Shown here: positions 1 to 64,000 of the stretch, in pieces
How positions within the stretch are numbered: the first letter of the stretch is position 1
Layout of the letters: each line of letters begins with the position of its first letter
Source: Rhodococcus sp. P1Y
Lineage (GTDB): Bacteria > Actinomycetota > Actinomycetes > Mycobacteriales > Mycobacteriaceae
Length of the DNA: 64,000 nucleotides
Reading direction: 5' to 3'
Assembly (NCBI RefSeq): GCF_003641205.1
Contig: NZ_CP032762.1
Coordinates: forward strand, 5,600,001 to 5,664,000
The notes under the pieces: generated by a model
Database searches by the model: none
Told to the model about the DNA's origin: nothing
Seen by the model: the letters and a program-made list of their open reading frames with translations, nothing else
Made by a program: the position numbers and the translations under genes

Positions 1-60
1 GCGCGCGATGGTGATGAAGGGCAGGCCGTCGGGCGCGGTGACTGTGACGGGATTACTCAT
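1..60 (-). CDS. SRPBCC (AHSA1-like) domain protein, N-terminal fragment
   Basis: Only the first 20 codons are inside the window. They read MSNPVTVTAPDGLPFITIAR, which resembles the start of AHSA1/SRPBCC-type proteins. The ATG at 60 overlaps the TAA stop of the ArsR gene by 8 bp, so the two are translationally coupled. ArsR-type regulators are often paired with SRPBCC proteins in actinobacteria, which supports the family call. The body of the protein lies outside the window, so the function is unverified. Confidence 0.55.
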   Translation of the reverse strand, partial: MSNPVTVTAPDGLPFITIAR

Positions 61-388
61 CGTCTTCCTCTTTCAGGTTGGCCAGCAGCCCGTCGAGCTT
101 CCTGAACTGCTGTTCGTGGATGATGCGGTATTTGTCGATCCATGCGGTGAGCTCTTCGAGCCGTCCCGAGTCGAGATGGACGGGTCGACGCTGGGCATCG
201 CGGGACCGAGTGACCAGGCCTGCGTTCTCGAGCACCTGGATGTGTCGAGACACCGCCTGTTTGCTGATATCGAACGGTTCGGCCAGGTCGTTGACCGTCT
301 GCGGTCCACGACTGAGCCGAGCAACAATTGCCCGGCGAACCGGGTCTGCGAGTGCCATGAAGGCTTCGTCCAGACCGGATCCGCTCAT
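53..388 (-). CDS. ArsR-family winged-helix transcriptional repressor
   Basis: This 111-residue protein fits the ArsR/SmtB winged-helix family. It begins with the typical LADPVRRAIVARLSRGP helix and has a recognition segment FDISKQAVSRHIQVLENAGLV followed by a wing. There is no cysteine-based metal site, which points to the non-metal subgroup usually found beside an SRPBCC partner. I chose the ATG at 388 because an AAAGGAG ribosome site lies 10 bases upstream; the TTG three codons earlier is too close to it. It is cotranscribed with the SRPBCC gene and divergent from the mnh operon. It probably represses its own operon, but the ligand is unknown. Confidence 0.85.
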   Translation of the reverse strand: MSGSGLDEAFMALADPVRRAIVARLSRGPQTVNDLAEPFDISKQAVSRHIQVLENAGLVTRSRDAQRRPVHLDSGRLEELTAWIDKYRIIHEQQFRKLDGLLANLKEEDDE

Positions 389-390
389 TA

Positions 391-422
391 TCAACAAACT
401 CCTTTATCAATGGATCTGTTGA
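391..422. promoter_or_regulatory. Candidate ArsR operator (inverted repeat)
   Basis: The half sites TCAACA (391-396) and TGTTGA (417-422) form an inverted repeat just upstream of the ArsR start and across its Shine-Dalgarno region. Position and symmetry suit autoregulation. This is inferred from one site only. Confidence 0.35.
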
Positions 423-642
423 TTACAGTACGACGGCCCTGCTGCAGCGTCAAGCACACGTCCAATTTGTACCGAATGTCAGCGAGTCGGGGCCGCAAAG
501 TAGGATGGAGTGAACTTATACTCGCCGGCCCAGCACACGGCTCGCGAGCATATTTTTCGATTGTTCGCCTACTCGACGCCGCCCAACTTTCCACCGCGAC
601 CCCCACTGGGGCAGTCGCAACCAGAGACGACGGAGTATCTTT

Positions 643-3486
643 TTGCTCGCTATCTTGATAGCGCACACGGTCGCGGCCGTGTTCGCGCCGCTATTGGTCC
701 GCTGGTGGGGCCGCAACGCATTCTTCCCTCTAGCGCTCGTACCGCTCGCGAGCCTCGTCTGGGTGTTCGCCAATTGGAACACCGAGCAGTCCTTGGACAT
801 CGAATGGGTCCCTGGTCTGTCCATGAACTTCGACATGCGGTTCGATTCGCTCGCTGCGATCATGTCGCTACTCGTCCTGGGCATCGGCGCGCTGATTCTG
901 GTGTACTGCGCCCGATACTTCGAGGACGACGAACCGCGCCTGGGCATCTTCGCTGCCGAGATGGTGGCATTCTCCGGCGCGATGTTCGGCCTCATCACCA
1001 GCGACAACATGCTAGTTCTGTACATCTTCTGGGAAATCACGACCGTCCTGTCGTTCCTCCTCGTCGGTCACTATGCCGAACGCGCATCGTCGCGCCGCGC
1101 AGCAACCCAGGCACTGCTGGTAACGACGGCAGGCGGGCTCGCAATGCTCGTCGGCATCATCATCCTCGGTCAGGTCGCGGGCAGCTACAACCTCTCCGAG
1201 ATCATCGCCGATGCCCCGTCCGGCTGGCTTCCCGGTGTCGCGATCGTCTTGATCCTCGTCGGTGCGCTCTCGAAGTCCGCCATCGTCCCCCTGCACTTCT
1301 GGCTGCCTGGCGCGATGGCCGCGCCGACTCCCGTCAGCGGTTACCTGCACGCCGCTGCCATGGTCAAGGCCGGCATCTACCTGGTTGCGCGCCTCGCGCC
1401 CGGGTTCGCGGATTCAGGACCGTGGCGAGCGACGATCATCACCCTCGGACTGCTGTCGATGATCCTTGCGGGCTGGCGAGCGTTGCGCGCGTTCGACCTC
1501 AAACTGATCCTGGCTTTCGGAACGGTGAGTCAGCTCGGCTTCCTGATGGTGCTCGTCGGAATCGGCACCGAGAAGGCAATGCTGGCCGGCTTGACCATGG
1601 TCATTGCGCACGCGATGTTCAAAGCCGCGCTGTTCATGGTTGTCGGCATCATCGATCACACCACCGGTACCCGCGATATTCGCAAGCTCGCGCACCTCGG
1701 CAAGAAGGTGCCGATACTCGGCGGAATCGCCGCGTTGGCTGCGGCCAGCATGGCGGGCCTCCCGCCGTTCCTCGGGTTCGTCGGCAAGGAGACCGCGTTG
1801 TCCGCGGTGATCGGAACGCCCGCACTGAACCCGACCGTCAGCGTTCTCGTGGTCATCGGCCTGGTTGTCGGATCGATCCTGACCGTCACCTACAGCATCC
1901 GCTTCGTCTGGGGCGCCTTCGGCCGCAAGCAACTCAAGCGCCCGAGCCCGGCCGTGAAGAACATGCACGCACCCTCGGCGCTGTTCCTCGCGGCACCGGC
2001 CTTCCTCGCGGTTCTCGGCGCGGTTGCAGGCATCTTCTCCCCCGTCGTCGACCACATCGTCAGTCCGTACGCACGGACAGTCGATTCCTACGGCCAGGCG
2101 GCGTACCACCTCGCGCTGTGGCACGGTGTCAACCTGCCGCTCGGCCTCACGGTGATCGTCGTGACCGGCGGTGTCGGCCTGTTCGTCGCGCACCGCATGG
2201 TGAACCGACTCAAGTTCGAGCACCCGCCACTCGGCAACGCCGACCGGGTGTACGACTCGGTCCTCAAGGGCATGGACACCATCTCCATCCGCTTGACCGG
2301 AACCACACAGCGCGGATCGCTCCCCCTGACTCAGGGAACGATCCTGCTGACGCTGGTCCTGCTGCCGATTATCGTCCTCGCTGTCGGCGCCGAACCGGAT
2401 CTGGACTTCGTGCTGTTCGAGACCCCCATGCAGATCGTGGTGTCGCTCATCATGATCTCCGGCGCACTCGGTGCGACCGTCATGCGTAACCGACTCGCAA
2501 GCGTCGTCCTGGTCGGTCTCACCGGATACGGCTGCGGCGTCATCTTCGCCGTCCACGGAGCACCCGACCTCGCACTCACACAGTTCCTCGTCGAGACCCT
2601 GACTCTGGTCGTCTTCGTGCTGGTACTGAGGAAGCTGCCCGCCGAAGTCGACGATCGCGGCTCGGCCGGATCCCGTCTGCCGCGAGCTGTGCTGTCGATC
2701 GCCGTCGGTGCGACGGTCACCGTCCTGGGCGCCTTCGCGATGAACGCGCGCAACTCGACCCCGATCTCACTGCAGCTTCCCGATGCTGCGTACCTGCTCG
2801 GCGACGGCAAGAACATCGTCAACGTACTGCTCGTCGACATTCGCGCGTGGGACACGATGGGCGAGGTCTCGGTCCTTCTCGTGGCCGCGACCGGCGTCGC
2901 GAGCCTCGTGTTCCGCAACCGCCGGTTCGGTACCGCGCCGCGGGTGGCCGACGCCCCTGCGACGGGTGCGGACAACGGCATCGGTTCCGACACGACGTGG
3001 CTGCTCGGAGGCGATCTCATCGATCCACGACACCGATCGCTGGTGCTCGAGGTGACGACGAGGTTGATCTTCCCGACGATCATGGTTCTGTCCGTCTACT
3101 TCTTCTTCTCCGGCCACAACGCGCCGGGCGGCGGATTTGCGGGCGGCCTCACCGCGGGTCTCGCTCTCGTGCTGCGCTACCTCGCAGGTGGCCGGTACGA
3201 ACTCGGCGAAGCCGTCCCGATCGATGCAGGCAAGATCCTCGGCGCAGGCCTCGTGTTCGCCGTCGGCACCGCGATCTCGTCGATGTTCCTCGGTGCACCT
3301 GCGCTCTCGTCGGCCACGTTGGAATTGACGTTGCCGGTGCTCGGTGACATCAAGCTCGTCACCGCATTGTTCTTCGACCTCGGGGTGTATCTCATCGTGG
3401 TCGGTCTCGTACTCGACGTTCTCCGAAGCCTCGGTGCTCGTCTCGACGCTCAGGTGGAAATGCAGAGCCAGGTGAATGCCCGATGA
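643..3486 (+). CDS. mnhA: Na+/H+ antiporter subunit A (MnhA/MrpA, fused to MnhB-like domain)
   Basis: This is the large membrane subunit of the Mrp multisubunit monovalent cation/proton antiporter, related to the NuoL family of complex I. The 947-residue protein is hydrophobic throughout. It contains the proton-antiporter core (for example SKSAIVPLHFWLPGAMAAPT and FKAALFMVVG) and, near residue 825, the MnhB-type motif HNAPGGGFAGG, so A and B are fused as is usual in actinobacteria. The TTG start at 643 is preceded by GGAG with a 7-base spacer. It is the first gene of mnhA-C-D-E-F-G; each later gene overlaps its predecessor by 4 bp. The expected role is Na+ or K+ extrusion and pH homeostasis. 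Confidence 0.95.
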   Translation: MLAILIAHTVAAVFAPLLVRWWGRNAFFPLALVPLASLVWVFANWNTEQSLDIEWVPGLSMNFDMRFDSLAAIMSLLVLGIGALILVYCARYFEDDEPRLGIFAAEMVAFSGAMFGLITSDNMLVLYIFWEITTVLSFLLVGHYAERASSRRAATQALLVTTAGGLAMLVGIIILGQVAGSYNLSEIIADAPSGWLPGVAIVLILVGALSKSAIVPLHFWLPGAMAAPTPVSGYLHAAAMVKAGIYLVARLAPGFADSGPWRATIITLGLLSMILAGWRALRAFDLKLILAFGTVSQLGFLMVLVGIGTEKAMLAGLTMVIAHAMFKAALFMVVGIIDHTTGTRDIRKLAHLGKKVPILGGIAALAAASMAGLPPFLGFVGKETALSAVIGTPALNPTVSVLVVIGLVVGSILTVTYSIRFVWGAFGRKQLKRPSPAVKNMHAPSALFLAAPAFLAVLGAVAGIFSPVVDHIVSPYARTVDSYGQAAYHLALWHGVNLPLGLTVIVVTGGVGLFVAHRMVNRLKFEHPPLGNADRVYDSVLKGMDTISIRLTGTTQRGSLPLTQGTILLTLVLLPIIVLAVGAEPDLDFVLFETPMQIVVSLIMISGALGATVMRNRLASVVLVGLTGYGCGVIFAVHGAPDLALTQFLVETLTLVVFVLVLRKLPAEVDDRGSAGSRLPRAVLSIAVGATVTVLGAFAMNARNSTPISLQLPDAAYLLGDGKNIVNVLLVDIRAWDTMGEVSVLLVAATGVASLVFRNRRFGTAPRVADAPATGADNGIGSDTTWLLGGDLIDPRHRSLVLEVTTRLIFPTIMVLSVYFFFSGHNAPGGGFAGGLTAGLALVLRYLAGGRYELGEAVPIDAGKILGAGLVFAVGTAISSMFLGAPALSSATLELTLPVLGDIKLVTALFFDLGVYLIVVGLVLDVLRSLGARLDAQVEMQSQVNAR

Positions 3487-4112
3487 CCGCGAATCTCGGA
3501 ATGCTGATCGTGGTGGGCATTCTCGTCGCGAGCGGCGTGTACCTACTGCTCGAGCGTTCGATCACCAAGATGCTGTTGGGGTTGCTGCTGTTCGGTAACG
3601 GCGTCAACATTCTGATCCTCACCGTCGGCGGCCCTCCTGGTACTCCGCCGATAGTCGGCAGGACCACCTCGATCCACGAGACCATGGCAGATCCGTTGGC
3701 GCAGGCGATGATTCTCACTGCCATCGTCATCACCATGGGCATCGCGGCGTTCGTCCTCGCCCTCGCCTACCGCTCCTTCACGCTCAACACCAAGGACGAC
3801 GTCGAGAACGACCCCGAGGACACCAAGGTCTCCAAGCGTCGCTCGATGGCCGAGATGCCGGACCGAGATCGCTCGGACGACCCCGTCACCGGCGAACCGA
3901 GCTTCAGCGGTGACGCATTCGACTCACGGGGCAATCCCATACCGATCGAGGAATTGAAGAACATCGAAGATCTCGAATGCTACGAGGATCTGCACGAGGG
4001 CGACTTCGACGATGACGACGACGAACCCGACATGAGGGGTCTCGACGGCATCGACAGTGCAGTGGAAGACAAGCCGGCAGAGCGCCAAGCGAAGAAGGGA
4101 GACAAGAAGTGA
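3483..4112 (+). CDS. mnhC: Na+/H+ antiporter subunit C (MnhC) with acidic C-terminal tail
   Basis: The first 110 or so residues are a NuoK-like MnhC subunit with three membrane helices and the motif LLLFGNGVNILILTVGG. The family is usually 110-120 residues long, but this protein has 209. The extra 95 residues are hydrophilic and strongly acidic, with a run of aspartates near residues 178-185. Extended MnhC tails are seen in other actinobacteria; their function is not known to me. The ATG overlaps the mnhA stop by 4 bp. Confidence 0.93.
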   Translation: MTANLGMLIVVGILVASGVYLLLERSITKMLLGLLLFGNGVNILILTVGGPPGTPPIVGRTTSIHETMADPLAQAMILTAIVITMGIAAFVLALAYRSFTLNTKDDVENDPEDTKVSKRRSMAEMPDRDRSDDPVTGEPSFSGDAFDSRGNPIPIEELKNIEDLECYEDLHEGDFDDDDDEPDMRGLDGIDSAVEDKPAERQAKKGDKK

Positions 4113-5776
4113 CCGTCTCCCCCGACGTCATCGACGTCCTCACCCCCCTGCCCGTATTGATCCCCCTGTTCGCTGCTGCTTTGACGCTCGTCGCAGGTAG
4201 GCGGCCGCGGGTTCAACGTTTCATCACCGTCGTCGCGTTGAGCGCCGTGGTCGCGGTGTCCGGCATGCTGCTCTATTTGGCCGACCGCGACGGCACGTCG
4301 GCACTGCAGGTCGGCGGCTGGGATTCCCCCATCGGAATTTCACTCGTGGTGGACCGGTTGTCGGCGATGATGCTGGTGGTCAGCGCGATCGTGCTGCTCG
4401 CCGTCATGGTGTACTCGATCGGCCAGGGCATCCGGGACGGCAACGAGAATCAGCCGGTCTCGATCTTCCTTCCGACCTATCTCGCGTTGACCGCAGGCAT
4501 CTGCAATGCTTTCCTCGCAGGCGACCTGTTCAACCTCTACGTCGGGTTCGAGGTTCTGCTGGCGGCGTCGTTCGTGCTCCTGACATTGGGTGCGAGCGCG
4601 GATCGTGTGCGCGCGGGCGTCTCCTACGTGATGGTGTCGATGGTGTCGTCCCTGATCTTCCTGATCGGCATCGCCCTCGTCTACGCCGCCACCGGAACAC
4701 TCAATCTCGCGCACATCGCAACTCGCCTCGACGACATCCCGACGGGCACGAGGACTGCAATCTTCGCGGTGCTGCTCGTCGCATTCGGAATCAAGGCGGC
4801 GGTGTTCCCACTGTCGACGTGGCTACCCGACTCCTATCCCACGGCGCCCGCACCGGTCACCGCAGTGTTCGCCGGCTTGCTGACGAAAGTCGGTGTGTAC
4901 GCCATCATTCGCGCCCACACACTGCTCTTTCCCGACGGTTCGCTCGACAACGTCCTCATGGTCTGCGGTCTGTTGACGATGCTCGTCGGCATCTTCGGCT
5001 CGATAGCGCAGAGCGACATAAAACGTCTGCTGTCGTTCACCCTCGTCAGCCATATCGGCTACATGGTGTTCGGCGTCGCACTGTCCACTCAGTCCGGGCT
5101 GTCGGGCGCGATCTACTATGTCGCGCACCACATCATCGTGCAGACCACACTGTTCCTGGTCGTAGGACTCATCGAACGGCAAGCAGGCTCCTCGTCACTG
5201 AGGCGTCTCGGCGGACTCGCCGCGGCTAGCCCGGTGCTCGCGATCGTGTTCCTGGTCCCGGCACTGAACCTCGGTGGCATTCCGCCGTTCTCGGGCTTCA
5301 TCGGGAAGGTCGCGCTCCTGCAGGCCGGTAGCGCACAGGGCAGCGTGCTGGCATGGATTCTCGTCGCGGGCGGCACGGTCACCAGCCTGCTGACGCTGTA
5401 CGTCGTGGCCCGTGTCTGGACCAAGGCGTTCTGGCGAGCTCGCGCCGATGCCCCCGAGGGCGGCCTCGCCGACAACAGCCCGTCGGCGCTGCTCGACGAT
5501 TCGTCGGATATCCAACTCGCAGACCGCGAGGACGTGGGCCGCATGCCGGCCTTCATGCTGATCCCGACGGTCGGTCTCGTGATCGTCGGACTAGCGCTGA
5601 CGGTCTTCGCGGGACGAATCATCGACATCAGCGACCGGGCTGCAGCCGATCTTCGCGACAGGTCGGTCTACATCGACGCCGTCCGCGGGGCGGAATTCGT
5701 CGGAGACGAAGCACAGGCTTCAGTCGTCGGAGACAACACCGTCGATCGGATTGCCGGAGAGGAGGCGGGCAAATGA
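4109..5776 (+). CDS. mnhD: Na+/H+ antiporter subunit D (MnhD)
   Basis: This 555-residue polytopic protein belongs to the NuoM/NuoN proton-antiporter family. Characteristic segments include NLYVGFEVLLAASFVLL, the proton-channel helix KAAVFPLSTWLPDSYPTAPA and LNLGGIPPFSGFIGK. With MnhA it forms the ion-translocating core of the Mrp complex. The GTG start overlaps mnhC, and the stop overlaps the mnhE start through ATGA. About 40 hydrophilic residues follow the last helix, a modest extension. Confidence 0.95.
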   Translation: MTVSPDVIDVLTPLPVLIPLFAAALTLVAGRRPRVQRFITVVALSAVVAVSGMLLYLADRDGTSALQVGGWDSPIGISLVVDRLSAMMLVVSAIVLLAVMVYSIGQGIRDGNENQPVSIFLPTYLALTAGICNAFLAGDLFNLYVGFEVLLAASFVLLTLGASADRVRAGVSYVMVSMVSSLIFLIGIALVYAATGTLNLAHIATRLDDIPTGTRTAIFAVLLVAFGIKAAVFPLSTWLPDSYPTAPAPVTAVFAGLLTKVGVYAIIRAHTLLFPDGSLDNVLMVCGLLTMLVGIFGSIAQSDIKRLLSFTLVSHIGYMVFGVALSTQSGLSGAIYYVAHHIIVQTTLFLVVGLIERQAGSSSLRRLGGLAAASPVLAIVFLVPALNLGGIPPFSGFIGKVALLQAGSAQGSVLAWILVAGGTVTSLLTLYVVARVWTKAFWRARADAPEGGLADNSPSALLDDSSDIQLADREDVGRMPAFMLIPTVGLVIVGLALTVFAGRIIDISDRAAADLRDRSVYIDAVRGAEFVGDEAQASVVGDNTVDRIAGEEAGK

Positions 5777-6420
5777 AGTATCTGAACCGCTTTCTGCTGC
5801 TCAGACTGTGGACGCTGGCCTGGCTCACCGCGGTGTGGGTGTTGTTGTGGGGCAACGTGAGTGCCGCGAACATCCTGGGCGGCATTGCCGTCGGCCTCGG
5901 CATCATGGTGTTCCTTCCGCTCCCCAAGGTCCCCGTCGAGGGCCGCATCCACTTGCTGTCGCTCGTTCGTCTCATCGGCGTATTTCTGTACTACGCAGTG
6001 GAATCGAGCGTCAACGTCGCATGGTTGGCGATCAGGCCCAAGGCACCGCCGGTCACGGGCGTTCTCCGCTGCCGCATCGCGATCAAATCGGATCTGGTGT
6101 TGACGCTGTTCGTCGACGCCATGAATCTCGTGCCGGGCACCATGGTGCTCGAGATCGACCAGACTCGCAGGTTGCTCTACGTTCACGTACTGGACATGGG
6201 CAGCCAGAAGGCCGTGGACGGCTTCTACAAGTACGTCCGCACACTCGAGAAAAAGTTCATCGCAGCGTTCGAACGTGACTCCGACTGGAAGCCGAGTCCT
6301 TTGCACTTCCAGGAGTACGAGCGGTACCACGGAGTTCTCGGTGACGATATCGCGACACCCAGCGACGGGCGCCGCGACGACAAGAAGATCGACGACGAAC
6401 GAGAGGGGGACTGGACGTGA
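5773..6420 (+). CDS. mnhE: Na+/H+ antiporter subunit E (MnhE)
   Basis: This 215-residue protein matches MnhE. Two or three N-terminal helices include LTAVWVLLWGNVSAANILGG, followed by the conserved cytoplasmic part with SDLVLTLFVDAMNLVPGTMV and the downstream VLEID region. The C-terminal 45 residues are charged. The ATG at 5773 is set by the 4-bp ATGA overlap with mnhD; the open frame continues further upstream without a credible start. Confidence 0.93.
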   Translation: MKYLNRFLLLRLWTLAWLTAVWVLLWGNVSAANILGGIAVGLGIMVFLPLPKVPVEGRIHLLSLVRLIGVFLYYAVESSVNVAWLAIRPKAPPVTGVLRCRIAIKSDLVLTLFVDAMNLVPGTMVLEIDQTRRLLYVHVLDMGSQKAVDGFYKYVRTLEKKFIAAFERDSDWKPSPLHFQEYERYHGVLGDDIATPSDGRRDDKKIDDEREGDWT

Positions 6421-6674
6421 CCGTCGTACTCGCTGTCTCCGGCGTGCTGCTCGTCGCGGCAGCCATTCTGACCGCCTACCGCCTGCTCGACGGACCCAGC
6501 ACACTCGACCGACTCGTCGCGATGGACACGATTCTCGCGGTGTCGATGTGCGGCCTCGCTATCTGGTCGACCTACAGTCTCGACACGACGATCGTGCCTG
6601 CGATCGTCGCATTGTCGTTGGTCAGCTTCGTCGGTTCGGTCAGCGTCGCACGATTCAGAGTGAGGGACGAATGA
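6417..6674 (+). CDS. mnhF: Na+/H+ antiporter subunit F (MnhF)
   Basis: This is a small 85-residue membrane subunit with three helices and the signature YRLLDGPSTLDRLVAMDTIL. The GTG start overlaps the mnhE stop as GTGA. MnhF is an accessory subunit needed for assembly of the Mrp complex. Confidence 0.93.
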   Translation: MTVVLAVSGVLLVAAAILTAYRLLDGPSTLDRLVAMDTILAVSMCGLAIWSTYSLDTTIVPAIVALSLVSFVGSVSVARFRVRDE

Positions 6675-7000
6675 ACATGGTTCTGGAAGTGATCTCGGCG
6701 ATCTTCATCCTTCTCGGCGCGATTCTGGCTTTCACCGCCGCAGTGGGAATCGTCCGGTTCCCCGACACGCTCTCACGCATGCACGCGGCCACGAAGCCGC
6801 AGGTGGTGGGCCTGATTCTGGTGCTGACCGGTGCTGTCATCCAGCTGCGCGGCAGCGTGGATATCTGGATGTTGGTGCTGGTCGGGGTGTTCACGCTCGT
6901 GACGGCACCTGTTATCGCGCATACCGTGGGTCGGGTCGCCTACCGTGAGCAGCGTGGACGCGACGGACTTCTCATCGTCAACGAGATGGACGAGTCCTGA
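6671..7000 (+). CDS. mnhG: Na+/H+ antiporter subunit G (MnhG)
   Basis: This 109-residue, three-helix protein carries the MnhG signature VGIVRFPDTLSRMHAATKPQ. The ATG at 6671 overlaps mnhF by 4 bp and ends the operon. Its last 23 bp overlap the 3' end of the convergent PAP2 gene, so there is no space for a conventional terminator between them. Confidence 0.93.
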   Translation: MNMVLEVISAIFILLGAILAFTAAVGIVRFPDTLSRMHAATKPQVVGLILVLTGAVIQLRGSVDIWMLVLVGVFTLVTAPVIAHTVGRVAYREQRGRDGLLIVNEMDES

Positions 7001-8315
7001 CCGGTACGTCTCGGCCGCCCCAGGTGGCAAGGGCGGTTCCGGGTGCGGCGAAGAACGTCGCGTAGAACATTCCGACCACCGAACCCATCAGGATCAGAAT
7101 CGCCGGACCGAACAGTTCCGGATACGTTCCCATCGGCACGGCGAGGTAGCGGTAACTCAGCAGCAGCGTCAGCATCACCGCGGAGCCGTAGCCGACGAGC
7201 CGAATGCGCGCGGTGTCCCACCCGCGTTCCGGGTCGCGCAGAGTCGATTCCAGCGTCAGGCACAGCACGACGCCTGCAACCAGATCGACGCCGTAGTGGT
7301 AGCCGAAGCCGAGCGTCGCGGCGAGTGTGCACACGAGCCATGTCGTTCCGCCCAGACGAAGCCACCACGGCCCTGACCTGGAATGGACGAACAGACTCAG
7401 TGCCCACGCGGTGTGCAGGCTGGGCATGCAGTTGCGCGGCGTCTCGGTGTCGAACGGTATCTCGACGGGTGAGGTGTCGAACGGGACAACCCGTGGCCAC
7501 AGGTTGCCGACCTCGAATCCCTGGCCTGCGGGACCGAACGCGAACATGGGTCCGACGACGGGGAACAGGATGTAGAAGATCGGGCCGACGAGTCCGATGA
7601 GCAGGAACGTGCGCACCAGGTAGTGCGATGGCCACGCCCGCCCCGACGCCACACCGCGCAGTTGGTAGATGGCGATTGCAATGGCCGCGACCGGGAGCTG
7701 GATGTACACCCAGTGCAACACTGCGAAGGCTACGGGTCCGAGAACGTCGAGCCAGCCTCCGACGATCCACGACGGGTTCGCCAGCGCGTGGTCCGCCAAC
7801 TGGGCGTATTCGTCGAGAACATACGGTCTCACGATGGTGGTGATCTGGAGCCAGGCGTCCCCCGCCTTGGTTGCCAGAATCAACAACCCGCCGAGACAGA
7901 CGGACCGAATGCCGCTGAGATCCCGTCGCCAGACCGTGAAGGCTGCCAAACCGGCAAGCGCGATGACCGCGCCGTTTCCGACTGCGAACGGTCTGCCTGC
8001 GTCCAGACGTAGAACCACCCCGACCAGGTCGATCGCGACGGCCAGCGACAGCGCCCATACTCGGGTTCGGAAGTTGACGCCGACCAGAGCGAGCGCCAAA
8101 CCGCCCCATGGGACTGCCATCGATTTCGGAGTGCCCACGAAGTCGTTCCAAATGCTCGGAACGGGACCGGGAAAACCGTGGACCCCGGCCGCGATCTGCA
8201 ACGATCCGAGGAAAACGAGCACCACGCCTGCTCCGACGCCATACCACCGTAGTGCTCCAGGTGCCGCTCGCGCGACACGTGTAAGCCTCTCGTCCCCCTG
8301 AAGCACGCCGTTCAT
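6978..8315 (-). CDS. PAP2-superfamily membrane phosphatase/phosphotransferase
   Basis: This is a 445-residue integral membrane protein with about ten hydrophobic segments. The catalytic PAP2 signatures lie near the C-terminus: CMPSLHTAW with the active histidine at about residue 301, and GYHYGVDLVAG with histidine 340 and aspartate 344. The family includes lipid phosphatases and inositol-phosphoryl transferases; the long N-terminal membrane part resembles the PAP2_3 subgroup. A role in cell-envelope phospholipid or lipoglycan metabolism is likely, but the substrate cannot be told. It is convergent with mnhG. Confidence 0.8.
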   Translation of the reverse strand: MNGVLQGDERLTRVARAAPGALRWYGVGAGVVLVFLGSLQIAAGVHGFPGPVPSIWNDFVGTPKSMAVPWGGLALALVGVNFRTRVWALSLAVAIDLVGVVLRLDAGRPFAVGNGAVIALAGLAAFTVWRRDLSGIRSVCLGGLLILATKAGDAWLQITTIVRPYVLDEYAQLADHALANPSWIVGGWLDVLGPVAFAVLHWVYIQLPVAAIAIAIYQLRGVASGRAWPSHYLVRTFLLIGLVGPIFYILFPVVGPMFAFGPAGQGFEVGNLWPRVVPFDTSPVEIPFDTETPRNCMPSLHTAWALSLFVHSRSGPWWLRLGGTTWLVCTLAATLGFGYHYGVDLVAGVVLCLTLESTLRDPERGWDTARIRLVGYGSAVMLTLLLSYRYLAVPMGTYPELFGPAILILMGSVVGMFYATFFAAPGTALATWGGRDVPVRTRPSR

Positions 8316-8353
8316 AGTAAACGGTAAATGAACGACCGATTACATCGAAGCGA

Positions 8354-9514
8354 TCACAATTTCAGGTCGTTCACCAAGGATTCGACCACGGATCGCAGGT
8401 TGCCGCCCGAATCTGCGGCCACACGGCGTTGCCTTTGATAGGACGCGCCACGTCGCGGAATTTCGGCTACCGAGGCCAGCTCGTCGGCACACCCGAGTCG
8501 AACGGCCGTCGGAGTGAGCTTCTCCAGCAGGTCGTTCAGATCGTCCGTCATCAAGCGCTCGTTGCTGTCCGCGTCGAGGATGATTTCCGCATCGAGGCCG
8601 TATCTGGCGGCCCGCCACTTGTTCTCCTGGACGTGCCACGGCGGCATGCTCGGGAGCACCTCACCTGCTTCCAGCCGTTCGTCGAGGTCGACGATGAGGC
8701 AGTGCGTCAGTGCTACGAGTGCAGCCAGTTCCCGTTTTGTGGACGCACCGTCACACACCCGAACCTCGATGGTTCCCCATTTCGGAGCCGGCCTGATGTC
8801 CCAGTGCATTCCACCGAGCTGTTCGATGACGCCGGTCTTCATCTGGTCGCGCACGAAGGCCTCGAACTGAGACCAGTCCTCGAACTGGAAAGGCAGACCG
8901 GCGGTCGGAAGTTGCTGGAACATCAACGCCCGATTGCTTGCATACCCGGTGTCGTTACCCGCCCAGATCGGCGACGAAGCAGACAGCGCGAGCAGGTGCG
9001 GGTACTGCAGCAGCAATGAGTTGAGAATCGGGAAAACCTTGTCCGGAGACGAGACTCCCACATGAACGTGGACACCCCAGATGAGCATCTGACGACCCCA
9101 CCACTGAGTCCTGGCGATCAGCTCGTCGTAACTCGGTGAGCGGGTCAGCACCTGTGTCGACCACTCTGCGAACGGATGCGTTCCCGCCGAGAACAATTCG
9201 ATTCCCAGCGGATCCGCGGCGCGCCGAACGAGATCCAACGAGTCTCCGAGATCGTCCATCGCCTCACCGACGTTCTCGCATACGCCCGTGACCAGTTCGA
9301 CGGTATTACGCAGGAGTTCCTTCGTGACCCGAGGGGTCTGCGCACCCGCCAACTCGGTGACACCGTCCATGACCTCGGCCGCAGAGTTGACCAGGTCGAG
9401 AGACTCACTGTCGACCAGGGCAATCTCCCACTCGACCCCGAGGGTCGGGCGGGAGGAACTGTTGAATTCGATAGCGGGCGCGGGGCCCGCGTGGTGTGCG
9501 GAGCGACCAGGCAT
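8354..9514 (-). CDS. Glutamate-cysteine ligase-type carboxylate-amine ligase (YbdK/GCS2 family)
   Basis: This 386-residue protein closely resembles M. tuberculosis Rv0433. It has PTLGVEWEIALVDSESLDLV at the start, then QWWGRQMLIWGVHVHVGVSS and NRALMFQQLPTAGLPFQFED. The family ligates carboxylates to amines using ATP and is annotated as weak glutamate-cysteine ligase. Mycolic-acid bacteria use mycothiol, so a true glutathione role is unlikely and the physiological substrate is open. It lies 15 bp downstream of sodC on the same strand, as in mycobacteria. Confidence 0.88.
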   Translation of the reverse strand: MPGRSAHHAGPAPAIEFNSSSRPTLGVEWEIALVDSESLDLVNSAAEVMDGVTELAGAQTPRVTKELLRNTVELVTGVCENVGEAMDDLGDSLDLVRRAADPLGIELFSAGTHPFAEWSTQVLTRSPSYDELIARTQWWGRQMLIWGVHVHVGVSSPDKVFPILNSLLLQYPHLLALSASSPIWAGNDTGYASNRALMFQQLPTAGLPFQFEDWSQFEAFVRDQMKTGVIEQLGGMHWDIRPAPKWGTIEVRVCDGASTKRELAALVALTHCLIVDLDERLEAGEVLPSMPPWHVQENKWRAARYGLDAEIILDADSNERLMTDDLNDLLEKLTPTAVRLGCADELASVAEIPRRGASYQRQRRVAADSGGNLRSVVESLVNDLKL

Positions 9515-9529
9515 TACGGTCGCGTTCGC

Positions 9530-10222
9530 CTAGTCCAGAACCGCGCAGGCGGCCCGGCCGCCTGCATCACCGGTCATCAAGGTGTTCATGTCAGGCACGG
9601 TGGCGCCGTCGGCGAGTGTGTAGCGAGGCGGGATATTCGCGAAGTTGTCCGGGCCTTCGTGAATGATGATCGACCGTCCACCGTCGGCGCGCAGATCCTC
9701 CAGCGTGACTGCATCGGTCGTCGTCGTCAGGCTGGCGGTGCCGTCTTCCCTGACCTGAAGCGACGTCAGGTCACCGCTCGATGGATGCTCGGTGCGGCCG
9801 TCGACCTGGAGATGACCACCTGCGGACAGAAACGCACCCGGCTCGCCGCCTGCCGGCGCGACCGAGTTGGGCTCGCACGCTCCGACGGTGTGGATGTGCA
9901 GCCCGTGGAAGCCCGGTGTCAGATCCTCGGCCTCGATGGTGACAACGAGATGATCGTCCTCGGAGGTGAACGAAACGGTGCCGACCGTGGCGCCTGCGGC
10001 GTTCTTGAACTCGGACTCGATGGTGCTCTCCGGAGCGTCAGCGGCGACGCCGTGTCCGCTCGGATCCTCGTGGCCGGTCCAGACGGCGGGGGTCGTGCCC
10101 GGAACGTCGGAGGGAGTCTCGGGAGCCGTGCACGCGACCACACCGAATGCGGCCACTGCAACCACGGGGGTCACCAAGCGCCAGGAGCGGATCGCCGATC
10201 GGACAGAACTGGTCGGTGCCAT
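9530..10222 (-). CDS. sodC: Cu/Zn superoxide dismutase, lipoprotein
   Basis: This 230-residue protein dismutates superoxide outside the cytoplasm. The N-terminus is a lipoprotein signal ending in FGVVAC, followed by a Pro/Thr-rich linker. The SOD domain shows the metal-ligand segments GFHGLHIHTVGACE, GGHLQVDG and IIIHEGPDN, and the C-terminal DAGGRAACAV with the conserved arginine. I chose the ATG at 10222 because a GAAGGAG site lies about 9 bases upstream; a longer frame starting at 10267 has no such site. Gene order with the carboxylate-amine ligase and virR-like gene matches mycobacteria. Confidence 0.95.
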   Translation of the reverse strand: MAPTSSVRSAIRSWRLVTPVVAVAAFGVVACTAPETPSDVPGTTPAVWTGHEDPSGHGVAADAPESTIESEFKNAAGATVGTVSFTSEDDHLVVTIEAEDLTPGFHGLHIHTVGACEPNSVAPAGGEPGAFLSAGGHLQVDGRTEHPSSGDLTSLQVREDGTASLTTTTDAVTLEDLRADGGRSIIIHEGPDNFANIPPRYTLADGATVPDMNTLMTGDAGGRAACAVLD

Positions 10223-10328
10223 GGAAAGAGCTCCTTCGTGGGGCCGGGCGAACGTTGCATCGATCATAACTATGCCCGGTAGTAGTGGCTCGACGGGCTC
10301 AGCTGCAGAAGATCTGTGTGCACTTCGG

Positions 10329-10856
10329 TCACTGCGTGACCATGACGATGACCCCGTTCCCGAAGCCGGTCACCGTCCTAGGCAGTGCCGCCGCGGTCGC
10401 GCCCAGCTGCTGGGCGATCTCCTCCGCCGCGCTCTCGGCGCCGGAATCAGTGCCGTAGTACACCGTGGTGGAGGCGACCTGAGTCTCGGCGTAGTTCCCG
10501 GTCTCCGCGATCGTCCACCCTTCGGCGGTCAGAGTCGCCGCCGTCGTAGCAGCAAGACCAGACACGTCACTGTTGTTCAGTACCCGAAGATCGATGTCGG
10601 CTGGTCCCGCCGACGTGGTCGGTGCACTCGACGTGGTCGAGGTTACCGCGGGCGACTGTCCAGCTCCGCTTGCGGGCGTAGTCGCCGCGACCTCGCTGGT
10701 GGCCTCGGGGGCGGCGGCTTCGTCGCCGCCGGAATCGGTCAAGGACAACGCACCGATCGCCGCGAACAGAATCGCGAGCGAAATGAGAACCATCGCCAGG
10801 GCGCGGAGCGGAGGGCCGGACGATTCCGGATTGGGACTGCTCACACCGACAGACAC
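10329..10856 (-). CDS. virR: Membrane-anchored LytR_C-domain protein (VirR-like)
   Basis: The 175-residue protein has one transmembrane helix (residues about 19-40), a Thr/Ser/Ala/Pro-rich linker, and a C-terminal LytR_C domain starting at IDLRVLNNSDVSGLAATTA. Its place between the DUF3263 gene and sodC matches Rv0431 (VirR), which affects cell-wall integrity and membrane-vesicle release in M. tuberculosis. The symbol is based on synteny and architecture. The start is a GTG at 10856. Confidence 0.78.
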   Translation of the reverse strand: MSVGVSSPNPESSGPPLRALAMVLISLAILFAAIGALSLTDSGGDEAAAPEATSEVAATTPASGAGQSPAVTSTTSSAPTTSAGPADIDLRVLNNSDVSGLAATTAATLTAEGWTIAETGNYAETQVASTTVYYGTDSGAESAAEEIAQQLGATAAALPRTVTGFGNGVIVMVTQ

Positions 10857-10925
10857 TAGTGGATTGCCACGGCGTCACCGGACATGCGCCGCTTCTTCAC
10901 ATGCGCCGCCTCGGACAGTACTGCT

Positions 10926-11255
10926 CTAGACCTCGAAGCCGAGTCGACGTGCCGCCCGGGCCTTCTGCCTGCTCGCCCGGAGCCTACGAAGACGCTTGAC
11001 CAGCATCGGGTCTGCGGCAAGGGACTCGGGACGATCGACGAGAGCGTTGAGAACCTGGTAGTACCGGGTTGCGGACATCGAGAAAAGTTCCTTGATGGCC
11101 TCTTCTTTTGCACCGGCGTACTTCCACCACTGACGCTCGAACGACAGGATGTCGTGCTCCCGACGCGTCAGACCGTCGGCGCCGACCTCGTTGATGTCTT
11201 TGGTTTTGTCCGATTGCTGAGATTGGTTCTGCTCACGCGCTGCTGCGCCGTCCAT
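10926..11255 (-). CDS. DUF3263 family small protein
   Basis: This 109-residue protein matches the actinobacterial DUF3263 family (Rv0430 in M. tuberculosis). The core LTRREHDILSFERQWWKYAG is followed by a helix-turn-helix-like SMSATRYYQVLNALVDRPES and a basic tail. The fold hints at DNA binding but no function is established. A GAGGAG site sits four bases before the ATG. It is the first gene of the virR/sodC/ligase group and is divergent from def. Confidence 0.85.
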   Translation of the reverse strand: MDGAAAREQNQSQQSDKTKDINEVGADGLTRREHDILSFERQWWKYAGAKEEAIKELFSMSATRYYQVLNALVDRPESLAADPMLVKRLRRLRASRQKARAARRLGFEV

Positions 11256-11507
11256 CTCACTCCTCGACTTCCAGGACCCGCGTCAGCAGGTCCCTCACTC
11301 TGTGCCTAGTTGCCGCCATGCCGGTCCCCCTCGACCCGCGTCGACGCACCCGAAGACGGGGCAGCCGGCACGAAATTACACGCGTGTGTTTCGGGTTCAT
11401 TCAACCACGGTGAGCACGACCCGGCGGGCGCGTGCGCTACTCGCGGCGAGTCGCGCGTCGTCACCGTGTGCACCGACTCACCGCCGACGCCAGTATTCTT
11501 GTCGACC

Positions 11508-12104
11508 ATGGCAATTCTCCCGATCCGGATCGTCGGCGACCCGGTCCTGCACACCCCGACTTCCCCCGTCACCCAGACGCCGGCCGAACTCGCCGACCTT
11601 ATCGCGAACATGTACGAGACGCTGGCCGCTGCGAACGGTGTCGGCCTCGCTGCGAACCAGGTCGGCGAACCACTCCGGTTGTTCATCTACGACTGCCCGG
11701 ACGAGGGCCCCGACGGTAAGGTGATTCGGCGCACAGGCGCAGTGATCAACCCGGTCCTCGAGACCTCGGACATTCCCGAGACCATGCCCGATCCCGATGA
11801 CGACGACGAAGGTTGCCTGTCCGTCCCCGGCGAGCAATACCCGACCGGCCGCGCCGACTGGGCGCGAGTCACCGGCACCGACGCCAGCGGTGAGCCCGTC
11901 GACATCGAAGGAAAGGGCTTCTTCGCACGGATGCTGCAGCACGAGGTCGGGCATCTCGACGGCTTCCTGTACGTCGACGTTCTCATCGGGCGAAACGCAC
12001 GGGCCGCGAAGAAGGCCATCAAGCGCGCCGGTTGGGGCAAGCCTGGCCTGTCGTGGATTCCGGGCACCGTCGACGATCCGTTCGGTCACGACGAGGAAGA
12101 CTGA
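11508..12104 (+). CDS. def: Peptide deformylase
   Basis: This 198-residue metalloenzyme removes the formyl group from nascent protein N-termini. All three motifs are present: GVGLAANQ (about residue 44), EGCLSVP (about 101, metal-ligand cysteine) and HEVGHLDG (about 145, two metal-ligand histidines and the catalytic glutamate). The ATG at 11508 gives the family's [14 protein letters not shown] start. The insertion between motifs 1 and 2 is typical of actinobacterial enzymes. The stop is immediately followed by the GTG of the next gene. Confidence 0.96.
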
Positions 12105-13046
12105 GTGGTCTCTGCAGTTGCGCTGGGCACTCGCGTCACGATGCGGTACCGGCTTCCGCCCGGGCACAGTCATCCGATGACCGACGTGATCGGGACGTTG
12201 ATCGAGAACGCCGACTCGGTTGTTGCTGTCGAAGCTTCGGACGGACGAATCGTCAGGGTCGCGCCGGATCGCGTCGTCGCACTCAAGGCGCTCGGTTCGC
12301 GTCCGATCAGAACATCCGAGATTCGCGCGCTCGAGAGTGCAGCAGCCGACGGATGGCCTGGCGTCGACCAGGAATGGATCGACGGGTGGCTACTACGCGC
12401 CGGTCACGGGTTCACCGGTCGGGCGAATTCGGCGGTGCCGTTGGCGCCGCAGGCCTCTCGCGCGTCGCTGGGGAAGGTGGAAGCGTGGTTCGCCGCCCGC
12501 GGACTTCCGGCGGTGTTGCTGCTTCCAGACCGGCTCGGCGACGCTCCTGCCGGTTGGACCACCCGTCACGAGACGCTGGTGATGGCCGGCGATATATCCA
12601 GGTTGGAACTGCCGCCGGAGTCCGTGTCGGTGATCTCGGCCGCGCCGGACGACGACTGGCTCGGGCTCTATCGCTACCGCGGAAGACCGTTGCCCGACGG
12701 TGCCCTCGAGGTCATTACTGCAGTACGCGACGGCGTGGCCGGTTTCGCCCGATTCGGAAGTGCTGCCTCGGACATGCTGGCGATCGGCCGCGCCGCGGTG
12801 ACGGCCGCTCCGGACGGACGTCGATGGGTCGGCTTGACGGCCATCGAGGTGGCGGAGGAACACCGCCGCAACGGACTCGGGACGCGGATCTGCGGCGAGC
12901 TCGTCGTCTGGGGGCTCGAACACGGCGCAACACACGCGTACCTGCAGGTGTCGGCCGCCAACGAGGGCGCAATCGCGATGTACCGGGCGCTCGGGTTCAC
13001 CGAGCATCACCGGTATCGCTACGCCGACGTGACCGAAATGCCGTGA
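12105..13046 (+). CDS. GNAT acetyltransferase with N-terminal SH3-like domain (Rv0428c-like)
   Basis: This 313-residue protein directly follows def (TGA then GTG). The first 65 residues form a small beta domain (GTRVTMRYRL to RVAPDRVVALKAL) as in Rv0428c, a protein annotated as a histone-like acetyltransferase. The C-terminal half has the GNAT acetyl-CoA loop in VAEEHRRNGLGTRICGELV and the late motif LQVSAANEGAIAMYRALGF. The order def, this gene, xthA is conserved with mycobacteria. The substrate is unknown. Confidence 0.85.
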   Translation: MVSAVALGTRVTMRYRLPPGHSHPMTDVIGTLIENADSVVAVEASDGRIVRVAPDRVVALKALGSRPIRTSEIRALESAAADGWPGVDQEWIDGWLLRAGHGFTGRANSAVPLAPQASRASLGKVEAWFAARGLPAVLLLPDRLGDAPAGWTTRHETLVMAGDISRLELPPESVSVISAAPDDDWLGLYRYRGRPLPDGALEVITAVRDGVAGFARFGSAASDMLAIGRAAVTAAPDGRRWVGLTAIEVAEEHRRNGLGTRICGELVVWGLEHGATHAYLQVSAANEGAIAMYRALGFTEHHRYRYADVTEMP

Positions 13047-13128
13047 GCGAAAATACATAGCCCACTGTGAATTTTCGTTCACGTGCCGGCGCTTCGCCGT
13101 GTCGGTGACCTCGGCTAGTCTTGCCGCC

Positions 13129-13929
13129 GTGCGATTGGCTACCTGGAATGTGAACTCCGTCCGCTCTCGGCAGGATCGGATCGTCGACTGGTTGCAGCGG
13201 TCCGACATCGATGTCCTGGCGATGCAAGAGACCAAGTGCAAGGACGCGCAGTTTCCGTACGAGCGGTTCACCGACATCGGGTACGAGGTGGCTCACGTCG
13301 GGCTGAGCCAGTGGAACGGTGTTGCGCTGCTGTCCCGCGTCGGCCTGGACGACGTCCAGATCGGGTTCGAAGACCAGCCCGGCTTCAGCAAGGACCCGGA
13401 GGTCGAGGCAGTTCGCGAGGCGAGGGCGATCGGCGCGACCTGCGGTGGCGTCAGGGTGTGGAGCCTGTACGTGCCCAACGGCCGCGAACTATCCGACCCG
13501 CACTACACCTACAAGCTCGAATGGCTCGCGAAACTCCGCGCCGACGCCCAGGCCTGGGTCTCGTCGGATCCGCAGGCTCAGATCGCGTTGGTGGGTGACT
13601 GGAATATCGCGCCGACCGACGACGACGTGTGGGACCCTGCGCTGTTCGAAGGCAAGACCCACACCTCGCAGCCCGAACGCGACGCCTTCGACGCCTTTGC
13701 CGAAGTCGGCTTCTCCGAGGTGACTCGCCAGTTCACTCCCGAGCCGCGAACGTTCACGTACTGGGACTACACCCAGCTGCGGTTCCCGAAGAAGCAAGGT
13801 CTACGCATCGACATGGCATTGGCGTCGCCTGCCCTCGCGGCACGTGTCTCCGGCGCGTCGATCGATCGCGAGGAGCGCAAGGGAAAGGGCGCGAGCGATC
13901 ACGCCCCGGTCGTCGTCGACATTTCCTGA
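13129..13929 (+). CDS. xthA: Exodeoxyribonuclease III
   Basis: This 266-residue member of the endonuclease/exonuclease/phosphatase family acts in base-excision repair as an AP endonuclease and 3' exonuclease. It shows MRLATWNVNSVRSR, the metal-binding AMQETKCKD, the LVGDWNIAPTDDDVWDP motif and the terminal KGASDHAPVVVDI. The GTG at 13129 is chosen because it yields the family's canonical start; the frame is open for ten more codons upstream. Its last 31 bp overlap a convergent membrane-protein gene. Confidence 0.95.
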   Translation: MRLATWNVNSVRSRQDRIVDWLQRSDIDVLAMQETKCKDAQFPYERFTDIGYEVAHVGLSQWNGVALLSRVGLDDVQIGFEDQPGFSKDPEVEAVREARAIGATCGGVRVWSLYVPNGRELSDPHYTYKLEWLAKLRADAQAWVSSDPQAQIALVGDWNIAPTDDDVWDPALFEGKTHTSQPERDAFDAFAEVGFSEVTRQFTPEPRTFTYWDYTQLRFPKKQGLRIDMALASPALAARVSGASIDREERKGKGASDHAPVVVDIS

Positions 13930-14489
13930 CGGTAAGTGCTTGCGGCAAGCGCTACCGCTCCGACGAGGATCAGCAGTCCGTGGGCGATGCGCACCCACGG
14001 CGGCGCGAAGAACTGGGGCAAGAACACTACGAAACCGGCGGCGAACACCCAGGCCTGCCACGTGCCGAGCCCGCGTGCGAGAACGATCGCGCCCACGGCG
14101 ATCGCCAGCAGCCCTGCGCCGAACATGACCGTCTGCGTGGGTCCGTACCGGATGGGTTCGGCCAGCTCCATCAGGCTGTAATCGCCGGAGTTCTGCGCCT
14201 GTGAGCCGAGGACGTTCAGTGCGAACGTCTCGGCGCCGTAGTACGGCAGTACGAGCCCGGCGCCGACCCATATCGCCACCTCTGCGCCGGCGCTGGCGCC
14301 GAGAGAGCGAACCGCGAGAGCGAGCGCCACGAACCCGATCATCGCGCTGACGTGCGCTGCCACCCACAGGGGTGAGGCGAAGGCGTCGGCGGCCGCGAGT
14401 CCGATCTCCGACGAGTAAGGGCGCAACACCGAGTAGGCCGCGAAGAATATTCCGGTGGCGACGAGCAATACGACCGCGGATCGCTGCAT
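13899..14489 (-). CDS. Hypothetical integral membrane protein
   Basis: I do not recognise a named family for this 196-residue protein. It has about six hydrophobic segments, starting with an N-terminal helix (AVVLLVATGIFFAAYSVLRP) and ending with RIAHGLLILVGAVALAAST. The ATG at 14489 is preferred because the GGGAG ribosome site is about 10 bases upstream; an upstream GTG at 14498 would sit on top of that site. A striking palindrome at 14504-14533 covers the leader, so the gene is probably specifically regulated. Confidence 0.6.
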   Translation of the reverse strand: MQRSAVVLLVATGIFFAAYSVLRPYSSEIGLAAADAFASPLWVAAHVSAMIGFVALALAVRSLGASAGAEVAIWVGAGLVLPYYGAETFALNVLGSQAQNSGDYSLMELAEPIRYGPTQTVMFGAGLLAIAVGAIVLARGLGTWQAWVFAAGFVVFLPQFFAPPWVRIAHGLLILVGAVALAASTYRQEMSTTTGA

Positions 14490-14503
14490 TGGTTTCACTC
14501 TCC

Positions 14504-14533
14504 CTCAATCGGAGAGCGTCGCTCTCCGTTGAG
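14504..14533. promoter_or_regulatory. 30-bp palindrome, likely operator
   Basis: The arms CTCAA-T-CGGAGAGCG and CGCTCTCCG-TTGAG are complementary apart from one extra base and flank a single T. The element lies immediately upstream of the membrane-protein start and overlaps its ribosome site. Further GAGAGC-like half sites occur at 14532-14537 and 14565-14577 (AGAGCA/TGCTCT). The layout resembles a TetR- or GntR-type operator; no cognate regulator is adjacent. Confidence 0.5.
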
Positions 14534-14582
14534 AGCAGTATTCACCGGCGCATCGCCGCGCGCAAGAGCAGTGCTCTCGCAT

Positions 14583-14909
14583 CTACTCGATCAGGTCGAG
14601 GAATTCAGGGTTCCGCGCGAGGTATCGGCGAACATAGGTGCAGATCGGGACGATGCGCCATCCCCTGTCCCTGGCGGTGTTCAGCGCGCCCCGGACGAGC
14701 ACAGCGGCCCACCCCCGATCGCCGAATTCCTCCTTGACGACCGTATGCATGAAGGCAACGGCCCCGTCGCCCGCATCCCGATAGCCCAGAATCCCGACGA
14801 GATCGTCGGCGACGAACAGGTCGAAACGCGCGTGGGTGACGTTGTCCTCGATACGAACCGCCGACGCGAGGGTTGAAGGCGACGCGAGATCCAATCGATC
14901 GTGATCCAT
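14583..14909 (-). CDS. Small GNAT-like (YjdJ-type) N-acetyltransferase
   Basis: This 108-residue protein is a minimal GNAT fold of the YjdJ type. It has FDLFVADDLVGILGYRDAGD, then AFMHTVVKEEFGDRGWAAVL with an acetyl-CoA-loop-like turn, and ends with the subgroup's IVPICTYVRRYLARNPEFLD including a conserved cysteine. The ATG at 14909 gives the expected length. It is about 45% identical by eye to the next gene upstream, so the two look like a tandem duplication. The substrate is unknown. Confidence 0.75.
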   Translation of the reverse strand: MDHDRLDLASPSTLASAVRIEDNVTHARFDLFVADDLVGILGYRDAGDGAVAFMHTVVKEEFGDRGWAAVLVRGALNTARDRGWRIVPICTYVRRYLARNPEFLDLIE

Positions 14910-15024
14910 GCCACCATCGTCGCGGCGGCGACCAGTCCTGTCTCGCGACCGAGATTTCGGATAGCAATTCGACGCAGCGCCGAGTTGCAACCGTTACGTC
15001 AGGGATCGTGAAAGTGGGAGATCT

Positions 15025-15348
15025 TCAGAGTGGGACGACGACGTCCGAATACTCTGGATTGGCGGAAACGAACCGCTGCACGTAGGTACAGACCGGCTTC
15101 ACCTTCCATCCATACGACCGAGCACTGTCCAGTGATCTGCGGACGAGAATTGCCGCGAGGCCTTGATGCCCGAAATCCTCGGTGACGACGGTGTGCATGA
15201 ACGACACAACATGGGTTCGACTGCGCTTGGTGGTGGACTCGACTTCGAAGTAGCCGACGATTCCTACCAGATCACCGTTGAGCCTCAACTCGAAGCGGTT
15301 CTGGTCGGTATTGATGGAGACATCTGCACTGGGAGTACTGGCAAGCAT
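15025..15348 (-). CDS. Small GNAT-like (YjdJ-type) N-acetyltransferase, paralogue
   Basis: This 107-residue protein is the paralogue of the 14583-14909 product. It shows the same order of motifs: FELRLNGDLVGIVGYFEV, SFMHTVVTEDFGHQGLAAIL and VKPVCTYVQRFVSANPEYSD. A very strong AAAGGAGGTG site lies 4 bases before the ATG, implying high translation. The 115 bp between the two paralogues contain no other gene. Confidence 0.75.
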   Translation of the reverse strand: MLASTPSADVSINTDQNRFELRLNGDLVGIVGYFEVESTTKRSRTHVVSFMHTVVTEDFGHQGLAAILVRRSLDSARSYGWKVKPVCTYVQRFVSANPEYSDVVVPL

Positions 15349-15614
15349 GGGTCACCTCCTTTACTTGGATAGATGGTTGGGTGGAGCGTCTGTGATCTTT
15401 ATGTGACCTGCACCACTATTAAACATGCGATTACTTAGCTTGTCACCCGTTTGTACCAACAAACCTTCGGTTCCGTAGGTCTGCAACCTCGTTGCAACAC
15501 GCGCGCTGGTAATCGTCATATAGAGCTGCGATCAGTGTTGTGATGCAACAACATTCATGCCGATCCACGCATCTGTCGCTGCGAGTTACATCGCTGCCGG
15601 TACTGTCACTCATC

Positions 15615-16454
15615 GTGAAGTTCCTACCGCTGACCCCCAACGGCGCGACGCCCGTCCGCGCACTCACCATCGCCGGCACCGATTCCGGTGGTGGCGCGGG
15701 CATTCAAGCCGACAGTCGCACCATGGCACTGTGCGGGGTCCATGCCTGCGTCGCCGTCGCGGCGGTCACCGTGCAGAACACCGTCGGAGTCAGCGGCTTT
15801 CACGAGATCCCACCCAGCGTGGTGGCCGATCAGATTCGAGTGGTCGCAAGCGACATCGGCGTCAGCGCCGCCAAGACCGGCATGCTCGCGTCGACCCAGA
15901 TCATCGAGGCGGTGACGGCAGTGTGCACCGAGGTCGGCATCGGTCGGAACGGATCGATCCCGCTCGTCGTCGACCCGGTGTGCGCGTCGATGCACGGCGA
16001 CCCTCTCCTGCACGAGGAAGCACTCGGTGCCGTCAGGAACACGCTTTTCCCTATCGCGACTCTCGTGACACCCAATCTCGACGAGATCCGCCTCATCACC
16101 GGCATCGACGTCGTCGACGACGCCACCGCGCATGCCGCGGCCGAGGCCCTGCATTCTCTCGGCGCGCAGTGGTCGCTGGTGAAAGGCGGGCACCTGAGGA
16201 CATCGGACAAGAGCACGGACATTCTGTTCGACGGTGACAAGTTCCTGGAGTTCTCCAGCCCTCGGATCGACACCGGCAACGATCACGGCGGCGGAGACAC
16301 GCTCGCGGCCGCCATCGCGTGCGCGCTGGCCAACGGTTACTCGGTTCCGGACGCCGTCGCATTCGGCAAGGAGTGGGTCACCGCATGCCTGGCAGCGTCC
16401 TACGACCTGGGCGCGGGACACGGGCCGGTGTCACCTCTGTGGAGACTGCACTAG
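15615..16454 (+). CDS. thiD: Hydroxymethylpyrimidine/phosphomethylpyrimidine kinase
   Basis: This 279-residue ribokinase-fold enzyme phosphorylates the pyrimidine precursor of thiamine twice. It contains LTIAGTDSGGGAGIQAD at the start, AAKTGMLAS, a PVCASMHGDPLL segment and the C-terminal ATP/anion-hole motif NDHGGGDTLAAAIACAL, where the usual GTGC is replaced by HGGG. I chose the GTG at 15615 because it gives normal family length; the frame is open 25 codons further up. No TPP riboswitch is seen before this gene, unlike thiO. Its 3' end overlaps the cyclase gene by 24 bp. Confidence 0.93.
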   Translation: MKFLPLTPNGATPVRALTIAGTDSGGGAGIQADSRTMALCGVHACVAVAAVTVQNTVGVSGFHEIPPSVVADQIRVVASDIGVSAAKTGMLASTQIIEAVTAVCTEVGIGRNGSIPLVVDPVCASMHGDPLLHEEALGAVRNTLFPIATLVTPNLDEIRLITGIDVVDDATAHAAAEALHSLGAQWSLVKGGHLRTSDKSTDILFDGDKFLEFSSPRIDTGNDHGGGDTLAAAIACALANGYSVPDAVAFGKEWVTACLAASYDLGAGHGPVSPLWRLH

Positions 16455-17236
16455 CCGCAGAATCTTCAAGTCCTCCGGGACACCGTTGAGCTTCGGGGCG
16501 AAGAAGCCGCGTCGATAAGGCCTCGCCGCGAGCCCGAGTTCCTCGAGGGTACCTGCGGGAAGTGCGTCGAACGCGACCTGCGACATCATGAGGTTGCCGT
16601 TGCCGCCGGTCTGCATGACCCTCGCCGCAACGGTGACGTCGACGCCGAGCCAGTCCGAACCGATCTGACGTGGGCTACCGGTGTGAATGCCGACTCGCAT
16701 CGTCGGCGTGTATCCGTCGACGTCCACGAATGCGAGTGCCTCGCGCGCGGCCACCGCGGCTGTGAGCGCCTGGTCGGGCCGATAGAAGACCGCCATGACG
16801 CCATCACCCAGACGTTTGACGACATGGCCGCCGTTCGCCGCCACGGCAGGCTCGACAGCCTTGGACACCTTGCGCAGCAGTGTCAGAGTGTCGGTGTCTC
16901 CTGCCACGAGGGACCACGACGAGAATCCCACGAGGTCGGTGAACACAATCGTGACGTCGCGTTCACCGCGGCCGCGTCCGGTTCGTTCCAACACCGCCTG
17001 CCACAGCTGTAGTGCACCGAGACCGACCTCGCGCGACGCGCCTGGTTCGTCGTCGAGGAACCTGTCGGCCGCGCGGGCAACCGCCAACGCCGATCCCGAG
17101 CCGGCCATCGACAGCGGATCGCCGAACGTCGGGTCGCCGGGGAGGATCCGCCGCACCGCCGTACGACGTCGACCACCGCCGGGCTGCGGTTGACACCGCG
17201 CACCCATCGGAGGGTCGACGCCACGTACGGGTTCAT
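16431..17236 (-). CDS. Class III adenylate/guanylate cyclase, apparent frameshift near the N-terminus
   Basis: The catalytic domain occupies the C-terminal two thirds. It retains both metal aspartates (VFTDLVGFSS and RLGDGVMAVF) and the lysine of VVKRLGDG. In the later motif VDVTVAARVMQ the usual asparagine is replaced by threonine, while the arginine is kept. The natural N-terminus MNPYVASTLRWVRGVNRSPA starts at 17236 in one frame, whereas the rest (RRILPGDPTFGDPLSMAG onward) is in another. The frames would join near 17150-17175 with one base lost or two gained. If the frame is truly broken, translation might restart at the ATG at 17108. The partner convergent gene is thiD. Confidence 0.7.
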
Positions 17237-17267
17237 GAAAACGAGCGTAACCGACGGTTACACACAA

Positions 17268-18758
17268 CTACTGTTCCGCTCGTGCAGCCTCGCGCGCAGG
17301 ACCGACGGGCACGCCGTTCGGCCCCTCGACCGACTGGGCATAGGTACCGATTCCGAACCCGATCGCCGATGCGTTCTTCGCGAGCGCTTCGCGGTCGACG
17401 TTGGCCAAAGTGTCCTCGGCCGTGTGGTAGTTCTCGTCGAACGTCTCACCGGCGGTGCCGCCCCACTTCTCGGCCTGCGCAGGTGTCTTCTCCTCGTCGG
17501 CCCCGCTGAACACCCCACCCGCGGGAATTCCGACCTCGATGAACGGGCCGTAGTCGGACCGTCCGTCGAAGTCGGTGCCGTCGGCAGCGATGCCCTCCTC
17601 ACCGAGACGTTCGACGAAGACACGCTCGATGGCGTCGGACCCCGTGGGACCTGCAGGCTCACCCACCTTGTCGGAGTCGTCACCGTCGTAGGCGAGGTAA
17701 CCGGCGTTGTGCGAGCCGATCATGTCGAAGTTCAGGTAGAGCGCGATGTTGGCCTTGTCCTCGTCGCTCAGTCCTTCGACGTACTTCGTGGATCCGACGA
17801 GTCCGAGCTCCTCGGCTCCCCAGAACGTGAACCGGACGGCGTTGGTGACCTCGGGTTCGGCGCCGAGTTGCAGCGCAGACTCCAGAACGGCCGCGGTGCC
17901 GGTGCCGTTGTCGTTGATGCCGGGCCCTTCGGGAACGCTGTCCAGGTGCGCACCTGCAACGACGACGTTGGAGGTGTCACCCGTCTTGGTCTGCGCAATG
18001 ATGTTGCGGCTCTTGGTCGTAGTAGTTTCGGTGTCGAGCGTCAACGTCAGTTCGGGCGCTGCCGCAACCGCGGCGCCGTCTTCCTGACTCACGCCCCCGG
18101 TGGGGATTCTGGCGATGTCCGCGCCGCCCAGAGTGGAACCGTCGAGTGGCCCTGGCTGATTGTTGACGACGACTACCGCGACCGCTCCGAGATCTGCTGC
18201 CACGGTCTGCTTTGCACCGAACGGGCAGGACCCACGGTTCACCACGACGATGGAACCGGTGAGGTCGAGGCCTGCGTAATCCGTTGCCTCGCAACCGGGT
18301 GTCTCGTCGGCGGGTGCTACGACCACGCGAGCGGTGATGCCGTCTTCGGGCGTGGACGGCGAATACTGCAATGCCGCAACCGAGAACTGCTGCTCACCAG
18401 CGGACAGCAACTGGGTGTCGGCGGTGAATTGGTCGAAGTCGAACTCGGGTGTCTCCACGTCGAATCCGGCTGCCTCCAACTTGCCCTTGACGTAGTCGAC
18501 GCTGGCATCGTATCCGGGAGTTCCTGCGGCTCTGTTTCCGTCGTTCTCCGACGCAATTCGTTCGAGTTCCTCGAGGTGACCTACGACGGCGTCCTCGGTG
18601 ATGGCGTCGGCCAGCGAAGGCCCGTCGGGCGTCGCAATCGGGGTGGGAACGGAACTGGCCGGCTGCTCCGGCTCCTCGGAATTGTCCGAAGAAGTGGAGC
18701 AACCGGCCAGAACGAGAGCGCCGACTGCGAGACTTGCAAGTAGGTTCATCCGTCGCAT
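17268..18758 (-). CDS. lpqL: M28-family aminopeptidase lipoprotein (LpqL-like)
   Basis: This 496-residue exported protein has a lipoprotein signal with lipobox VLAGC. A PA domain lies in the middle (SIVVVNRGSCPFGAK) and a zinc peptidase M28 domain follows. The di-zinc ligands are visible in AHLDSVPEGPGINDNG, the catalytic glutamates in WGAEELGLVGS, then NFDMIGS and a late histidine in YHTAEDTL. LpqL sits near the thi genes in M. tuberculosis too. It probably trims peptides at the cell surface. Either of two close ATGs (18758 or 18749) could be the start. Confidence 0.9.
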   Translation of the reverse strand: MRRMNLLASLAVGALVLAGCSTSSDNSEEPEQPASSVPTPIATPDGPSLADAITEDAVVGHLEELERIASENDGNRAAGTPGYDASVDYVKGKLEAAGFDVETPEFDFDQFTADTQLLSAGEQQFSVAALQYSPSTPEDGITARVVVAPADETPGCEATDYAGLDLTGSIVVVNRGSCPFGAKQTVAADLGAVAVVVVNNQPGPLDGSTLGGADIARIPTGGVSQEDGAAVAAAPELTLTLDTETTTTKSRNIIAQTKTGDTSNVVVAGAHLDSVPEGPGINDNGTGTAAVLESALQLGAEPEVTNAVRFTFWGAEELGLVGSTKYVEGLSDEDKANIALYLNFDMIGSHNAGYLAYDGDDSDKVGEPAGPTGSDAIERVFVERLGEEGIAADGTDFDGRSDYGPFIEVGIPAGGVFSGADEEKTPAQAEKWGGTAGETFDENYHTAEDTLANVDREALAKNASAIGFGIGTYAQSVEGPNGVPVGPAREAARAEQ

Positions 18759-18782
18759 GCAAGCACCCTAGCGGCACTTACG

Positions 18783-19553
18783 TCATGCGTCTCGACGATT
18801 GACCACCAGCACCGCTGCGCCGAAGACGACCGCGGTGAAAGCGATGAAGTAGATCAAGCTGCCGATCGGGCCCCAGTGGAAGTCGATGCCCCCACCCGCA
18901 CCGAGGAAGTGGTTGGCGTTCTGGAAGGGCAGGAACGGCTGAATCTTCTCGCCGACCTTCGGGATGATTCCCACAAGGTTCTCCAGCAGCAACGGCCACA
19001 GCAGGAGCACTGCGATCGCGCCTGCCGACTGACGCAGCAACGCACCGACGCCAACAGCGAGGACGATCTGCAGGAAGGCCAGAATCGCCGTTCCGTAGAT
19101 CACGCGCCACGTGCCGTCGACGTCGAAGCTCAAGAGCGCGCCTGCTTCTTCTCCGGCAAGGGCTTTCGCCAGATAGAACGCACCGAAGGCGAGGACGAGC
19201 GACAGGACTGCTCCGTACACGCCCACGATCAGCGCTTTCGCACCGAGCACGGACGCCCGATTCGTGACGGCCTGGAAGGTCGTACGAATCAAACCGAAGC
19301 GGTATTCGCTGGTCACGGTCAGCGCGGCGAGGATCATCAGGACCATGATCCCGAAACCACCGACACCGCTTCCCACCACATCGTAAGCAGTGGTCGGGGG
19401 AATCTCACCCATGTTGTCGGCGTCGGTAGCAAGCTTGGCGGCGAGGCCGAGCAATGCGCCGAAGCCGAGGCCGAGGACCACGACGATGGCGCTGCACCAC
19501 CAAGGTGACTTCGTGGTGGTGAACTTGATTCGTTCTGCTGCCAATACACCCAT
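18783..19553 (-). CDS. ABC-2 type transporter permease
   Basis: This 256-residue membrane protein has six hydrophobic segments and the ABC-2 permease layout. It begins MGVLAAERIKFTTTKSPWW and includes VTSEYRFGLIRTTFQAVTNR, a motif common in bacitracin- or antibiotic-type exporters. It overlaps the ATPase gene by one base (TGATG) and must function with it. The exported substrate is unknown. Confidence 0.88.
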   Translation of the reverse strand: MGVLAAERIKFTTTKSPWWCSAIVVVLGLGFGALLGLAAKLATDADNMGEIPPTTAYDVVGSGVGGFGIMVLMILAALTVTSEYRFGLIRTTFQAVTNRASVLGAKALIVGVYGAVLSLVLAFGAFYLAKALAGEEAGALLSFDVDGTWRVIYGTAILAFLQIVLAVGVGALLRQSAGAIAVLLLWPLLLENLVGIIPKVGEKIQPFLPFQNANHFLGAGGGIDFHWGPIGSLIYFIAFTAVVFGAAVLVVNRRDA

Positions 19554-20497
19554 CAGAGTGCACCTCCCATGGAATCGGCTCCTGCGCCGTGATACTGAAC
19601 GTCCTCACCGGTGAGCTTCATGAATGCTTCTTCCAAAGACCCACGTTGCGATGACAATTCGTGAAGTATGATTCCTGCCCTACCGGCGATGTCGCCGATC
19701 GTGTCGGTCGTGGAATTGACCACGACCAACGAGGGCAGGAGTTCTTTCCCTGCGTCCGGATCACGAACTGTGAGTCCGGCCGAGGTCAACGCGCTGCGCA
19801 AGGCATCGAGTTGCGGACTGCGCACGCGCACCGACGCTTCCGATGCATTGTCGATGAACGTCTGGACGGGCGTGTCCGAGATGAGCTTGCCTCGTCCGAT
19901 GACGATGAGATGCTCTGCCGTCTGGGCCATTTCGGACAGGAGGTGGCTCGACACGAGAACCGTCCGGCCTTCGGCAGCCAAGCGCTGCATGAACTTTCGA
20001 ATCCAGACGATCCCCTCCGGATCGAGTCCGTTGACCGGCTCGTCGAACAGCAGCACCTTCGGGTCACCGAGCAGTGCGCCGGCCAAACCGAGACGCTGCG
20101 ACATTCCCAGTGAGAAGCCGCCGGCATTCTTCTTCGCGACCTCGCTGAGGCCGACCAACCGAAGCACCTCGTCGACACGCGACTTCGGAATTCCGTTGGA
20201 TGCGGCCATCCACTCGAGATGCGCGCGCGCCGAGCGATTCGGGTGCACCCACTTGGCGTCGAGAAGCGCGCCGACGGTACGCAGTGGCTGCTTGAGTTGG
20301 CTGTAGGGCTTGCCTTCGATCAGGGCGTGCCCGCTGGTGGGGCGGTCCAATCCGAGGATCATCCGCATGGTCGTCGACTTGCCTGCCCCGTTGGGTCCGA
20401 GGAAGCCGGTCACGATCCCTGGTTTGACGGTGAAGGTGAGGTCTTCGACTGCCTTCACCGCTCCGTACTGCTTGGTCAGTCCCGCTACTTCGATCAT
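19553..20497 (-). CDS. ABC-2 type exporter ATP-binding protein
   Basis: This 314-residue ATPase has Walker A GPNGAGKST, signature FSLGMSQRLGLA and Walker B VLLFDEPVNGLDPEG. The C-terminal 90 residues form the extra domain of CcmA/BcrA-type exporter ATPases. It is the first gene of a two-gene exporter operon inserted between thiG and lpqL. Such pairs often export antimicrobial lipids or peptides, but nothing here identifies the cargo. Confidence 0.9.
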   Translation of the reverse strand: MIEVAGLTKQYGAVKAVEDLTFTVKPGIVTGFLGPNGAGKSTTMRMILGLDRPTSGHALIEGKPYSQLKQPLRTVGALLDAKWVHPNRSARAHLEWMAASNGIPKSRVDEVLRLVGLSEVAKKNAGGFSLGMSQRLGLAGALLGDPKVLLFDEPVNGLDPEGIVWIRKFMQRLAAEGRTVLVSSHLLSEMAQTAEHLIVIGRGKLISDTPVQTFIDNASEASVRVRSPQLDALRSALTSAGLTVRDPDAGKELLPSLVVVNSTTDTIGDIAGRAGIILHELSSQRGSLEEAFMKLTGEDVQYHGAGADSMGGAL

Positions 20498-20579
20498 GGC
20501 ACTTACTGTGCATCACCGAGGTAGGCGAGCACATCGCTCTCGAGTCTCGACCTTCGTCATCCTTTCGGATGACGGGCGC

Positions 20580-21587
<1,008 letters not shown>

Positions 21588-21591
<4 letters not shown>

Positions 21592-22643
21592 TCTTGCCTA
21601 CCTTTTCTGGGGAACCGGGCTGGATCGGCGGCCTTTGCCTCGGGGAGTGTGTCGCCGGCGAGTAGCGCCGAGACAGCGTCTGCGGTGATGGGCGTCAACA
21701 GGATTCCGTTGCGTCCGTGTCCTGATGCGACGATCACGCGGTCGGAGATGCGACCGATGACGGGGAGTCCGTCCGGGCTCATCGGGCGTAGTCCGGCAGC
21801 GGCCTCGTACAGTTCGTATTCGCCGATGCTCGGCATCAGTCGTTCGGCGTCGGCGATGAGGTCGCGGACGCCTGCGACGGTCACCTGCGTGTCCTGGCCG
21901 GATTCGTATTGCGTTGCTCCGACCACGAGCCCATCGCCGCGGGGAACCAGGTAGATGGGCCGGCCGTGGACGCTGCCGCGGATGGTGCGCGTGGGTGCCT
22001 CCCCTGCACTCGGTCGTCGGCGAAGCCTGAGGATCTCGCCCTTCACGGCGCGAACAGGCACGGAAGGGAGCAGTGTCGCAGTCTGTGCGCCCGACGCGAC
22101 GACAATCTGGTCGGCGTCGAGCGAATCGAGATCGGCGACGGTATCGGCAACGAACTCCACACCGTCGGCAGCCTGAAGCAGGGCAGTGATCAGAGCCCGA
22201 TTGTCGACGGCGGATTCGGTGGGCGCGAGCAGCCCGAGGCGGATGTTCTGCGCCAACGACGGTTCGAGTTCCCGGATCTGTGCGCGGCCGAGAATCTCGA
22301 GCTCGTGACCTTGCTGTCCGACGAATTCTGCGATGGTCCGCAGATCTGCGGCATCGGCCGAATCCAGTGCGACGGTCAACGATCCTGATGCGGAGAAGAC
22401 GTCGACTCCCAAGCTGCGTGCGAACTCGGGCCACCGTGCGAGGGACTGTGCACCGAGCGCGAGCAGGTCGTGTTCGCCGGGCCACCCTTCCGACAGCGGT
22501 GCGAGCATGCCGCCGGCTACCCACGACGCACCCGACCCGACGGACGGGTCGTACAGGGTGACCGTCCACCCGTCACGCACTGCGCGCGCCGCAACGGCAA
22601 GACCGATGACGCCGCCACCCACGACGGCAAGCGTTGTCGACAT
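21588..22643 (-). CDS. thiO: Glycine oxidase ThiO
   Basis: This 351-residue FAD-dependent amine oxidase makes the iminoacetate used for thiazole synthesis. It has the dinucleotide fold LAVVGGGVIGLAVAARAV, SGASWVAGGMLAPLSEGWPG, and the C-terminal GHGRNGILLTPI. I prefer the ATG at 22643, which has GAGGTGG 8 bases upstream. That site lies at the 3' edge of a TPP riboswitch. A GTG at 22655 is an alternative. Confidence 0.92.
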
Positions 22644-22655
22644 TTCCTGACCCAC

Positions 22656-22749
22656 CTCACTCCCTGCGCCGGCATGATCCGGTTCAGGTATTGACGGTAA
22701 GGACGGGCGTGTCCACTCTCAGCCCCGCGTACCCCAGGACTCCCGTGTC
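22656..22749 (-). promoter_or_regulatory. TPP riboswitch (THI element)
   Basis: The minus strand carries the conserved TPP-aptamer core: GGGGCTGAGAG, then ACCTGAACCGGAT-ATGCCGGCG with one base difference, and the terminal CGCAGGGAG. It is the 5' leader of thiO-thiS-thiG. The ribosome site GAGGTGG (22652-22658) touches the 3' end of the aptamer, which suggests control of translation initiation. No strong intrinsic terminator is seen. The closing stem is short. Confidence 0.95.
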
Positions 22750-22782
22750 GTTACGAACTGATCACAGACTACCGTTTGCATC

Positions 22783-23478
22783 GTGCATCCCACTCAGAGC
22801 TCCCGAAATCAATCGGCACGCGAGCGTTTGGCATCTGCTCGCCTGTATCTGTGCACCGACGCTCGCCGTGAGCACGGTGACCTCGCGCAGTTCGCCGAGG
22901 CCGCCCTGTCCGGCGGAGTCGACATCATTCAGCTCCGCGACAAGAACTCCGCCGGTGAGCGTGAACACGGCCCGCTCGAGGCCAAGGACGAGATCGCCGC
23001 GCTGGCCATCCTGTCGGCCGCGACCAGGCGCCACGGTGCATTGCTCGCCGTCAACGACAGGGCCGACCTGGCTTTGGCGTCGGGCGCAGATGTCCTGCAT
23101 CTGGGCCAGGGCGATCTACCCGTTCACTACGCCCGCCAGATCCTCGGGCCCGACGTGGTCATCGGACGGTCGACGCAGAACCGAAGCCAGGCCAGCCTTG
23201 CGGCCATCGAGGACGGCGTCGACTATTTCGCGACGGGACCGGTGTGGGCAACTCCCACCAAGCCGAACCGAAAGGCGGCCGGTCTCGACCTTCTACGCAG
23301 CACCGCGGAGTCGGCACCTTCGCGGCCCTGGTTCGCGATCGGCGGCATCGATGCAGACAACGTCGACGAGGTTCTCGCCGCGGGCGCCGACCGGATCGTC
23401 GTGGTCCGCGCCATCACTGCAGCCCGCGACCCGCAGGCTGCCGCGCAGGAACTCGCCGAGAAGCTCAGACGGAGCTAG
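22783..23478 (+). CDS. thiE: Thiamine-phosphate synthase
   Basis: This 231-residue TIM-barrel enzyme couples the pyrimidine and thiazole halves of thiamine. It has [37 protein letters not shown] with the substrate lysine, [38 protein letters not shown] and [20 protein letters not shown]. It starts with GTG and is divergent from thiO, so the TPP riboswitch on the other strand does not cover it. Its TAG lies in a CTAG shared with the convergent NUDIX gene. Confidence 0.94.
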
Positions 23479-24314
23479 TCGAGCCAGGCCAGTACGGTCG
23501 ATGGTGACAGCACCTGAACGGCTGTCGGCAGTCGTTGGCGCAGCCCACGATCGGCGGTGACGAGCGCGGTCAACGCGTCGCCGTCGTGTGCGCGTCGGGC
23601 AAGCTCGTCGTCACCGCTGCCGGCCGCATGAAAGACCGGGATGCGCGTGTCCTCGAACTGCGCGGCTCTGGCGTCACCCTCGAGCACCGCTTCGATCGAG
23701 TCGAGCCAGCCGAAACTGCCGTCGGGCAGTTCCACCGTCCTCGGCAACACCTCGGCCAGCGAGGTCAGCAATTCACCGGTCGCTCCGCTTCGGTCCCGCC
23801 ACCAACCGTTCGGCCGCGATCCGAGGACGTTCGCCGTGTCGAGGAGCACTCGAAGCGGTGTAGCGCGCAGCTCGGGCCAGCTGGCAGCGAACCCCGGGTG
23901 CAGAGGCAACAGGTCGACCGAGTCCTCGGGCACCCATCGCAATTCGGTGCTTTCGCCGTTGGGGGTCGTGGCGAGTTGGTGATCGGCGTCGGCGACGACT
24001 GTCGTGTACGACCACCCGCTCGCAACTCGGGCGGTGACCTTCTCGCCCCGGACCTGCAACCGCTCCGAACCGATGCCCGCTTCCTCGTCCGCTTCGCGGA
24101 CAGCCGCGTCGACGCTGCTCTCGTGCGAATCTCGTGCACCACCCGGCAGCGCCCACGTTCCACCCTGATGGCTCCACAGTGCTCGGTGCTGCAGCAGCAC
24201 CGTCGGCTCACCGCCAGGCGAGGGCGCACGAAGCAATAGACCAGCGGCGCCGTGCTTTCCCCAGTGCCGTGTCCCGTTCTCGCCGATTACCCACCCGTCA
24301 CCGTCGCCGCGCAT
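23475..24314 (-). CDS. NUDIX hydrolase fused to a PIN/NYN-like domain
   Basis: The first 160 residues are a NUDIX domain with a perfect box beginning GGARDSHE and ending READEEAGI, so it should hydrolyse a nucleoside-diphosphate-linked substrate. The remaining 120 residues look like a separate PIN/NYN-type domain: [20 protein letters not shown] at its start and [14 protein letters not shown] near its end place acidic residues as in such nucleases. M. tuberculosis has the NUDIX part (MutT3) next to thiE. The fusion suggests nucleotide-pool or RNA quality control; the second domain is assigned by pattern only. Confidence 0.82.
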
Positions 24315-24432
24315 ACTGCCCTACCTTAGGCGAGAGCTGCCGTCCCGGGGATTGCGCCGCCGGGAAGCGCTCGGGCGATAATTCCGCGCCGAGTGTCGGC
24401 GTCGCCGCACGCGCTCCGGTCGCAGAACTTAT

Positions 24433-25745
24433 ATGCTCGAACCTGTGAATGTGGTCGGCACTACACCCACTGCTGCCGTACCTCCCACGACAGCAGCTAT
24501 GGCTTCGGAAAGCGACTCGCGGCGAGAGCTACGACGCCTTGCGCGGTCGACGCCGGTGCGCATGATCACCCTCGGGTTGCTCCTCGTTCTCGTCTCGGTC
24601 TCCACCGGTTTCATCACCTCGCAGGCCGTGACCGACCGCGCCTACACTCTCGATTCCCTGCTCGTCCGAACCGAGCCGCTGGCCAACTCGGCGCAGAATC
24701 TGTACGGCGCGCTGTCAGTCGCCGATGCGGCAGCCTCGACGGCATTCATCGCGGGCGGTCTGGAGCCGCAGGAGGTCCGCGACCGGTACGCGCAGGCAAT
24801 CGGAGAAGCCGGCACGGAACTCATTCGCGCATCCAACGGTCTGGGGGAGAACGACGACGAAGCACGTACCGTCCTCACCGAGATCAGCGCAGCTTTCCCG
24901 GTCTACACAGGATTGGTCGAGACCGCGAGGTCGAACAATCGAAGCGGTAACCCGGTGGGTTCTTCGTATCTGGGCGAGGCTTCGACGCTGATGCAGACTT
25001 CGCTGCTGCCCAGAGCCGAGCGGCTCTACACCGAGCAGGCGTCACGCGTATCCACCGATCAGGAACGGTTCGTCAACCCTCCGGTGTTCGCGATCGCGTT
25101 GATCGTGCTGACACTGGCACTGCTGGTTCTGGCTCAGATCTATCTCTCCCGCCGAACGCACCGCACCCTCAATTGGGGATTCCTGACGGCGTCGGCGTTG
25201 GTGACGGTGTTGCTCGGCTGGATGCTGGTGGCCGGCCTGATTTCGGCGTCGGCGACCCATCGCGCCCTCGACCGCGGTGTCGCGCCTCTCCAGGAACTGA
25301 CGACCGGGTTCATCTTCGCGCAGCAAGCTCGCTCCGACGAAACGCTCAATTTGGTTCAGCGCGGCAGCAGACGTGAATACAACGCCGAATTCACCGAGAA
25401 GACAAACCAACTCGGAAATCTGTTCGACGATAATGCGGCGATGACCGACTCGCTCTCGAAGTGGCGCATTGCCCACGACCGAATCGACGACGCCTTGACC
25501 GTCGGCGATTTCAACACCGCGGTCACCATCGCGACCGGCAGTGGAGTTGCCGATTCCGCCTTTCAGTTCAAGTCTCTCGACGACATGCTCATCGGTGGTA
25601 TCGAGGACGCTCGTTCCGAACTCCGTGGCAACGTCGAGCGTGCCAAAACCTCGCTCACCGGAGTGTCTTCCGGCGCAATAGTTCTCACCGTCGCCGCGGC
25701 AGCGGCGGTCACGGGAGGTCTCATACCGAGGTTGCGTGAATACTT

Positions 25746-25749
<4 letters not shown>
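24433..25749 (+). CDS. Membrane protein of the pknG operon (Rv0412c-like)
   Basis: The 438-residue protein has a transmembrane helix near residues 45-65, a 150-residue extracytoplasmic helical region, two helices around 220-280, a second extracytoplasmic region and a final helix near 410-430. This matches the protein encoded beside glnH and pknG in mycobacteria. The architecture resembles a chemoreceptor-like sensor without a known output domain. It overlaps glnH by 4 bp and is thought to work with GlnH in signalling extracellular amino acids to PknG. Confidence 0.82.
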
Positions 25750-30335
<4,586 letters not shown>

Positions 30336-30339
<4 letters not shown>

Positions 30340-32411
30340 TCGCCCAGCCCCTGTGCCTGAATCGCCGTGATGGCAACGGTGTTGACGATGTCCTCGACCA
30401 AGGCGCCGCGGGAGAGGTCGTTCACAGGTTTGCGAAGGCCCTGCAAGACCGGACCGACAGCAACAGCGCCTGCGCTTCGCTGCACTGCCTTGTAGGTGTT
30501 GTTGCCCGTGTTGAGGTCGGGAAAGATGAAGACTGTCGCGCGCCCTGCCACCTCGGAATCGGGAAGCTTCGACTTGGCAACCGATGGCTCGATGGCGGCG
30601 TCGTACTGAATAGGTCCTTCCACCAACAACTCCGGGTTGCGTTCTCGAACGAGCTTGGTAGCGGCGCGGACCTTGTCGACATCGGCCCCGCTGCCGGAGT
30701 CACCCGTCGAGTAGGACAGCATTGCCACTCTCGGTTCGATCCCGAACTGCTCGGAGGTCACAGCGGACGAGATGGCGATATCGGCGAGCTGCTCGGCACT
30801 GGGGTCCGGCACGATAGCGCAATCACCGTAGGCGAGAACACGATCGGACAGGCACATGAGGAAGATACTGGAGACAGTCTCGACACCGTCGGCCGTTTTG
30901 ATGATCTCGAAGGACGGGCGGATCGTGTGCGCAGTCGTGTGCGCAGCACCAGACACCATACCGTCGGCAATCCCCTTGTAGACCATCATGGTTCCGAAGT
31001 AGGAGATGTCGGTCATGATCTCGCGGGCCCGTTCGATGCGCATACCCTTGTGCTTGCGCAGTTCGGTGTACTCGGCGGCGAAGTCTTCTGCATGCTCCGA
31101 CGTCTTCGGGTCGAGAACCTGCGCTTCACCGAGGTCTACGCCGAGCTCGGCCGCGCGCCTACGGATCGGACCCTCCTCGCCGAGGATCGTCAGCTTCGCG
31201 ACCTGCCGTTGAAGCAAGCGACCTGCGGCCCTGAGGATGCGATCGTCTCCGCCTTCGGGCAACACGATGTGCTTCTGGTTGGCCCGAGCACGGTGGATGA
31301 GCTGGTATTCGAACATCTGCGGCGTCGTGATGGACGGGATGGCGAGTTCGAGCCTGCTGAGCAGGGTCTTGGCGTCCACGCGTTGTTCCATCAGGCTCAG
31401 CGCCGTATCGACCTTCCGTTGGGAACCTACGGCAACGCGCCCACGGGCCTTTGCCGCGGCCGATGCGGTGTCGAAGGTTCCGAGATCCGTCGTGAGGATC
31501 GGGAGCCGCGGACCGAGTCCGGCGACGAGCCGTGCGATGGCCGGGTGCGGCTCGATGCCGCCATTCATGATGATGCCGGCGAGCGACGGAAATCCCTCTG
31601 CCTCATGGGCATTGACGAGGGCGAGAAGTACGTCCGACCGGTCCGCGGGAGCGATGACGACGACGCCTTCGGTGAGGCGCTCGAGAATATGCTCAGCCGT
31701 CATTCCGCCGACCATGACGCGAAGTGCCTCGCGCTGCATCAGTTCCGCGTCACCGCTGTACATCTCGCCGTTCACGGCCTCGAGCAGTTCGGCCATGGTC
31801 GGGGCGATCAGCAGCGGAATCTCGGGCAAGCTCCACGCGGGAACGCCGAGTGGTTCGAGCGCTGCGGTGATCTCGTCGAGCTTGTCCGGGTCGCACCGAT
31901 TCGCGACGATGGCGGCGAGATGCGCGTGGTGCTGGCGAAGTTCGGCCTGACACAGCTGGCCGAGCTGGACGATCTCGTCCGTCGACCTCTCCGATCCACG
32001 AAGCGCGAGTAGAACGGGAGCGCCGAGGTTGGCGGCGACGCGCGCGTTGAAGCTCAGCTCGCTCGGACTACCGACGTCGGTGAAATCACTGCCGACGATG
32101 ACGACGGCATCACATTGAGCTGCGACGTCGTGGAACCTCGAGACAATCTCGCTCAGCGCCGCTTCGGGATCCGAATGGACCTCCTCGTACGTGACGCCGA
32201 GCGACTGTTCGTACGACAGATCAGCCGTCGTGTGGTCGATGAGCAGTTCGAGAATGTAGTCGGTCTCCGTCGTCGACCTTGCGATGGGACGAAACACCCC
32301 GACGCGAGCCGCCGACGCGCACAGCATCTGCAGTACGCCGAGGGCGATGGTCGATTTACCGGTGTCGCCCTCGGGGGAGGCGATGTAGATGCTCGACGCT
32401 GGTTCGGCCAT
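30336..32411 (-). CDS. pta: Phosphate acetyltransferase
   Basis: This 691-residue long-form Pta makes acetyl phosphate from acetyl-CoA. The N-terminal part resembles dethiobiotin-synthetase-type P-loop proteins ([17 protein letters not shown]), the middle is a DRTGG domain, and the C-terminal 330 residues are the catalytic PTA domain ([57 protein letters not shown]). It is the first gene of the pta-ackA operon and is divergent from the Ddn-like gene over a 60-bp gap. Confidence 0.95.
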
Positions 32412-32471
32412 GTCCGCCAGCGTAGCGGGTCCACAGTTGACACGAGGTGACCCGCGGGAGTCAGATCGGTC

Positions 32472-32981
32472 ATGGCCGAATCACCGTTTCCAGACGTCCG
32501 CTGGGGTAGCGAAACCAGCATCATGCGAAAGCCGGCGATCGCGTTCGCGGCGACGAAGCCAGGGTCCTGGGTGATCCGAAATCTCGCGGGTGTCGACCGC
32601 AGGTTGCTGGAGCGCACGAACGGCAGATTCACCATCCTCGGACCCATCGCCGCGCCGGTGGTCTTGCTGACCACTACCGGCCGCAAGTCCGGCGAACCAC
32701 GAACGTCGCCGCTGCTGTACTACCGGGAGGGGGCGCAGTTGTTCGTCGTCGGCAGCAACTTCGGCCAACAGCACCACCCGGCCTGGACGTCCAACCTCCT
32801 CGCGGACCCGCACGCCACCGTCGCCATCGGGGGTAAGAAAATTTCAGTGACCGCCGCGCTCGTCGAAGGTCCCGAGAAGGCACGCATCTACGACGCGTTC
32901 AACTCCATGATCCGGGTGTACGGGGAGTACAAGAACCGGACCGACCGGGAGATGCGGTTGTTTGCGTTGTCGGCGGAGTAG
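32472..32981 (+). CDS. Nitroreductase/deazaflavin-dependent oxidoreductase (Ddn-like)
   Basis: The 169-residue split-barrel protein resembles the Ddn/DUF385 family that uses coenzyme F420. Typical segments are GPIAAPVVLLTTTGRKSGEP, RTSPLLYYREGAQLFVVGSN and the following HHPAWTSNLLADPHATVAIG. Its neighbour fgd1 supplies reduced F420, which fits. The physiological substrate is unknown; mycobacterial relatives reduce quinones. Confidence 0.88.
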   Translation: MAESPFPDVRWGSETSIMRKPAIAFAATKPGSWVIRNLAGVDRRLLERTNGRFTILGPIAAPVVLLTTTGRKSGEPRTSPLLYYREGAQLFVVGSNFGQQHHPAWTSNLLADPHATVAIGGKKISVTAALVEGPEKARIYDAFNSMIRVYGEYKNRTDREMRLFALSAE

Positions 32982-32990
32982 ACCCGTGAT

Positions 32991-33118
32991 CGCTTGAATG
33001 GTCCATTCATACGACCAGATAGCTAGGGCGTGCCATTCAAGCGGACGTCGCGCGGTGGACCCACCGCTTGAATGGTTCCATTCATACGAGCAGAACGTAT
33101 GAATGGACCATTCAAGCG
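32991..33118. repeat. Extragenic palindromic repeat array (family A), possible bidirectional terminator
   Basis: Four related elements lie between convergent genes. Element A (32991-33013) and element D (33096-33118) are perfect 23-bp inverted copies. Element C (33065-33088) equals A plus one base and forms a hairpin with D around a 7-base loop. A partial element B (33033-33043, CCATTCAAGCG) pairs with the left half of A. Each full element also contains an internal palindrome TGAATGG-T-CCATTCA. This is a REP-like structure that could end transcription from both sides. Confidence 0.85.
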
Positions 33119-33136
33119 ATACGGGATGCAGCCGAA

Positions 33137-34150
33137 CTACCCCAACTTGCGGAGCCGAGGAGCCAGATCGCGCTCGAAGAGTTCGAGGAACCGCTTCTGA
33201 TCGTGCCCGGGCGCGTGGAAGACGAGGTGGTTCAGGCCCGCGTCGGTGTACTGCTTGACCTTTTCGACGGCCTCGTCGGGGTCCGAGGCGACGATCCAGC
33301 GCTTGGCGACCTGCTCGATCGGCAGTTCGTCGGCAGCTTTCTCCATTTCGATTGGGTCCTCGATGGAGTGCTTCTGCTCCGGCGTCAGTGACAGCGGCGC
33401 CCAGAAGCGAGTGTTCTCGAGAGCCAGGTCGGGATCGGTGTCGTAACTGATCTTGATCTCGATCATCTTGTCGATCTCGCCGGCGTCACGTTCTGCCTTG
33501 CCCGCACCCTCTTCGACGGCAGGTAGCAGTTTGTCGGTGTAGAGCTCCATGCCCTTGCCCGAGGTGCAGATGAAGCCGTCTCCCGCACGCCCGGCGTACC
33601 GCGCGACGACGGGTCCGCCTGCTGCGATGTAGACGGGGATGCCGCCGTCGGGAACGTCGTAGATCGATGCGCCCTTGGTGGTGTAGTAATCGCCTTCGAA
33701 GTCGACGCGGTCACCGAGCCACAGTTCACGCATCAGCCGAACCGATTCACGGAGCCGCGCGAATCGCTCCTTGAAGTCCGGCCACTCGCCCTTGTAGCCG
33801 GTGGCGATCTCGTTGAGGGCCTCACCGGTACCCACGCCGAGCATGATGCGTCCGGGGTAGAGGCACCCCATCGTCGCGAATGCCTGCGCGATCACCGACG
33901 GGTTGTAGCGGAACGTCGGCGTCAGGACCGATGTGCCGAGTTGGATCGTTTCGGTCCGCTCCCCGACGGCTGTCATCCACGCGAGGGAGAACGGAGCATG
34001 CCCGCCTTCGTGACGCCACGGCTGGAAGTGGTCGCTGACCGTCGCCGAATCCATTCCGTGCTGCTCCGCGAGAACACCCAGTTCGACGAGCTCCCGCGGC
34101 CCGAACTGCTCTGCCGACGCCTTGTATCCAAGTTTCAAAGCCTGTGCCAC
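33137..34150 (-). CDS. fgd1: F420-dependent glucose-6-phosphate dehydrogenase
   Basis: This 337-residue luciferase-like TIM-barrel enzyme oxidises glucose 6-phosphate and reduces F420. It is very close to mycobacterial Fgd1, with [60 protein letters not shown] and [20 protein letters not shown]. The conserved histidine, glutamate and tryptophan of the active site are in these segments. Its position beside pta matches M. tuberculosis. Confidence 0.97.
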
Positions 34151-34213
34151 GCGCTACTCCCTCGTCGAAACTCACTGGTACCTCGATTGTGCACTCCCGG
34201 CGGAGGCACCGGA

Positions 34214-34558
34214 CTACTGGATACCCAGCACGGTCACCACTGCAGCCAGGACAGCGATCGCACCGATCCCGACTGCGAAGATCCACAGCTCTTTCGCTTC
34301 GGGCATAGGTGCTCCCGATTCCAACGCCCGCCGCACCTGTAGCCAGCGACGCAGCCCGACCATCGCGGCGGAGGCCGCCATCAGGATCAGAACGAGCCCA
34401 AGCGTCGTCCTGACCCATCCGGTGCTGAAGTCCGGTACGAGGTGCACGACGGCGATACCACCGGCGAGCAAACCGAGTGAGGTGCGCATCCACGCCAGGA
34501 ACGTTCGTTCGCTGGCCAGGGTGAAGCGTTCGTCGGGTCGAGACGGATCGGAAGTCAC
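34214..34558 (-). CDS. DUF202 (YidH-like) membrane protein
   Basis: This 114-residue protein has the DUF202 signature FTLASERTFLAWMRTSLGLL and three hydrophobic segments. The family is small inner-membrane proteins of unknown function. It lies on the same strand as fgd1, with a 63-bp gap. Confidence 0.85.
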   Translation of the reverse strand: MTSDPSRPDERFTLASERTFLAWMRTSLGLLAGGIAVVHLVPDFSTGWVRTTLGLVLILMAASAAMVGLRRWLQVRRALESGAPMPEAKELWIFAVGIGAIAVLAAVVTVLGIQ

Positions 34559-34613
34559 GACTCCATCATGCAGTCAGCACCTACAGAGTGTTCTGCGACG
34601 CCGGTGCAGGGCG

Positions 34614-35303
34614 CTAGGCGGGCGTGCGCACGAGAGTCAGTTGCGAGCGCTGACGGATCTCGAAGCCGATCGAAAGGTACAGCCGGATGGCGTTCTCGTT
34701 GGCCGCCGACGCATGAAGGAACGGCTTCTCTCCACGTTCGCGAATGCCGTGACCCACTGCGCGCACCAGATCGGTCGCGAGGCCTCGCCCGCGATACGCG
34801 GGATCTGTACAGACGGCACTGATCTCGGTCCATCCCGTCGGGTGCATCCGCTCCCCCGCCATCGCAATGAGCGCACCCTCGTCCCTGAGACCGAGGTAGG
34901 TTCCGAGCTCGAAGGTGCGCGGCAGAAACGGTCCAGGCTGAGTGCGTGCGACGAGATCGAGCATCTCCGGAACGTCGGTTGCTCCGAGCCGAAGTGCGCC
35001 CGCAAGCGGCCTGGTCTCGAGGTGAGTTCCGACGAGTTGGACGAGCCCGAACTGGTCGACCAGGCCCCATCCCGCCGGCAACCGATGCCCGACGCCTCGC
35101 AGCGAGACGATGTCGCCCGGACCGAAGAGTTGCGCGATGTCCGCCCAGTCGCTGTCCTCGATGACCGGCGGGTGGCCGAGGAACGGCGCGACCTCGGGGT
35201 CGAACCGAAAGCTCCGGCCGATGCTGCGCGCGAATTTTGCATGTTCGCCGAGCAACGACGACCTGATCGGGTCGTCGAGCGGATGGTCGTACTCGATCGT
35301 CAT
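34614..35303 (-). CDS. GNAT-family N-acetyltransferase (FR47-like)
   Basis: This 229-residue protein has a C-terminal acetyltransferase fold with EISAVCTDPAYRGRGLATDL (acetyl-CoA loop) and FLHASAANENAIRLYLSIGF. The N-terminal 110 residues resemble the regulatory half of FR47-type proteins. I chose the ATG at 35303; its first bases overlap the stop of a truncated upstream gene as ATGA. The substrate is unknown. Confidence 0.85.
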   Translation of the reverse strand: MTIEYDHPLDDPIRSSLLGEHAKFARSIGRSFRFDPEVAPFLGHPPVIEDSDWADIAQLFGPGDIVSLRGVGHRLPAGWGLVDQFGLVQLVGTHLETRPLAGALRLGATDVPEMLDLVARTQPGPFLPRTFELGTYLGLRDEGALIAMAGERMHPTGWTEISAVCTDPAYRGRGLATDLVRAVGHGIRERGEKPFLHASAANENAIRLYLSIGFEIRQRSQLTLVRTPA

Positions 35304-35446
35304 CGGGTCTCCACTACCTCCAGAACCTGCCGGACCAGATCGTCGATGTTCGCACCGGTGGTGTCGATGGTCAAATCCGGTGACGTCGGCGGTACGAGCT
35401 TGTGCGGCTTCGCCGCCCGTGCGCGCGTAATAACACCAGAACGTAA
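35300..35446 (-). pseudogene. 3' relic of a P-loop nucleotide/sulfate kinase-like gene
   Basis: Directly upstream of the GNAT gene, in frame to a TGA that overlaps its ATG, the minus strand reads KPHKLVPPTSPDLTIDTTGA followed by NIDDLVRQVLEVVETR. This is what the C-terminus of AAA/adenylylsulfate-kinase-like proteins looks like. The frame then runs into palindromic repeat sequence at 35404 and hits a TAG at 35447. No kinase core is present, so the gene is a remnant whose 5' part was lost at the repeat. Confidence 0.65.
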
Positions 35447-35522
35447 CTACGCACTCACCACCCGTGACCTCGTCGTGAGCGCGTAATGACAGCGGAACGT
35501 AATTACGCGCGCACGGGCGGCG
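35404..35522. repeat. Composite palindromic repeat, family B, locus 1
   Basis: The outer 20-bp arms at 35411-35430 and 35503-35522 are perfect inverted copies (CGCCGCCCGTGCGCGCGTAA and its complement). Inside are two facing units of the type GCGTAAT-AC...GTAACTACGC (35425-35452) and GCGTAATGAC...GTAATTACGC (35481-35508), joined by GCACTCA/GTGAGCGC spacer arms. The left end also contains a small GCGGC-TTC-GCCGC hairpin. The same architecture recurs at 46719-46845 and a single unit at 42606-42651. Confidence 0.85.
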
Positions 35523-35662
35523 CAGGCGCACATTCGAATCACCGTGATTCTTCCCCCGTGGGTGGTCGACCTGCGAGAACTCGCCATTCGGTTTCGAAAT
35601 CAGGCGAGTCGGTGAAATATCAGATGCTGGAAGCCGATCGCGAAATGAAGGAGCAACGAGAT

Positions 35663-35869
35663 ATGAGCGACAACATCTACCGTGTCACCGAGATCGTCGG
35701 AACCTCGACGGAGAGCTCGGACGATGCAGTGCGCAAGGCCATTGCACGCGCCAACACGACGCTGAAGAATCTCGACTGGTTCGAGGTCGTCGAAACTCGC
35801 GGACACATCGAGAACGGCGCCGTCGCGCACTTTCAGGTGACGGTGAAGGTCGGCTTCAAGCTCGAGTGA
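35663..35869 (+). CDS. Dodecin flavoprotein
   Basis: This 68-residue protein is a dodecin, a dodecameric flavin-storage protein. It has [20 protein letters not shown], the flavin-stacking tryptophan in [16 protein letters not shown] and a C-terminal [12 protein letters not shown]. An AAGGAG site lies 10 bases before the ATG. Its 3' end overlaps the convergent gene by 14 bp. Confidence 0.95.
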
Positions 35870-37154
35870 TCACCGTCGATTGCTGTAGTCGTCGCGCATG
35901 CTCCAGGTGGGTACGTAAGTACGCACCTGGAGCGAAGTGCGTGTCGTAGAAGTCGAGGTCGATGTTCTGGGCCTGCAGATACATCAGTACGTGCACCGTC
36001 GGGACCGTGCCCGGTAGCTTGCCGAAAGACTCGTAGATGTACGACGCCTCCGCCGTCACCAGGTCTTGAACCGCCTCGGCGGGCAACGCCGAGGACCGCA
36101 CCTTCGGCGTATCCGACCAGGCCCCAGGCGTGTCGGGATGGAACGGGCCACCCGGCCCGTACTTGCGCTCGATGTACTTGGCAACGCCGTCGGCCACGGT
36201 TGGCACGTGCGGCGGGGAGAGCGTGTCGAAGTAGCCGTCCAGTCCCGTGGCGTTGGGAAACGGCCACCGCGGATCGCTGTCGGAGCGGAAACCGAGGCCG
36301 GGCGCCCGGGGATCCCCGGAGCCACCGAGAACCGACAACCGGTCGAGTCCGTCGAACATCCATCCGCCGAGCCCCAACGCCTGCAGTGCCAGCACTCCGT
36401 TGTGAGTAGCCGTCGCGAGTTCGGCGCTGGCCTCGGTCAGGGTGTACTGCTCCACGAACGACAGCGGCACCGGATCGTCGAAATGGGCCAGACCGGAGAA
36501 TTTTTCGAGTCCTGGAATCGGCCTGTCGTGCACGTCGTCGAAAATCACGTACCCGTTGGCCGCGAAGAACGACAGGTTGGCGATCAGGTGCTCGGCAAGA
36601 TCGGCCACAGGAAACGCGAGCAGACTGCCCGGATGGTTGGCAATCCAGGTGTTGTGACCCTCCATGTAGGGCTCTTCACGCGGGATCTCGAGGCGCGTGC
36701 CGGACAACCGAACGTACTGATCTGCAGTGTGATTCAGCCAGTCCTCCAGGTCGAACTCCCCTGCCGGCGGCGGAGTGTCCCGGCTCGGGAGCAGATAAGT
36801 TCCCGAATCGTCGGTGAAGAACAGCTGACTCGTGTGGAACCCTGCCGCAGACGGAAATGTCCGCCCCACAGCACTTCCCGAGTAGTTGGGGAAATTGGGC
36901 GCGTAGCCGCCATGCCGCGTGATGCCGTAGTGCCACCCCGTGACGCCACCGACCACCGACAGCAGCAGGGCCCGCTCGACCTCGGTCAACGGCGTCGCGG
37001 GGTGCGCACTCTCGAAGGCCAAGGGGCCGTCGGGAATCGAGCCACCGAGAGGAAACCTGCGCGAACGACGCCCGGCGATGGCGTCGAACAGCGGGAAAGA
37101 TGCGGCTTCGGCGAGCGCGGCTCGCTGCTCATCGGTGACTGTCAGCCTTGCCAT
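35856..37154 (-). CDS. Hypothetical protein with nitroreductase-like features
   Basis: I cannot assign this 432-residue protein firmly. The N-terminus ([20 protein letters not shown], then [20 protein letters not shown]) resembles the substrate-and-flavin entry region of nitroreductase-fold proteins, including SagB-type ones. No membrane segments or signal peptide are seen. The ATG at 37154 has GAGGAGGAG just upstream and overlaps the preceding hydrolase gene by 13 bp, so the two form an operon. The nitroreductase link is an inference from sequence patterns. Confidence 0.6.
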
Positions 37155-37960
37155 GACGACTCCTCCTCGTAGGTGACCGGTGATGCGGTGTCGGCGCGTT
37201 CGAGTACGAAATCTGCGATCAAAGCAGCAGTACGACGGTGTCCGGTCTCGTTGAGCACGTCGTGGCGCGCACCTGCGATCTCTCTGATCTGGAGACCGGG
37301 CGCACGGCCGACCCATCGCCGCACGCCGTCGATCGGCGAGATCCGATCGAGCTGACCGTGTACCGCGAGAACCGGCACTTTCAGCGTATCGAGGTCTCTG
37401 TCGAATCGAGCCCAGGCACGGGGTAACTCACGCGCAAGCACGTCTCCGGAGTCGCTGCTGACGAAGGCGAGGGGATCGTTGACGAGCGCGTCGAGATAGA
37501 ACGGATCGTCCGAGAGTTCGCTCGGGTCGAGGTCGAACTGTTGGGCGGCCGGATCCAACCAGTCCAGCGGCGACAGCGGCGCACCCGAGAGGACGGCGCC
37601 GACATAACGGTCGGGGTTGTCGAGCATAGCCAGACCGGCGACGACCGAACCAAGGGAATGCCCTATCACGAGCGACGGGACATCGGGCGCGTAGGACCTT
37701 GCCAACGACGTCAGTGTTGCTGCGTCGGACTGTAATTCGTCGAGAGATCCGAAATCACCTCGGTCGCCGGTCGACAGACCGTGACCGATCTGATCCAAGG
37801 CCCATACGTCGATGCCATCGGCGCTCAGCGAGTCGGCGAACCGGTGGTAGAGGCCCGAATGTTCACCGTAGCCGTGCAGAAAGATCACGTTGACCTTTCC
37901 GACCTCGGCCGCCCAGTGACGGTAGTAGATCGGTCCGCGTGCGCCGTCGAAGAATGGCAT
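37142..37960 (-). CDS. Alpha/beta hydrolase (monoacylglycerol lipase-like)
   Basis: This hydrolase of about 272 residues has NVIFLHGYGEHSGLYHRFAD (oxyanion region), the nucleophile elbow GHSLGS, the acid in VLAVHGQLDRISP and the histidine in GARHDVLNETGH. The order and spacing match Serine aminopeptidase S33/monoglyceride lipases. I prefer the ATG at 37960 (MPFFDGARGP); an in-frame ATG 12 codons upstream at 37996 is possible. It is coupled to the downstream nitroreductase-like gene. Confidence 0.85.
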   Translation of the reverse strand: MPFFDGARGPIYYRHWAAEVGKVNVIFLHGYGEHSGLYHRFADSLSADGIDVWALDQIGHGLSTGDRGDFGSLDELQSDAATLTSLARSYAPDVPSLVIGHSLGSVVAGLAMLDNPDRYVGAVLSGAPLSPLDWLDPAAQQFDLDPSELSDDPFYLDALVNDPLAFVSSDSGDVLARELPRAWARFDRDLDTLKVPVLAVHGQLDRISPIDGVRRWVGRAPGLQIREIAGARHDVLNETGHRRTAALIADFVLERADTASPVTYEEESSWQG

Positions 37961-38065
37961 GCCATCAAGTCCATCACCAGGGCGGGACCTCGTCAATGAT
38001 TCTGATCAGGGGTGCAGTGAACAACCGATCCGGCTCAGAGGCGAGGTAGCGTCGAGACTGGAGGT

Positions 38066-38842
38066 ATGTCAATGTCCAGAGCACTCAGCCATGCACAGGC
38101 AACACAGACGGTCGCAGCCAACGGCACCGTGTCGATCGAACCGAACCACCGCCGGATCAGGGCGTTCTTCGGAGGTGAGGTCGTGGCCGACACCACCGAG
38201 TCCGTCTATCTGTTCGAGAAGGACCACCTGCCTGCCTATTACATCCCACGGACGGATGTTCGAAGCGACTTCCTTCACGACTCGGCCACCACGACGGTTT
38301 GTCCTCGCAAGGGAACAGCGACGTACAGGACCCTGACCGTCGGGGGAAAGACCTCGGTCGACGCGCTCTGGACCTATCCGGACGCGTTGGACGACGCTCT
38401 CGACCTGAGCGAATACGTGTCGTTCTACTGGGACCGCGTCGACGCGTGGTTCGAGGAGGACGAGCAGGTGTTCGTACACCCTCGCGACCCGTACGTACGC
38501 GTCGACGTCCTGCCGTCCTCACGCCATGTGGAGGTCTACATAGGGGATGTTCTCGTCGCCCAGACACGAGCGCCGAAGATCCTGTTCGAAACCGGGCTCC
38601 CGCCGCGGTACTACGTCCCGCGCATCGACGTGAAGAACTCGCTGCTGACCGAGTCGGCCACGACGACCGCATGTCCGTACAAGGGAACTGCGTCGTACGT
38701 GTCGGTGCAGGACGGGCCGCAGGACGTCGCCTGGTTCTATCCACAAGCTACGTCCGCGGCGTCCGGCATCGAGAACCACCTGTCCTTCTACGCGGAGCGC
38801 GGTGCTCGGATCCTCGTCGACGGGGTCGTCCAGGAAAGGTAG
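38066..38842 (+). CDS. Tandem DUF427 domain protein
   Basis: This 258-residue protein carries two copies of DUF427. The first has VSIEPNHRRIRAFFGGEVVA, PAYYIPRTDV and TTTVCPRKGTATY; the second repeats the order with VRVDVLPSSRHVEVYIGDVL, PRYYVPRIDV and TTTACPYKGTASY. Each ends in a YPxA-type segment (WTYPDALDDAL and WFYPQATSAAS). The family is of unknown enzymatic role. It is monocistronic or cotranscribed with the following GNAT. Confidence 0.9.
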   Translation: MSMSRALSHAQATQTVAANGTVSIEPNHRRIRAFFGGEVVADTTESVYLFEKDHLPAYYIPRTDVRSDFLHDSATTTVCPRKGTATYRTLTVGGKTSVDALWTYPDALDDALDLSEYVSFYWDRVDAWFEEDEQVFVHPRDPYVRVDVLPSSRHVEVYIGDVLVAQTRAPKILFETGLPPRYYVPRIDVKNSLLTESATTTACPYKGTASYVSVQDGPQDVAWFYPQATSAASGIENHLSFYAERGARILVDGVVQER

Positions 38843-38894
38843 TCGCCGCTGGAATCAATGGGTTGGCCTTCACCCGATGTTCTATCGTGGAGCG

Positions 38895-39383
38895 ATGATG
38901 TCCGAGGACGTGATCATCCGTGCCCCGGAATTCACCGACGCCGCGGAGATCGCCCGGGTGCATACGGCCGTCTGGAGGTCGACTTACGGCGGAACCGTGC
39001 CGGAGGCGTACCTCGACGCAGGGTCCATCGACCGTCGAACAGCCCACTGGCAGAGGGTACTTCGACTTCACAGCACTGACCATGCAGTTGCGATCGCCGA
39101 ACTGGACTCGGCCGTCGTCGGTTTGGCGCACTGCGGTGTCGAAGACGGCCGTCGAAAGCTGTTCGCGCTGTACGTCCTCGACGACTACCACGGCACCGGC
39201 ATCGGACAACAACTCCTGGATGCCGTGCTCACCGAGGAACCGACCGAACTCTGGGTCGCCCAGGACAACCACCGCGCGGTTGCCTTCTACCGACGCAACG
39301 GTTTTATTCCCGACGGCGTCGCCCAGGACTTCCCAGGTGTCGACGGCTTCCTGACCATCAGAATGATGCGGGCCAACGCCTGA
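38895..39383 (+). CDS. GNAT-family N-acetyltransferase
   Basis: This 162-residue acetyltransferase has IIRAPEFTDAAEIARVHTAV, the acetyl-CoA loop YVLDDYHGTGIGQQLLDAVL and ELWVAQDNHRAVAFYRRNGF. Two adjacent ATGs (38895, 38898) follow a GGAG site. The substrate is not predictable. Confidence 0.88.
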   Translation: MMSEDVIIRAPEFTDAAEIARVHTAVWRSTYGGTVPEAYLDAGSIDRRTAHWQRVLRLHSTDHAVAIAELDSAVVGLAHCGVEDGRRKLFALYVLDDYHGTGIGQQLLDAVLTEEPTELWVAQDNHRAVAFYRRNGFIPDGVAQDFPGVDGFLTIRMMRANA

Positions 39384-39388
39384 CCTGT

Positions 39389-39475
39389 CGGTGCATCGAC
39401 CAAAGGTTTCTTTTGCTCCTTGCGCTGGACGAGGCCGAACTCGACTTCTACAGTCAGCTGTGGGACATCACATGA
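39389..39475 (+). pseudogene. Possible 3' relic of a lost gene
   Basis: Between two complete genes an open stretch ends with LLLALDEAELDFYSQLWDIT and a TGA at 39473-39475. The composition looks like a real protein C-terminus, but it has no start and its upstream continuation runs out of frame into the GNAT gene. I infer a remnant left by a deletion; it could be chance. Confidence 0.3.
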
Positions 39476-39494
39476 TTATTGTTGGGGGGGGTAT

Positions 39495-40133
39495 ATGACA
39501 TTCGAGGACGCGCGAGTGTTGGACATCGCGGAGACGCTTGCCTGTACCGATCTGGGGCATCCGGTCCGCGTAGCGGTGGACGGCATCACGGCGTCGGGAA
39601 AGTCGACCGTTGCCGCTGCAATCACACGTGCGTTGGGACGCTTGGACCGTCAGTCAATCCATCTCACAATGGACGGCTTCCACCACCCCCGCGCGCACCG
39701 ACATCGGCAGGGGCGCATGTCTGCCGAAGGATATTACTGGGATGCATACGATTTCGATTCGCTGATCTCCCGAGTGCTCGTTCCGCTCGGGCCGGGCGGA
39801 TCCGGGTCGTACTGTGAAGGCGTCATAGACCTGCAGTCCGATCGACGTCTCGACACCGAGCCTCGCCATGCTCCGAAGAATGCCGTGCTGGTGGTCGACG
39901 GAACCTTCCTACAGCGTCCTCCCCTCGACGCCCATTGGGATACAACGGTATTCGTCGACACGGACTTCGACACCGCCCGCGAAAGGGGCACACAACGCGA
40001 CTCGAAACTACTGGGTGGCCGAGAGAGGGCAACGGAGGCCTTTCACCTCCGCTACCATGCCGCATCACGGATCTATGTCGACACTGTGAACCCCAAGGCC
40101 CTGGCGACGTTCGTCATCGACAACAATCGCTGA
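39495..40133 (+). CDS. Uridine kinase-like P-loop kinase
   Basis: The 212-residue protein has a Walker A VDGITASGKSTVAAAI, the DGFHHPRAHRH segment after the second strand and a YYWDAYDFDSLISRVL motif typical of uridine/pantothenate-type kinases, then VLVVDGTFLQRPPLDAHWDT. A run of eight G residues at 39484-39491 sits three bases before the ATG and overlaps the ribosome-binding position. The true substrate could be a nucleoside or another small hydroxyl compound. Confidence 0.8.
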   Translation: MTFEDARVLDIAETLACTDLGHPVRVAVDGITASGKSTVAAAITRALGRLDRQSIHLTMDGFHHPRAHRHRQGRMSAEGYYWDAYDFDSLISRVLVPLGPGGSGSYCEGVIDLQSDRRLDTEPRHAPKNAVLVVDGTFLQRPPLDAHWDTTVFVDTDFDTARERGTQRDSKLLGGRERATEAFHLRYHAASRIYVDTVNPKALATFVIDNNR

Positions 40134-40647
40134 CCACGCCGGCCGCCGGCAAGGGGTGACAGACCGTTGGTCAGGGGCGAGAAGTTCGCGCCGAGAAAGA
40201 CCAGCACCTGTTATGGTTCGACGCTGGCGCTCGAGCCTGCAAGTAAAGGGCGTTGCAATCAGGCTGAATGACTCGCGGCCGTACTGCCTGTCGGCTGTCA
40301 GCCGTGGACGGAAAGGTCCACGGCCGCACGCGCGCAGCCGAGATTGCACCCGGAAAGGCCGTCGAACCACCCGAGTCGTCGAATGCGTATCAACCATTGC
40401 ATAGAGCGAACCTAGACCTGCCGAATGACAATGGACACCATTCGAATCATCATGATCGAAAGGGACGGCGACCCGGATCTGTCCTGGTCCAACTACCCCA
40501 GCTCAATTACCACAGCCAGGTGCCGACGCGCCCTGAACCGAGCCTTTGAACCGAAGTTCGAGGGCAACAGAAATAGAATCAGCGTGATTCTGCGTTGTAC
40601 CTCTCATCCGCGATTAGCGCTCGCGAACCGGCATGGCTATGGTCGTG
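40134..40647. other. Gene-free interval of about 510 bp
   Basis: I find no convincing gene here. Short open frames are arginine-rich and lack ribosome sites. The only clear structure is a perfect hairpin at 40302-40323 (CCGTGGAC, loop GGAAAG, GTCCACGG) with no T-tract, so it is not a standard terminator. The right end leads into the SAM-type riboswitch, so the promoter of the organosulfur operon should lie in the last 100-200 bp. Confidence 0.6.
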
Positions 40648-40747
40648 TCAACCATCCAGAGCGGTCTAGAGTCCTGGCTCGTCGACGCCGCAGCAACCCC
40701 CGACGCAAGTAGGTGCGGGTGCTTCCGCCAGGGTCGATGGAGAGGCA
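40648..40747 (+). promoter_or_regulatory. SAM-type riboswitch (SAM-I/IV-variant-like), copy 1
   Basis: The RNA would read CCATCCAGAGCGG, then GAGTCCTGGCTC, GACGCCGCAGCAACCCC, GGGTGCT-CCGCCAGGG and CGATGGAGAGG. This order and the GCAACCCC/GGUGC core fit the SAM-I/SAM-IV superfamily of actinobacteria. Stems: CCATC (40652-40656) with GATGG (40736-40740), GCGG with CCGC, and CCTGGC with GCCAGG. The ribosome site of the next gene, GGAGAGG, overlaps the closing stem, suggesting translational control. A second copy at 57501-57608 shows compensating changes. Confidence 0.85.
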
Positions 40748-40754
40748 CGAACGC

Positions 40755-42620
40755 ATGAAAAGTTCAGCACCACACCGCATCGCCATCGTCGGTGCAGGCC
40801 CGCGCGGTACCGGCGTGCTCGAACGGTTGCTCGCTCACCTTGGCGCACGCCACGATGACCGCCGCGTCTGCGTCGACGTCTTCGATCCGTTCCCTGCGGG
40901 CGCGGGCCGAATCTGGAGGGGCAGCCAACCGTCCTTGCTGTGGATGAACTCGGTCGCAGCGGACGTCACGATGTTCACCGATGAGACCACCATCGTCGAC
41001 GGCCCTGTCGTACCGGGCCCGACGCTGGCCGAGTGGGTGCACGACAACATCGAGTCGCTGCGCAACGATCCCGAGCTCGTCGACGAACTGATCGACTTCA
41101 CACCCGCTTCTTTTGCGTCTCGAACCCTGCAGAGCAGGTATCTGGAATGGGTATTCGCTCGGGCGCTGACCGGGACCTCCTCCGATGTCCGTGTGCACCG
41201 TCGGACCGTCGTAGATGTTCAGGATGGCGACGTTCAGACGCTGACCCTCGACGACGGCTCAACGGTCGAGGCGGATGTTCTCCTGCTCGCCCAAGGCCAT
41301 CCCGATGCCCTGCCCTCGGCCGCGGAGAACTATCTGAGGACCTTCGCCGAGTCGCACGGCCTGACCTACGTCGGCCCCGGTTATACAGCGGACCTCGACC
41401 CCGACGTGGTGCCCGAATCCGAGCCGATTCTCGTTGCGGGACTGGGCCTGGCGTTCATCGATTGGATGGTGCTGCTTGCCGAAAGCCGCGGCGGCAGGTT
41501 CAGTCGCTCCGTCGATGGCGAACTTTCGTACCAGCCCTCGGGCCGCGAGCCCGTCATCTACGCGGGTTCGCGTCGCGGCGTGCCCTACCACTCGAAGATC
41601 GGGTACGACATCGCCGCTGCCAGGCCGCCCCTGCCCAAGTACTTCTCCGCCGACTCGTTCCCTGGCGAGGGCCGGCTCGACTTTCGACACGACATCTGGC
41701 CGCTCGCTGCGAAAGAGATTGCGGGAGCTCACTTCTACGAGCTGTTCGCATCCCACCCCGAACGCACCAACGGAACGTGGGCCGACTTCGAGAGCCAGTT
41801 CGATGCAGTGGAGTGGGGTTCCACAGCGTCGGCCGAGTTGGTCGAGTACTTTGTCCCCAAGGACGACGATCGGATAGATCTCGAACGCATCGACCGGCCG
41901 CTCGCCGGCGAATCGTACGATGGGATCGACGACGCCACCTCGCGAGTATCCGGCTACATCGCCGCAGATCTCGCACGACGCGCCGATCACCACTACAGCA
42001 GTGACGCGGCAGTGTTCAGCGCGTTGCTGTCCGTGTACATGACAACCGGAGAACTATTGCGCCGCGGGCGTATTCCGGCAGAATCGGTGGCTGTCGACAT
42101 CGAGGGATGGTTGCATTCGTTCTTCAGCTTCATCGCCAGCGGACCCCCGCCGCAACGGTTGGAGCAACTACGCGCACTCGCGGCCAGCGGCATCGTCCGG
42201 TTCCTCGGCCCCGACACCACGTTCAGCGCCGACACCACTACAGGCGTGTTCTCGGCGCAGAGTGCCTCGCATTCCGAAATCGTGACCGCCCGGACTCTCG
42301 TCGACGCCCGTCTGCCGGTGGCGTCGATCCAGTCGAGCGGTGACGCGTTGCTACGCACGTTGCACGCGCGCGGCGAGATGGTCGAGGTGCGCGCGAACGA
42401 AAAGAGCGCAGCCAAGATCTCGGTCGACGGACGTTCCCGAATTCTTCACTCCGACGGTTCGACTCACGACAGGCGGTACGCGGTAGGCCCGTGGGTCGCG
42501 GGCCACAACTGGTCTTCGGCATTTCCACGACCTCGAACCAACGCGGGATTCTTCCGGCACAACGATGCACTGGCGATCGAACTCCTGCCGAGTGCAGCTC
42601 CGCTGCCTGTGCGCGCGTAG
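40755..42620 (+). CDS. FAD/NAD(P)-binding oxidoreductase
   Basis: This 621-residue protein belongs to the FAD-NAD(P)-binding family (PF13454-type). It has the dinucleotide site HRIAIVGAGPRGTGVLERLL and WMNSVAADVTMF, and a second nucleotide region PILVAGLGLAFIDWMVLLAE. The ATG at 40755 is chosen because GGAGAGG lies 8 bases upstream; the frame further up lies inside the riboswitch. It heads the plus-strand organosulfur operon, so a redox step in sulfur assimilation is likely, but the reaction is unknown. Its stop TAG lies inside a palindromic repeat. Confidence 0.82.
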   Translation: MKSSAPHRIAIVGAGPRGTGVLERLLAHLGARHDDRRVCVDVFDPFPAGAGRIWRGSQPSLLWMNSVAADVTMFTDETTIVDGPVVPGPTLAEWVHDNIESLRNDPELVDELIDFTPASFASRTLQSRYLEWVFARALTGTSSDVRVHRRTVVDVQDGDVQTLTLDDGSTVEADVLLLAQGHPDALPSAAENYLRTFAESHGLTYVGPGYTADLDPDVVPESEPILVAGLGLAFIDWMVLLAESRGGRFSRSVDGELSYQPSGREPVIYAGSRRGVPYHSKIGYDIAAARPPLPKYFSADSFPGEGRLDFRHDIWPLAAKEIAGAHFYELFASHPERTNGTWADFESQFDAVEWGSTASAELVEYFVPKDDDRIDLERIDRPLAGESYDGIDDATSRVSGYIAADLARRADHHYSSDAAVFSALLSVYMTTGELLRRGRIPAESVAVDIEGWLHSFFSFIASGPPPQRLEQLRALAASGIVRFLGPDTTFSADTTTGVFSAQSASHSEIVTARTLVDARLPVASIQSSGDALLRTLHARGEMVEVRANEKSAAKISVDGRSRILHSDGSTHDRRYAVGPWVAGHNWSSAFPRPRTNAGFFRHNDALAIELLPSAAPLPVRA

Positions 42621-42651
42621 TTACCGCCGAACGTAACTACCCACGCACAGG
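42606..42651. repeat. Palindromic repeat, family B, locus 2 (single unit)
   Basis: The element reads CCTGTGCG, CGC, GTAGTTAC, an 8-base centre, GTAACTAC, CCA, CGCACAGG. Both arm pairs are perfectly complementary. The TAG of the upstream FAD gene is within GTAGTTAC. It lies between two genes of the same operon, so it may act as an mRNA processing or partial termination hairpin. Confidence 0.85.
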
Positions 42652-42734
42652 GGATAAAACCCCACCTGGGCAAACTTTGATTCACGCAAACGTAAACTGT
42701 TGTCGCCCCGTCCGGTCCGGGGTTGGCTGTGCGA

Positions 42735-43832
42735 ATGCGTACATTCCGTACTTCATCAGCACACCGAAGATCGATCCGTACAGCCGCAGTGGCCGTCACC
42801 GCGCTCATGACGGCGGTCGGTGCACTGGCCGGCTGCGCGAGCGACGACACCCCCGCGAACGCGTTGGCGTCGGATGCCCCGCTGCCTACGGAGATTCCGG
42901 CGGGCACGAAACTGGTCATCGCCGACCAATCCGAGTTCCAGCAGTCCGTCCTGAGAGCATCGGGAGAGCTCGACAAGCTCCCCTTCGAGTACGAGTTCGC
43001 AAATTTCGTCGGTGGACCGGCCATCCTCGAGGCCTTTCGCGCAGGCGCAGCCGACGTGGCGCGGGTCGGTGACACACCGCCGATCCAGGCACTCATCGCA
43101 GGCCAGGACGTGCCGATCATTCTCGGCACCCAATCGAATCCGGACAACACCCGATTGGCGGTAGCCGCGGATCGTGACATCACGACGCTTGCCGACCTGA
43201 AGGGCAAGAAGATCGCGTACGCGGAAGGCACCGCCCAGCAGGCTATCGTCCTTCGCGCACTGGCAAGATCCGAGCTGAACACCGAGGATGTCGAGCTCGT
43301 CAGGTTGCAGCTCGGCGAGTTCCCCGACGCGATCAGAACGGGTCAGGTCGACGTTGCGCCGCTGGGCGAACCCAACCTCACGCGATTCCTGAAGAACCCA
43401 GGAACAACACTGATCGACACGTCGGAGTCCGGCGGAACGTCCACTGGCCTGTCGTACCTGTATGCGCGCGCCGAAGCGATCCAAGACCCGGCGAAAGCCG
43501 CTGCGCTGCAGGCCTACATCGCCAGCTTCGTTCGAGCGGTTCAGTGGACCAACAACAATCCCGACGAGTGGCTGCAGAAATACTACGTCGAAGGCCAGGG
43601 TTTGACGGCGGAGGACGGCAAGCGCATCGTCGACTCGCTGGGTCCGTACTCGTTTCCGAAACTCGACGAAGATCTTGTTCAACGACAGCAGGACACCATC
43701 GACATCATCGACGAGGCGGGCGAACTCCCCAAGTCGGTGGAGGCCGCGAACGGATTCGACCTTCGCTTCGCCGACGTGTCGAACCGGACCGTCGAAGAAG
43801 TCGGCGCTTCGTTCACCAGGGGTGAAAGCTGA
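42735..43832 (+). CDS. Sulfonate ABC transporter substrate-binding lipoprotein (SsuA-like)
   Basis: This 365-residue protein has a twin-arginine-free lipoprotein signal with lipobox ALAGC. The SsuA/NMT1-type binding fold follows: TKLVIADQSEFQQSVLRASG, FVGGPAILEAFRAGAADVAR, DTPPIQALIAGQDVPIILGT and DLKGKKIAYAEGTAQQAIVL. It should capture aliphatic sulfonates or related organosulfur anions. In-frame GTG (42729) and TTG (42723) starts are alternatives. It overlaps the permease gene by one base. Confidence 0.9.
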   Translation: MRTFRTSSAHRRSIRTAAVAVTALMTAVGALAGCASDDTPANALASDAPLPTEIPAGTKLVIADQSEFQQSVLRASGELDKLPFEYEFANFVGGPAILEAFRAGAADVARVGDTPPIQALIAGQDVPIILGTQSNPDNTRLAVAADRDITTLADLKGKKIAYAEGTAQQAIVLRALARSELNTEDVELVRLQLGEFPDAIRTGQVDVAPLGEPNLTRFLKNPGTTLIDTSESGGTSTGLSYLYARAEAIQDPAKAAALQAYIASFVRAVQWTNNNPDEWLQKYYVEGQGLTAEDGKRIVDSLGPYSFPKLDEDLVQRQQDTIDIIDEAGELPKSVEAANGFDLRFADVSNRTVEEVGASFTRGES

Positions 43833-44686
43833 TGGCCGTCGTCACTCCTACTCGTCAAGAGCGCAGGAACATTGCGTCGCCTTCGGTTCTGAAGCCCCGA
43901 AACATCTCCCGTCGCAGACTGGGTCCGGGCAAGGCGATCCCCTACGGTCTGGCGATCGGTCCCGGCATCCTGATCGCGCTCTGGATCGTGTCCTCGGCCA
44001 CGGGGATTCTCGACCCGCAGACGCTTCCGGCGCCGTCGACGATCTTCACGACGGCTCTGGATCTCATCGACGACGGCCGACTGCAAAGCAACCTGTCGAC
44101 ATCACTTCAGCGGGCGGTGATCTCCCTCGTGCTCGGTGTGGTTATCGGCGTGGCACTAGCGCTCGTCTCCGGCCTGTCTCGGCTCGGCGAATCGTTGGTC
44201 GACGGCCCGATCCAGATCAAGAGAGCAATCCCGACGCTTGCGCTCATTCCGCTGTTCATCGTGTGGTTCGGCATCGGTGAATCCATGAAGATAATTGTCA
44301 TCACCACCAGTGTGCTCATCCCCGTGTACATCAATACACATGCGCAGCTGCGGGGTGTCGACAACCGCTACGTCGAACTGGCCGAAACCGTCGGATTGTC
44401 GCGGTGGCAGTTCGTGCGTCGTATCGCGCTCCCCGGCGCGCTGCCCGGGTTTTTCACGGGTATGCGCATGGCCGTCACGATTTCGTGGCTAGCACTAGTC
44501 GTCGTCGAGCAGGTCAACGCAACGAGCGGCATTGGATATCTGATGACGCAGGCCAGAACCTACGGACAGATCGACATCATCGTCGTCGGACTCGTCGTCT
44601 ATGCCATCTTCGGACTGGTCGGCGACATCGTGGTCAGGCGCGTGGAACGGAGGGCACTGTCATGGCGACAGACACTGGGCGGGTAG
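43832..44686 (+). CDS. Sulfonate ABC transporter permease (SsuC-like)
   Basis: This 284-residue permease has six helices after a 40-residue basic N-terminus. The coupling-loop motif is GVDNRYVELAETVGLSRWQF, with the EAA-type glycine in RIALPGALPGFFTGMRMAV. SsuC/TauC-family permeases import sulfonates, taurine, nitrate or similar anions. Its 3' end overlaps the ATPase gene by 25 bp. Confidence 0.92.
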   Translation: MAVVTPTRQERRNIASPSVLKPRNISRRRLGPGKAIPYGLAIGPGILIALWIVSSATGILDPQTLPAPSTIFTTALDLIDDGRLQSNLSTSLQRAVISLVLGVVIGVALALVSGLSRLGESLVDGPIQIKRAIPTLALIPLFIVWFGIGESMKIIVITTSVLIPVYINTHAQLRGVDNRYVELAETVGLSRWQFVRRIALPGALPGFFTGMRMAVTISWLALVVVEQVNATSGIGYLMTQARTYGQIDIIVVGLVVYAIFGLVGDIVVRRVERRALSWRQTLGG

Positions 44687-45411
44687 GAACTGGGCGGGTA
44701 GACAGGGTGGTTCGCGCGAGTTCGCTCACTCGAGGGTTCGGAGATCGGGTCGTTCTCGACGCCATCGACCTAGACATTGCGCGCGGTGAGTTCGTCGCGC
44801 TCCTGGGCCGCAGCGGATCCGGCAAGAGCACGCTCCTACGTGCGCTGGCAGAACTCGATTACGACGTACTCGGTTCGGGGGAACTCGAGGTTCCGGCGAA
44901 TAGGTCGGTGGTGTTCCAGGATTCACGATTGCTGCCGTGGTCGCGGGTGCTCGACAATGTGACCCTCGGCCTTGGAGGGCGCGATGCCGCCGAACGTGGG
45001 CGAGCGGCATTGGCCGAGGTGGGTCTCGCCGGTCGCGAGAGCGCGTGGCCGAAGGAGCTGTCCGGCGGTGAGCAGCAGCGGGTCGCGCTCGCCAGATCTC
45101 TCGTACGTGAGCCCGAGCTCCTGCTCGCCGACGAACCGTTCGGCGCTCTCGATGCGCTGACTCGAATTCGCATGCACGCCTTGCTACGTGATCTGTGCGC
45201 TAAACACACGCCCGCAGTCCTGTTCATCACCCACGATGTCGACGAGGCGCTGCTCCTCGCCGACCGAGTTCTAGTCCTCGACGAGGGACGGATCGTCTCC
45301 GATCAGCATGTCGAACTCGATCTGCCACGCACACACAGTGATCCGAAGTTCGTCGCTCAACGGGAAGATCTCCTTACCGCGTTGGGCGCATTCGAGAAAG
45401 TGACGTCATGA
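44662..45411 (+). CDS. Sulfonate ABC transporter ATP-binding protein (SsuB-like)
   Basis: This 249-residue ATPase has Walker A LGRSGSGKST, Q-loop VVFQDSRLLPW, signature LSGGEQQRVALA and Walker B LLLADEPFGALD. The Q-loop with DSRLLPW is characteristic of the nitrate/sulfonate/taurine family. The ATG at 44662 has GGAGG nine bases upstream; earlier in-frame starts lie inside ssuC. It overlaps the following monooxygenase gene by 4 bp. Confidence 0.93.
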   Translation: MATDTGRVGTGRVDRVVRASSLTRGFGDRVVLDAIDLDIARGEFVALLGRSGSGKSTLLRALAELDYDVLGSGELEVPANRSVVFQDSRLLPWSRVLDNVTLGLGGRDAAERGRAALAEVGLAGRESAWPKELSGGEQQRVALARSLVREPELLLADEPFGALDALTRIRMHALLRDLCAKHTPAVLFITHDVDEALLLADRVLVLDEGRIVSDQHVELDLPRTHSDPKFVAQREDLLTALGAFEKVTS

Positions 45412-46745
45412 CCAGGACTTTGCACTTCAACGCGTTTCTGATGACCACAGGCCACCACGAATCATCCTGGCGTTTACCACAGTCCGACCCGCGAGCAAGC
45501 GTCGACATCAAGCACTACCAGCGCCTGGCGCAGATCGCCGAGCGCGGCAAGTTCGACTCGATCTTCTTCGCCGACAGCCCCCAGCTGGTTGCCGACGTCG
45601 GCCGTCGACCGTCGGGCAATCTCGAGCCGTTGCAAATCCTGACGGCGGTCTCGACGGTGACCGAGCGCATCGGCCTCGTCGCCACTGCGACGACGAGTTA
45701 CAACGAGCCGTACAACCTCGCGCGTGCCTTCGCCTCTCTCGACCACATCTCCGGTGGCCGTGCGGGGTGGAACATCGTCACCACCGCGGGTCTCGATGCA
45801 GCACAGAACTTCAACCTCGACACACTGCCGAATCATGGTGACCGGTACGCACGTGCCGCCGAGTTCGTCGACGTTGCCCAACAGCTCTGGGACAGTTGGG
45901 ATGACGACGCTATCCTTGCCGACAAGGATGCCGGTGTCTGGGGAGACAACGATCGGGTCCGCACGGTCGATCATCGCGGTGAGTACTTTACCGTCCGCGG
46001 TCCGCTCAACGTTCCCCGTCCCATTCAGGGATATCCACTTCTGGTGCAGGCGGGTTCATCCGAGGACGGAAAGGTGCTCGCATCGAAATACGCCGAAGCG
46101 GTGTTCACTGCGCAGCAGACCATCGAGGATGCGCGAGCGTTCTATTCCGATCTGAAGCAGCGCACCGCGGCGGTCGGCCGAAACCCGGACCACATCAAGA
46201 TCCTGCCGGGAATCGTGCCCGTCATCGGTTCCACCGAAGCAGAGGCCCGAGAACTCGACGCAGAACTCGACCGCCTCATCGTCCCCGAATACGCCTTGCA
46301 GCAACTCGCGAAGACCCTCAAGGTGGATCCGTCGGTGCTCGCTCTCGACGAGCAACTACCTGCCGACCTACTCGCCGAGGAGCACATCGAGGAGGCAAAG
46401 AGCCGCTACACGCTGATCGTGGACCTCGCGCGTCGGGAATCCCTCACTGTCCGCGAACTGATCGGACGCCTGGGCGGCGGTCGTGGGCACCACACCTTCA
46501 CGGGCACGCCGCTGCAGGTGGCCGATTCGATCGAAACGTGGTTCCTCGGCGGAGCGGCCGACGGGTTCAACATCATGCCGCCTGCATTGCCGTCAGGACT
46601 GGAGGTCTTCGTCGACGAGGTGCTGCCGATCCTGCGGGCGCGGGGGCTATTCCGTTCCGAGTACGCCGGCACTACTTTGCGCGAGCACTACGGGCTCCCG
46701 AGGCCGGCGAATCGTTATGCGGCTGCGCCGCCCGTGTTCGCGTAG
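45408..46745 (+). CDS. LLM flavin monooxygenase (NtaA/SnaA/DszA family)
   Basis: This 445-residue luciferase-like monooxygenase uses reduced FMN from a separate reductase. Family marks are FADSPQLVADVGRRPSGN, ISGGRAGWNIVTTAGLDAAQ, QQLWDSWDDDA and the terminal GTTLREHYGLPRPANRY. DszA, NtaA and related enzymes oxidise dibenzothiophene sulfone, nitrilotriacetate or alkyl sulfones. As last gene of the SsuABC operon it probably cleaves a C-S bond of the imported compound. The stop TAG lies in palindromic repeat B locus 3. Confidence 0.9.
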   Translation: MTRTLHFNAFLMTTGHHESSWRLPQSDPRASVDIKHYQRLAQIAERGKFDSIFFADSPQLVADVGRRPSGNLEPLQILTAVSTVTERIGLVATATTSYNEPYNLARAFASLDHISGGRAGWNIVTTAGLDAAQNFNLDTLPNHGDRYARAAEFVDVAQQLWDSWDDDAILADKDAGVWGDNDRVRTVDHRGEYFTVRGPLNVPRPIQGYPLLVQAGSSEDGKVLASKYAEAVFTAQQTIEDARAFYSDLKQRTAAVGRNPDHIKILPGIVPVIGSTEAEARELDAELDRLIVPEYALQQLAKTLKVDPSVLALDEQLPADLLAEEHIEEAKSRYTLIVDLARRESLTVRELIGRLGGGRGHHTFTGTPLQVADSIETWFLGGAADGFNIMPPALPSGLEVFVDEVLPILRARGLFRSEYAGTTLREHYGLPRPANRYAAAPPVFA

Positions 46746-46845
46746 TTACCCTCCGATGTCATTACGCACTCACGGCCCAGGTCAGAGGTCGTGAGTGCGT
46801 AATGACGTTCCGCGGTAATTATTCGCGCACGGGCGGCGAAGCCGC
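46719..46845. repeat. Composite palindromic repeat, family B, locus 3
   Basis: Outer arms at 46719-46736 and 46828-46845 match as inverted copies with one difference (GCGGCT-CGCCGCCCGTG). Inside are facing units CGCGTAGTTAC...GTCATTACGCACTCAC (46740-46774) and GTGAGTGCGTAATGAC...GTAATTATTCGCGC, which form a long central stem. The element separates the convergent plus-strand monooxygenase and minus-strand oxidoreductase and probably serves as a bidirectional terminator. The TAG of the monooxygenase is within GTAGTTAC. Confidence 0.85.
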
Positions 46846-46851
46846 GGTTCG

Positions 46852-47790
46852 CTACGGAATCAGAATGAACTTTCCGCGCGGGTGCTCGGATTTCAGTTCC
46901 TCATGCGCCTTGGCCGTGTCCTCCAGCGGGAACGTCTTGGCGATCGTGACTTCGAACTCGCCGTCGCCCGCGGCGGCGACAAGATCGAGGCGTGCCTTCT
47001 TCCGCCTCTCCGCACTCTGCGGGTTTCCGCCACCGACGGACGGGAACCCCTCCTCGGCCGCGCGACCGAATGCTGCGATGGTAACGAGGCGCGCCTTGTC
47101 GACGAGAGCCAGGGACACGTCGATTGCCTCGTCGGTGCCCACCGTGTCGATGGCGACGTCGACGCCACCTGGCGCGAGTTCCTTCACACGTTCGAGCAAT
47201 CCGTCTCCGTACTCGACGGGCTCCGCACCGTACCCGCGGAGCACATTGTGGTTGACAGCGCGAGCAGTACCGATCACGCGAGCGCCGCGGGCCTTGGCCT
47301 GCTGAACGACGATCGATCCGACGCCTCCTGCTGCGCCGTGCACGAGCACCGTCTCACCAGCCTTCACGCCGGTGACCTCCAACGTGTCGTACGACGTTCC
47401 CGCCACGACCAGAAGACCTGCCGCGGCCTCCCATGAGAGAGACGCAGGCTTGGGTAGAACGGCGTCGGCCGGCACGAGGAGCTTGTCCGCGTACGCACCT
47501 TTCGCTCCGGAGACGATGACCTCGTCGCCGACGGAGATCGGCCCGCCCGGACCTGTCGTTATGTTGCCGACTGCGACAACGACGCCACTTGCTTCACTTC
47601 CGAGATGGAGAGGCAGGGTCGACTGATCCGACCCGAACGCTCCGCTGTAGAGCTTGTAGTCGATGGGGTTGACGCCGATGGCCTTCACCTCGACGAGTAC
47701 CTGCCCTGCCGCAGGCTTTGCGAGCGCCTCGTCGATTATCCGTACGACCTCGGGTCCGCCGAACGCTGTTGCTACCGCTGCTCGTGTCAT
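46852..47790 (-). CDS. Zinc-free MDR-family NADPH:quinone oxidoreductase
   Basis: This 312-residue medium-chain dehydrogenase/reductase has AIGVNPIDYKLYSGAFGSD, the nucleotide-binding VLVHGAAGGVGSIVVQQAKA and the tail HEELKSEHPRGKFILIP typical of quinone-oxidoreductase-like members. Structural and catalytic zinc cysteines are absent. I chose the ATG at 47790 with GGGAG upstream; a TTG at 47802 is too close to that site. It is downstream of the minus-strand organosulfur operon and may be cotranscribed over a 39-bp gap. Confidence 0.85.
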   Translation of the reverse strand: MTRAAVATAFGGPEVVRIIDEALAKPAAGQVLVEVKAIGVNPIDYKLYSGAFGSDQSTLPLHLGSEASGVVVAVGNITTGPGGPISVGDEVIVSGAKGAYADKLLVPADAVLPKPASLSWEAAAGLLVVAGTSYDTLEVTGVKAGETVLVHGAAGGVGSIVVQQAKARGARVIGTARAVNHNVLRGYGAEPVEYGDGLLERVKELAPGGVDVAIDTVGTDEAIDVSLALVDKARLVTIAAFGRAAEEGFPSVGGGNPQSAERRKKARLDLVAAAGDGEFEVTIAKTFPLEDTAKAHEELKSEHPRGKFILIP

Positions 47791-47829
47791 GTCTGTATTC
47801 AACTCCCACTCGATTCGAATCCATCCCTC

Positions 47830-48957
47830 CTATACGCGCAGTCGGGGTAATCCCCATTCCTTTCCGAGGAGTTCGTACGACCGGAGCCTGTCTGCGTGAT
47901 CGTGCGTCGTACTGGTCACGACGAGTTCCTCGGCGCCCGTGGCACGCTGCAAGCCGTCCAACTTCTCGGCGACCGTTGCGGCGGAGCCGACGAACCGCGT
48001 CGAAATGCGATCTTGAACGAGGACCGACTGCTCGTCGGTCAATGGGACCACCGTCTTGGGATCCGGGTACGGAATTGCGCCGTGCCCGCTGCGAATGCTG
48101 TAGACCCACTGTGCAAAGGACGATGCGAGATACGTTGCTTCCTCGTCGGATTCGGCCACCAACGCATCGGCGGACACCACGACGTACGGTTCTTTCAACA
48201 CCTCGGACGGAACGAATGACGCCCGGTAGGCCTCGACGGCATCGAGCGTCGTACCGGGACTGACGTGATAGTTCGCGACGAACGGTAAACCGCGTGCGCC
48301 TGCTACTTGTGCACTCTGGCCGCCGCTGCTACCGAAAAGCCACAGCTCCACCTGGGCACCACTACCGGGGGTCGCAGTCAAAGCGACTCCCGACGGTGTG
48401 GTGAATTCACCCCGGAGAAACGCGACGATGTCGCCGAGCTGCTCGTCGAAGTCGGGCGCTTCGGCTTTCGGCTGGACAAGTACCTCGCCCGTCGCCAAAA
48501 GTCGTTCGGACAGGAGCAACTTGCCGGTCTCGAACGGCTTCGGGAACAAGATTCCCTCGATGATCTTGTCCTTCCGCTCGGGCTGCGGCCGATCCTTACC
48601 CGCGAGAGCTTCTGCGCGGCGCTGGCCCGATCGCCCGATGCCGAGGTCGATACGACCCGGATAGACGGCGTCGACGATGCCGAAGGACTCGACGACCGAT
48701 GCCGCGGTGTGGTGACCGATCTGCACCGCGGCCGAACCGACACGAATCCTGTTGGTGGCAGCGGCGATCAATCCGACCAACACCGCGGGCGAGGAACTGG
48801 CGGCAGCGACAAAATGGTGTTCGGCGACCCAGTACCGCTCATACCCCCATTCCTCGGCTTGACGCGCGAGGTCGAGAGTGTTGCGCAGTGCCTGTGCGGC
48901 GGTCGACCCCTCGCTGATCGGCGAGAGATCGAGAACGGACAACGGCACTCTGCTCAT
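47830..48957 (-). CDS. LLM flavin oxidoreductase, MsnO8-type
   Basis: This 375-residue luciferase-like protein begins with the group signature PLSVLDLSPISEGSTAAQAL and contains YERYWVAEHHFVAAASSSPA and YPGRIDLGIGRSGQRRAEAL. It belongs to luciferase-family oxidoreductase group 1 (MsnO8-like). The ATG at 48957 overlaps the DUF1684 gene by 4 bp. It may act on a product of the upstream monooxygenases; substrate unknown. Confidence 0.88.
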   Translation of the reverse strand: MSRVPLSVLDLSPISEGSTAAQALRNTLDLARQAEEWGYERYWVAEHHFVAAASSSPAVLVGLIAAATNRIRVGSAAVQIGHHTAASVVESFGIVDAVYPGRIDLGIGRSGQRRAEALAGKDRPQPERKDKIIEGILFPKPFETGKLLLSERLLATGEVLVQPKAEAPDFDEQLGDIVAFLRGEFTTPSGVALTATPGSGAQVELWLFGSSGGQSAQVAGARGLPFVANYHVSPGTTLDAVEAYRASFVPSEVLKEPYVVVSADALVAESDEEATYLASSFAQWVYSIRSGHGAIPYPDPKTVVPLTDEQSVLVQDRISTRFVGSAATVAEKLDGLQRATGAEELVVTSTTHDHADRLRSYELLGKEWGLPRLRV

Positions 48958-49721
48958 GACGCCGACGCCGGACGGGGATCCTTCTCGCCGGCTTCTACAG
49001 CCACAGTCAGCTTGTTCTCCGCAGGTGCCACCGGGCACGTCGCGTAGTCGGTGAACGAGCACGGAAGATTCGACGCGCGGTTGAAGTCGAGGGACACCGA
49101 ACCGTTCTCGTCCGGATCGGTGACGACGAGCGTACGCGCAGCCGGGTAGGTGGTCACCCCACTTGTCGCATCGGTGAACAAAACACGCAGTCCACCTTCT
49201 TTGCCGCCGAAAGCGACGAACTGCTGCTTCTCACCGCCGAGTTCGAAGTCGATGACACCGACCGCGGTGTGGTGATGCTCCAGGCCCTCGACGACGGCAC
49301 CCGTCGTGACGATCTTGGCCTCCGGGTACGGCGCGAAGGTGCCTGTCACGCTCCACTTCTCGTCCGGTGTGTAGGCGGGAATGCCCGTGAAGGACTCGAG
49401 GTGGGGCGACTTCGGATCGTGGACACGCAATGCCACCGAGCCGGTACGACGGATGACCTCGATACGCCGGTCGCCGTCCTCGACGAGGATTCCAGGCGCG
49501 CCCTCGATCGGTTCGATCTTGTCTACCGCGAGACCGTCGATGTACACGAAGTCCTCGTCGGCGCGCCAACGGCCGGGAAGGTCACCGATGTTCTCGAACT
49601 CTTCGGTCAACCAATACAGCCCCGTCAGCGACACCCAGCCGAGCGGATCGCTGTAGTAGCTCTCACGCTCGGCGTGCCACTCGTTCCAGGAAGCCTCGAA
49701 AGTGTTCAGGGTCGTGGTCAT
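48954..49721 (-). CDS. DUF1684 domain protein
   Basis: This 255-residue protein matches DUF1684: SWNEWHAERESYYSDPLGWV, SLTGLYWLTEEFENIGDLPG and the C-terminal SVSLDFNRASNLPCSFTDYA with TCPVAPAENKL. The family is cytoplasmic and of unknown function. Here it is translationally coupled to flavin monooxygenases on both sides (4-bp overlaps), which ties it to organosulfur or related catabolism. Confidence 0.9.
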   Translation of the reverse strand: MTTTLNTFEASWNEWHAERESYYSDPLGWVSLTGLYWLTEEFENIGDLPGRWRADEDFVYIDGLAVDKIEPIEGAPGILVEDGDRRIEVIRRTGSVALRVHDPKSPHLESFTGIPAYTPDEKWSVTGTFAPYPEAKIVTTGAVVEGLEHHHTAVGVIDFELGGEKQQFVAFGGKEGGLRVLFTDATSGVTTYPAARTLVVTDPDENGSVSLDFNRASNLPCSFTDYATCPVAPAENKLTVAVEAGEKDPRPASAS

Positions 49722-51097
49722 GATGCTCGTACTCCTTCTCGCTCGACGTCGTACGCCTGACTCTCATGGGGGTGGCTCAGGCCCAGATGATCGCGCAGTG
49801 TGGTTCCGGTGTACTCCGTGCGGAAGCTGCCACGATCCTGCAGTTCGGGAATCACCTTGTCCACGAACTCGTCCAAGCCTGCAGGGGTGATGTGCGGGAC
49901 GAGAATGAACCCGTCGCTCGCGTCGTTCTGTACGTAGCTGTCGATTTCGTCGGCAACCTGAGCCGGCGTGCCGACGAACTGCTGCCGCGTCGTCACCTCG
50001 ATGATCAGCTCCCGAATACTCAGGTTGCCGGCCTCCGCACGTTCGCGCCACTCCCGCGCCACGGCAGCAGGATCTCCGTGCCGGACCCGCCCTCGTGTGA
50101 TGTTCACATCGTCGGTCGGGTCTTCCTTCGGAAGCGGCCCGTCCGGATCGTATTCGGAAAGATCACGCCCCCAGACCTGTTCGAGGAACGAAATCGCTGT
50201 CTGCGGACCGACTTGCTGAAGTCGAATGTGGTGGGCGCGTTCTTCGGCGTCCTCAGGTGTATCACCGAGGACGAAGGTCGCGGCGGGCAGCACCTTCAGA
50301 TCGCTGCGCTCGCGCCCGTACTTCGCCAATCTTCCTTTCACGTCGGCGTAGAACGCCTGACCGGCCTCCAGCGTCCCGTGGATCGTGAAGATGGCGTCTG
50401 CTTTCGCCGCCCCGAACTCTCGGCCCTCGTCCGAGTCACCTGCCTGAAGCAGCACCGGGTGTCCCTGTGGGCTGCGCGGAACGGTGAACGCCGCATCGAT
50501 GTCGAACTGCGGTCCGGTGTGTCGAACCTGCGCAATGGATTCCGCGCGTGCAAACACCCCGTTCTCACGATCGACGACGAGTGCGTCCGGCGCCCAGCTG
50601 TCCCACAGTTCTCGTGCGACATCGACGATTTCGCGAGCACGCACGTACCGATCGGCTCGGTCCAGATATCCGCCACGACGGAAGTTCTCACCGGTGAACG
50701 CATCCGAGGAGGTAACCATGTTCCAGGCCGCGCGCCCGGCGGACAGATGGTCGAGCGACGCGAACTGCCTGGCGAGCTCGAACGGCTCGTTGAACGTGGT
50801 GTTGATCGTGCCCGCCAGGCCGAGGTGCGTGGTCACCGCCGCAAGCGCGTTCAGAACCGTGAGAGTGTCCGGTCGACCGACGACGTCGAGATCGTGAATA
50901 CGACCCCGGTGCTCCCGGAGCCTGAGACCTTCGGCGAGAAAGAAGAAGTCGAACAGTCCACGTTCCGCGGTCTCCGCGAGGTGAACGAACGAATCGAAGT
51001 CGATCTGGCTCTTCGATTCCGGATCGGCCCACACCGTGGTGTTGTTGACGCCGGGAAAATGCGCGCCGAGGTGAATCTGCTTCTTGCGAGAAGTCAC
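49718..51097 (-). CDS. LLM flavin monooxygenase (NtaA/SnaA/DszA family)
   Basis: This 459-residue monooxygenase starts IHLGAHFPGVNNTTVWADPE and has LSAGRAAWNMVTSSDAFTGE, NFRRGGYLDRADRYVRAREI and GTTLRDHLGLSHP at the end. It is a close paralogue of the 60220-61611 product. It requires reduced FMN from elsewhere. The GTG start overlaps the upstream monooxygenase stop as GTGA. Expected role: oxidative cleavage of a sulfone or sulfonate. Confidence 0.9.
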   Translation of the reverse strand: MTSRKKQIHLGAHFPGVNNTTVWADPESKSQIDFDSFVHLAETAERGLFDFFFLAEGLRLREHRGRIHDLDVVGRPDTLTVLNALAAVTTHLGLAGTINTTFNEPFELARQFASLDHLSAGRAAWNMVTSSDAFTGENFRRGGYLDRADRYVRAREIVDVARELWDSWAPDALVVDRENGVFARAESIAQVRHTGPQFDIDAAFTVPRSPQGHPVLLQAGDSDEGREFGAAKADAIFTIHGTLEAGQAFYADVKGRLAKYGRERSDLKVLPAATFVLGDTPEDAEERAHHIRLQQVGPQTAISFLEQVWGRDLSEYDPDGPLPKEDPTDDVNITRGRVRHGDPAAVAREWRERAEAGNLSIRELIIEVTTRQQFVGTPAQVADEIDSYVQNDASDGFILVPHITPAGLDEFVDKVIPELQDRGSFRTEYTGTTLRDHLGLSHPHESQAYDVEREGVRAS

Positions 51098-52197
51098 TGC
51101 GATACTCCCTCTACTGCATAACGATTGACCGGACGAGCGAGGCCGAGACGAGTCCTCAACAGGCCTTCCCGTTCAGCTGGCTTCCACGGCAGATGCGGAA
51201 GGACGTACTGCGCGATGTTCTGCAGAGACTGCGACAACGCCAACGGTCGCAGCGTCACCCCGTCGACGACGCCGGACTCACGCAGTTCGGTCAGCAGCGA
51301 CACCAGTTCGGCACCGTCGCCTCGGAAGGTCACCGATTCGGGGACGTAGGGCGACCACGAGTTCAGCTGGTCCACATCCGCTGCTGCGGTATCGGACACC
51401 TGGACTTCGAGATCCAGAAGGACGTGAACGCTCGCCGGGTCCCGCCCTACGGCAACGACAGCGCGACGGACACGAGCCGCGAGAACTGCCGCGTCCTCGA
51501 CGGTTGACGCGGCGATCCGGACGACGTCTGCGCGATGTACAGCCACGCCCGTCGAGTGTGCATCGTCGGCACGCACCACCACGACCGGCTGTCCCTGCGG
51601 CGAACGCGGTGTGATCGAAGGGCCCTTGACCGAGAAGAACTCGCCTTCGAAGTCGATGTAGTGCAGCTTGTCTCGATCGATGAACCTACCGGTGGACGTG
51701 TCACGGATCTCCGCGTCATCCTCCCAGCTGTCCCACAGTCCGGTGACCACCTCGACGGCGTCGTCTGCTTCACGCCACAGCGAGTCATCGGTCTGTGCTG
51801 CTTTGCGGCCGAACAGATCTGCCTGGGTCGTGCCTCTGGACACCGCGACCTCCCATCCGGCCCGCCCCTTGGACGCGAAGTCGATGCTCGCAATCTGCTT
51901 GGACACGTGGAACGGTTCGGTGTGGGTGACCGTCACGGTAGGGACGAGACCGATGGACCGGGTCACCGCAGCGACCCGCGCAGCGACCGATGCGGCGTCG
52001 AGCCTGCCGCGTTCGGAACCGTCGCCGCTCTGCAGTGCGAAGGAATCGGGAACGAACGCGATGTCGATCCCGGCTCGGTCTGCCAGCTCGATGTGATCGG
52101 TCCAGTACTGCGCGGTGAACAGTTCTTCCGCGCGGGAGTCTGCGCGACGCCACGCCTGCGGGTGAATACCCGCACCCTGGAAGTCGACGGCAATCAA
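51094..52197 (-). CDS. LLM flavin monooxygenase
   Basis: This luciferase-like protein of about 367 residues has IAVDFQGAGIHPQAWRRADS, DFASKGRAGWEVAVSRGTTQ, GLWDSWEDDAEIRDTSTGRF and DRDKLHYIDFEGEFFSVKGP. It is paralogous to the 61613-62647 product. The likely start is a TTG at 52197 with GAGGAG upstream; a GTG at 52215 overlapping the ATPase stop is the alternative. It couples the peptide-type importer to the monooxygenase group. Confidence 0.85.
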   Translation of the reverse strand: MIAVDFQGAGIHPQAWRRADSRAEELFTAQYWTDHIELADRAGIDIAFVPDSFALQSGDGSERGRLDAASVAARVAAVTRSIGLVPTVTVTHTEPFHVSKQIASIDFASKGRAGWEVAVSRGTTQADLFGRKAAQTDDSLWREADDAVEVVTGLWDSWEDDAEIRDTSTGRFIDRDKLHYIDFEGEFFSVKGPSITPRSPQGQPVVVVRADDAHSTGVAVHRADVVRIAASTVEDAAVLAARVRRAVVAVGRDPASVHVLLDLEVQVSDTAAADVDQLNSWSPYVPESVTFRGDGAELVSLLTELRESGVVDGVTLRPLALSQSLQNIAQYVLPHLPWKPAEREGLLRTRLGLARPVNRYAVEGVSQ

Positions 52198-52207
52198 GAA
52201 CTTCTCC

Positions 52208-53803
52208 TCAGGCACGAACTGCCTCCTTGTCGACCGAGCCACCGGGAATCGCGACAAGCAATTCTCGTGTGTACTCGCGCTGTGGTGAATCGAATATCTG
52301 TGCAGTCGGCCCGTATTCGACGATCGAACCGGCCTGCATGACGGCAACGGTGTCGCTGATCTGGCGCACGACGGCAAGATCATGAGAGATGAACAGGTAG
52401 CTGAGATCGAGTCCGGTCTGCAGTTCGTCGAGAAGATCGAGGATCTGAGCCTGGACCGACACGTCGAGCGCGGACACCGGTTCGTCGAGAACCACCAATT
52501 CCGGTCGCAGCGCCAGCGCGCGAGCGATCGCCACCCGCTGACGTTGTCCGCCGGACAGTTCCGACGGCCGGCGGCGAAGGTAGTCGGCGGGGAGAGCAAC
52601 CTGGTCGAGCAGTTCGGTGACACGCTTGCCGCGTTCCGCCGAAGAACCGACCTTGAACGCGTCGAGGGGCTCTCGAATGATCTGCTCGACAGGTAGTTTC
52701 GGGTTGAGCGACGCGTACGGGTTCTGGTAAACGATCTGCACTCGGCGCCGAAGTGCCCGTAACTCCGAGCCCTTCAGGGACGCAACGGAAGTTCCGTCGA
52801 AGTCGACGGAACCGGAGGTCGGCGTCTCCAGTCCGATGGTGATGCGAGCGAGCGTCGACTTTCCCGAACCCGATTCGCCGACGAGCGAGACCGTCCGGCC
52901 GCGGTGGACCGTGAACGACGCCGATGTCACCGCGTCCAAGTTCACCCCACGCCCGATACGGAACGTCTTCGATACGTCGGTCACAGTCAGGATCGAGCGC
53001 GTGTCGGTTCGCGCGGGCCGCAGGGTCGTTCCCAAGCTCGGGGCCGCAGCCAGCAGCGACTTGGTGTACTCGTGCTTCGGGTTGGCCAGAATCTCTGCCG
53101 TCGGACCAGTTTCGACGATCCGGCCCTTGCTCATCACGACCAGTCGGTCAGCGCGATCGGCGGCGACACCCAGATCGTGCGTGATGAGCAACACCGCAGC
53201 ACCAGTTTTCGCGATGCGTTCGTCGAGGTGGTCGAGAATACGGCGCTGGACGGTCACGTCGAGCGCACTCGTCGGCTCGTCGGCGATGACGAGCTCCGGC
53301 CTGCAGGCGAGTGCGATGCCGATGAGTACGCGCTGACGCTGTCCACCGGACAGGTCCTGCGGGTACTGACGCGCACGTACTTCCGGATTGTCGATGCCGG
53401 CTTCGGTGAGGATGCGGATGGCCTCGACCTTGGCGGACCGCTTGGTGGCGAGCCCGTGTACGCGGAGCACCTCGGCGACCTGCTCACCGATCCTGACGAC
53501 GGGGTTCAGCGACGTCGTCGGATCCTGAGGCACGAGGCCGATGTGCGCTCCGCGCAGGCGATCGAGGGTCTTTTCGGACGCGTCGTCGATGCGGTCTCCA
53601 TCGAATCGAACCGTTCCGCCGGTGACGTGACCGGTGCCGGCGAGCAGCCCGATGATCGCGTGCGCAGTCGTCGACTTGCCCGAACCGGACTCGCCGACCA
53701 CGGCGACGACCTCGCCCTTGGCGACCGTCAACGACACGCCGGACACAGCGTTCGTGTCACCGTACGAGACCTGGAGATTCTCGACTTCGAGGACCGGACT
53801 CAT
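52208..53803 (-). CDS. Peptide-type ABC importer, double ATP-binding protein (DppD-DppF fusion)
   Basis: This 531-residue protein holds two complete ABC ATPases. The first has [26 protein letters not shown] and [12 protein letters not shown]; the second has [26 protein letters not shown] and [12 protein letters not shown]. Fused DppD-DppF proteins power importers of peptides, nickel, opines or glutathione. The ATG at 53803 overlaps the DppC gene by 4 bp; longer upstream reading in this frame is not coding. Confidence 0.93.
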
Positions 53804-54690
53804 GATTTTCCACCTTCGAGTGCATGTCCGACGCGGTGCGCGGACAGGACGACGGCGACGATGACCAGGCCGGGCAGAGTCGTCATCCACCACGCCGTTG
53901 CGAGGAAGTTCCTTCCCTCCGAGATCAACGAGCCCCACTCGGGGGTCGGTGGAACCGCTCCGAATCCGAGGAAGCTCAGCGCGGAGACAGCGAGCACGGC
54001 CATACCGAATTCGACTGCGGCGAGAGCGATGACGGGACCGTACGAGTTGCGCAGGATATGGCGACGGAACACGTTGTACCACCGAACACCCGACGCGTAT
54101 GCGGCCTCGACGTAGAGCGAGCGCCTCACGCGCAGAACTTCGGACCGCATCACGCGTGCGAAGTTGGCGATGAGCGAGACACCGACGGCGATGGCGACAT
54201 TGCGCGTTCCGAAGCCGAGTGCGGTGACCAAAGCTAGCGAAAGCAGAAGCGCCGGGATCGACAGCAGCACATCGACGATGCGCATCAGGACGGCATCCAC
54301 GATGCCGCCCACTGCGCCGGCGAGCAGCCCGATCAGTGACCCGACGATCAACGCGATGGCAACGGCGGCCAACGTTGCCGTCAGTGACAACCCGGCACCG
54401 TGCACGACGCGTGTGTACAGGTCGCGGCCGATGTTGTCGGTACCGAACCAGTGTGCAGCGCTCGGGCCCTGAAGTTTGTCCGCCGGGACTCCTTTGAGGG
54501 GGTCGCCGCTCGCGAACACCCCGGGGAACAGCGCTAAGCCCACCGCGAGACCGAGGACGACGATCGAGATGGCCAACCACAAGTTTTTCACGAGTGATCG
54601 CGCACGAGGCTTCCGGCGGCTCGGACCTGGCTTCGCCTCGACAGGTTCGGTCGCGTCGAACGTTTCCGCGCGAGTCAGGATGTCAGACAT
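53800..54690 (-). CDS. Peptide-type ABC importer permease (DppC-like)
   Basis: This 296-residue permease has the OppC/DppC pattern: a basic cytoplasmic N-terminus, [20 protein letters not shown], and the coupling loop around [20 protein letters not shown] with [14 protein letters not shown] after it. It overlaps the DppB gene by 8 bp. Confidence 0.92.
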
Positions 54691-55657
54691 GGGCTTTCTC
54701 CTTCACCGGTGCGCTCGACGCGTACTCGGAGACGATGCGCGGATCGATCAGCGGATAGAACAGATCGACCGCGAGATTGACCACGACGAACACCAACGAC
54801 GTCAGGACCACGATGCCCTGGACCACCGGGATGTCCTGAGCGAGCACCGACGTCTGGGTGAGCCTTCCGACACCTGCTCGAGAGAACACCGTCTCGACGA
54901 CGACCGAGCCCGCCAGCAAGTTGCCGACGAGTACGCCCGCGATGGTGAATGCCGGGATCGACGACAACCGCGCGACGTGCTTGGTCTGCACGCGAAGGCG
55001 TGAGACACCCTTCGCACGAGCCGATTCGACGAACGGTTGCTTCCACGTGGTGGTCATCGAGGTGGCGAGAACCTGCGCGATGACCGCGCCGGTCGGCAGC
55101 GCCAACGTGATGGCCGGCAGGACCAGCGAGGACACGCCCTGGTCACCGAATGCAGGGAAGATCCGCAGCTGGAACGAGAACACCTGCAGTAGAAGCAGTC
55201 CGACCCAGAAGGTCGGCACCGCCACACCCAGCGGTGGAATCGAGAACAGGACTGTACGAAGCCAGTTGATCTTCGTGTAGGTCGCGAAGAACGCGACGGT
55301 AGTGCCGAAGAGCAGGGCCAGCACGAGAGCCGTCGTCGCCAACGCCAGTGTGCTCGGCAGGGCGTCGAAGATTGCCGTCGTGACCTTCTGACCAGTGGCG
55401 ATGGAGAAACCGAAGTCACCGCGCACTGCGCCGCTGAGAGAGTTCCAGTACTGGACCCAGACGGGCTGATCGAGTCCGTAACGTGCCTGCAGTTCCGCGA
55501 TGGCGGCGGCGTCCACCGGCGTTCCCGAACCCGCCGCGTCGGCAGCGATGCTGACCGGGTCGGACGGAAGAAGGAACAGCACTATGAACGAGATGGTGAA
55601 CGCCGCCCACAAGACCGCTACGGCCTGCAGTACGCGCAGTGCGAGATAACGAATCAT
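54683..55657 (-). CDS. Peptide-type ABC importer permease (DppB-like)
   Basis: This 324-residue permease has MIRYLALRVLQAVAVLWAAF, LQARYGLDQPVWVQYWNSLS, and the EAA-type loop FVESARAKGVSRLRVQTKHV. It pairs with the DppC-like permease. It begins 2 bp after the binding-protein stop. Confidence 0.92.
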   Translation of the reverse strand: MIRYLALRVLQAVAVLWAAFTISFIVLFLLPSDPVSIAADAAGSGTPVDAAAIAELQARYGLDQPVWVQYWNSLSGAVRGDFGFSIATGQKVTTAIFDALPSTLALATTALVLALLFGTTVAFFATYTKINWLRTVLFSIPPLGVAVPTFWVGLLLLQVFSFQLRIFPAFGDQGVSSLVLPAITLALPTGAVIAQVLATSMTTTWKQPFVESARAKGVSRLRVQTKHVARLSSIPAFTIAGVLVGNLLAGSVVVETVFSRAGVGRLTQTSVLAQDIPVVQGIVVLTSLVFVVVNLAVDLFYPLIDPRIVSEYASSAPVKEKAHV

Positions 55658-55659
55658 GA

Positions 55660-57276
55660 TTACTGTCCGCTCAGCCAGGTGTCGAAGAACTGCAGTCGCG
55701 CCGAGGCCTCGAACTTCAGATCCTGGACATTCGCGCCTGCTCCGATTGCTTGGGAGAGCTCGATCGTCGGGATCCAGAGGCCGTTGTCGAGGACCTGCTG
55801 CTGCGCGGCGGCGATGATCGCATTGCGTTCGGCAGTGTCCGTCGTCGCGAGTTCGTTCGTGAGCGATGCGTCGAGATCAGGAATCGGTCCGCGCGCGTTC
55901 AGGTTTCGACCGTCGATCGCGAAGCTGGTCCGCAGTATGTCGCCGTCGGCCCGTGTGCTGTTGTAATAGTTCGCGTCGTAATCCTTGGTGTTCTGACGCG
56001 CCGTCGATTCCGGCACCGAGACCAGCTCGAGCTGAAGGTCGACGCCGACGTCGCGCAATTGCTGCTGCGTCAGTTCGAGAATCGCCTGGTTGCCAGCGAA
56101 AACAGCGGCGAACATGACCTTGAACGAGAGCTTCTGACCGTCCTTCTCACGGATGCCGTCCGGGCCGGGAACCCAACCCGCTGCGTCCAGAATCGACTTG
56201 GCCTTCTCCGGGTCGTACGTGACGTCGGACAGTTCCGTGTAGCCCGGCGTCTTGCTTGCAAGAGTGCTGGTCGCCGTCCTGAAATCGGGACCGAGGACGG
56301 TGTCGACGAGTTCTTGGCGATTGATCGCAGGGACCAGGGCCTTACGCACCTCGGGGTCCTGGAGTACGCCGCGCGTGACATTCGGCTGAATCCCGAACGG
56401 AACACCTGGGTTCGAGGTGGTGAGGATCTGTCCGCCGGTCGCCTCGATCTGTGGAGCATCCTGGGGAAGTGCATCCGAAATGGCGTCGAGCTGGCCCGAG
56501 GACAGGCTTCCTGTCCTGACCCCTGATTCGGGCACGACGGTGAATTCGATGGTGTCCAGGTATGCCTCACCATCGTGGGCGAACACATCGGATCCCCAGT
56601 CGTATCCGGCCCGCTTGGCGAGGGTGACCGAGCGGTCCTGCTGGTAGTCCGCATATGTGAACGGACCGCTGCCGATGTTGTTTCCGCTGCAGCGGTCTTC
56701 GGCCGGCTTGGCGACCGTCTCAGGCGACTGGATGCCGAGCTGCGTCGTCGAACTTGCCTGCAGGAACTGTGCGTTCGGGCCGGTGAAGTCGATGCGGGCC
56801 GTCAGTGGATCGACGACGGTCGTGCCCTCGTACCCGAAGAGGTAGCTGCCCCCGAGTGGTGCTTTCGCGGTGGTCAGCACATTCACGATCGAGTCGAAGT
56901 TCGCCTTGACCGCTTCCGCGTCGACCGGCGTCCCGTCGCTGAACGTCACGCCATCCTTGAGCTTGAACGTGAAGGACGATGCGTCCGGAGCGACCTCCCA
57001 GCTGTCGGCGAGCCACGGGGTGATTTCGCCTGTGTCCGGATCTTGGTCGGTGAGCGAATCCACCACCTGGCGAGCTACGTAGATGGTCTGATTGGTGGCC
57101 GATTGTGCAGGATCCGAGCAGGACGGGGCACCGGACAGCCCGTATCGCAGGGTGCCGCCCGCAGTCGGCTCCCCCGCATCTGCACTGCTCGACGTGGAAC
57201 CACCGCCGCACGCGGTGAGAACGACGCTCAGGGCAGCGAGTGTGCTGACGCCTGCGAAAACGGAACGAGAGGACAC
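55660..57276 (-). CDS. Peptide-type ABC importer substrate-binding lipoprotein
   Basis: This 538-residue SBP family 5 protein has a lipoprotein signal with lipobox VLTAC followed by a Gly/Ser linker. The binding fold shows DSWEVAPDASSFTFKLKDGV, TFSDGTPVDAEAVKANFDSI and late VPESTARQNTKDYDANYYNS. The GTG at 57276 is chosen because GGAG lies 7 bases upstream and the signal peptide starts there. It is the first large gene after the riboswitch and leader peptide, so its cargo is probably an organosulfur compound such as a thiol peptide; this is inference. Confidence 0.9.
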   Translation of the reverse strand: MSSRSVFAGVSTLAALSVVLTACGGGSTSSSADAGEPTAGGTLRYGLSGAPSCSDPAQSATNQTIYVARQVVDSLTDQDPDTGEITPWLADSWEVAPDASSFTFKLKDGVTFSDGTPVDAEAVKANFDSIVNVLTTAKAPLGGSYLFGYEGTTVVDPLTARIDFTGPNAQFLQASSTTQLGIQSPETVAKPAEDRCSGNNIGSGPFTYADYQQDRSVTLAKRAGYDWGSDVFAHDGEAYLDTIEFTVVPESGVRTGSLSSGQLDAISDALPQDAPQIEATGGQILTTSNPGVPFGIQPNVTRGVLQDPEVRKALVPAINRQELVDTVLGPDFRTATSTLASKTPGYTELSDVTYDPEKAKSILDAAGWVPGPDGIREKDGQKLSFKVMFAAVFAGNQAILELTQQQLRDVGVDLQLELVSVPESTARQNTKDYDANYYNSTRADGDILRTSFAIDGRNLNARGPIPDLDASLTNELATTDTAERNAIIAAAQQQVLDNGLWIPTIELSQAIGAGANVQDLKFEASARLQFFDTWLSGQ

Positions 57277-57380
57277 CGAGGCACTCCGGATCTGTGAAGG
57301 ACGCCGAATAGGGCACACCGTTACGGCACACCTGATTCGAGCGGTACGGGAAGAAAGAAAGAAATCTGGCTGTAGAAGCG

Positions 57381-57500
57381 TCAGCCGCGACAGATCGAGC
57401 CGGTCAATCGGCACAGATCGAGATGAATGCGGCCCCAGGCCGTCACGAAACCTTCACCCACGGCGTGCACAGACGCTGGGCGGCGAGGGGTGGTGCTCAT
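57381..57500 (-). CDS. Cysteine-containing leader peptide (putative attenuator)
   Basis: A 39-codon frame starts at the ATG at 57500, seven bases after a GGAGG site, and ends GRIHLDLCRLTGSICRG. The ending matches the HIDLxRLxSxLCR pattern of short putative leader peptides found before sulfur-assimilation operons in actinobacteria. The cysteines are residues 30 and 37. Known mycobacterial cases are cysteine-responsive attenuators. The 104 bp to the binding-protein gene contain GGTGTGCC repeats but no obvious terminator hairpin. Confidence 0.8.
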   Translation of the reverse strand: MSTTPRRPASVHAVGEGFVTAWGRIHLDLCRLTGSICRG

Positions 57501-57608
57501 CGTTCCTCCATCGGTCCCGGCGGTAGCACCCTCACCCGCGTTTCACTAGCCCCGCGGGGGGTTGCTGCGACGTCGTAGAGCCAGGTCTCTCGGTCGCTCT
57601 GGATGGTG
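57501..57608 (-). promoter_or_regulatory. SAM-type riboswitch (SAM-I/IV-variant-like), copy 2
   Basis: On the minus strand this reads CCATCCAGAGCGACC, GAGACCTGGCTC, CGACGTCGCAGCAACCCC, GGGTGCTACCGCCGGGA and CGATGGAGG. It aligns with copy 1. Paired stems differ in a compensating way: GCGG/CCGC there, GCGAC/GTCGC here; CCTGGC/GCCAGG there, CCTGGC/GCCGGG here. The closing stem CCATC (57602-57606 region) with GATGG (57508-57512) overlaps the GGAGG ribosome site of the leader peptide, 8 bases away. Confidence 0.87.
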
Positions 57609-57663
57609 TTGCGTGGTCGAGTGTACGAGCACGAGGGCCCGCGGCGCCAATTGGGGTTGTTTC

Positions 57664-58827
57664 CTACGTAGTAACAGGGGAATGACCGGTGCGTACGAGC
57701 GGCAACACGCCACGGCCGAAGTGTTCGGCCTCTTCCCGGTGGGGGTAGCCGGAGAAAATGAACTCGTCGATGCCGGCAGCCACGTATTCGCGGATGCGGT
57801 CGGCGACCTCGTCGTGACTTCCGACGAGGGCGGTTCCTGCACCCCCGCGTACGAGCCCGAATCCGGCCCACAAATTCGGCGAGACAACGAGCTTGTCCCG
57901 GTCTCCCCCGTGCAGATCCAGCATGCGGCGCTGCCCTTCGGAACCGATGCTGCGCAACGCCTTCTGCCTGCGAGCGATGAGGTCGTCGTCGAGATCGGAG
58001 ATGAGATCGTCTGCCACTGCCCAGGCCTCGTCGGACGTGTCCCGTGTGATGACGTGCAACCGAATTCCGCCCCTGATCGTTCGGCCTTTCCTTGCTGCGG
58101 CCTTCTCGACCACCGAAATCTTCTCGGCCACTTGTGCGGGCGGCTCGCCCCAGGTCAGGAACACGTCGGCTTCAGCTGCAGCGACCTCGATCGCGGCAGG
58201 CGAGGATCCGCCGAGGTAGACGTCGGGCAATGGAACCGGTGGGTGGCCACCGAAGCCGCCGCCGTTCGGGCGGTCGACCGTGTAGAAGTCGCTGTCGACC
58301 GCAACCGGCTTGCCGTCACCGACAGCCCGTGCGATCTCCAGAAACTCCTGTGCCCGACGGTAACGCGCGTCCTTACCGAGGGTGTCGCCGTAGGCGCGCT
58401 GTTCGATGTCGTCGCCCCCGACGACAACATTGAGTAGCGCACGCCCACCGGACAACCGCTGGAACGTGCTGACCATCTGCGCCGACAGCACGGGCGCGAC
58501 GGCGCCAGGCCGGAACGCGACGAGGAACTTCAGGTTCTTCGTCGCTGCAATCAGCGCCGAGGTGACGAGCCATGCGTCCTCACAGTGCCCGCCGGTCGGC
58601 GTCAGAGCAGCGTGGAATCCGAGCCGGTCGACGGTCTGGGCAATCTGCGTCAAGTACTCGAGCGACGCCTCGCGGTGGCCTGTGTCCGCCACGGCTTCGT
58701 CGGTAGCGCCGATCCCGACGCCGTGTGAGGCCCCGCCGAGGCGTTCGTCGTCACCTCCGGTGGGAAGGAACCACGAGAATTTCGGTCCAGTCATGGCAGG
58801 AGCGGAGCCTGGGGAGTGAGAAGTCAT
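57664..58827 (-). CDS. ssuD: FMNH2-dependent alkanesulfonate monooxygenase
   Basis: This 387-residue enzyme cleaves alkanesulfonates to aldehyde and sulfite. It has the SsuD start KFSWFLPTGGDDERLGG, RLGFHAALTPTGGHCEDAWL, FLVAFRPGAVAPVLSAQMVS and LNVVVGGDDIEQRAYGD, and ends FSGYPHREEAEHFGRGVLP. A second start codon (MTGPKF) lies 11 codons in. It overlaps the MFS gene by 4 bp and ends 55 bp before the second riboswitch. Confidence 0.93.
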   Translation of the reverse strand: MTSHSPGSAPAMTGPKFSWFLPTGGDDERLGGASHGVGIGATDEAVADTGHREASLEYLTQIAQTVDRLGFHAALTPTGGHCEDAWLVTSALIAATKNLKFLVAFRPGAVAPVLSAQMVSTFQRLSGGRALLNVVVGGDDIEQRAYGDTLGKDARYRRAQEFLEIARAVGDGKPVAVDSDFYTVDRPNGGGFGGHPPVPLPDVYLGGSSPAAIEVAAAEADVFLTWGEPPAQVAEKISVVEKAAARKGRTIRGGIRLHVITRDTSDEAWAVADDLISDLDDDLIARRQKALRSIGSEGQRRMLDLHGGDRDKLVVSPNLWAGFGLVRGGAGTALVGSHDEVADRIREYVAAGIDEFIFSGYPHREEAEHFGRGVLPLVRTGHSPVTT

Positions 58828-60248
58828 TTCCGTCTCCTTCTACCGTCGATGACGGCGCATGTGAGTGAACCGAGCAGCATCAGCGCACATACGCCGAGAC
58901 CGAGTGCGACTGCACGGCCGTAGTTGTTCTCGTTCGCAGCAAGGACGCCGAGGTAGATTCCCGACACTGCAGCGAGAGAGATCGTCGCGGACAATCGCTG
59001 GGACAGTTGCAGAAAACCGGCTGCTACGCCATTGGCCCCTGCTGGGGCGTATTCGAGGGTCATGCCACGGTTGGGTGCGTCGACGAATCCGCTTGCAAGG
59101 CCGGACAGTACGGCAAGTACGACGAACGCGGGCACGGTGAGTTCGCGCGGGAGGAAGTTGATGGTCGATACGTATCCCGCCACGACGAACAATTCGAGCA
59201 CGACAGCTCCGATCACCGCGGTGCGGCCCAACCTCACGACGACGCGCCAGCCGAAGGCCGACGTGACGGCCATCAGAATCGAGCTGCCGACCATGATCAG
59301 AGCAGCCTGCAGTGCGGGATACCCCAGACCTTCGATCAGGTACAGACTGAGCACTGCTTGCAGCGCCAGAATCGCGCCGAACCAGAACATCGCCACCATC
59401 GTCCCGAGCGTGTAGCCGCGCGACTGAACGAGGCCGGGAAGCAGAACTGGAGTTCCGCCTCCTGCGGCGAACTGCTTCTCCCAGAACCAGAATCCGACGA
59501 GAACGCCTGCACTGCCGATCACCGAAATCGCGGACAACGTGGCACCGAGCGAGGACACCATCGGGAACAGGAGGAGCAGTGTTGCCACGCCGAGCGCAAT
59601 GAGCCCGACCACGTCGATGCTCGCTCCCGATCGTCTGGACGAGTCCTTGCGAAGCCACGCAGCCGCAGCCGCGAGCGTGACGAGGGCGAACGGCACGTTG
59701 AGCAGCAACAGCAGACGCCACCCTACGTCCAGGTCCGCGACTCCGAGGACCACACCGCCCAGGATCGGACCGCACAGCCCTGCGAGACCGCCAGCAGTAC
59801 TGTACGCACCCAGTGCTTTTGCGCGTTCCCGACCGCTGTAACGATCGGTGATGATGCCGAGCACCTGCGAGCTGACGGTTCCTGCCCCGATACCCTGGCC
59901 GAGCCTCGCGGCGACGATCATCCAGGGCTCCGCCGCGAACGCACCGATGAGGCCCATCACCGAGAACAGACTCAACCCGATCAAGAAGAGTCGGCGACGC
60001 CCGATCACGTCCCCCAACCTGCCTGCCGGGACGAGCGCGAGACCGAACGTCAGCGAATAGCTCGCCAGGATCCACTGGACCTCCGACGTGCCTGCATCGA
60101 GCGAGGACCTGATGGCAGGCACGCCGATGCTGAGCACGGCAGAGTCCAGTAGCGTCGTGAATCCAGCTGCTGCGCAGACGAAGACGTCTTTGCGAGAGAC
60201 CGCGCGAGTCTCCTCCAGCTCAGCCTGCAGCGCTGCTATCGGTCTCAC
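58824..60248 (-). CDS. MFS transporter (DHA2-like, 14-helix type)
   Basis: This 474-residue transporter has about 14 hydrophobic segments. Motif-A-like VPAGRLGDVIGRRRLFLIGL and motif-C-like YSTAGGLAGLCGPILGGVVL are clear. The position inside a coupled run of sulfonate monooxygenase genes suggests uptake of an organosulfur substrate or export of a desulfonated product. GTG start with GGAG upstream; its 5' end overlaps the preceding gene by 29 bp. Confidence 0.9.
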   Translation of the reverse strand: MRPIAALQAELEETRAVSRKDVFVCAAAGFTTLLDSAVLSIGVPAIRSSLDAGTSEVQWILASYSLTFGLALVPAGRLGDVIGRRRLFLIGLSLFSVMGLIGAFAAEPWMIVAARLGQGIGAGTVSSQVLGIITDRYSGRERAKALGAYSTAGGLAGLCGPILGGVVLGVADLDVGWRLLLLLNVPFALVTLAAAAAWLRKDSSRRSGASIDVVGLIALGVATLLLLFPMVSSLGATLSAISVIGSAGVLVGFWFWEKQFAAGGGTPVLLPGLVQSRGYTLGTMVAMFWFGAILALQAVLSLYLIEGLGYPALQAALIMVGSSILMAVTSAFGWRVVVRLGRTAVIGAVVLELFVVAGYVSTINFLPRELTVPAFVVLAVLSGLASGFVDAPNRGMTLEYAPAGANGVAAGFLQLSQRLSATISLAAVSGIYLGVLAANENNYGRAVALGLGVCALMLLGSLTCAVIDGRRRRK

Positions 60249-61611
60249 CGGTCTTTCTCCGCGTCAACGGTTCGCGCAGTCCGAGGTGTCCTCGCAGGGT
60301 CGTCTCGGTGTACTCGGTTCGGTACGCGCCACGCTCCTGCAGCTCCGGTACCAACCAATCGACGATCTCGTCGAGCCCGCCGGGAACGATGTACGGCGAG
60401 ATGTTGAAGCCGTCCGTCGCGCCCTCACGGACCCACTTGGTGAGCTCATCGGCGACCTGCCCTGGCGTACCGGCGAACCCGGAACGCACTGTCGTCTCGA
60501 TCGCGACCTCGCGTAGCGACAGGTTCTTGGCCTCGGCAAGCGCGCGCCATTCCTTGGCGATCTCTACGGGATCCTTGCCGTCGCGGAATGCACCGCGAGT
60601 CGACGAGATCGGGGCAACCACTGGGTCTTCCGACGGCAATGGACCATCGGGGTCGCGGTCCGACAGATCCTTGCCCCACACAAGTCCGACGAGAGAGAGC
60701 GCAGTGGGGCCGGTGAACTGGCCATCGCGGACCCACCGCTCCTTCTCCTCCACCTCGGCGGCGTTCTCCGCCAACACGATCTGCGTACCCGGAAGAATCT
60801 TGATGTCGTCCTCGGGACGACCCGCGGCACGCAGACGGGCCCGGATGTCGTTGGCGAACGTCAGCGCTTCGTCGAAATCGGTTCCGTGACGTGAGAAGAT
60901 GACGTCGGCGTTGGCCGCGGCGAAATCCCGACCCGTCGGCGAATCCCCCGCTTGGAAGATCACCGGGTGGCCCTGACGGCTCCGAGGCAGCGTGGAGTCG
61001 AGGTCGACGTCGAATTGGGAAGTCGAAAGCGACACTCTTTGCACTGCATCCTTCTCTGCCCAGAATTCACTGTCGCGGGAGGTCGCGATGGCGTCGTCCG
61101 CCCACGCGTCCCAGATCGCACGAGCGGTACGGATGAACTGATCTGCCCGTTCGTAGCGCAGTTCGTGATCGAGGAAGCCGCCACGCCGGAAGTTCTCGCC
61201 CGTCCACGCATTGTCGGTGGTGACGGCATTCCAACCAGCTCTGCCGTCGGAGAGGATGTCAAGGCCCGCGAGGCGCCTGGCAAGGTCGCCCGGCTCGTTG
61301 TAGGTGGTGTTCTGGGTGGCGACAAGGCCTATGTTCGAGGTGATTCCGGCGAGCGCCGACAGCTGAGCGATGGCGTCGGGGCGTCCCGCGATGTCGAGGT
61401 CGAGGATCTTGCCTTCCTGCTCACGCAGGCGCAGCCCCTCGCCGAGGAAGAAGGCGTCGAACAGGCCTCGTTCTGCGGTTCCGATGATGCGTCGGAAGGT
61501 CTCGAAATCTATCTGCGAACCGCTCGCCGGGTCCGACCAGATCGTCGTGTGATTGACGCCCTGGAAGAACACACCGAAGTGAACCTGAGCGTCTGGACGG
61601 TGCAAAGTCAT
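60220..61611 (-). CDS. LLM flavin monooxygenase (NtaA/SnaA/DszA family)
   Basis: This 463-residue monooxygenase begins VHFGVFFQGVNHTTIWSDPA and has LSDGRAGWNAVTTDNAWTGE, NFRRGGFLDHELRYERADQF and ETTLRGHLGLREPLTRRKTG. It is a paralogue of the 49718-51097 enzyme. It shares the minus-strand operon with ssuD and an MFS carrier. Confidence 0.9.
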   Translation of the reverse strand: MTLHRPDAQVHFGVFFQGVNHTTIWSDPASGSQIDFETFRRIIGTAERGLFDAFFLGEGLRLREQEGKILDLDIAGRPDAIAQLSALAGITSNIGLVATQNTTYNEPGDLARRLAGLDILSDGRAGWNAVTTDNAWTGENFRRGGFLDHELRYERADQFIRTARAIWDAWADDAIATSRDSEFWAEKDAVQRVSLSTSQFDVDLDSTLPRSRQGHPVIFQAGDSPTGRDFAAANADVIFSRHGTDFDEALTFANDIRARLRAAGRPEDDIKILPGTQIVLAENAAEVEEKERWVRDGQFTGPTALSLVGLVWGKDLSDRDPDGPLPSEDPVVAPISSTRGAFRDGKDPVEIAKEWRALAEAKNLSLREVAIETTVRSGFAGTPGQVADELTKWVREGATDGFNISPYIVPGGLDEIVDWLVPELQERGAYRTEYTETTLRGHLGLREPLTRRKTGETDSSAAG

Positions 61612-61612
61612 A

Positions 61613-62647
61613 TCAGACCCTCTCGTAGCGATTTGCTGGGCGGGTGAGACCCAGGTTGCTTCGGAACGTCGAACCCGGGACCGGCCGGTGTGCGACGCCC
61701 GACTTCAGCAGCGGCGGAAGTACGTAGCGCGCAAGTTCGCGGATATCGGCGTCGATCACCGTCGGGAACAGGCGTACACCGTCGAACGTCTCGGCTGTCT
61801 CGGCGAGAAGGTCGACCAAACCGGCTGCGCTACCGGTATATTCGCGCCGGGAGCTGCTCGGTGCTCGAGTGTACGAATTCAACGACTCCAGCCGTTCCGA
61901 CGCCGAAGCGCTCGGCGTATCCAGTGTGACGTCCAGTTCGAGGAACGTCAGTCCTTGGCGTGTGGTGTCGGCATTCTGTGCGAGCACGACATCCACCTGA
62001 TCGCGATCGGCCTCCGTCCCGAACACGACGAGCTGACCCTGCGGCGGTCTAGGCACGATCGCCGGACCCTTGACCGAGAAGCTTTCTCCCTGGAAGTCGA
62101 CGTAGTGCAGCTTGTCCCGATCGAGGAACCGCCCGGACGCGTAGTCGCGGACCACGGCGTCGTCTTCCCACGAGTCCCACAGATCCCGTGCGACGGTAAT
62201 CGAATCACGCTGCTCGCGATCGAGATCGGCGGGCTCGCTGATCAACGGGCGTCCCCACGCACGTGCGACAGCGGGGTCGTGCACGCGCGTCGGAATCCAA
62301 CCACCTCGTCCGCGCGAACTGTAGTCGAGCGTGGCAATCTGGGACGAGATGTGGAACGGCTCGGCGTACGTCGTTCCGACGACCGGGACCAGCCCGATGG
62401 TCGAGGTGGTCGCGGCGACGAACGATGCTCGGTTGATTGCGTCGACACGAGCGGTGATGTCGCTGGTGGCGGGGACGATCGAGTCGTCGAAGGTCGCGAA
62501 CGTGAAACCCGCATTCTCGGCTGCAGCGACTTTGTGCTGCAGGACCCTTCCAGTCAACGATTCGCTCGGCGCGTGGTGCGCATGACGCCACGCGGCCGGA
62601 TGCCCTCCCTCCCCGTCCAACTCGATACCCAGGGCGAAAATGCTCAT
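61613..62647 (-). CDS. LLM flavin monooxygenase
   Basis: This 344-residue luciferase-like protein has IFALGIELDGEGGHPAAWRH, TLDYSSRGRGGWIPTRVHDP, ARDLWDSWEDDAVVRDYASG and DRDKLHYVDFQGESFSVKGP. It is the counterpart of the 51094-52197 enzyme; each sits next to a longer DszA-like partner, so the pair seems to have been duplicated as a unit. It overlaps the next upstream gene by 4 bp. Confidence 0.88.
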   Translation of the reverse strand: MSIFALGIELDGEGGHPAAWRHAHHAPSESLTGRVLQHKVAAAENAGFTFATFDDSIVPATSDITARVDAINRASFVAATTSTIGLVPVVGTTYAEPFHISSQIATLDYSSRGRGGWIPTRVHDPAVARAWGRPLISEPADLDREQRDSITVARDLWDSWEDDAVVRDYASGRFLDRDKLHYVDFQGESFSVKGPAIVPRPPQGQLVVFGTEADRDQVDVVLAQNADTTRQGLTFLELDVTLDTPSASASERLESLNSYTRAPSSSRREYTGSAAGLVDLLAETAETFDGVRLFPTVIDADIRELARYVLPPLLKSGVAHRPVPGSTFRSNLGLTRPANRYERV

Positions 62648-63717
62648 ACCAGAACCTCTTTCGGCGAATACTTGTTGGCACTGAGCGGTCTACTGCGAAT
62701 CCGCTCGCGCAGAACGGGTGCGACGTCGGACTGAAAGAGTTCCAAGCTGCGTCGCTGCTGGCACGGAGTCACGCCGTCGGCGTCGGCGCTGAGGTGTATG
62801 ACTTCGTGGCCGAACTGCTCGTGGTAACGACCAACCTTGTCGATCACTTGCTCTGGACTGCCGATGAGGGCCGAGCTGCGTTCGACGAGGTCTTCGAGGG
62901 AATCGAACACCACGGGAAGGCCCGCCTGACGCTGGGCAGCGAGCCTGGATTCGAAGGTGAATCTGTATGCGGCAACAGCTTCCTGCGAAGTCGGAGCCAC
63001 GTGGAATCCTGCTGTGCCGGCTCCGACGAGCGCATCCTCGGGACGACGGCCGTAGTGCGCCCACCGCTCGCGATAATGGCGGATCAGCTCGGCGTACGGC
63101 TGAATCGGATTGGTGACGTTCGCGGAGAAAATCGGGTCCCCGTAGTACGCCGCAAGATCGACGGACTCCTGACTGGTCGCGCTGCCGTGCCAGATCCTGA
63201 TGCGATCCTGCAGCGGCCTCGGGAGGGCTTTCGCATTGGTCAACGACGGGCGAAATTGCCCGTTCCACGTAACGTTCTCGCTGGCCCACAGCGTCCGAAA
63301 GAGCTCGTACGCTTCGCGATTGCGATCCCATTGATCTTCGGCCGTCACATGGAACAACTCGGCCTGCGCAGTACCGTTACCTTTGCCGATAATCAGTTCG
63401 AGCCTTCCGCCGGACAGGTTGTCCAGGGTCGAATAATCCTCGAACGCACGGACCGGGTCCAGCAGACTCAATGTCGTCACTGCCGTGAAGAGGCCGATGG
63501 TGCTGGTGCGAGCTGCGATGTTGCTCAGCACTACCGGCGGTGACGACGAGATGAACGGATCCTCGTGACGCTCACCCACTGCGAAACCGTCGAAACCCAG
63601 TTCTTCGGCGAGCACCGCCGTGTCGACGACGTCACGCAGTCGCTCGGCTGGACTCTTCTTCTCCTGGGAGATCGGGTCGGGGCGATGCGAGATGAGGCTC
63701 ATCAGCAAGAACTTCAT
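62644..63717 (-). CDS. LLM flavin monooxygenase
   Basis: This 357-residue luciferase-like protein begins KFLLMSLISHRPDPISQEKK and has LGFDGFAVGERHEDPFISSS, LDNLSGGRLELIIGKGNGTA and SLELFQSDVAPVLRERIRSR. It resembles bacterial luciferase-type oxidoreductases rather than DszA. The ATG at 63717 overlaps the upstream acetyltransferase stop as ATGA. Confidence 0.88.
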   Translation of the reverse strand: MKFLLMSLISHRPDPISQEKKSPAERLRDVVDTAVLAEELGFDGFAVGERHEDPFISSSPPVVLSNIAARTSTIGLFTAVTTLSLLDPVRAFEDYSTLDNLSGGRLELIIGKGNGTAQAELFHVTAEDQWDRNREAYELFRTLWASENVTWNGQFRPSLTNAKALPRPLQDRIRIWHGSATSQESVDLAAYYGDPIFSANVTNPIQPYAELIRHYRERWAHYGRRPEDALVGAGTAGFHVAPTSQEAVAAYRFTFESRLAAQRQAGLPVVFDSLEDLVERSSALIGSPEQVIDKVGRYHEQFGHEVIHLSADADGVTPCQQRRSLELFQSDVAPVLRERIRSRPLSANKYSPKEVLV

Positions 63718-64000
63718 GCAGCGCCCTCACAGACGAGGGACTTTTCGAACGGGTGGACGCCGATCTCCTCGGAGGGGAGGCTCGGATCGAACAGCGCCGT
63801 GTAACCGGCTGCGAGATAGAGCGCGACCGCCTCGGGCTGCCGCCATCCCGTGGTCAAGTAAATCCGCAGGTAGCCGCGCTCGGCTGCGATTCGCTCGAGT
63901 TCAGCAACAACGAGCGTGCCGAAGCCGCGTTTGCGGTGCGTCGCTGCAGTCCAGATGCGCTTGAGTTCGGCAGTGGTGTTGTCGTATTGACGAAACGCGC
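63714..64000 (-). CDS. GNAT-family N-acetyltransferase, C-terminal part (runs off the window)
   Basis: The visible 94 residues are the C-terminal half of a GNAT enzyme. The acetyl-CoA loop is THRKRGFGTLVVAELERIAA and the later motif is QPEAVALYLAAGYTALFDP. It is coupled by ATGA to the monooxygenase operon, so it is the first visible gene of that transcript. Its start and any promoter lie beyond the window. Confidence 0.85.
   Translation of the reverse strand, partial: AFRQYDNTTAELKRIWTAATHRKRGFGTLVVAELERIAAERGYLRIYLTTGWRQPEAVALYLAAGYTALFDPSLPSEEIGVHPFEKSLVCEGAA

Follow-up and report, generated by a model that had tools for sequence, protein, structure and literature searches.

A SAM-I riboswitch ahead of a cysteine-codon leader peptide in Rhodococcus and related genera: a candidate two-input control of importer genes

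On the minus strand of a 64,000-nucleotide stretch of Rhodococcus sp. P1Y DNA (hereafter the window), a SAM-I riboswitch aptamer runs into the ribosome site of a short leader ORF with two conserved cysteine codons. An importer operon follows. This stack, of riboswitch on leader, recurs across several genera. From the arrangement and conservation of its parts, we lean towards reading it as a two-input OFF switch, contained in one 5' leader, that would leave the operon fully on only when SAM and cysteine are both low.

Our starting point was a sequence-only reading of the locus, according to which a SAM-type riboswitch ends in the ribosome site of a 39-codon ORF. Both parts of that description were borne out. 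The aptamer, at positions 57505..57609(-), was matched by cmscan to the SAM-I family (RF00162) with 52.4 bits, the gathering score being 44.4. The match covers the full model, from 1 to 108, with an E-value of 1.1e-10. Note that cmscan keeps the best match per clan. Hence, SAM-I is the best of its clan at 57609-57505(-). An alignment of 28 aptamers from the genus (that in the window and 27 others) has invariant core columns common to all. We infer, from membership of the RF00162 family, that the window aptamer binds SAM. The P1 helix, placed by sequence and alignment, pairs CCAUC (57602..57606) with GAUGG (57508..57512). The Shine-Dalgarno sequence of the leader ORF, GGAGG, is at 57505..57509, and the ATG begins 4 nt after it. 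The 3' strand of P1 and the Shine-Dalgarno sequence have two G's in common; of the five Shine-Dalgarno bases, only these two are inside P1. Because of this sharing, a closed P1 helix and an initiating ribosome should compete.

The P1 end was present in all of 94 oriented SAM matches except L051, a weak match that we left out of the P1 table. All five pairs are kept in every distinct strand pair but one, which has one mismatch, and the changes across relatives are from C-G to U-A and U-G. Some family matches have U-A as the last pair (UCAUC/GAUGA), and none of these has a motif leader (defined below). Two such loci, L168 and L171 of genus g10, have an 8-codon Cys-free ORF after the helix (VSSVQESA and VSVVQESA). 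The stop codon of this ORF overlaps the start of the frame VKFLLITLITHT; this is another riboswitch-on-uORF layout. Separately, three loci in genera g4 and g13 (L151, L152, and L165) have no clear GGAGG after P1 (GATGGGTG).

Upstream of the aptamer, by 16 nt, is a -10-like box of the form TANNNT (TACACT, 57620..57625(-)), recognised by consensus match only. A box of this form occurs 8-24 nt upstream of the aptamer at 76 of 89 distinct loci, compared with 18% in mononucleotide shuffles. The 89 loci are the 51 genus and 43 family matches with duplicates removed. Given this enrichment, the RNA probably starts close to the aptamer, with TANNNT as the candidate promoter box. The leader had been estimated at about 330 nt; this holds if transcription starts at 57625-57620, a position that is itself a consensus match.

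The leader ORF, at 57381..57500(-), encodes MSTTPRRPASVHAVGEGFVTAWGRIHLDLCRLTGSICRG. Its end had been said to fit the leader peptides of sulfur operons and, consistent with this, the translation matches NCBIfam NF042934, annotated as "putative leader peptide" (cis_reg_atten), with 34.4 bits (E-value 1.1e-8, curated cut-off 27). The motif consensus across relatives is RxH[VI]DLCRx5C. We compared 53 distinct 17-codon cores, drawn from 76 loci, some of which are the same place in two collections. There were 55 distinct cores, and two of 16 codons were left out. The set also omits L001, which has Y for H, and seven 9-codon ORFs; L138, where the leader stop is lost, was counted. Note that the cores are related by descent, so that the following counts are not independent events. 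Arginine at position 1 was found in 53 of 53, histidine in 52, aspartate in 51, and arginine at position 8 in 53. Cysteine was found in 51 of 53 at position 7 and likewise at position 14. Over core positions 1-8 the third codon positions vary (1.7 and 1.96 bits for the two arginines). In the same set, and for pairs with 1-14 differences, pN/pS was 0.31 in frame, compared with 1.44 and 2.32 in the shifted frames. A chance ORF was rejected on the basis of this ratio and the conserved motif. Judged by these comparisons, the leader ORF evolves as a protein, and the conservation of frame and cysteine codons expected by the sequence-only reading is found in relatives. By contrast with its core, the N-terminus is variable, and length ranges from 24 to 51 codons, with 72 after loss of the stop and 9 at seven genus loci. 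The 72-codon frame, in L074 (Rhodococcus sp. RD6.2) and L138 (the same sequence), passes the likely importer start, the usual leader stop being missing. Both loci were left out of the spacer-composition, stop-hairpin, last-Cys, and all-Cys counts.

In the window leader there are two separate cysteine codons, and no cysteine run. The first conserved codon is UGC (57411..57413(-), core position 7) and the second is UGU (57390..57392(-), core position 14). Wherever position 14 is cysteine, the codon is UGU (51 of 51 distinct cores), and L001, outside the core set, has UGU there too. At position 7, the codon is UGC in 45 and UGU in 6 of 51 cores. Across 38 genes of the window there are 37 UGU and 118 UGC codons (UGU = 24%). 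The final cysteine codon of the whole leader is not always UGU (49 UGU and 5 UGC in 54 distinct leaders). Hence, UGU appears to be fixed by position, rather than by the end of the leader. The invariant codon may be a slowly decoded sensor or, on a second reading, a signal at the RNA level. A few leaders have one conserved cysteine fewer; L151 and L152 are without the second, and L005 and L139 without the first. Note also that the two arginines, histidine, and aspartate are conserved as strongly as the cysteines, which is beyond the need of a pure codon counter.

A peptide-type importer and monooxygenases were said to follow the leader, and domain matches agree. The first structural gene (55660..57276(-), assigned a GTG start) encodes a substrate-binding lipoprotein of the SBP_bac_5 type (PF00496). 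Against TIGR04028 it scores 340.2 bits, below the cut-off of 468.5. Two ABC permeases with BPD_transp_1 domains are at 54683..55657(-) and 53800..54690(-), and a double ABC ATPase is at 52208..53800(-), where the start is a presumed one and the open frame runs to 54580. The luciferase-like monooxygenase at 51094..52623(-) is NtaA/DmoA-like; its start is uncertain, the listed ORF overlaps the ATPase, and the score against TIGR03860 (235.9 bits) is below the cut-off of 279.7. Upstream, on the same strand, are three more luciferase-like genes and an MFS gene. Among the neighbours are an NtaA/DmoA monooxygenase, with 359.7 bits against 279.7, and an SsuD-like gene, whose 424.8 bits fall short of the 518.2 required. 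These fit sulfur scavenging and, judged by the company that it keeps, the importer likely has a sulfur role.

The window genome has four SAM matches. They fit within 28 kb, and two score above the cut-off. One, at 40649-40743(+), is a SAM-I match of 39.8 bits, below the cut-off, with a 496-codon ORF immediately after its P1 end, GATGGAGA. L043 and L049 are alike, with a similar protein start. Just outside the window, at genome position 5668498-5668595, is L001, a second stacked leader (MNCRTWRGLYVDLSRVGTRTCTGHFLL) before a permease gene. It has serine at the first conserved cysteine and UGU at the second. The window also contains a TPP riboswitch (RF00059) at 22644-22756(-), with 56.6 bits against a cut-off of 54.3.

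Across the genus, 51 SAM matches were found in 22 of 37 genomes searched. In 37 of the 51, a cysteine-containing ORF of 9-51 codons begins 1-10 nt after the ribosome site. Thirty of these leaders have the motif [HYC][VIL][DE][LFW]xR. The other seven are 9-codon ORFs (e.g. MNICTCTHA) with no motif and one or two cysteine codons. Eleven of the 51 matches lead straight into a frame of 170 codons or more. Three are without the exact P1 end: L004 and L049, which read directly into a gene, and the weak match L051. Direct and stacked switches occur within one gene cluster, which shows the leader to be an optional module. Elsewhere in the family, 23 of 51 SAM matches are followed by a motif leader. 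Here, 41 of 151 sampled genomes had SAM matches; the 151 were drawn from a larger group, and stricter filters lose weak matches. The stacks are in seven further genera (g4, g10, g13, g17, g21, g23, and g27), which makes eight including that of the window.

The stack was also found by way of the importer. Among the best 80 of 226 contigs with importer homologues, 30 had the searched P1 end upstream of the importer match. A leader was present in 24, counting L074 with its lost stop, and absent in six, all from Nocardia. In four of those six (L086, L092, L097, and L101) the frame that follows the switch is continuous with the importer gene. The 24 importer-linked stacks are from the fascians clade, R. 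opacus/jostii/koreensis/wratislaviensis, R. zopfii, R. triatomae, R. erythropolis/qingshengii, and others; L066 and L068 are examples from the importer operons of R. jostii and R. opacus. At order level, 397 genomes were searched, 314 with a match, and we inspected the 30 best-scoring loci, which makes these a biased sample. None of the 30 had a motif leader, and in 28 an open frame of 350 codons or more began within 40 nt, the position of the aptamer end being approximate. The stack as an order-wide feature is thus unsupported in this sample.

Four kinds of first gene follow stacked leaders: SBP_bac_5, ABC permease, NMT1/SsuA-like, and OsmC-like. NMT1-like binding proteins (the Pfam assignment; SsuA is our label) are at L141 and L142, and OsmC-like proteins at L151, L153, and L165. 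Loci of the permease class have a further ORF, mostly of 9 or 11 codons, whose end shares 4 nt (RTGA) with the start of the permease gene, a textbook layout for coupling (28 of 32; the exceptions are L034, L037, L148, and L154). In L007, for example, this ORF is at +85 to +121 after the aptamer. The overlap suggests termination-reinitiation, as a third layer of control in this class. L144 has its SAM switch right before such a coupling ORF, with no cysteine leader.

Leaders of the NF042934 family also occur in the genus without a SAM switch, the aptamer motif having been checked in the upstream stretch. We selected 20, from genus leader matches that do not coincide with SAM matches; 19 were recognised by motif. 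Position 14 is cysteine in 16 and the codon is UGU in 16 of 16, with positions counted by hand. Five or six cysteine codons are present in some of the SAM-free leaders. Eight downstream genes were scanned. Nitrite/sulfite reductase domains were found after L215 and L223, DUF4395 after L214, a sodium:dicarboxylate-type symporter after L216, and carbonic anhydrase after L227; the genes after L218, L222, and L233 gave no Pfam match. For cysteine-rich leaders ahead of nitrite/sulfite-reductase-type genes, a cysteine signal is the simplest reading. Taken together with the conserved cysteine codons of the stacked leaders, this makes it likely that cysteine supply sets downstream expression.

The importer gene starts 104 nt past the leader stop, and 228 nt past the end of the aptamer, with a Shine-Dalgarno sequence of its own (GGAG, 57284..57287(-)). 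Hence, the riboswitch most likely acts through translation of the leader. The distance from leader stop to gene start is 48-160 nt in SBP-class loci with an intact leader stop. A scan of the window locus from 57200 to 57760, on both strands, gave no terminator-like site, and an intrinsic terminator was rejected on this basis. Rho, by comparison, enters at RNA that is C-rich and G-poor. The 104-nt spacer (57277..57380(-)) is a candidate region for such entry, with 19 C and 11 G in its first 60 nt. In 28 non-redundant sequences, the 90 nt downstream of the leader stop show a C fraction of 0.402 and a G fraction of 0.238, compared with 0.344 and 0.325 in 132 control upstream segments. The mean of C minus G was 0.163 and 0.019, respectively (Mann-Whitney p 7e-12); the post-leader set was purged of duplicates and of sequences sharing 14-mers, and note that the sequences, and likewise the controls, share common descent. 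With 18 window segments as a smaller control, the fractions were 0.321 for C and 0.304 for G. C exceeds G in 56 of 57 distinct 60-nt post-leader segments, the exception being L138, the leader without its stop. The same is true of the 90 nt after all 20 SAM-free leaders, two of which were parsed in another frame. A spacer of this composition is compatible with Rho.

We propose the following sequence of events. When SAM is plentiful, P1 of the aptamer would close, occupy part of the GGAGG, and so block initiation at the leader ORF, provided that the aptamer binds its ligand as its family does. This gating of leader translation by SAM follows closely from the anatomy shown above. When SAM is low, the leader would be translated and its cysteine codons, above all the UGU near the end, would report charged tRNA-Cys. 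If cysteine is short, the ribosome would stall near the end of the leader; if cysteine is plentiful, the ribosome would finish and leave. In the last and least certain step, a leader that is untranslated, or has been vacated, would give Rho access to the C-rich, G-poor RNA that follows the stop codon. Transcription would then end ahead of the importer gene, unless hindered by a stalled ribosome.

Leader translation might instead decide whether a hairpin hides the importer ribosome site. Translational attenuation is ascribed to the cysteine genes of M. smegmatis in the accessible portion of PMC13236596. To set against this are structure predictions, made for 36 of 76 leader loci. In these, the importer Shine-Dalgarno sequence has a nearly constant mean openness, at 0.32 without a ribosome, 0.31 or 0.29 with one stalled at the first or last cysteine codon, and 0.31 with one at the stop. 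For the start codon, the same four states gave 0.19, 0.21, 0.25, and 0.25. A ribosome-dependent fold hiding the importer ribosome site thus finds little support in these 36 sequences, there being no shift in the mean. We also rejected a hairpin conserved at the leader stop or beyond it, since in 31 non-redundant sequences the mean z-scores ranged from -0.09 to -0.60 and were inconsistent; in single lineages, a small hairpin folds over the leader stop codon. Three of five R. opacus-type loci (L066, L067, and L069) behave differently. Here, predicted openness is about 0.1 and goes up to 0.4-0.5 once a ribosome occupies the leader, so that another link between leader and gene is possible at these loci. 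For the stack in general, we consider such attenuation very unlikely, and Rho is favoured as the link between leader and operon. Alternatively, the leader might relay the SAM signal only, with its translation shielding the RNA from Rho or keeping transcription coupled, and cysteine not being sensed. The overlap of P1 with the ribosome site and the C-rich spacer speak for this, and no amino-acid signal is mentioned for the Mbox and B12 uORF switches of M. tuberculosis in the available text of those papers. What such a relay leaves unexplained are the two cysteine positions, each kept in 51 of 53 cores, the invariance of UGU, and the cysteine-richer leaders of the same family before nitrite/sulfite-reductase-type genes. 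We regard it as unlikely.

A different role for the peptide is arrest. TnaC, which stalls the ribosome with tryptophan, is the model. The nascent chain RxH[VI]DLCRx5C would stall the ribosome on a sulfur metabolite, with the SAM switch gating its synthesis. Non-cysteine residues of the motif are kept, in 53, 52, 51, and 53 of 53 cores, while third codon positions vary, which argues that the peptide is selected and not its cysteine codons alone. The same motif also stands ahead of other operons. However, the seven 9-codon leaders without the motif keep one or two cysteine codons, and the invariance of UGU at position 14 is a feature at the level of the codon. We hold arrest to be rather improbable. 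No less tentative is a version in which the SAM switch gates a sulfur-sensing arrest peptide with an obligatory UGU, and either the nascent chain or slow UGU decoding would govern Rho. Finally, the ORF could encode a small functional protein, as the first gene of a SAM-regulated operon. Its conservation at the protein level is consistent with this, and the Mbox uORF of M. tuberculosis has been proposed as such a protein, according to the available text. Even so, the N-terminus and length vary (24-51, 72, or 9 codons), and the importer gene would escape SAM control unless polarity were invoked. We give this idea very little credence. Hence, gating by SAM followed by a reading of cysteine supply is the interpretation that we carry forward.

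Cysteine leader peptides of actinobacterial cys operons have reportedly been described by Canestrari and co-workers in 2020. In Salmonella, the mgtA leader, with mgtL, responds to Mg2+ and has proline codons. It resembles the window in that a leader peptide and a metabolite-sensing RNA share one 5' region, but the layout differs. The known SAM-I layout in actinobacteria, as given in the available part of PMC1262725, has the base helix over the start site, and the window aptamer is alike. SAM-I switches directly before structural genes are found in the same genus too (L003 and L043). The difference is that, in the window, the ribosome site belongs to the leader ORF, while the structural gene has its own beyond the spacer. 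Leader peptides of actinobacterial cys operons, in the same source, share with the window a short ORF, cysteine codons near its end, a place before sulfur genes, and the want of a conserved terminator. However, those leaders have cysteine runs, and the part of the paper at hand mentions no riboswitch, whereas the Shine-Dalgarno sequence of the window leader is inside the aptamer. Mycobacterial polycysteine leaderless attenuators, as defined by a title cited in PMC13236596, are leaderless and have a cysteine run. The window ORF is unlike them, with an SD-led start after an aptamer and two separate cysteine codons.

The sequence-only reading held that no well-described example of such stacking exists. 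That claim should be narrowed, since riboswitches acting on a uORF are already published for M. tuberculosis. At ppe2, a uORF controlled by a B12 riboswitch decides expression of the next gene (PMC11260477); termination-reinitiation and another ligand set it apart from the window, and in the text available 'cysteine' and 'attenuat' occur 0 times. At pe20, a translational Mbox acts on a conserved uORF, rv1805A, with Rho-dependent termination (PMC12810186). It differs in that the uORF is the proposed protein referred to above and the ligand is Mg2+, not SAM; 'cysteine' and 'leader peptide' occur 0 times in the portion of text available. In Xanthomonas, a SAM-I riboswitch resembles the window in combining translational control with a second, tRNA-based input, but uncharged initiator tRNA binds the RNA platform directly, and no leader peptide is mentioned in the accessible part (PMC7270179). 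The SAM-II switch of Sinorhizobium metA also hides a Shine-Dalgarno sequence, with the real start further downstream (PMC9373788). It differs in that the start, 74 nt downstream, uses the riboswitch Shine-Dalgarno sequence, and the available text mentions no leader peptide. Since this switch acts over 74 nt, action at a distance that is independent of a leader is conceivable. Among the open-access titles and opening lines of abstracts that were listed, none paired a SAM riboswitch with either a uORF or a leader peptide. In the available parts of a Streptomyces reannotation and of a riboswitch review, riboswitch and leader peptide are mentioned in separate places. We conclude that two known modules are joined in a new order, with B12/ppe2 and Mbox/rv1805A as the nearest published cases.

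If the proposal is true, the stack is a naturally occurring RNA device in which one short leader reads two linked metabolites in series, SAM and the cysteine from which it is made, and in which the riboswitch acts on the attenuator and not on the gene. The leader-peptide family NF042934, annotated but so far without a characterised role, would gain a function as well. The invariant UGU codon yields a sharp prediction on how the leader senses. Because the modules occur alone and together in the genus, and importer genes occur with and without the leader, the logic could be tested by simple swaps. Were the gated peptide of the arrest type, the stack would be an RNA logic gate for two metabolites, assembled time and again from modules that can be separated. 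For rhodococci and their relatives, the stack, placed before likely sulfur-uptake genes, looks like a two-signal sulfur gauge.
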